A stretch of DNA of 43,711 nucleotides from Syncephalis plumigaleata (Eukaryota; Zoopagomycota; Zoopagomycetes; Zoopagales; Piptocephalidaceae), in the NCBI GenBank assembly GCA_025201365.1, contig JAIXMF010000084.1:1-43711 (forward strand). Reading direction: 5' to 3'. This document shows, one piece after another, positions 1-43,711 of this stretch. Below the pieces are notes generated by a model. That model was not told where the DNA came from and searched no databases. It saw only the letters and a program-made list of their open reading frames with translations. The translations under genes and the position numbers were made by a program. Every line of letters starts with the position of its first letter. The first letter of the stretch is position 1.

Positions 1-164
1 ATTGTAGTTCCGGGTCAGGATGTGTATCTACATTTCTAGCCACGGTAGTTGGTCAAACGCAAGCAGGTAAAGCAATCGATGTTGATGTAGTTATATCAAC
101 AATAATAACAATAATGGCGAATATCGCTCAAAATCCTTTCACCCTTATAGTGTTGTGATTACAA

Positions 165-262
165 AATTCCCCTCCTGATTAGCGCAGTTAACCACTTTAT
201 CTTTTGTTTTTACGAATAAATAATAGCTATGATAATAACCTTTAAGTATTTAGACGTGAGTA
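165..262 (-). repeat. Dispersed repeat, transposon right-end type, copy 1
   Basis: On the plus strand this begins with GATTAGCGCAGTT and runs through an AATAAATAATAG core to a GTATTTAGA..GCGATAACC segment. It matches 9878-9970 in the same orientation, where the match runs into the last codons of a transposase-like reading frame. It therefore looks like a copy of that element's 3' end. Confidence 0.5.
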
Positions 263-269
263 GCGATAA

Positions 270-408
270 CCCTCAACTGCTAGAGCAATGACAACTACTC
301 AATAATAATAGCAATGCGATAATGGTACTAACAATTGTGCATAGTTATTTATTAATAAACACAAACATTTAACATTGCTAATCGGTTGGAATAGCCCTGT
401 AGTAATGT
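270..408 (+). repeat. Dispersed repeat family member, copy 2
   Basis: Contains CTCAACTGCTAG, an AATAATAATAGCAATGCGATAATGG segment, and ends with GCTAATCGGTTGGAATAGCCCTGTA. Close relatives lie at 12408-12547 (same strand), 5765-5895 (same strand) and 37835-37960 (opposite strand). No coding capacity. Probably a non-autonomous mobile element. Confidence 0.55.
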
Positions 409-477
409 AGATATAACGATTGGAATACCGATGGATTTCAGTAGAGTGTAAGCGAGTGGGTGTGATAGCAGTGCTAA

Positions 478-978
478 TCAATGACGCTTATGGTTCATTG
501 CTAAGTGACGTGATTGAGACGTTGATTGATTTGCGGCAAGGTGATGATGGTATTGATCGTAGTTAATGGTTGACACGGATAGCCAAGTATTCCAATGACA
601 AACGATGACGATACAGGCAACATAAACACCTATTACTTGCAGGTAAATGGCTGCGTATTGACCGGTGTGTTCCACTAAGTGGTGTGGCATAATCGTCAGA
701 TCTACAGGTAATGTCCAAGCAATGGATGAAATGGTTGTCGAGGTCGACTTCATTAAAGCGGTACCTTCATGGAACAGTAGTCCCAATTGACTATTAAGCT
801 GCTGGATCGATGTTTGTATCGATTCCCTTAGTAATGTATCCAGCAGTTGATGATGGCCACTATTGTATAGGAATGTAAGGGTAGGTGATGGTGTACGAGT
901 AGATGGATCGGTATCATTTGATTGAAGATGTTTGACGAACCATTCGGTAAAACTGGCCGGAATAACTAGAATGGCCAT
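478..978 (-). CDS. Doubtful ORF, possible single-pass membrane protein
   Basis: An uninterrupted 166-codon frame with one clear hydrophobic stretch near residues 107-132 and a His-rich, Asn-rich tail. I recognise no family, and no intron signals at its ends connect it to other exons. It lies next to dispersed repeats and outside the duplicated segment. It could be a lineage-specific gene, an exon of a larger gene, or chance. Length and the hydrophobic segment are the only support. Confidence 0.25.
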   Translation of the reverse strand: MAILVIPASFTEWFVKHLQSNDTDPSTRTPSPTLTFLYNSGHHQLLDTLLRESIQTSIQQLNSQLGLLFHEGTALMKSTSTTISSIAWTLPVDLTIMPHHLVEHTGQYAAIYLQVIGVYVACIVIVCHWNTWLSVSTINYDQYHHHLAANQSTSQSRHLAMNHKRH

Positions 979-2267
979 GTAGCCATCTTTATCTAATAGC
1001 GTTTACAACTAATTATCCATCATTAGCAATCAATTATTTAGCGAATAATGCCTTCTTAAATTGTCTGTTCGTTACTTGAAGTGTTTATACATCCTAGCAT
1101 TGTATTGACTAGTATGTCTATGTGCAATTGACCATTACATCGATAATAATGAATGGAATCACCACGCTATTGTTATTGTCATCATTATTGATATGGATTG
1201 ATTTACATTCAGCTATATTCATACAATCATTTCAATAGAGTATAACCAGTCATGATGATTGTAACAGGTATACGCGTCATCATTGATGGAGTATTCTGAA
1301 ATGATGATGATATGTAAATTCAAACAATTGACAGATTATGCGGTTACACGATATGACAGATATTCAGCATTCATTCATTCATCGCTTATTGCTATGATGA
1401 TTAAACAAATGGATAGCTTTCCTTACATTTCCACTTTAATCGATACTCATATGCATCGTGTGCATCTAAAAGTGATTAGATGATAGGGACTATATTGACA
1501 CTCCTTAGATGCATGTCTAATTCAATAGTAATAGCTCATTTGTTGTACATTCATGTGGGGTGAGGAATGCTACATGATACATTGTAAGCAAAGGCGACAA
1601 CGCAACCATACGGTAATTGGCTCGGGTAACTCATGTCGACGTTTCACTTTCTCTATTTGGATTGCATTCGACAATTGACAGAAACAAGCTGGACATGTAT
1701 TCCTCCATCTAACTGGTACTCATTTGCTCGGTGTACTACCACACCAATACTACCTGTCATTTGGTATTTGTCTGTCCATTGTATCCATCAATGATCACTC
1801 GCCTATTAACTACTATTACTACTACTCATTCCATAATACACTAGTCATGTATACAATAATCAATACAATCATTGTAATAATATCAGCGTATAATCAATCA
1901 ATACAAAGTAGTCAACATATCTGGATGTACGATACAAACAATCAATACCAGTTGATGCAAGTGTACGCGTGCATCATTCACCGAACATACCGATAGCTAT
2001 CAACGATAATGGTGATACAATATATTTTGGTCATTTGATTGATGTCTACATAATTGCACTAATAGGAACAGGTGTTTGTAACTATCAAGGTGTTCGATAT
2101 CACGAATAAACATACGAATTGCCAACCCTTGTTTCGTATGCACAATCCCGTATGCATAGCTTCCAGTCTGGAAATGATCAATTGACAAGTTCAACATCGT
2201 TTGGCATTCACCAATAGCAATGGCATTGTTATGCAGCTATATCAATATCCGCCATCATCACCATCTC
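979..2267. other. Non-coding flank of micro-exon gene A
   Basis: No supported gene. From about 1260 on, patches match the reverse complement of 41470-41720, for example the stretch around 1405-1480 (AGCTTTCCTTACATTTCC, TTTAATCGA, ATGCATCGT) and the stretch around 1550-1580 (TTCATGTGGGG, GGAATGCTACATG). The inverted duplication therefore extends about 1.1 kb upstream of gene A. Short open frames here are not preserved between the two arms and are not called. Confidence 0.5.
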
Positions 2268-2444
2268 GGCTATAAATCAAGCACTTTTTGACACACTCAA
2301 CTTGCCATCTTCATACTCGCTCTTCTACTCTACTCTACTCTAACTGCTTTCTATTGCTTTCTACTCTCGTTCTATTCTACTCTCACCACTTTCTACTCTC
2401 ATTCTAGTTAGCTGAGCTATCCATTCCACTAGGCCAACAACAAC
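2268..2444 (+). promoter_or_regulatory. TATA box and pyrimidine-rich leader of gene A
   Basis: GGCTATAAAT at 2268-2277 is followed by CAAGCACTTTTTGACACACTC, then a TCTACTC-rich leader (about 2318-2410) and CCACTAGGCCAACAACAAC just before the ATG. The same string (CTCGGCTATAAATC, GCACTTTTTGACACACTC, pyrimidine-rich leader, CCACTAGGCCAACATCAAC) stands before gene B on the minus strand. This is the only shared core promoter I can see in the window. Confidence 0.7.
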
Positions 2445-5433
2445 ATGAAGTTCTCTGCCGTTCTCGCTATTGCTGTCGCCGTCGTCGCTGTCTCCAGTCT
2501 GGTCGCCGTTGAAGCCAAGCCCGCATTGGCCCGTCGTGGTATGTCACAGGAACAACAAGAACAATGATAGTAATGGACACTAGCTGACTCATTAATGACT
2601 GCTCGATAGCTGGCAAGTCTACCATTTGACCACAATGTCCCGTGTATTAACCATGCTGTAACACTATTTGTACATTTATTCCGTCAATAGTTGGTATGTT
2701 GTCCGTGTAATAATGATTCGATTCAATGTGCTAACCGTAATATAATCATGCTCAATCCTCATGTGTGTCTATTCCGATAGTCGAACGTAGGTTTGCCGAT
2801 AAATAAATAAACCACCTGACATGCTACTAATCATACTGCCCTATCGACACGGTACATGGATCAATAGACTGTAAGTAGTAGTCATGCCATGCTGACCATA
2901 CCATTCAATGAGCTAACCATCCATATGGAATTATTCCACAAATAGATGGTACGTATGACTACTATGGCAGTATCAGTTGATGTACTAACCATAGTCTATT
3001 GCTTTATTGCTTACCGACGATTACCGATAGTTAGTAAGTTCATGTATATTCATAGTTGTTTTGACTCGCTAATCACATCATAATGTTTATTCCGCCTATT
3101 AATTTGTTAATAATAGCTGGTAAACCATTCTATTAAGTACATCATGTACTATGCTAATTGTAGTGTAAATCAAACCATATGTAATTACCATTTCAAGAGG
3201 ACGTAAGTTACCATACTGATCGTAATGAATGAAGTACTAACTACATTATGACACACAACTTATGTATGTTTCTGTATGCTAGGCTGTAAGTTACCATCCT
3301 GATTGCAATGAATGAGGTACTGACTACGATATGGCACACGATCTACGTATGTTTCTGTATGCTAGGCTGTAAGTTACCATCCTGATTACAATGAATAAAG
3401 TACTGATTATGTTATGACACACAATTTGCGTGCGTTTTTGTATGCTAGGCTGTAAGTTATCATTTTGATTGCAATGCATGGGGTACTAACTACGATATGG
3501 CACACGATCTACGCATGTTCCTGTATGATAGAAAGTACGTAACCATTCTGATTGCAATGAATGAAGTACTGATTATGTTATGACACACAATTTACGTGTG
3601 TTTTTGTATGCTAGGCTGTAAGTTACCATCCTAATTGCAATGCATGGGGTACTAACTACGATATGGCACACGATCTACGCATGTTCCTGTATGATAGGAG
3701 GTAAGTTGCCATTCTGACAGCAATGAATGAGGTACTAACTACGATATGACAATAACCTACGTATGTTTTTGTACAATAGGGCGTAAGTTATCATTTTGAT
3801 TGCAATGAATGAGGTACTGACTACGATATGGCACACGATCTACGCATGTTTCTGTATGATAGAGAGTAAGTTACCATCCTGATTACAATGCATGGGGTAC
3901 TGATTACGATATGGCACACGATCTACGCATGTTTCTGTATGCTAGGCTGTAAGTTACCATCCTGATTACAATGCATGGGATACTGACTACGATATGGCAC
4001 ACGATCTACGCATGTTCCTGTATGATAGAAAGTACGTAACCATTCTGACAGCAATGAATAAGGTACTGACTACGATATGACAAATAACCTGCGTATGGTT
4101 TTGTACAATAGGGCGTAAGTTATCATTTTGATTGCAATGAATGAGGTACTGACTACGATATGACACACGATCTACGCATGTTTCTGTATGCTAGGCTGTA
4201 AGTTACCATCCTGATTGCAATGAATGAGGTACTGACTACGATATGGCACACGATCTACGCATGTTCCTGTATGATAGGAGGTAAGTTACCATCCTGATTG
4301 CAATAAATGAGGTACTGACTACGATATGGCACACGATTTGCGTATGTTTTTGTACAATAGGGCGTAAGTTATCATTTTGATTGTAATGAATGAAGTACTG
4401 ACTACGATATGGCAATAACCTGCGTATGTTCCTATATGCTAGGTTGTAAGTTATCATCCTGATTACAATGCATGTGGTACTAACTACGATATGACAAATA
4501 ACCTGCGTATGTTCCTGTATGATAGAAAGTAAGTTACCATCCTGATTGCAATAAATGAGGTACTGACTACGATATGGCACACGATTTGCGTATGTTCATG
4601 TATGCTAGCCTGTAAGTAACCATTCTGATTGCAATAAATGAGGTACTGACTACGATATGGCACACGATCTACGCATGTTTCTGTATGCTAGCCTGTAAGT
4701 AACCATTCTGATTGCAATAAATGAGGTATTGACTACGATATGGCACACGATCTACGTATGTTCCTGTATGATAGGAGGTAAGTTGCCATTCTGACAGCAA
4801 TGAATGAGGTACTAACTACGATATGGCACACGATCTACGTATGTTTTTGTATAATAGAGCGTAAGTTATCATTCTGATCGTAATAAATGAGGTACTAACT
4901 ACGATATGGCACACGATCTACGTATGTTCCTGTATGATAGGAGGTAGGTTATCATTCTGTCTGTAATGAATGGTGTACTAACTACGATCTGGCACACGAC
5001 TTACGTATGTTCTTGTATGATAGAGAGTAAGTAACCATCCTGATCGTAATGAATGAGGTACTAACTACAATATGATAAATAACCTGGGTATGTTTTTGTA
5101 CAATAGGGCGTAAGTTACCGTCCTGACTACAATGTATGGGGTACTAACTACGATATGGCACACGATCTACGTATGCTCCTGTATGATAGAACGTAAGTTA
5201 TTATCCTGATTACAATGAATGAAGTACTAGCTACGATATGACAATAACCTGCGTATGTTCCTGTATGATAGAACGTAAGTTATCATCCTGATTGCAATAA
5301 ATGAGGTACTGACTACGATATAACAAATAACCTACGTATGTTTTTGTATATCAGTCTGTAAGTCATTACTCCAATCGTCATCTACGATATACTAATCACA
5401 ATACAATCCACACTAATTGAATGATAGCCTTAA
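2445..5433 (+). CDS. Gene A: secreted small protein built from one-codon micro-exons
   Basis: Exon 1 (2445-2538) encodes a signal peptide, MKFSAVLAIAVAVV.., ending ..SLVAVEA before a mature start KPALARR. It is followed by at least 35 internal exons. Those at 2610, 2691, 2868, 2946, 3031 and 3117 are 3 nt, 2781-2786 is 6 nt, and 3198-3202 is 5 nt (3 nt if the second AG is used). Then 26 exons of exactly 3 nt start at 3283, 3366, 3449, 3532, 3615, 3698, 3780, 3863, 3946, 4029, 4112, 4195, 4278, 4361, 4443, 4526, 4609, 4692, 4775, 4858, 4941, 5024, 5107, 5190, 5272 and 5355. Each is bounded by TAG or CAG and GTAAGT, GTACGT or GTAGGT. With the 5-nt exon, all 26 read as whole codons (GCT, AAA, GAG, GGC, AGA, GTT, CCT, AGC, AAC, TCT) with no stop, ending at CCT TAA in 5428-5436. 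The product is 68 aa, Ala/Glu/Lys/Gly-rich. A dibasic ARR lies seven residues after the predicted cleavage. Function unknown. Intron 2 has a GC donor (2613). Introns are over 90 percent of the gene. Exon borders are well supported; the reading phase is less certain. Confidence 0.72.
3203..5357 (+). repeat. Tandem array of 83-bp intron plus one-codon-exon units
   Basis: Twenty-six units, each an intron of 79 or 80 nt plus a 3-nt exon. The unit reads GTAAGTTACC..CTGATTGCAATGAATGAGG, then TACTAACTACGATATG or TACTGAC.., CACACGATCTACGTATGT, and TGTATGCTAG, TGTATGATAG or TGTACAATAG. Introns are nearly identical to each other while the 3-nt exons differ. The acceptor subtype goes with the codon: GCTAG precedes GCT or CCT, GATAG precedes AAA, GAG, AGA or AAC, and ACAATAG precedes GGC. 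Units were therefore duplicated together with the exon they precede. Confidence 0.92.
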
Positions 5434-5488
5434 GCAGTAAGTAATAATCCACAATGATCATACCCATACTAATCCATTATGATTACAG

Positions 5489-5663
5489 AACAAGACAAGG
5501 ACATCATCAAGTAGATATTATAGGTATTCAAGTCAAGAATGTATCGGTACAAGACCCTCATTTAGTATCCATGTCATTCAAGTCATTATTCCTTGGTACA
5601 ACAACAAGCAGTATATCTACAAGATCATTCAATCATTTACTGAATAAATATGTCCTATTCTGA
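5489..5663 (+). other. Terminal exon of gene A with a conserved open frame
   Basis: The exon follows a clear acceptor (GATTACAG, 5481-5488). From 5490 it is open for 57 codons to TGA at 5661-5663, encoding TRQGHHQVDIIGIQVKN.. and ending NHLLNKYVLF. Gene B has the same frame to 38053. The two differ by a few substitutions and by exactly two 3-nt indels, both on codon borders, which suggests selection on protein. In the one-codon-per-exon phase used for gene A the stop at 5431 makes this 3' UTR. It is reached in frame if the micro-exons are read in phase 2, or if the 2-nt exon CA (acceptor CTTAAG at 5434) replaces the 9-nt exon. Confidence 0.55.
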
Positions 5664-6055
5664 CCATTACATCCGTGGTTAATGATCAAGCATATCAATC
5701 GCTTAGTACTGTCATTATATTTGACAAACCATTACATTATTTATACACATCATTAGATCAATAGTACAGCTATACTAGCATAATAATAATAATAATAGCA
5801 ATGCGATAATGGTGTTAACAATTATGCACGATTATTTATTAGTAAAGAGTAAAAGGTAAAGACTTACAGCATTAATTGACTGGAAAAACACCGTAACTAC
5901 ATTCAACATCAATAAGATTACTTGTAATACACAAAACAAATGGGACTAGATATCATGTAAACGTATTATTGTCATTTATTATTATTATTATCATGGTAAT
6001 TAGCTTGTAAAGTAAAGTAAAATAAAATAGAGATAAGCATAAAGAAGAGTAACAA
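5664..6055. other. Intergenic, with a dispersed repeat
   Basis: The region between gene A and the 3' end of the kinesin gene. The segment to about 5800 is the conserved 3' flank of the duplication. A dispersed repeat (about 5765-5895) ends in CAGCATTAATTGACTGGAAAAACACCGTA. Nothing else is visible. Confidence 0.5.
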
Positions 6056-9000
6056 CTATACTGTCATTTTTGCAACTGTTAATTCAGCTAAATAATCATT
6101 ATGCATGACAATATTGATTAGTATTGGAGAGGTCATCATCAATGTAATCGGCTTACCTTTAGTAATTGTTAGATCAGCCTCTAAACTGGCAATGCGCTCC
6201 GAGTTGGCCTGCTGCTCTTGAGCTCGTTCTGTTCGTTCACGTTGCAACGATGCCTCGAGATCCTTAATACGTAGAGCTAGTTTTCGTAGTTGCACCTCAT
6301 CCACTAGAATCTCTTTGCTTGCCGATGGCGTATGCTTAGATGGTGTAGCGTTGGTTTGTGCACTGGCTTCCGTTTGTTCGAATTGAGCCAATTCTAACTT
6401 GCGAATTGTGTTACGCAATTCGGCAATCGTGCCTTTTTGACTGCGACATTCCTCTTCGAGTTCAGCGATTAACTCGTTTTGTTCATCCACATTAAACATC
6501 AATTCAAGATATTTCTACATGATCACAATCAATCGCATTAATACATATATACATATACATTCCTGCTAATGCTAATCACCACCGAATAACTTACTTGTGT
6601 ACCGGTAAAGTTGGCCAATGAATATCGACCGGAAACATCCTTTTCAACTTGTGTACGTAGATTGGCCATGTTACTCTCCATTTCTTTCAATGATGACTCA
6701 AGTGTGCTGTTTCGCTCTCGCAATCGATTCAATTCCTCATACACGGTGGCATCACCATTGGCAGGTGAATCAAATTGTGTAATCTCGAATACAGGCGATT
6801 TAAGCTGTGATAATGGTGAAGCAACAAAGGAGGTTTGTTCGAGTGCTTGTTTCAATGCTTGTATCTCACGATCCTTTGCTACTAGTTTGGCCTTTAGATC
6901 TGCTACAATAACCGCAGCACCACCCGATAATCCCGTATCCTAATATCGACTATTAGTAAGACTCGTCATTATCGACACAGTGGCTATCCTTACCATTGTA
7001 TCATCCTTCTCCTTAGTTGCTACATCCTCAATCGAAGGAGACGACGAAGTAAGAATCAACTCGGTCAAGTGATCGATACGTTCACGTAATGTCGTTCTAA
7101 CCAACTGTAACTCCATGACTTCTTCCTCAAACTTGATATGTTCATCGATTAGTACTACTCAATAACCATAGTCATACATGTACACACACCTTCTTGTTTT
7201 CCTGTTTCAAATGCTTAAGTTCATCAGTATTCGTTGGATTCAATACTTCATTGGTGTGAATAAGGCGAGCCTTGAGTTCCATAATCTCCAGACGATATTT
7301 TTGTAATAGTGCCTTATCATCTACCACCTAGTAGTTGTAATAGCAAATAAATAGTATTAGCTTCATTTCACGATTGATACATACCAAGTAAATACCTGAT
7401 TCGTATGAGCAGATGTTGTCACCTGCTTAATACTCGAGGCAAACTTCAGTGTATTCAGACTTTCATCTAGATTGGAACCCGATGGAGCTAGTGCACAAAT
7501 AACCGCTATACGTGCATTACCCGACAACGATGTTTGTAGTAGACGTGTAAGTTTAGAGTCACGATATGGAATGTGCGTCCTACATATGTATATAGATAGT
7601 AATGAAGTGAGTATTTGTTCTTATATTATTTGTTTGTTTGTTCCTTACTCATTGCCATTGGTAATCTTGGAAATAACTGTGCCAAGGGTAAGTAGACTAC
7701 ATAACGTTGGATGTTAATATCTCATAGAACATAAACGAATAAAAGTATGCCTACCTTTTGTTGATATAGGCCGTTTCACGACGTCGCTCCACAGAAACTG
7801 ATGCCTTCTCGGAACCCGCTAAATCAATCAGGTTCTAATGACGAACAGGTTGCTGTCAACTACAAATACTAGTCTACGGCACATCCAGTCAACTTACCAA
7901 TTGTGAAATGCGCACCGAGCTACGTCCTCCATTTCGTCCGGCACGAGCTCGTCTTACACCCATGGTTAGGTTGGGCATACCACGCTCACGACTTTCCACG
8001 ATCTATCAATGATGCGTTAGCATGATATTACATATATATATTTGTACATACCAGCTGAAATATAGTATGCGATCTACTACTATGCTCATTGTAGTCTGTA
8101 GTGCTCACATGTCGCCTAGCTAGTATCAAGTAATAGATGTATGTATGTGTAAATAATCAAACAACCATTTCAATATCTATAGTCTAGTTACATTCTCCTT
8201 TACGTATCACACGCATAACTTGAGCCACCGATGTGACAATCTCCTCTTTTAATGGACTAACATACACACCACGCTACATTTATACGATTAGTAAAACAAA
8301 CAGGTAATATCTATCTATCTATACCTTGCTATCTTCATGCAATTTCAATACTAAACTTTCAGGTGCCAATAAATCCTTAATCTGTTCATTGTAAATCTCC
8401 AAATAGGCCACACGTAATAGATACTCGCGCGTACTTGATGATTGCTAATCATCATTGTTAGTATTTGCTAATAGCTATTGATTATACTCTTTAACATACC
8501 TCTCGAATATAGGAGAATACATCGGCAACCGCTCGTGGAATAACACCAGCATTTGTTTTATCGCCTATTGATGTATAAAGAAACAAATAAGCAATGCTTT
8601 AGTAACTAGTCATCATCATTATACATATCATCAGTATTACTTACCCATCTACGCTAGTTAGTACACAATCGATGACATAGTAACTTGCACTTACCATTGT
8701 CTATTTGTAATGAACATTGTTAATTAACTATTACATCAGCATTATAAATGACTTACATAAGTTTTACCCGAAGATGTTTGTCCATAGGCAAATACCGTTC
8801 CTATTATACAATGCATGTTCATTACATTCATTATTATTATTATTGTTGCTATTTACCATTGTAACCTTCCATAGTTGACCTGTAACATGCTACTAGTAAG
8901 CATCACTTATATAATCAATCGATGATGAATCACTTACTTGACCACATCCTGTACCACGCGATGATACACTTCACCATTGTCTGTCCCACCGATAACTGCA

Positions 9001-9350
9001 TCTATACCAATACCAATATGAATATTATATCGTCAACATTCTCAGTTATACTACTATTTACCATAGAAATTATCGAATAAATGACGTCGATTCTCTGCGG
9101 CATACGTTTCATTAAGTCGAATACGAGTGGGATCGGGCGACTCCCATATACTGATTTCGTTGAGGGGCAGTCTTCGTTCCACGCGGTTAGGTGGACGTAG
9201 TCGTACGGCTACCGTAACATTCTCGGCTCGTCGTTCGTTAATCGACGAGTCGGAGATGACTGAAGAGGCTGACGGTGTACGAGAGTGGGCTGATGCACGA
9301 GAAGGCGTACGCGCACCAAGTCGAGGAGACGTTGGCATGGTACTAGCCAT
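6056..9350 (-). CDS. Kinesin-7 (CENP-E/Kip2-type) motor protein
   Basis: A plus-end directed microtubule motor by family. It has nineteen exons: 9350-9062, 9001-8938, 8879-8857, 8800-8757, 8700-8695, 8648-8645, 8564-8500, 8444-8325, 8273-8192, 8119-8052, 8002-7898, 7834-7755, 7696-7649, 7579-7396, 7327-7190, 7131-6994, 6939-6595, 6514-6157 and 6087-6056. They join to 2193 nt (730 aa) without a frame break. A Ser/Thr/Arg-rich head precedes the motor (VTVAVRLRPPN near residue 46). The P-loop AYGQTSSGKTYTMMGDKTNAG spans exons 4-7. Switch I is NEHSSRSHTIF, and switch II is LIDLAGSEKAS. YRDSKLTRLLQTSLSGN follows, then coiled coil to the end. The TMMGD after the P-loop and the GVIPRAVADVF segment are typical of kinesin-7. 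Exons 5 (ACAATG) and 6 (ATGG) are 6 and 4 nt and both are required. The head is much shorter than in metazoan CENP-E. Confidence 0.93.
8645..8648 (-). other. 4-nt micro-exon (ATGG) in the kinesin motor
   Basis: Needed to complete ..TYTM|MG|DKTNAG. It sits between the acceptor TACTAACTAGCGTAG and the donor GTAAGTAATACTG. Using the nearer TAG instead would give a 9-nt exon and break the frame. With ATGG the whole 19-exon message is a multiple of three. The neighbouring exon at 8695-8700 is only 6 nt. Confidence 0.88.
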
Positions 9351-9407
9351 TGCAAAACTAGTATACTTTTTGCAACGTAAAGATAAAAGCGTACAGTAGA
9401 GTAGAAG

Positions 9408-9438
<31 letters not shown>

Positions 9439-9877
9439 GGATAAAACAAGATACGATATGGTAAAGCGGTAAACAAACAGTAGTAAGTATAGAGGAAAGG
9501 TTACGGGAATAAAGGAAACTACACAAGAATGTGGTGTAGTTGTGTGTGTGTGTATATGCATGTGCTTGTGCGCATACTATTTCTAAGGCAACAATGACAA
9601 AACAACATCCTCCACAATGCACCACACGATCATCACACGGACATGTTCTATCCATATGACACTGTGTGTTCATCATAATCCATGAATGTATGAGCATATA
9701 AATGAGTAAATGAATGCATGTGCATAATACAAGTATGCACACAAGTACACAAGCACAAGCATTCACGTGTTAACAGATGAATGTTTATGTATATAGTTCA
9801 TTAAGTAATCGGTTACTATTATTATTATTAACATATTATAGGTCTATGATTAAATGGATACGACTAAATTACCATAC
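9351..9877. other. 5' flank of the kinesin gene with simple repeats
   Basis: Contains a perfect CTAA tetranucleotide run (9408-9438), a TG run near 9540-9553, and AC/CA-rich sequence that gives a spurious Cys-rich open frame on the minus strand. No gene supported. Confidence 0.5.
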
Positions 9878-9970
9878 TTTTCCAACCGATTAGCGCAGTT
9901 GCCCTTTTGTTCTTATGAATAAATAATAGTTATGACAATACGTATTTAGATGTAAGAGCTATAACCATCA
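9878..9970 (-). repeat. Dispersed repeat, right-end type, attached to the transposase remnant
   Basis: Read on the minus strand it ends with GCGCTAATCGGTTGGAAAAGT and overlaps the last codons of the upstream transposase-like frame. It shares this end with copies at 165-262, 270-408, 5765-5895, 12408-12547, 37835-37960 and 41700-41760. Confidence 0.5.
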
Positions 9971-10363
9971 CGGATAAGTTGTTTCTTGTTGTCCTTGTCC
10001 TCCTTTTCTTGAATGTTTAGAAGTATGACACTTTGATGTAGTTGTGTTGGAACACCGTTTCCATTGCAAATACTGAGAATAATCTGAATAAAGCTCAAAC
10101 ATGCTGCCATATCCCGATTCCATACACGATACTCGAATCCTTTACCTTTCATGTCGTCTTTACAATTCTGATGTGTGCATCTAATAGTTATAATGAATGA
10201 GTATATTGTTATAGATTGTACTCATCCTAAGAAGACATGACAAGTGACAGTAGGATATCTCGTCAATTAGAAAGACTTGAACACCATGCTTCATTGTTAT
10301 CCACACTTGTGTATGATTTATTTGTGTATTCTTGATTAAAATAACGTCATCATATTCCTCCAC
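9946..10363 (-). pseudogene. C-terminal remnant of an OrfB/Fanzor-like transposase
   Basis: Two neighbouring minus-strand frames (10363-10181 and about 10190-9946) together resemble the C-terminus of OrfB/TnpB/Fanzor-type proteins. There is a VFLIDE segment followed by CHLSC, then in the second frame CTHQNC and WNRDMAACLSF followed by GNGVP. This matches the known order of an acidic RuvC residue, a CxxC zinc finger, a second Cys pair and the last RuvC motif (DR/NRD..AA.N). The two frames do not join by a convincing intron, and no N-terminal two thirds is present, so it is a truncated, probably dead copy. The 3' end runs into a dispersed repeat. The assignment rests on motif order only. Confidence 0.42.
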
Positions 10364-10392
10364 CCATATCGCCTTTCTTATTCCATTCCACT

Positions 10393-12030
10393 ATGTCTAC
10401 TACTATTACTACTACTACTGAAATATCGAGTAATTCCAACTCGTCTTGTAGATTACTAGTTTGTCTGAGTATTCTTCCATTTCATGATCAGCGTGTCTTT
10501 CGTAGTCTACTTGGTCATACCGCATTATTGCGTTTATCAGCATGTTGTCACTCGTTAAGAAGTAGTATTCGAAATGATAGAGCATTATGGCAAGCACTAT
10601 ACCATAGGGATTTCCTATCGGGAACCTATTATGCTAAGGAAATGGATTTCGTATTATGGTGTATACGCACGGATGACAACAATCCATGTACATCGGATAA
10701 ACGAGCCGATCTACTAGAGAATGTGGACTGGTACAACACATATCGTCGACGAGTGAGCACCGAGAATAATTGGCGATATGGACGATGCAAGACCACGTAT
10801 ATCAATATGGAAGCTGACAATGATGGAGTACGCTATCGCAAAGATGTTGATAATAATCGTATATTTTTCGCACTGCAAAATTATTCAGATGAAACACCAA
10901 GTCATACTTATATTTTAGAATATTTGCCGCATTCAGATCTTAGATCAAATAACAACATTGTAGATAACATTACATTCTCCACATCGTCAAACGTTCTTTT
11001 GCTAGATATGGGTAATGAAACTAACTACACTTATGTCTCGGGTGATCATTATATAGCCGCATCTCCTAGACCAATCGAGAACGATACCCACTATAATGTA
11101 AAAATACTTTCCCGCAAGCATGGCGGTATTTTCACTACATTCAATGTTCCAGCACGATATAAAGTGATGGCAGTCGAGGCGAAATGGGTATTGCTAGTGT
11201 ATGGATCACAAGAATTACATAGAATCTCGTTAAATTGTAACAGTAAGCATAGTAATTGTACAATAATGCAATATAACTAGTATTAATAATCAATGAATTT
11301 AGTGGATATAAAGGTATTCGATATAGATAATAATACTATGTGTCCGGGAAGCATTGATGGTATATGGGATGCCACTCGTCTCTATCAAACAACCAATAAT
11401 ACAGCAATAGTATACACGGCAAGAGTAGTCAAAGATGATGATACAGATCGTATTGAATGGGCATTATACCAATTCTCGAGCAATAATCATGTTGTACAAT
11501 TGCGAAATGGCTGGTTTCATCTACCTATGAGGATGGTGGATGGATGGCTAATTCCGTATAATTCATACGATTCGCATATGCTCCTTAAATTACATGGTTA
11601 CCTTGATTATGATCCATATATAATGCATAGTGTAGCATCCAGTGGTCAAAGTCATACTCCACGTAATTGCTACACTATAACTGACCAACATATACCTATT
11701 CCATTGTTAAGGGCTGGATACATGTATTCAAGGTTTAGTCCCAAATCAACAAAAGTATGGACAGACCTAACTTACAACGACGATCAAGTATTACGATTAC
11801 CGGGTACAACTTTCATCAGAGATATTATTGGAGATCTCTATGTTTTTACTGTAAGAGATCATAATCGTATAGCAAGTCGATTGCTTGTAAACATCACTAC
11901 AAAAGAAATAATACGCCAAATGGAAGCATCAAGTACACGCGGATATTTGGAGATTGATACAATGGCTGGTACAATATATCGTCCATTCGACAGCGATGTG
12001 GAAATAATACATGAATATGGCGAACTATAA
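10393..12030 (+). CDS. F-box-like protein of unknown target
   Basis: Two exons (10393-11242 and 11303-12030) joined over a 60-nt GTAAGC..TTTAG intron give 525 aa. The intron removes the in-frame stops at 11278-11290. After a Thr/Ser/Asn-rich start, residues about 24-75 (LSILPFHDQ, HTALLRLSACCHSLRSSI, ALWQALYHRDF) have the F-box pattern: a helix, the LR-LSxxCxxLR core, and W. Residues about 110-120 read WYNTYRRRV. The rest is beta-rich without clear repeats and probably forms a substrate-binding domain. F-box proteins usually bring substrates to SCF ubiquitin ligases. The target cannot be told. It is read away from the transposase remnant, with about 30 bp between the two. Confidence 0.7.
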
Positions 12031-12407
12031 CAAATATCAATAAACCATACTACATTAGTTAATAAGAGCAGTGTTTATACATCATTAAACCATAACACAT
12101 GTTAATACTTTCTATGAACTGGATGATCAATAGAATAAATCAACTATAGTAACGATTGAGACATTAAACTGTACAAACTGATGAATGCTTCTCAACACAT
12201 AGAGGATGTTGCTCGGTAGCACATGTACTGCATCATCATTTCATTCTGCTTGATTGAAGCTTGCTATCTGAATACTCTTGAATGCCATTATAACAATGCA
12301 CTGAATAAAACAAACATCCATATTGTCCTTTACTAAATGTTCCTGTCAATTCATCATAGCTTGTTAAACATATTGCAATATATGATATCGCGATCATTAA
12401 CATCTCC
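12031..12407. other. Intergenic, nothing recognised
   Basis: AT-rich sequence between the F-box gene and a dispersed repeat. I see no gene, RNA or conserved element. Confidence 0.5.
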
Positions 12408-12547
12408 CTCAACTGCTAGGGCCATGACAACTACTCAATAATAATAATAGCAATGCGATAATGGTGTTAACAATTGTGTTAATCTATTTATTAGTAAACA
12501 GCAAAAGTTAAAGACTAGCAGTGTTAATCGGTTGGAACAGCCCTGTA
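12408..12547 (+). repeat. Dispersed repeat family member
   Basis: Very similar to 270-408 (CTCAACTGCTAG, CAATGCGATAATGG, TTAATCGGTTGGAACAGCCCTGTA). It lies about 140 bp before the SDR start codon. Confidence 0.6.
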
Positions 12548-12688
12548 TTATTACTTCTGTTTATTCCTTCAACTGTCACTTATTCTTTTTCACAATTTCC
12601 TAAGGGTATATGCGCTTACGTCACTCTAGCTAATTGACACTATTCCATTGGTCTCTCGTCTTCTTGCTGTTCTTATTTGTTTCGCGTC

Positions 12689-13863
12689 ATGCCTCATGAT
12701 CATACCGGGAATCCCGAGGTCAATATTGACCTTATTGTACGCATATTAAAGACAAGCGTATTCCACTATTCGTTTGGCATAGTAGCTATTAGCATGCTAA
12801 AGGCGTTGGAACTATCATGGAGCCATCCGTTGACCTTGTTCTTTCTCGGCTATACGGCATTCCTACTGGTAGTCTACGGTGTTGCGCATATATTACGTCC
12901 CAAGGGCCGTCTCGACTGGAAGAATCAAGTGATAGTTATCACCGGCGGTAAGTGACATATCTACACTCCTACTATTACTATTATTATTATTGATACATGT
13001 TGACACGCGTGTGTATACTTTTTTGTTTATTGCTTTATCTAGGTGCTAGCGGTGTGGGCAATTGTCTAGCCGAGGGTCTAGCGATGCGTGGTGCCGATGT
13101 CGCCGTACTCGATATTACACCGACTAAATCGCATCTGAGCCAGATCAAATACTACACCTGCGATATTCGTGATCCCGACCAGATCAAAACGAGTGCCAAT
13201 GAAATTCGCGAGACATTAGGCACGCCCACTATTCTAATCAATAATGCAGGTGTCGTGCATCCCGGTTCCATTCTTAATAGTACTGAAGATGCCATTCGAC
13301 ATACATTCGAGGTGAATACACTGGCTCATTTCTGGACTGTACGAGAATTCCTTCCTGATATGTTAAAAGCCGATCGTGGACATATTGTTACGGTTGCGTC
13401 ACTACTTGGGTGGGTTGGTGCAGCCGGACTTACCGCATATAGTTCGAGTAAAGGTGCCGCGGTACTATTGCATGATGCACTACAACATGAACTGGCATTG
13501 CAGTCAAGCAATGTACGCACGGTACTTGTATCTCCTGGTCATTTGTTAACTGACATGTTTAGTATGCTTAAGACGGCCAATGAATTCCTATTACCAATGG
13601 TGTCGCCCATTGATCTATCGCAGCGTATTATCGAAACTATCGAGAAAGATGCCAATATAGACTTGTATATGCCATGGGGATGCAATTTCGCTCAGTTATA
13701 TACCATGCTTCCTTGTTCATTAAAGTGCCTTATTAAAAAGGTAAGCGATAATAGTAATAATAATACGTATTTATTAATATATCCGTTGGTTATTTAGTTC
13801 ACAGGTGTGGATAATTCTGTACGTGATATAGTTTGCAGTATAGAATCAACTGCTAGTAATTAA
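12689..13863 (+). CDS. Short-chain dehydrogenase/reductase, SDR16C-like, membrane-anchored
   Basis: Three exons (12689-12947, 13043-13740 and 13798-13863) give 340 aa. A hydrophobic N-terminal segment (around residues 45-70, LTLFFLGYTAFLLVVYGVAH) likely anchors it in the ER or lipid-droplet membrane. The Rossmann motif TGGASGVG spans the first intron. Then come D at the end of beta-2 (LDIT), NNAG (residue ~170), and the catalytic set Ser (TVASLLG) plus YSSSK. The WTVREFLPDMLKADRGHIV segment is typical of SDR16C (RDH10, HSD17B11, DHRS3-like) enzymes, which oxidise or reduce lipid alcohols and ketones with NAD(P). The substrate cannot be told. It converges on PIGT with only 4 bp between the stop codons. 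Confidence 0.9.
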
Positions 13864-13867
13864 TAGC

Positions 13868-15929
13868 TCATTGCTTCTCCTTTTTGTGCCAACGAATTGG
13901 TTCGAAATTACGTGATAGTAGATTAAACATGGATCCAAAGAATAATGCAATAATGGTGCATGTCAATGTAATCACATTATACGGCATACTAAAGTCGGGT
14001 AATGGTGAGTTAAGTAGGAATGGCGTAGTATAGAAACGACCTCCTTCCAAATGTCTATAATATACATTATCATTATCAGTGTTATTGTTATACATCTATA
14101 ATTCTATCCCAATTACCTTGCATGCTCACATGACTCCACTGTCAATACGGCAGGTCCAATATCAAATCCATGATTAGCATCTGGTGGATATTCCGTATAT
14201 CTTAGGAATAGTTTACGGAATGATAAGTTCAGACGTATCGTTGATTGTGCCGGTAAGTTCAATTGCAATTCAAGTAATGTAGATCGACGTCTATCAGCTG
14301 CTGGTTGATAATACCATTGTTGCAGTATATCTACTAGTATAGATTAGTAAAGATATACATACAATAATTATACTACATTACCTGATTGATTAACAGATGA
14401 TGTCTCTACCAATTCAATATCTAATGTATGCATAAACAAATTCATATACCAAGGAGTAACCTGTAATAATGATACACGTGCATTGGATGTTGCTCTATTC
14501 TTTAGTTCAAATGCTAAACTACCATGATCTGCACTAAATCCATCTAGAATACAAATTAATAATCAGTCAACTAATAGTGCAATATCACTTTTACTTACCA
14601 GCAAGTCTTCGATGTATGGTAATCAGTGGATTGGTGGCTGTAGTATGTGTGTCATCATTATTAATATTTCATCAAGTGTATCTACATATCTTCACTTACT
14701 CTTTTGTATTGATGTAGTATTACGCAAATAGCCAACATCCAAATTGGATCGTTGCTCCTTGATTAGATCGTAGATTGCCCATCGTTGTTCATCTACTTTA
14801 ATGGTTTCTGTTGGTTCTACCGTGGCACGCACTTGTTGTTCATCCTCGAGTAGATTAATGACAAATCGACTTTGACGTGCCAATGGACATGCCTTCGGTA
14901 AGTAACGCTCCAATGATGCCCATAACGACCAGCCTATTAATAAGATTATCATATAGTCATTATCATGTAATAATTACTACTATGATTTACCTTGTTCTTG
15001 TTCTTGTTCTTGTTGAGTTGGTTCCAACACAGATACTACAGTCTGACATAACTCCAATCCATTCACGGTATGTTGCACATGTATAATCATAGAATGATAA
15101 TTTGCTTTATAAATACGATGTGTATTTAACAGATTGGCTAGACCAGCCTATGTCATTATTCAATTGAGTCATTTAGTTAATACATCTACTAATATCATTA
15201 CAGATAAGCCTACTCATTTACCTTAGATTGACATGGTAGCTGTTTAATCCATGGTGTTAGATTCTCTGTACATACACTTTCTCGTGGTAGTAAGCCATAA
15301 CGTAATCCTATTACATATCATTTCAATAATAAACAAGTAAATAAATTCATTCTATTTACCTGAACCTGCTTCTTGTTTAAAGGCTAGTTGTGGTGCAACA
15401 GTATGTGTATCATCAATGAAATTCAATGATGCGCAGAATACACCGGCTAACGCATGAGTTAGACCACGCCATCGTTGATCAGCACTATAGTAAATAGATG
15501 ATTAGTATTAGTATTCGATTATCCTTATTACTACACTTACCTTTCTAATTGTGAATCTGTTTGTAATTGAGCCCATAATTCCGCACCTGACCCTGCACTC
15601 TCCTCACCAACTACGGGATAATCCCATCGTTCAGGCATCCAAGTACCTTGTGTCAACGATAGTCGTAATGAGGTCACTTTGTATTTATCAATAATTTGAG
15701 CCATAGCAGGCGAGAATAAATAGTCATTATGGCCTGATAGTGGTGGTGTTGTTGTTGTTGACGTAGTACGCTCACTAGTACGAACAACAAACTGGAAATG
15801 CGTTAATACACGTCCATCTTCAAGTGGTCGTACGATGAGTTGCTCATCAAATGTGTCAGCCTTAACAAACACTCTAATCACTAGGAGTGACCATAACAAA
15901 TAGTATGATAATAGATAGTACGCCATCAA
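13868..15929 (-). CDS. PIGT: GPI transamidase subunit PIG-T/Gpi16
   Basis: A structural subunit of the ER complex that attaches GPI anchors to proteins. Nine exons (15929-15541, 15484-15360, 15307-15222, 15147-14991, 14933-14700, 14637-14599, 14543-14382, 14333-14117 and 14054-13868) give 531 aa with no frame break. There is an N-terminal signal anchor ([20 protein letters not shown]), then [19 protein letters not shown] and [15 protein letters not shown]. The family hallmark [20 protein letters not shown] follows, with the Cys expected to link to the catalytic subunit (family knowledge). [15 protein letters not shown] is present, and a C-terminal transmembrane helix ([20 protein letters not shown]) precedes a short basic tail. 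Length and order fit the family. Confidence 0.95.
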
Positions 15930-16054
15930 TAAGAATACTATATACTAGCAAGATAACTAAATAAATAGAAAGGAGAGAGGAGGAAATGAATAGAGTAAGA
16001 GGAGAGCAACGTCACTCATTCTATCTCCTCCTTTTATTGATTTATTGATTTATA

Positions 16055-16147
16055 TTAATAATCACTGTCGTTCTGATCACTACCCATAAATGTATCATCA
16101 TTGTCACTTTCCTCGTTACGACGTGTAGACACCTCGACCATTGAGCT

Positions 16148-16181
<34 letters not shown>

Positions 16182-19100
16182 ATCTCCATATAAGTGGGCA
16201 CTATACGGTTTCGTGGACGTCCTGCTCGTTTTACAGTTGGTAATGGAGATGCATCAGAATCTGATGATATGGCTACTTGATCGGATATTGTAGCCACTGG
16301 TTTAGCAATGGGTCTTGCCACTGGTTTACCTACAAATCATTGTTAATAATAATAATAGAATGGTTACTTGTTTATTAGTGACATACTTGTACTTGTAGCA
16401 TTGGATGTAGTAGTTTCATTTTGTCGTTTCTTGGCTAATAAACGATCCAATCGTTCAGTGAGTGATAGACTGTTTTCATCTACTTCTTCTGCTGCTTCTA
16501 CAACAGCAGCTACTGTAGTTGTTTTTGCACCTTTCGTAGGCTTTGATTGGAATGAATCAAGAACTAGATAGGAATCATTATTAGTTACTAGTAATAAAAC
16601 AAGATATACAATATCACTTACTGGATGCTTGTTGTAATTTAGCCTTGCTTGATGTACTTGCTTTAGCATTACCACTAGTTGAAGCAGTGGCCGTCTTCTT
16701 TTTTGCTGCCGTCTTTTTCTTTGCTAATCATTTATACCATTAGATCAAGTAGTTCGTAATCAATATGATGCACTTACCCAATGAAGCACCATAATCACCG
16801 TCATCTTCATCATCTGATCCCTTCTTAACGGCACGCTTTCCTTTACCGCGTGCTTTGGGTTTAAGTTTCGACTTGGATTTCTCTCGTTCCAAATCCTCTT
16901 CCAATAATGCCTAGTAACAATTGATTTCATAGTTAGCTATTAAATAGCAATACTCGCCATTGACCATTCATTGCTTACCTCCCATTCCATCATGAATACA
17001 CGTAAATCCTCTCGCCACAAGTCTTTAGTATCCTTAGCAAGTAAGAGATCCAACTCTGTTTGCTTACTAATCAACTCTTCCTTTAGCTTATTTGCTTTCT
17101 CTTCTGTTAGATTCCAAATAGGCATGGAGAGTAGATAGTCATATCCATGATCATTGCTTTCGCCTTGTGTATCATCATTCTCATTATCACTAGTACTATC
17201 ATCGTCATCCGCTGCAGCCACACGTACTTTTGACTTATTATGCTTGGGGAATGAGGCATAATTACGCTTGCGTAGATCTTCAAGAATTTGTTTACGCTTA
17301 CGATTCTGTACTACTATTTTCCCTTGGATAATCTCCATAATAAATCGAACACGATTATCCATCTTGGTCCATTCGACGGTCAGTTCATTCGTTAACCATT
17401 CCTAGTTACATATATATATAATGTAAATTATTAGATCTCTCAATTGATATCACATTCAAACGGGATTAATTACCTTTCGTCGCTGATAATAGACAAGACG
17501 TAGATTGTAGAACTCTCTTAGGATTTCCTCTGCACTTTCATACCGCTTAATACGATTCTCGCTATCGAAACACACCATATTGCTAGTGGAAACAGTGGTA
17601 GATGTTTTGAAGCGTTTCTCCAAGCCTTCCTCCTCTGCTTTGCGCATATTCTCATCGGTGAGTGTGATAACAAAGTGAACAGTAGTATCATCATGATATT
17701 CGGTATAATCCTATCAATTCATAGGGTTAGTAGGAATCAATCATTACATATTGACATGTTCTCTTGTATACCTTAATGAATGCCGGTGTCTTATCTGTTC
17801 CTGATAGCCAACTCTCTAGTTGTTCTTTATACGGCTGTGTCCATGATCGAATGGGTAACTCGGTGATCTCTACCTTGTTACTATCAATCTTTTCTATTTT
17901 ACCGGATATCTTGTAACGATCATCGATGCGTTCAATGGTACCCTACACACAAGTAGATTGACATTGTTATAATCTACAATCATTATGGCATAAACAATAC
18001 TTACCCTGAAACCACGATACCATGGATGCATTGGCACCAAGTCTTCTCCATTCATTAAGCGGTATATGTTATCGACAATATCCTTTGGATTATAGTTTGG
18101 AATAGATGAACTCCATCCTATTGATATAAGCATCATTAGACAATGCACTTATTATATATATGAGATAGAAACTTACCAGTACCAATACCCTCAGAACCAT
18201 TGACTAGTACCATAGGTAAAATTGGTATATACCTAATACGTAATGCAATAGTGTTATACATTTATATACTCGATACACTCATCGTAGTCAATGTCACTTA
18301 CCATTCCGGTTCGATTGTTTTACCCTCGTCGTTCATGTAGGCGAGTAATTGATCATCGGATACATGGAATAGTGTGCGTGTAATAGGGGAAAGAGCCGTG
18401 TAGATATAACGAGGACTGGCCGCGTCTTTACCACCTTGCAATCGTGTACCGAACTGACCACGCGGTTGTAGTAGATTACAATTATTACTACCGGTAAAGT
18501 CTTGAGCCATACCAACAATGGTGGCCGCTAAACTTTGATCACCATGATGATAGCCGAGATTACCCATCACGTAACCGACCAATTGCGATACCTATACGAG
18601 TGTATATTAGATATTACAACATTTGCTAATAATGGCATAATACGCATTACATTACCTTTGTTTCTTTCTTAAGCTTCTGTTGGAAGCAACCGCATAACAC
18701 TTTACGCTGACCTGGTTTCAAGCCATCGACCATCGAAGGAATAGATCGAGCATTATCCGCCATACTGAACAGCACGAGTTCCTTATTAATAAAATCTTTG
18801 ATGGGGATCTCCTCAACATCATGATCCATATAAGTGCCAGGCTAATGAATTCATATAGAGATAAATATCAATTGATTAGTACTATATCTATCACAATGTC
18901 GAGTAGTATATGTGTATATTCTACCTTGAAATTACGTAGCCATTCTTTACGATCATCTGCTTTCTTCTTATTAAATGCCATATCAATCAAGGGTCGCTCC
19001 TCATCATCCATCACTTTGAATGGTTTACGATGCTTCTCCATATCGGAAAAGTACTTTTTAGCATCCTTTGCCGTACTTGTACCCAAACCCTTAAAGTATT

Positions 19101-21450
19101 TACTATGCCATCCTTTACTTTCTTCACTTTCCTTCCATACTTCATACTCGGGCAGGGTAAAGAATGAAATCTCCTTGTCTCCTTTGGTAGCCTATATACA
19201 TATAATGAGCGTATTTAGTGTAACTCATCTCGTGCTCTGCTGCTATTGTATTTACCTTAACAATTGGCGTGATAAATTCGATGAGGAAGCCTGGAATACG
19301 CAATAACGAGGGGAAAAAGTGATCGAGGAAGTTGATAATCAAGCCTTTAATATGAGATCCATCATGATCCTGATCCGTCATAATCATAAGATGACCATAG
19401 CGTAGTGTTTCCGTACTCTCGTAGACCTTGCCATGCTGTAGACCGAGAATCTGTTTGACCTGATTGATCTCCTTATTATCCATGATTTGCGTGTGTGTAG
19501 CATCGCGAACATTGAGTAGTTTTCCTCGTAATGGGAATACACCAAAGTTATCACGACCGACTACACCGAGACCGGATACTGCCAATGCTTTGGCAGAATC
19601 TCCTTCCGTTAGAATAAGCGTACACTTGTGGCCATTACGTGTGCCCGCATTATTGGCGTCTTCCAATTTGACAATGCCCGATATACGTGATCTTTTATGG
19701 CCGTCCGTTTTCTTTAATTGTTCCTCCTGCTTGAATCTGGCCCAACTTAGCACATTCTCGACTACACCGGATTTCAAGACTAAATAACAAATACACGCAC
19801 ATTAGCACTAATTGTATCAACAGTATGCCATTGTGATCCACTGCTTACTCTTCTTAATAAATTCCTCGGGCATCTCGCATTTAGATCCAAATGAACTAGC
19901 ACGCAGGGTCATATTCTCCTTGGTCTGCGAATCGAATGCCGGATTCTCAATGAGACAATTGACGAACACCCACATGTGATTCTTGATTTGGAACGGCTTC
20001 ACTGGCGCTGCCTTGTTCTTCTTCTTGATGGACTCGACCAATTTACCAACAATTTGATCGGCAACGTAATTGACATGCGTGCCACCTTTCGAGGTACAAA
20101 TACCATTGACAAAGCTCACCTATTGGCATATATATGTTAGTACTACTGTTGTTAAATGATGAACGAGTAAGTAATACTCACTTGTTGGAATTGACCATCA
20201 CTAACGGTAAAGGCAACCTCCCATCGTTGATTTACCACTTGATGAATAATCGTAGGCTTAGGTGCGTCGCTGTTATTGGAACTAGTGTATAGCTCGATGT
20301 ATTGCTTAAAGTTACGAATCTTAATACGTTCATTGTTGAGGTACACCTTGACATTAGCGACCGTACCAGCCAAATCGTAGACTCGCTTCTTTAGCAATGC
20401 TTCAATGTCATCATCGATCGATTCCATACCGAATTTCGCGAGATCTGGCTTAAAGGTAATCTTCGTGTACTCCTCCTCACGTGGATTAGCCGTGATCTTT
20501 GGCTTCTCGATCTTACTCATATTATCGGCAAATCGTTGCTTATACTTTTTCAACTTATCTGCCGTCTCAACGATAAACTCAGTGCTAAAGATATTACACA
20601 ACTTGGCACCATAACCGTTTCTACCACCGGTAACCTTCTTCTCGGTATCGTTGTAATTACTCGAGGTCAATAAATGACCAAAAATCAACTCGGGCACGTA
20701 GACCTTCTCTTCTTTATGGATATCCACGGGAATACCCTTTCCGTTGTTGTAAATGGAGATCTCGTTGTTCTCCTTACTAATGGTCACCTTGATAGTATCC
20801 ATATTAGGATCACGAATCTATAGTGTGGCAATAAACAATCATTAGTCTACATCAACATCTAGCATATACTCGCTGACTAGACAACTTGCCTTGTTATCGG
20901 CGGCATTGACTAGGATTTCATCGATAATCTTGTAGAAACCGGGAACAATGGTAATATTACGTTGCACCATGGATTCTGTTGCAGAATCGTACACCCACAA
21001 TAGCTGCTGAATAGCCTCGATGGAACCAATATACGTGTCAGGTCGAAGTAGAATGTGCTCCAGTTGAGTCTTCTTCTGATAGATCTCCTCGATGGCACGA
21101 CCATCCGCAGTAGTGGATGTGCCACCATTACTGGTGCCAGTGGCACGGGATGAACTGGCGGAATCTAACGAATCGTCGTCGCCATTCGCTAAACCGTTAG
21201 ATTCGGCCGCTTTCTTGCCCTTGGCTCCTGCTTTTGCTCGTGGACGAGGAGCGGCAGACGCCTTCTTCGTGGTGGCAGCCTTCTTTGCCGTTGTCTTGGC
21301 TTTCTTGGCAGCAGGCTAGCAGTTATCAAGTTAGTACGTGTGCAGCAATGGCAGTAGTAGCAGTCTTACCTTGCTTGTTGGTGCCGCGAAATCATCGTCT
21401 GAACCTGAACGGTCAGAGACGACCGTTTCAAAATCCGAGTCTTCCGTCAT
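16055..21450 (-). CDS. TOP2: DNA topoisomerase II
   Basis: Type IIA topoisomerase: ATP-driven double-strand passage in the nucleus. Seventeen exons join to 4368 nt (1455 aa) in one clean frame. A Lys/Ala-rich N-terminus precedes the GHKL ATPase (ILVNAADNK, NNGKGIPV, GGRNGYGAKLCNIFS). The transducer carries QTKENMT. The TOPRIM domain has EGDSAKALA, PLRGKLLNVRDA and DQDHDGSHIKGL. The catalytic Tyr lies in GGKDAASPRYIYT, with GSNNCNLLQPRGQFGTR upstream. The C-terminal tail is basic and acidic, has an AT-hook-like RAGRPRNR and an 11-Asp run, and is the usual fast-evolving regulatory region. Intron 2 uses a GC donor (GCAAGT at 20889-20884, after NAADNK). Confidence 0.97.
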
Positions 21451-22120
21451 TATCCTTACTATCTATTGGTATCTGATAGAAGCTGCCAATTGGTATAGGT
21501 AGCGACGTGAGGTAGAGGCTTGATGAAAAGACGAATGGGTTGGAAACAATCACCGGTGAGGAAAATGAAAGAAACGCGTAAGGCGCATTAAATTGAGGAC
21601 GCGACGAAAATAAAAAAAGCGAGCGTGTCTTTTTTATTGTTGACGCAACTAGACTCATACATATGAGAATAATCGCGTCTGATGCATAACACCACTCCTA
21701 CTAACTAGTATAACATATTCTTGCATACAATAAAGCATTCTCAATTACCATTAGTATTTTATTAGTATTTTATTAATACATACATACATACATATATGTA
21801 TATACATATAAGATCAAGCTTATTTGTAATAGAAATATACAACAAGCAAATCAAATCATATAATCAAATCATGATCCACTAAAATGATTAAGGATAATCT
21901 GCATCTATTTCGGAGTGGGCACATTAATCTGTGTGTGTGTGGGTGTACACAAGCACTATCGGAATCAACCTGAGAATCTCGCTAATTTTAGGACCGATTT
22001 TTTTGTTTTTTTTATTGCTCAGTACTCCTCTTTATCACCTGTCATTACAAACATACACGATCTAGGCACGCATTCCTAATCACTTGAGTTATTAATTAAC
22101 GTTGTTGTGCAGTGCCGAAT
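21451..22120. promoter_or_regulatory. Divergent intergenic region between TOP2 and PET127
   Basis: About 670 bp separating two divergently read genes, so it must hold both promoters. Visible are a TACA/ATGT-rich simple stretch (about 21776-21812), a poly-T tract near 22000 and a TG run near 21935. I cannot point to a TATA box with confidence. Confidence 0.45.
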
Positions 22121-24418
22121 ATGTTTGTAGTAGGCAGGAAATCTTGTCACTCGACAAGAATCACTAGTGTGCAAAGAGTATGGCTCAACACACTACGAAA
22201 ACGAATAGAATCACGACGTGGTCAGGTATTACTAGAGAAACCCGAGAAGAAGGTGTCGAGACCACGTAACCTTAATGTTATCGATATGATATCCGCCGTA
22301 CCAAATACTTATGAACGTGAGTGAATTTGATATAGGCATTATTTATATGGAAGCTAACGCGAATTTAGCCGTTACTTCTCTGAATCAGAATGATATACCA
22401 AGACTAGCTCATGGATTAAAGGATGTACTGAACAAGTAGGTGCCATCATGCTTGACTATTACATTGTAATTACTAACAACCGAATAGGAAGGGCGTATGT
22501 TTCCTGAAAGATCCAGAGACTAGCCTGTACAACTATAGTCAATTCCTAGAATCCATTCCACCGCAATCAGATTTTAACTACAAGTTGATTAGTCCATTTA
22601 TACGACCATCCGAGGATAAAGTAAGTGGAGAATGAACAAGATGGAATGAACATGTACTAACTGGCCATTTACTATTCGATAATAATAATAATATAATAGC
22701 AATTACGTCAATTGGCATTGAAGCATAAGAAGAGATTTGTTGCCTCCACCTCATCTATTACTAGTGCATTATCGCAGATCTACTTTGTTATTTCCGGTTG
22801 GAAGCAAGCAGATATGTCGGATTTATCGAAAGCATTTGATTCTGAGGTAAATATAGTGATATGAATATCAAATGGGAACTAGCTAACATGTATACATGTA
22901 TATATACAGCCTAAAAACTTTACTAGACTCACTACATCACCTTCATCATCTCTGTTGAAATGGAATAATGGACTATACTCGCTTGATTCCGATAATGAAT
23001 TTAGCAAAGAGACCATTCTAACCACGCTGGTAAGTGATAATATCATAGAAGAGTACCTAAATAAATACTAAAAGTAGCGATATAGGGTCATTCATTGGAG
23101 CGATTCCTTACGAAAACACCAGAGGAATATGCTAAATATTTGATTTCTAGTAATTCTGGAGCAGAGGATGTAGTGGAACCATTATCGTATAATTACGCAC
23201 AGGTAAATGACTATACATATTGATATTGATATTGATACAGCTATCTAATATAAAGTGAAACATGATTACTATTAGATGGAGGGATTTATACTACGATCAC
23301 AGCTTGATTGTTATGATGAAAGTCTGCCTCGTAAAACATTCGACTTGAAGACTCGTGCAGCATTGGCCATTCGTATGGATCATGAGAATTATACGGTAAG
23401 GAGTGAAATAATACTATGCATATTATGATTGTATGTATTAATAACGGTAATGATACAGGAATATGAAGGATATCGCATTAAACAACTGAATGGAATGTAT
23501 GAATCATTTGAACGAGAATACTATGATATGATTCGAGCACCAATGCTCAAGTACAAGTAGGCTAGCATGCAATAAGGCAATAATGCACGAATACTAACAA
23601 ATAGTCTAGTTTCCAAGTACGTATTGGTAATATGGATGGTATATTCGTTGCCTATCATAATACATTCCGTATGTATGGATTCCAATATATCTCAATGAAG
23701 GAGATGGATCAACGATTGTTTGGTAATACACGCACGGGTGATCAGGCATTCAGTCTATGCGTTAAGGTGCTGTCAAGGTTATTTGACATTGCCACTAAGC
23801 GATTCCCAAACCAGGTAGGCATAACACAATAGCATCTTCTTTATAAGCAAGTGTATTTATGTTGCATTTACATATTAGACACTACGTTTGACATTTAATG
23901 CTAAACGAGGTGAACCGGTACTTGATGTCTATGTGGAGACAGTTCCTTCAGAGGAATTAGCAACGACAACATCAACATCGACAGCAACGACGACACCTTC
24001 ACCACCAACTGCCTCATTGCTCAATAGACTTAGGAATCGAATGGGACCTGATCCATTTGCTGCCACTAACTACAGCAATGTAGCATTTGGATCAATGAGA
24101 GCAACGCCAAAAAAGTATAACAGCCAATTAACAAAGTTCAGTTTACGCTTCCAGTCACTCATTGGCAATGAACTGGTCGAGGAACCGGTAACCCTAAGCA
24201 GAGAGGGAAAAGAACCATGGCAGCTACACTTTCATTTGGTAGAAGCAGAAGGCAATGCAATTAGTCTACGAAATGAATACAACGAGCTACGTGACATGAT
24301 GCATCGTAGACATAATCCTACAATTGAAGAGGAGGAGAGTTCGGAAACTGTTGCTAAGAAGCTTTCCGGATTGATTCGTAAGCTACGTAAACTTAGCCAG
24401 AATGATGCAGAGGAGTAG
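22121..24418 (+). CDS. PET127: Mitochondrial RNA-processing protein Pet127
   Basis: Yeast Pet127 works at the inner mitochondrial membrane in 5' processing and turnover of mitochondrial RNA and belongs to the PD-(D/E)XK nuclease superfamily. Here the N-terminus is Arg/Ser-rich (MFVVGRKSCHSTRITSVQR) and could target mitochondria. Then come VIDMISAVP, PRLAHGLKDVL and STSSITSALSQIYFVISGWKQ. After these come NFTRLTTSPSSSLLKWNNGLYSLDSDNEF, the nuclease-like core SQLDCYDESLPRKTFDLKTRAALAIRMD (Asp..Asp-x-Lys), SFEREYYDMIRAPMLKY, and NMDGIFVAYHNTFRMYGFQYI followed by EMDQRLFG. All introns are short with TACTAAC-like branch sites (for example around 22477 and 22655). The C-terminus is Thr-rich and then charged. 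Start chosen at the first in-frame ATG; a GTG at 22112 was not used. Confidence 0.93.
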
Positions 24419-24512
24419 ACAATAGCGGATTTTCTTAGTATTATAATGCCAATAGTATAAGTATTACAATAAACAAAAGTTTAATAATAATATATCAACA
24501 TAGTGTCGTCTA

Positions 24513-24857
24513 TTATACTGTATGATGATTCGTTTCTCGTTCGGCTCGTTGTGCTTGTGCTTGTCGTAAGCGAGCACGATACATTTCGCGTTCCCTTTCC
24601 TTTTCCTCTCGATACAATTGATTATCACGTATGAAGTATCCCACAAGACCAATAATTGAAATCACACCAAATGCCATAATGACGCGATTCGGTTTAATAA
24701 AAAGCTAGTTGAGTTATTGGTTAGTAGGAATAGTAATGGTATAATATACGAATACACGACATACCTCTGGATTCATAAGCTTGAATAGACGTGTAGCCGC
24801 AAGACGTCCTTCATCGGGACGTTTGGGCGGTAAATGGTTATCAGACGGCGGCTTCAT
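24513..24857 (-). CDS. SMIM8: Small integral membrane protein SMIM8 orthologue
   Basis: Two exons (24857-24765 and 24704-24513) give a 94-aa protein, close to the length of the animal protein (97 aa). The segment RLFKLMNPELFIKPNRVIMAFGV matches the family core (..NPELFIKPN..VMAFG), including a Pro/Lys-rich start. One transmembrane helix (IMAFGVISIIGLVGYF) is followed by a long charged helix rich in Arg, Glu and Gln. The biochemical role is unknown. It converges on PET127 and diverges from the acetyltransferase gene, whose ATG is only 98 bp away, implying a shared promoter. Confidence 0.85.
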
Positions 24858-24955
24858 TGAAAATAAGAAAGAAAGAAAGAGAAAGAGCAGTTTATGAATA
24901 GCTTTTCTAATTCCATATTTTTATTTATTTATTCGTAATCGACAAAGCTCTCGCA
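24858..24955. promoter_or_regulatory. 98-bp bidirectional promoter
   Basis: The only sequence between the SMIM8 and GNAT start codons. It has a GAAA-rich part and an AT-rich part (TATTTTTATTTATTTATT, about 24917-24934) that could serve as a core promoter for either gene. Confidence 0.5.
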
Positions 24956-25603
24956 ATGTCCTACCAATATGCTCATATCAATGGAATGCGTAAAGCAATT
25001 ACGCCTCTAGCAACGAGTGACGCGCAAACGACCATACCTTCAATAGACACCGTACTAGTAGAGATTCAACGACTGGAACGTAAAACATTTCCACGCTCAG
25101 AGCATACATGGCCAGGTGATAGTCTGCTAAAGCTCAACTCACGACAACATATATTATTTGCATTTATGCCAGCGAAGGAGAAAGAACTCGACGAGAAAGT
25201 AGACGCAACTAACGGCGGTAATGTCAATAATACGAATAGAAAGAAAGGAAAGAAAGCATCACAGAGTAAGGTCACGCATAATGTCGCACCATTAAACGCA
25301 ACGTCTTTTCCACTTGTAGGCTACATCACACTACAACTCGATCCATCTCGCGCGCAAATTGTTAAACTAGCGGTGAATCCAGACTATCGTGGATGTGGTG
25401 TGGGTACGGCACTGGTAAAGCAAGCCACCCTGCTTTCCATTAGTCTAGGACGACAGCGATGCGAGTTACACGTTGACCCCGAACGTGAATCTGCCTATCG
25501 ACTGTATCAACGATGCGAGTTCAAAGAGCATGGCATCATCGAGGATTATTACGGTACAGGAAGAAATGCCATCACACTACGCTGGCAAGCAATAATGGAA
25601 TGA
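24956..25603 (+). CDS. GNAT-family N-acetyltransferase, RimI-like
   Basis: An intronless 215-aa protein. Motif A, KLAVNPDYRGCGVGTALV (about residues 135-152), holds the acetyl-CoA pyrophosphate loop (RGCGVG). It is followed by CELHVDPERESAYRLYQRCEF and a DYYGTGRNAITLRW end, the arrangement of RimI/NAA-type protein acetyltransferases. A Lys/Asn-rich low-complexity loop (about residues 78-110) interrupts the N-terminal half. It is one of few intronless genes here. The substrate cannot be told from sequence. Confidence 0.9.
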   Translation: MSYQYAHINGMRKAITPLATSDAQTTIPSIDTVLVEIQRLERKTFPRSEHTWPGDSLLKLNSRQHILFAFMPAKEKELDEKVDATNGGNVNNTNRKKGKKASQSKVTHNVAPLNATSFPLVGYITLQLDPSRAQIVKLAVNPDYRGCGVGTALVKQATLLSISLGRQRCELHVDPERESAYRLYQRCEFKEHGIIEDYYGTGRNAITLRWQAIME

Positions 25604-25863
25604 ATGGTCTTGCATCTAACCTGACTGTACTGTATAATATCATTCATATTGATTGTTATTGTTCTATGATGATGATAGCGTAATAAAGGTTGACTTGTAT
25701 ACACGTCATACTAGTTCCTTTGCATTATATCAGCTGCAGCAATGTGGCTTGTGCATGCATATTATAACGCAACGACATGGTCATGTGGTGCCATCAACAT
25801 CCACTGCTTCTCAACCTACTAACTCGTTACTTGTATTGTCATTACTCTTCATTGTTGTTTAAC

Positions 25864-27271
<1,408 letters not shown>

Positions 27272-27420
27272 ATAAATGAATAAATACTAAACATAAAGAT
27301 GGCGCGTTTTGTTCATTTTTATTACGTAACTGTAAACACGCGTTTATTTTGATATTAATGTGTCATTTGTTTTTTTTGCCTTAGTTCTCAATACACGTTT
27401 TCTTCCCTTATTAGCAAACA

Positions 27421-32398
<4,978 letters not shown>

Positions 32399-32852
32399 TT
32401 CCATTTGCTATACTAAATCATCTTTCTTTTGTGTGTGGTGTGTGTGTGTCTGTTCTATTATTGGATGATAGTTTCACAACTAAGGCGTATGTTCAATGGA
32501 CTTGCCATTGTTTGATGAGAGCATGTGTTTGTGTATGTGCCCACTTAATTGTCAGGGATATAGTTGTAACAAAAAGGAAAACAGACAATAATCATTCCTT
32601 TATTATCATTGTTATTCCAGCTGTAGCCTTTTCTCTCTCTCTTGCTCCTCTCTATCTTATTCTTGTAAATTCTCTCGCTGAACATTTGTTGCATTATTGG
32701 CGATAGACGCCATTACTACTTTCTCATTACAATCTACTACTACCACTTCTACGAAAAGCATACGTTAGCGCTCTTTACCTGAAATATATCACATTGAACT
32801 ATTGTAACTACTACAAACACACAAGCACACAAGCACTATCAGCATCTCAGAT
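32399..32852. other. Intergenic, simple-sequence rich
   Basis: Holds TG and CT runs (near 32431-32450 and 32625-32660) and CA-rich leader sequence before the next gene. No gene supported. Confidence 0.45.
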
Positions 32853-33802
32853 ATGTCTACATTATCGTCCATCATGTCTAGCACTGAATCCTGGGATAAA
32901 CATCACAATATCAACAGCCATGATAACAATAGCAATAGCAATAGCAATAGCAACAAGCTTCTACGACGTAGATCCAGTGAGTCTAGCAACTGGTCAATGT
33001 CTAAAGCCGAGAAGGAAATAGCCGATTTAACACTACTCGGCATGGATGCAGATGGAAATCATTATGAAGATAATGAAGGAGAAGGGAAAGACATGATGAC
33101 ATCCACGATATTAATGATTGCCAACTCTTGTGTACATCTCCGACTGAAATGTCTCCACCCTATTATCGTATTAGTGATTTCCTGAGTTGCCGACCAGGTA
33201 AAGAGGAGAGCGATAGTACGGCCACACTCTTACCTACCAATATAACGATACGCGATTGGAGTCGTGCCAATCTACGGATATTGACTCAGTTACTACAAGA
33301 AGATCCTACAGTAGCTGCTGGCTATCTACGCTACACCGATCATATCTACTCGTTTCCCGCGCAGTTTAGCTGGTCCACTTTGATGGCCTACGACGACGTG
33401 TATCGTCGGGCACAAGCAACTGAGGGTTTCAAATGGGGCACCCGTATGTCACTCGTGTACTTGCACTATCATTTGGGTGCAAGTCATCCGGGCAGAGTAA
33501 CACCGCTATCGAAAAGTATCTGCGAGCGGTATAACTTGCAACGTTGTGTCGAACGACCCGAGGACTGTCCGAAAAAGCGTCGTCATTGTTGTCTTGGATG
33601 CCAGCGCGACTACCCGAGTATACAATGCCCGTATTGTTTGAAAGACAAAGCGAAACGAGAGGTAGCATGGCGTTGTCCCTCAACCGACGAGCCAATCATT
33701 AGTCAATCTATCCTTGAATTGACATCGTCCTCCTCTCTATTGGCATCGCCTTTGTCGCCTGATTGTGCATTACCATCGACTGAATTCAATATGATCGAGT
33801 GA
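32853..33802 (+). CDS. Unknown protein with a Cys/His cluster, apparent -1 frameshift
   Basis: The first part (32853 to about 33090) is Asn/Ser-rich and low in complexity, with a KLLRRRSSESSNWSMSKAEKEIADL stretch. The second part runs to 33802 in the -1 frame and contains the only recognisable domain: PPYYRISDFLSCRP, then a helical segment (WSRANLRILTQLL, SWSTLMAYDDVYRRAQA, FKWGTRM). A Cys cluster follows, CERYNLQRC..CPKKRRHCCLGCQRDYPSIQCPYC. That layout, an alpha-helical domain with a WG(T) motif followed by CCCH/CCHC-like fingers, resembles small capsid-like or tyrosine-recombinase-retroelement proteins, but I cannot prove it. The downstream frame has no ATG before 33150. The upstream frame cannot be joined by a convincing intron, so an indel near 33075-33092 or an upstream ORF is likely. 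Confidence 0.5.
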
Positions 33803-34078
33803 GAAGAAAGGAAGAGGATGAGGAGGAAGTAATGTCACTAGTTTTCCCTTTTTCCCTTATGATCTAACAATACACGTCACGAATTGACATTGTTATTTCC
33901 ATCTTATCAATATATATATATAAACACATCTATATGTTATCTATTACAACACATTAGTATGCTATAATTTGTAATGAATAAGGTTAATTGATAATGTAAC
34001 GAATATTATGTCATTTAAGTAACCAGTAATAATGGCTTAATGCTTATTTATAAGGAAAGCATGAGGCAAGCATACAAA

Positions 34079-35036
34079 TCAACATGAACAAAATTGTGTC
34101 TTGTGCGTATATGAATAATGCTCAGTAAATGAAACTTTCGGTCTTGATTCCTCTTCATTATTACTGGTTTTCCTCAGTTTGACCTTATCCACCATCTACT
34201 CAGCAATGGTAAAAGAGCAATTAAACGACGACAATAGTATAATCCTTCCTCTTTCGCTACATTCACTACTACTTACCTCATCAATCATTGATTCCATGCT
34301 CGATTCAACATTATCTCCAGTGGCTGCACTACACTCGGCAAATAGCGCATCAAATTTATCGGCTAGTGCTTGTCCCTCCTCCTCTGATACTTCACGATCA
34401 GTTTCCTATAGTTATTAAATAAGTATGTATACGGTAATATCCACATCCTACTCACTCTATCCTCTTTATTGCCTATGATCATTTTAACTACGTGAGGATT
34501 ATTTACACTAGATTCTAGATTGTTTATCCATTTCTCAATTTCGCAGAATGACTTTCGATTCGTAACATCATACACTATTATACGCATATTCACAATAATA
34601 AAGTGTTATTACTAGCAATGAACGTAGTCACAATAATCTTACTGATAATAGCCCCATGTGCACCACGATAGTACGTTCTAGTTACTGCGTCGAAACGTTC
34701 CATGCCTGCTGTATCCTAAATAGAATATGAGTACTTGAAGTGAAAAATATATACCAATAAACAATGACATACCCATATTTTCAAAGCATATCGTTTACCC
34801 TTATACTCGATGGATTTACTTTTAAATTCGGCGGCTATTTCATTATACGTAGCGTTAGTACTAATGTGTTACAAATCAAGAGCGATAGTTCATTTATATT
34901 TACATATAGTTGTGGCCATTTGCTTGAGTGACACATCAACACCAGCAATGAACCTTGCCAAAAATGACGATTTACCCACTGAACTATTACCAATGAGTAT
35001 CACTTTGAAGGATGCACTTATTTCGGTACCGGTCAT
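34079..35036 (-). CDS. Rab-family small GTPase
   Basis: Six exons (35036-34904, 34834-34773, 34715-34643, 34574-34456, 34405-34277 and 34195-34079) give 210 aa in a clean frame. G1 is GNSSVGKSS. Switch I is MATTISAEFKSKSIEY. G3 is WDTAGMERF with RabF-type TRTYYRGAHGAI. G4 is GNKED, and G5 is ECSAATG. The C-terminus ends in CSC, a double-geranylgeranylation motif typical of Rabs. Members act in vesicle traffic. The subfamily is unclear: TISAEF instead of TIGVDF and NKED instead of NKCD make it divergent. The first intron carries a perfect TACTAAC branch site 20 nt before its acceptor, which decides the splice. Confidence 0.92.
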
Positions 35037-35657
35037 ATTGCAAACAAACTAAACTCGAATCAATAAATGTAAAGAAGGTGTAATAAGCACGCTAACAAGA
35101 AATGATGTATGATTAATGGATATCAAATACAGCATTAGCATCATCGCTATCAAATACGTCTTTATATTAATGGTACTGTATGAATGATGGATCTTAGTTA
35201 CGGTTGTCTAATACCAATCAATAACAATAGGACTACGCTGTCACTAATGTAACGATGCAACTTCTAATCAAATACTTGGTGCATAGAAACGAACATGATT
35301 AAGGTATACAAGTGTAATGGAAACATAATTACAAAGCATCATAACCTGTGCTTAGCAACATATGCATTTGCATTCGCTTATGCAATAAATATTTGTATTA
35401 GTATTAATGTATAGAATCTTCTAAGTAAATACGTGTATATATGAAAGAAGAGGAATAGTATCGAATCAACGAATGCACCATTTCGAGTAATGACGATAGA
35501 ACACATAGAGATATATAGGTATATCGATTACATGCAATAAAAGCGTATTCTACTGTATATACTCAAGCGTAGATGATAGATACTGAAGAGGTAGGAATGA
35601 CGACTGATCCAATTATATTTTGAATAAATAGGACATATATGCCGTTGCCTACGCTAA
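35037..35657. other. Intergenic, nothing recognised
   Basis: AT-rich sequence between the Rab 5' end and the 3' end of the transporter gene. No supported feature. Confidence 0.45.
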
Positions 35658-37639
35658 CTACGTGGTTTCATCGGTTTGTCGTGCGTAGCCAGCTCCACTT
35701 GGATTCCGGGTTGATAGCCAATTACCAAGACCGACATATCGACTAGATCGCTCCAATACTATTATGAATGGCAGTATCAATGCGTTCGTTAGCAGAGATC
35801 ATCACGTGTATGTATGCATGTATATATGTACACTGCACAACACTAACCTTGTAGGAATTGTCGTCGTCTCAACACTAATATCCATACGATAATACCGCTC
35901 AGTAGTGTGCCAAGTCCGATGAGCGCTTCTATGGGTTGTCGCCAGATCGTAATGACCTCAAGTGCTACGCAGCATATTAGGAATGACCACACGGCAAATA
36001 ATGGAGCGCGTACTGGTCGTTCAAGTTCGGGTTCGTTACGACGTAGCACGAGTACAGCGGCCGCACAACTACCGTAGAATAGGAATGCCACCACGCCGCA
36101 CACACGGACTAGCCATTCGAAATTGCCAATCACTATGCATATTAGCGTGAGTACACCCTGAAAGATTAGGGCAGCTATCGGTGTCTTTCTATGTGGATGT
36201 AAATGAGAAAAGATCACCGGAAGATGTTTACGCGTGGCTGCTCGATGAACAATACGCGCATTCGTAAATAGCGAGCCATTCACCGAGCCAAGCGTGCTCA
36301 TGGCTACACATGCCGCCAATACTAGACCGCCTACATTGCCAAATACACGAACAGCAAAATCCTATATATATATATATATATATATATGTAATATGATAAG
36401 CTATTGTTTGCAATGCAATGTAGATATTGCTACGCTTACCATAGCCACAGTGTCCGTGGAGATAATATGTGACTTCGCCAGTGCAACGCAATAGGCCAGA
36501 TTGGCCAGTAGGTAGCATACCATCACTACCGGTAAACCTAATCCAATGGACATGGGTAGATCACGTCCTGGATTACGTAGTTCACCAGCCACGTAGTTGA
36601 GATTATTCCTAATAACGTATTCGGATTATTACGACCTGATACTGCCTCATTCATAATCGGCTATACTCACCAACCATCATAGGCGAATAGACCGGTGTAG
36701 AAGGCAATTGCCCAATTAGCTGGATCGGTTGAGGTGCCCTCCCAAATGTTATTGAAATTACCGGATTGTTTTACGATATTATCCTGGAATATCAGTGCAC
36801 ACAGACCGGTGACACCGACACCAGCCACGACGAGTAGCTTTAACATGGTGAGGAATGACTGAGCCGATGCGCCTGCTTTCGTACTCCAACAATGAATCGC
36901 CGTGATAATGACGAGCACCGCAACGGAGACCAGTTTCTCCACCCAATCCTCGGGTGTCTTCCCGAAGACAGCTCGACAAAAGTAGTCGGCAAACACTACC
37001 AGTCCAATAGCATTACCACCAGGCTAATCATTCAATCATATCATCAATACACCGATCAATGAACTATTAGTAGTAAGCATGCGAGTGAGTATTACCTTCA
37101 TGGTAAGTAGCGCCGTCCATTCGTAGAGAAATCCGGCCATTTCACCGAATGCACGCTCCAGGTAGACTGCCTCGCCACCCGAGGTGGGCAAGGCACATCC
37201 GAGTTCCGCGTAGCAAGCCGCACCAAGCATCGCCACAATACCGCATAACGTCCAGACGAGCGCGGCACCTGCCACCGAGCCAGCTCGTTGCAATACAAGA
37301 CCGGGTGCTGCGAATATACCACTACCGATAATGACACCCACCACGAGTCCTAGGCCGTGCATCAGATTGAGTGTGACGGGGAATCTCGTCAGTGCTTAGG
37401 ACGTAGGGACGTTGGCGCCAGTGGGATCTGGTAAGGTGACTCGAAATCAAAGCTAAACGAAGAGGAGGAGGACGAAGCAGTACGTACACTACTACGACGA
37501 CGTGTTCTATTCGTGTTGAGGTGTCGCCACTAGCTGACAATTCCGTTATTTCTTGACGGTCACTACCATTATGATTGGACGATAGTAGCGTATCCAATTC
37601 CACGCTATCATGACTTTGTTCCGGCATATTGGTCGACAT
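35658..37639 (-). CDS. APC-superfamily amino-acid transporter (LAT-like)
   Basis: A polytopic transporter of the plasma or vacuolar membrane. From TM1 (LNLMHGLGLVVGVIIGSGIFAAPG, with the unwound GSG of APC carriers) the exons join cleanly: AYDGW|NNLNYVAGELRNPGRDLP, STDTVAM|DFAVRVFG, GSVNGSLFTNARIVHRAATRKHLP and about twelve hydrophobic helices to a short tail ending at 35658. GxG in TM1, the ELRNPGRDLP loop after TM6 and the RxxxxAxRxGHLP-like segment fit LAT/SLC7-type exchangers. The N-terminal Ser-rich cytosolic tail is broken. From the ATG at 37639 the frame must shift near 37515 and again near 37398 to reach TM1, each looking like one missing base. No donor/acceptor pair restores the phase. 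Substrate unknown. Confidence 0.88.
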
Positions 37640-37834
37640 GATTACTATTGGATCAGCGACTTTGCTATAGTAGATTGCAATAGAGTATATTCTAGTAGTA
37701 ATGAAAAGAATAAACGAACGAACGAGTAAACGAACAGATAAACAAATACGCGAATAAAGAACGGGAATAAATACACAGGCAGGATAGGATAAATAGAAGG
37801 AGAGGAGGTGTTACAACAGAAGTAAATACAAGGT
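37640..37834. other. Intergenic between the transporter and the right duplication arm
   Basis: Short GAAC/GAATAAA-rich sequence. No feature supported beyond its role as the transporter 5' flank. Confidence 0.4.
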
Positions 37835-37960
37835 TTTTCCAGCCAATTAGCGCTGTTAGCCTTTAACTTTTGCTCTTTACTAATAAATAATCTTGCACAA
37901 TTGTTAACACCATTATTGCATTGCTATTATTATTATGCTAGTATAGCTGTACTATTGATC
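37835..37960 (-). repeat. Dispersed repeat at the end of the right duplication arm
   Basis: Reverse complement of the 5765-5895 repeat, including the GCTAATTGGCTGGAAAAA end and the CAATGC core. It forms the junction of the duplicated arm, as its partner does on the left. Confidence 0.6.
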
Positions 37961-38052
37961 TGACGATGTGTATAAATAATGTAATGATTTGTTAAATATA
38001 ATGACGGTACTAAGCGATTGATATGCTTGATCATTAACCACGGATGTAATGG

Positions 38053-38221
38053 TCAGAATAGGACATATTTATTCAGTAAATGATTGAATGATCTTGTAGA
38101 TATGCTTGTTGTTGGTCCAAGGAATAATGACTTGAATGGCATGGACACTAAAGGGTCTTGCACCAATACATTCTTGACTTGAATACCTATAATATCTACT
38201 TGATGATGTCCTTGTCTTGCT
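38053..38221 (-). other. Terminal exon of gene B with a conserved open frame
   Basis: Follows GATTACAG. Its second to last codons read ARQGHHQVDIIGIQVKN.. to NHLLNKYVLF and TGA at 38053-38055. It is nearly identical to the gene A exon except for substitutions (several silent or conservative) and two whole-codon deletions. Whether it is translated depends on the splice phase, as in gene A. Confidence 0.55.
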
Positions 38222-38276
38222 CTGTAATCATAATGGATTAGTATGAGTATGATTATTGTGGATTATTACTTACTGC

Positions 38277-40914
38277 TTATTCTTCCTATCATTCGATTAA
38301 TGTATATCGATTTGTGATTAGTTTACCGTAGATGAAGATTGGAGTAATGACTTACGGGCTATCATACACAAGTATAGCAGAATCATGTGCCACAGGGCGA
38401 TTAGTATAGCGTATATGACGACTGGAATAATAGCTTACCCACTACCGTATAGGAACATTGATGGATCATGTGCCATATCATGTTAGTGCACCATAGATTG
38501 CAGTCATAGTGATGACTTACAGGCTGGTATACAAGAGCATACGTAGATCATATACCGCGTTGTAATTAGTACATCCATACATTGCAGTCAGAATGATCAC
38601 TTACGACCTGTTGTATAGAGACGTGTGTGGATTATACGCCGTATTATGATTAGTATCTTGTTCATCGCAGTCAGAGAGGTAACTTACAACCTAGTGTATG
38701 CAAATGTATAAATTATGTGTTATAGTGCGATTAGTACCTCATAGATTACAGTCAAAATGATAACTTACAAGCTATCATACAGGAAATCATGTGCCATAGT
38801 ATAATTAGTACCTCATTCATTGCAATCAAAATGGTAACTTACCTCCTATCATACAGAAGCATATGTGGATTAGTTGCCATATCGTAGTTAGTAGTCATAC
38901 GATACTGCGGGAATAAATACTTACAACCTGTTACACAAAACATATAAGTTGTGAGTTATACTATAATTAATACATCATAGATTACGATCATAATAATAAC
39001 TTACTTCCTATCGTATACAGGAACATATATGAATCATGTGCCATAGTATGATTAGTCCATCCGTGCATTGCAGTCAAAACGTTAACTTACTCCCTATCGT
39101 ATACAGGAGCATACATGGATCATATGTCATAGTAGCATTAGTACTCATTCATTACAATCAGAATAATAACTTACAACCTAGCATACAAGAGCGTATGTGA
39201 ATCGTATGTCGTAGCGTGGTTAGCACGGCCATAGATCACAACTAGAAACATTAACTTACGCCCTATCACGTAGAGGAATAGAGGCGAGTTGGCATGCGAT
39301 ATCGTGGTTAGCACGTCATGCATTACAGTTAGAATGATCACTTACGATCTAGCATACAGGAGCGTACGTGAATCATACGCAATATCGTAGTTAGTACGTC
39401 GTCCATTATAGTTGAAATAAAGCTTACCTCCTATCGTATAAGAATGTAAGTGGGTCATATGTCATATCGCGGTTAATACACAATCTGTTTGGTTAGAATC
39501 GTAACCTACAGCCTAACATACGGGAGCATATATGGATTGTATGCCATAGTGTAGTTAGTACGCCATTTATCGCGGTCAGAATGGAAACTTACAATCTATC
39601 ATACAGGAGACACGTAAATCATGTGCCGTATTGGTATTAGTTCATCAGGTATTACGGTCAGAATGGTAGCTTACAGCCTATCGTATAAGAGCGTATATGG
39701 ATTGTATATCGTATTGTGATTAGTACGTCATTTATTAGCGCCAGCTTAATAACTTACGCTCTATCATACACAAGCATACGTGGGCCATACATCGTAGTAC
39801 TATTAGCAATCATTATGTGTAATCAGAATACTAACTTACATTCTGTTATACAGGAATATACGTGGATTTGCATGTCGTATTGCTATTAGTACACCGTTGA
39901 TTACAATTATCTGAAACTTACTAGCTGTTATGCACAAGCATATAGATCGTGTGCAATAGAGTGGTTATAATATACACTGCAATCAGAATGGCAACCTACA
40001 GCCTGTTATACACAAACGCATAGATTGTGTGTCGTAGAATAGTTAGTACATCATTTATTGCAGTCTAGTGGTAACTTACGGTCTATCATACGCAAGCCGA
40101 TGTAGATCGCGTGCCATCTCTCAATTAGTACATTCTTGTATCACGATTAAGATGCTAACTTACGAGTATCAATACAGAGATATACGCGGATTGTGAGCCA
40201 TATTATGATTAGTGCCTCATACGCTGTAGTGAGAATGATAACTTACTTCCTAGCATACAGAAGCATACGATGATTGCGTGTCACATTGTAGTCAGTACTC
40301 CGTTCCCTATAGGTAGAATGATAACTTACAACCTGTTGTATGCAGAAACATACGTGAATTGTATTCCGCAATAAAATTAGTGCATCTATACGTTGCAGTC
40401 ATAATGATAACTTACAAGCTGTCATACAGGACATATGTAGAACAGTGCACAGCATAGTTAGCGCATACATCCATTGTAGTCAAAATGGTAGCTTACAGGC
40501 TGGTATACAAGAGGCGTTCGTGGATCGGCAACAAATATGATAGTACAAATAATTTATAATCGGAATAATAACTTACATCCTCTTGAAATGGTAGTCACAC
40601 ACAATTATGTTACGATTAGCATAGTCCTTGCTACAATCAATAGAATAGCTTACCAACTATTATTAACAAATTAATAGATAGAATAAACATTATGATGGAT
40701 TAGCACGTCAAAGCAATCATTTGATATACATGAACTTACGTTCTATCGGTAATCATCAGTAGACAATGAAACAATAGGTTACGATTAGTATATCAATTGA
40801 TAGGATCACGGCCAGACATACCAGGAAGATCCAGGAAGGGACTAGCTTCAACGGCGACCAGACTGGTGAGACGACAACAGCGACGGCAATAGCGATAACG
40901 GTAGAGAACTTCAT
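38277..40914 (-). CDS. Gene B: inverted paralogue of gene A, one-codon micro-exons
   Basis: Exon 1 (40914-40822) starts MKFSTVIAIAVAVVV. It is followed by AAC (40742), TTG (40656), AGGAT (40581-40577, GAT if the second AG is used), then 3-nt exons whose first bases are 40499, 40418, 40332, 40249, 40082, 40002, 39924, 39842, 39760, 39677, 39595, 39512, 39430, 39348, 39262, 39177, 39093, 39007, 38927, 38845, 38771, 38690, 38607, 38523, 38441 and 38358. A 12-nt exon (38285-38274, GAAGAATAAGCA) closes the array. As whole codons, every exon from GAT on is a sense codon up to TAA at 38279-38277, the same stop site as gene A. Exon 1 is 93 nt rather than 94, one base short against gene A inside the signal-peptide part. 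Restoring the ancestral phase would give a VEA|SPFLDLPELED.. start; as written the frame is off unless GAT is used. A further unit at 40166-40164 (CTC) has lost its AG. It may be a functional paralogue or a decaying one. Confidence 0.62.
38286..40576 (-). repeat. Diverged array of intron plus one-codon-exon units in gene B
   Basis: Twenty-seven units with a pitch of 74-86 bp. On the minus strand each has GTAAGT, GTAAGC or GTAGGT, then an ACTAAT/GCTAAC-type branch site, and TAG or CAG before the 3-nt exon. Unlike gene A the introns have diverged widely from each other, yet donor, acceptor and the 3-nt exon size are kept in all but one unit. Confidence 0.88.
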
Positions 40915-41080
40915 GTTGATGTTGGCCTAGTGGAGTCGATAGGCAGATAAGCTGACTAGAACGAAAGCAGAAAGTAGAGTAGAGCAGAGTAGAGTAGAAA
41001 GCTGCTAGAGCAGAACAGAGCAGAAGAGCGAGTATGAAAATGACAAGTCGAGTGTGTCAAAAAGTGCTCGATTTATAGCC
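40915..41080 (-). promoter_or_regulatory. TATA box and pyrimidine-rich leader of gene B
   Basis: On the minus strand GGCTATAAAT (41080-41071) lies about 160 bp before the ATG. It is followed by CGAGCACTTTTTGACACACTC and a TCTGCTCTAC-rich leader. The same order and spacing as gene A shows that the promoters share ancestry and probably control. Confidence 0.7.
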
Positions 41081-41949
41081 GAGATGATAGTGCTGGAATA
41101 CTGGATAATACACGACAACAATACCATTATGGATGTCGTGTTCTATCTAACGAGCATCAATCAACCTGTATTCGTACCATGTCATACAAGTAAGCATTGA
41201 AGAATAAATTACTCTCTGACTGATATACCAAGCCTATTTTTAGCTGATATCCCTTGTAACAATAATAGATATTTGTATAGCCGAGCTGCCAATCTACAAG
41301 CAATCGATGACATACAAGGTAGATCAATATGTTATAAATAGGAGTGCATGCCATCCTGCTTCTGCCATTGGTAACGTAACCTAAATACTTGGAGATAAGC
41401 TGCACCAAGTTGATTTACCCAAGGTCATTGTCATACAACTGCATCACGATCCTTGTTGTGATCCAACTAACAACATCCATGTAGCATTCCTCTCTCCCCA
41501 CATGAACATGCATTAGGTAATGTCAAGATAGTCAGTATCATCTAATCCCTTTAGATGCATACGATGCATATAAATGTCGATTAAAGTGGAAATGTAAGGA
41601 AAGCTATCCATCTGTTAATCATCATAGCAATGAGTGATGAGTGTCTGTCATGTCGTCTAATCGCATGATCTGTCAATTGTTGAATCTACACACCATCATC
41701 ATTTATTCATAAAGAAAAAGATTAACAGCGCTAATGTTGGAAAAGTCCTGTAACAACGTGTAACAAGGATATGGAAAACTCGTACAGCACATTACCACGT
41801 ACATTGCTACTACCACATTGATGTGTAATCACCTTATATCACGACCACAAAGTAGATTTATTACTCGTGTAATAAGCATACTGATAATAAAGAAGAACTA
41901 AGCATACCATTTCAAACCAAGTGAAAGTGCCATAAACGCAATTCATTAC
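41081..41949. other. Non-coding flank of gene B with a dispersed repeat
   Basis: No supported gene. 41470-41720 matches the flank of gene A at 1400-1580 in reverse. A repeat end (CAGCGCTAATGTTGGAAAAGTCCTGTA, about 41725-41752) belongs to the dispersed family. A short minus-strand open frame at 41408-41157 is not conserved in the other arm. Confidence 0.45.
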
Positions 41950-43711
41950 TCATTCATCGATCTTCTTGGCGGTTGGTTTACCAGCACCATGACCCGCCTT
42001 CGTTTCTACGTGTATCATCAATGGATGTGGATTGTTAGGTAACTTATGCTGTAGTTCAGCAATCAACTTGTACGAGTGCAATGGCACCACACGATCGTCA
42101 TGGGTCGCTCGTCGTTAACAACAGGCCGGATAGGTCTTGTTCGATTGAACATATCAACGGCGAGTAGCGTAGTATATACTCGAAATCCTCCTTCTTGTCT
42201 GGATCGCCATATCGGATCGCCATGCATGTCCAATGGTGAACTTGTGGAATCGAAGTACATCCATCACACCTACGGCGGCTAGACCGCAACCGAATAGTTC
42301 CGGTGCCTGGTTAATGCACGCACCGACCAGTAGACCACCGTTGGAGCCACCCTTAATGGTGATCAAACTTGGATTGCGTGTAGCCTTGATCGCATAAATA
42401 TTTGGCGGCACTTGGAAGTCATCGAATACGTTCTGCTTCTTGTGCACCTTACCATCCTCGTGCCATGCCTCGCCGTATTCATTGCCACCACGAATATTGG
42501 CCACAACGAGTATACCATGGAAGTGTTGCAGGAATACACCCATGATGGACTGAACGAAGGCGGAATGGCAACGGCAAATCCACCATAACCGTATAATAGC
42601 GCTGGATGACTATGATCTAGCGTGATGCCTTTACGAGCCGTAATGAAGATGGGGAACTCGACGCCATTTACTTTTAACGAACACTTGTTGCGTTTCGAAT
42701 TCGCTACCATCGAATCCATTGACCTCGGTCGTGTAATAGGTGGATATCGCGTCTGATGCCAAAGTCATATCGATAAAAACCGGGATTCAAGAAGGAGGCA
42801 AACTTGAAGAAGAGCTCCTGGTCCTTACGACGTCCGCTAATCTCCTTTACCGAACCAATTGGCATGGGTATATCGCGTACCTTCTCGCCCGTCTCTAGAC
42901 GATGAATGGAGATGACACTTTTCACGTCTTCCATATAATGAACGTATAGATAGTCGTTGGCAATGGCGCCCACCTCTTCTAGTACATTTTTCTCATGTTG
43001 CGGGATGATATCAATGAATCCTTTCTCTGGTGCAGACACATCATACATCACCACCTTACTACGAGGTGAATTGGCATTCGTCATCAGATAGAAGCGATCC
43101 CCGTCATTGGCAATACTAGTTAGTTGCAATAATAGTTAGTAATATAGCTAGCAAGTGTATATCTATAGCCACTTACTAACTATAGCTAGCGTCAAAGTTG
43201 TCGATCAACTTGTTAATAGTAATCGTTTCTGGTACACGACCACCTTCCTCCAATCGAATAAACCATAGCTTATTCACCGGGTTACAGTTCTCTGAGACGG
43301 TAATCATTAGCCAGCGACCATCCTTGCTTGTAGAGGCGAATAGCATATGATCGGGGAATTCCGATTCTTTAGCAATAAGCTGATCCTCTGATTGTGGTGT
43401 ACCAAGACGATGATAGTAGATCATACAATTCTGATTGCTACCAGTCTCCGTGCCAGCCTTGTCTTTACTCACATTAGGCTCAGGATAACGCTATGTTGAA
43501 TATGGATTAGCCTATATACACGCTAGTGGATAACACACACGTACCGAGAAAGAAACCTTGTTCATCCTGCGACCATACGATACCCGTGAACTTTGCCCAT
43601 TGAATCTCATCGACTAGATCTTCGCCGGCCTTGCCACGTGGATTATCCTCGGCACAACGTACGTGTAGGGTGACCCAGTCACTACCACTTCGACTGATAC
43701 CGTAGCCGAAT
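41950..43711 (-). pseudogene. Prolyl oligopeptidase (S9A), 5'-truncated by the window, frameshifted
   Basis: A cytosolic serine peptidase cutting after Pro in short peptides. Family segments appear in order but in changing frames: FGYGISRSGSDWVTLHVR, FPDHMLFASTSKDGRW, NPVNKLWFIRLEE, HEKNVLEEVGAIAND, ALLYGYGGFAVAIPPSF and VVANIRGGNEYGEAWHEDG. ITIKGGSNGGLLVGACINQ with the catalytic Ser follows, then [57 protein letters not shown] with the catalytic Asp, and [17 protein letters not shown] with the catalytic His, ending at 41950. I count at least seven single-base shifts between about 42100 and 42760, and one near 43550. Amino acids between shifts are well kept, so either the decay is very recent or the sequence is poor here. 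Identity is sure, intactness is not. Confidence 0.8.

Follow-up and report, generated by a model that had tools for sequence, protein, structure and literature searches.

Splicing of micro-exons is considered difficult, as the complexes assembling at either end would get in each other's way. A steric clash has been proposed to bar exon-definition complexes across a micro-exon, and from work in worm and mouse cells the same source proposes that exons too small for exon definition depend on intron definition, aided by the U1 protein PRP-40 (PMC8378409). In the schistosome micro-exon genes (MEGs), as outlined in PMC5825161, about 80% of the coding region lies in short symmetric exons of 6-36 bp; their products are secreted or membrane-exposed, and micro-exon shuffling has been proposed (PMC5825161). 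Aphid bicycle genes are described as a large family of rapidly evolving candidate effectors whose many small internal exons share one phase; they average ~17 exons, the internal ones almost all in phase 2 (PMC9168663). Recursive splicing at zero-nucleotide ratchet sites, where acceptor and donor almost abut, is presented as stepwise consumption (PMC13149111), and the polyubiquitin gene UBC as a row of coding units, variable in number, that are bounded by dual-specific splice sites in tandem array (PMC10809524). Plant micro-exons measure 1-15 nt, exons down to 1 nt being truly spliced, and intronless gene copies that share the coding sequence are also known (PMC8831610). According to a 2024 abstract, functional micro-exons were undescribed in filamentous fungi before one was found in Trichoderma (PMC11121469). 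SP7-like mycorrhizal effectors were considered as a fungal parallel and set aside, their description in the excerpted source giving a single conserved intron ahead of the first repeat and no micro-exon arrays (PMC11333574). Serial one-codon exons were found nowhere in the open-access titles and abstracts searched, and the open-access literature yielded no experimental precedent for consecutive 3-nt exons; relative to this literature, the architecture described below appears to be new.

The window, the whole stretch of 43,711 nt that was analysed, carries on its forward strand a gene whose exon 1 (2445-2538, 94 nt) ends in phase 1 and encodes MKFSAVLAIAVAVVAVSSLVAVEAKPALARR, signal-peptide-like as judged by eye, and one further base that opens the following codon. 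A generic splice-site model, blind to reading frame and without training on the array, placed 35 internal exons between 2610 and 5436, of which 32 have 3 nt and one each has 6 nt (TCGAAC), 5 nt (AGGAC) and 9 nt (CCTTAAGCA); this reproduced exactly the number and place of the small exons in an earlier sequence-only reading of the DNA analysed here; all were placed after the branch-site threshold had been relaxed, whereas the stricter threshold missed part of the 3' end. The exons up to 3119 are in phase 1, namely CTG (2610-2612), TTG (2691-2693), TCGAAC (2781-2786), ACT (2868-2870), ATG (2946-2948), TTA (3031-3033) and CTG (3117-3119). The phase-setting exon AGGAC (3198-3202) shifts phase 1 to phase 0, so that each later 3-nt exon is one whole codon. 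From 3283 to 5357 the model placed 26 such exons, all sense: GCT (Ala) at 3283-3285, 3366-3368 and 3449-3451, AAA (Lys) at 3532-3534, GCT (Ala) at 3615-3617, GAG (Glu) at 3698-3700, GGC (Gly) at 3780-3782, AGA (Arg) at 3863-3865, GCT (Ala) at 3946-3948, AAA (Lys) at 4029-4031, GGC (Gly) at 4112-4114, GCT (Ala) at 4195-4197, GAG (Glu) at 4278-4280, GGC (Gly) at 4361-4363, GTT (Val) at 4443-4445, AAA (Lys) at 4526-4528, CCT (Pro) at 4609-4611 and 4692-4694, GAG (Glu) at 4775-4777, AGC (Ser) at 4858-4860, GAG (Glu) at 4941-4943, AGA (Arg) at 5024-5026, GGC (Gly) at 5107-5109, AAC (Asn) at 5190-5192 and 5272-5274, and TCT (Ser) at 5355-5357. The frame closes on CCT TAA, the last codon and stop, in the 9-nt exon CCT TAA GCA (5428-5436), which confirms, in the phase set by AGGAC, the earlier claim of 26 consecutive sense codons ending in this way.

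The terminal, 3' untranslated exon begins with AACAAGACAAGGACATCATC and extends from 5489 to ~5660, with AATAAA near 5643. Introns of this gene measure 70-87 nt, as had been claimed for all of them, with the exception of the last, which has 52 nt. Only 116 nt are exonic within the 2950 nt separating exon 1 from the terminal exon, so ~96% of this stretch is intron, and full splicing would shorten the product by ~2.8 kb and not by the ~2 kb that had been proposed. The predicted mature peptide after full splicing is AVVEHYVTEDAAAKAEGRAKGAEGVKPPESERGNNSP, exon 1 accounting for 94 of about 204 nt of coding sequence. Tandem Repeats Finder (TRF) reported an 83-bp repeat with 26.1 copies at 3203-5363, about 26 units each consisting of an intron (mostly 80 nt) and one codon; it covers the later units only, and the seven micro-exons upstream of AGGAC fall outside it.

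The locus is not one odd gene but a member of a large family. Matches to the signal-peptide exon number at least 150 in the genome (32.6 Mb, 383 contigs), at 63-100% identity, 150 of 170 candidates having been scored. Short-exon architecture, i.e. a donor after RR followed by at least two short exons, was present at 49 of 69 distinct loci, a fraction that does not stand for a genome-wide share because the loci were selected for the intron motif, for the best signal-peptide match or, in 20 cases, for a long open frame. By the similarity measure used, these loci include two near-copy pairs (window gene/L036 and L038/L055); L037 and L040 are also alleles by position, and further alleles are possibly counted twice. 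The donor after RR was absent at 20 of the 69 loci, 19 of which look intronless by eye, the remaining one being L073. Full or partial splice models were obtained for 41 loci, reaching the shared 3' exon in 24, and contained 864 internal exons: 749 of 3 nt, 40 of 9, 37 of 5, 18 of 6, nine of 2 and 11 longer ones. Three-nt exons numbered 6-43 per model, with the longest unbroken row (42) in L018 and a 43-intron chain with 41 three-nt exons in region L031. Exon 1 measured 94 nt in 38 of the 41 models and 97 nt in two, lengths which put the following exons into phase 1 and those past a 5- or 2-nt exon into phase 0; such a phase-setting exon was present in 40 of 41. In all 24 complete models an exon bearing TAAGC or TAAAC was the last before the 3' exon. 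Slips of the splice model were kept in these counts: L010 and L041, where a nearby donor would give a 24-nt exon as in L047, and L018, where one intron was missed, whose ends were visible on separate inspection. None of eight spliced or intronless family proteins scored above the curated Pfam cut-off, an Rfam scan of the window at gathering score gave nothing, and the signal-peptide alignment found no relatives in viral contigs and prokaryote genomes, both poor places for a eukaryotic gene.

Chains of introns linked by exons of at most 9 nt comprised 8-44 introns per locus at the 41 loci, compared with longest chains of 0-2 in the same stretches reverse-complemented and of 1-4 as the longest of five dinucleotide shuffles. 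After the phase-setting exon, 606 of 608 codon-aligned three-nt exons in the 41 models were sense codons, whereas 14.5 stops would be expected from positional composition and 29 from pooled composition. The two in-frame stops, both TGA, lie downstream of a 2-nt exon in L029 and L059. Stops in the two other frames amounted to 6/568 and 77/568 over the family; the T/AA and T/GA stops to which the sequence-only reading had drawn attention fall in one of these frames. As modelled, 14 of the 24 complete models were open through to the stop exon. Among the complete models, L010, L041 and L018 failed through the model slips named above. A mid-array 2-nt exon breaks the expected frame in L013, L019, L025, L029 and L059, and an in-frame stop occurs within the L017 model; in these six loci the breaks would reflect either decay or assembly error. 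The tenth complete model that is not open is that of L040, the second array gene of the window, whose damage is described below.

The 929 array introns had a median length of 80 nt (5-95% range 70-84 nt). The donor was GTAAGT in 675 of them, and the acceptors were TAG (699), CAG (184), AAG (45) and GAG (1); the commonest branch motifs were TACTAAT, TACTAAC, TGCTAAT and TACTGAC, at a median distance of 43 nt from the acceptor. Since the model required or favoured consensus motifs, these site counts lean towards them. With GT(GC)...AG ends, a branch motif and a usable length, the introns have the features of U2-type spliceosomal introns. The topoisomerase II gene of the window, the sole ordinary gene compared, has long open exons and candidate introns of 62 and 69 nt between open frames; their branch motifs lie 18 and 23 nt upstream of the acceptor. 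The array introns are longer than these, and uniform. The nearest solved structure to this topoisomerase II is PDB entry 4gfh, which we take to be the budding yeast enzyme. A below-cut-off match in the window to DUF3533, a fungal family, is consistent with a fungus.

The window looks like a second haplotype of contig C340, because its topoisomerase II is 99% identical on C340 and L036 and L037 lie there at matching places, as alleles of the two array genes of the window. Between the two alleles of the main gene the difference amounts to about one unit, with gaps of 72 bases in intron interiors, 9 at splice sites and 3 in exons, and haplotype alignment revealed two differing array codons (GCT at 4195-4197 is GAG, and GGC at 5107-5109 is AGC, in the other haplotype), plus the codon before the stop. 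The second one-codon-exon gene of the window (L040, 38274-40914 on the reverse strand, 27 three-nt exons as modelled) is allelic to the gene that L037 carries on C340, but damaged: relative to L037, its exon 1 is one base short and one acceptor is gone.

Splice sites of the arrays are held while the intron interiors drift. In eight aligned pairs, with splice sites picked from one gene and the model of the partner left unused, GT/AG positions differed at 4/763 sites compared with 1060/13164 in intron interiors. Pooled divergence per site in these pairs was 0.179 for dN, 0.204 for dS and 0.081 for introns, i.e. codon exons diverged faster than introns; the pair L010/L041 was without any codon change. 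Among five changed pairs with intron divergence below 10%, 11 of 21 changed codons differed at two or three bases, and among 43 of the 45 closest pairs, the distant ones of which may align unlike cassettes, 51 changed codons differed at one base, 88 at two and 53 at three. Such multi-base changes fit whole-cassette exchange or strong positive selection. Aligned Cys codons were kept as Cys in 16 of 16 comparisons in the 43 pairs retained (17 of 17 in all 45), including synonymous TGC/TGT changes in 4 of the 16; they come from few independent positions in three or four gene clusters, L026/L032/L033, L056/L063/L066 and L057/L058, to which the unfiltered set adds L018/L069. As the compared pairs share members, the pair statistics are not independent. 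A CC pair occurs in 6 of 41 spliced products, and L026, L032 and L033 have in common C...CC...CWDPR, a motif that arises only by joining one-codon exons. The C...CC...C frameworks read ACEWDYNGYCCHSTPGGGFSCWDPRD in L033 and ACQFDINGMCCHSTPDGNFSCWDPRD in L032, and the intronless L071 has a similar Cys framework, SCDKEKCCIMDSDIC.

Furthermore, some intronless members contain the joined sequence. In L050, exon 1 runs straight into GCTGTTGTC-AACGCCGTGCTC, corresponding to the joined micro-exons of L010 and L047, and is contiguous across six junctions (exon 1/CTG/TTG/TC(G)AAC/GCC/GTG/CTC), with one base of the 6-nt exon missing and divergence past the named junctions; CTG, TTG and TCGAAC are common to the window gene and the joined series of L010 and L047. 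The intronless L080 protein aligns along the spliced L037 product with one 11-residue gap and a score of 69, compared with 58 for the best of 20,000 residue shuffles, none of which was as good. TVPWP in L037 is made of the five one-codon exons ACC GTC CCT TGG CCC, from which the L080 codons differ at three third positions only. Moreover, L049 and L080 have the last junction without an intron, TAAGCA being followed directly by AACAAGACAAGG, and their terminal exon has the same start as in the window gene. Of the 19 intronless-looking members, only L050 and L080 resembled a spliced gene far past the signal peptide; the others gave no strong match to any spliced mature peptide, and two spliced mature peptides searched in their own genome had no contiguous copy. 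On the genomic sequence itself, the anatomy, its recurrence, the constraint on splice sites, the amino-acid-level constraint combined with rapid change and the paralogues with joined sequence are established, and they support the serial one-codon exons that the sequence-only reading had proposed. Three of these lines, the held splice sites, the kept Cys codons and the intronless paralogues, indicate that the tiny exons are joined and translated.

By sequence, any donor in an array could pair with any later acceptor and the frame would survive skipping, and exons below 51 nt are often skipped in animals according to PMC8378409; the arrays might then be removed for the most part in a single long intron or a small number of them, with the 3-nt exons mostly skipped and a product that is short or otherwise functional. 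We rejected this reading as very unlikely, given that internal GT and AG are conserved while the introns drift, that Cys codons are retained through synonymous change and that L080 is, but for one 11-residue gap, a relative of the full-inclusion protein. Even less likely is a minisatellite of intron sequence that grew within an intron and had its splice-like spacing copied and not selected. The 83-bp period with its 26 copies in the window gene and the unit-sized length difference between haplotypes would suit it, but introns are unlike within most arrays (median pairwise identity 0.61-0.71 in 39 of 41 models), the second window gene has exact 3-nt exons with no tandem repeat across its introns, and the frame and Cys evidence speaks against it as well, so that it was likewise rejected.

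A different question is how the arrays arose. Introners are near-identical introns that spread through unrelated genes, and an introner-like invasion would have placed a mobile intron at almost every codon boundary of once intronless genes, as opposed to tandem duplication of cassettes. Intronless members exist, among them L080 with its homologous protein, and could represent the ancestral state, and related introns turn up at many loci. However, for the one intron motif examined all 93 matches were found inside arrays (76/76 in 35 regions and 17/17 in the window gene) and none outside, in place of a spread through unrelated genes, and haplotypes differ by about one codon-plus-intron unit; we regard such an invasion as unlikely. 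It touches the origin only, product and splicing being identical either way.

The reading we prefer, and consider very probable, is that constitutive intron-defined splicing builds short, fast-evolving secreted peptides codon by codon from cassettes that are gained, lost and swapped in frame. Exon 1 would provide a signal peptide with a dibasic RR site at its end, and the mature peptide would be laid out as a row of cassettes, each an ~80-nt spliceosomal intron plus a one-codon exon: a few phase-1 exons (3, 6 or 9 nt), a 5-nt or sometimes 2-nt shifter, phase-0 codons, the stop exon and the 3' exon. The introns would be recognised by intron definition through a strong GTAAGT donor, a TACTAAY-like branch site, a TAG acceptor and a short uniform length. 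Each intron would be self-contained, and once it is removed its codon would be added to the lengthening exon upstream, which would free the next donor. We infer that the introns are taken out singly, as there is hardly room for two splicing complexes on the same 3-nt exon; simultaneous assembly of both across it looks sterically excluded. The same mRNA results from any order of intron removal, the strictly processive 5'-to-3' one suggested in the sequence-only reading being one candidate. Unequal exchange of cassettes would add, remove or swap whole amino acids without frameshift, which would allow an effector-like secreted peptide family to diversify fast, and the intronless members may be processed copies of spliced mRNAs. 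The signal-peptide-like start, the RR site, small size, Cys patterns and family size suggest a secreted, rapidly evolving, effector-like peptide as the product. A more tentative extension, which we think possible though rather improbable, is a diversifier acting at two levels, with cassette recombination in evolution and imperfect inclusion in expression, so that one gene would give many related peptides; as each cassette is a whole codon, every skipping event would give an in-frame variant.

If this codon-by-codon assembly holds, dozens of genes, each with many consecutive one-codon exons, would shift the limit known so far for constitutive coding exons in a row, offer a natural system for studying ordered intron-defined splicing, and present intron-exon structure as a frame-safe engine of protein diversification. 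They would test the minimum size of an exon and how tightly exons can be packed. One-codon exons probably escape standard aligners and gene finders, and similar families may therefore be hidden elsewhere, which is a warning for annotation.

Compared with the described systems, the arrays resemble ratchet sites in their near-abutting acceptors and donors and in the proposed stepwise removal. Ratchet sites, however, add nothing to the mRNA and lie in long introns, while here 3 nt would be kept per step between introns of ~80 nt; 3 nt separate acceptor and donor in 749 of 864 internal exons, and none is zero-length with AG directly followed by GT. The UBC unit is a whole ubiquitin that is included stochastically, whereas the unit here consists of a single codon and its intron. 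Plant micro-exons, as far as the excerpted account goes, are singles and one pair (5 and 12 nt), compared with dozens in series here. The exons of bicycle genes encode protein stretches, not single residues, and their proteins carry paired CYC motifs; array genes go through phase 1 and then phase 0, unlike the phase 2 of bicycle genes. MEGs make protein variants by alternative splicing. With the MEGs, compared by description and Pfam only, the array genes of this fungus-like genome may share the dominance of short symmetric exons, which holds in them downstream of the signal-peptide exon, and they differ from MEGs in a unit of 3 nt, one codon, with up to 42 in a row (L018), plus a phase-setting exon. 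These genes would work most like an extreme, independent MEG system, yet one in which 749 of 864 internal exons, at 3 nt, lie below the 6-36 bp of MEG exons.

The window carries a second gene with one-codon-exon architecture, located on the minus strand at 38274-40914. Compared to its allele L037, exon 1 of this gene is one base shorter and one acceptor is missing, and because of these two losses the window copy appears to be decayed or misassembled. No tandem repeat was found across its introns. L037 lies on C340, another contig of the same genome, and the topoisomerase II of the window is 99% identical to C340:188523-190183. Judged from sequence, the window contig (1-43711) looks like an alternative haplotype of C340.

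A pyrimidine-rich imperfect repeat of the CTACTCTA type occupies positions 2329-2399, immediately upstream of the start codon of the main gene; similar stretches were seen upstream of some other family members. Two further open frames, at 10393-11280 and 11293-12030, represent an expanded multicopy gene family: when 40 of 169 candidates elsewhere in the genome were scored against the first frame, at least 39 matched it, with 83-88% of positions identical, and a Pfam search with it gave no match.

Several members of the signal-peptide gene family look intronless, with no donor after the signal-peptide exon (L049, L050, L053, L055, L068, L071, L077, L078, L080, L082, L084-L087, L090, L092 and L093, together with a single gene from each of the loci L014 and L027). 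The signal peptide is common to all of these members and the 3' region to most, while their mature peptides differ widely, some being Gly- or Pro-rich. At the family loci L026, L067 and L072, the 5-nt phase-setting exon, after which 3-nt exons are read as whole codons, is replaced by a 2-nt exon that produces the identical phase change.
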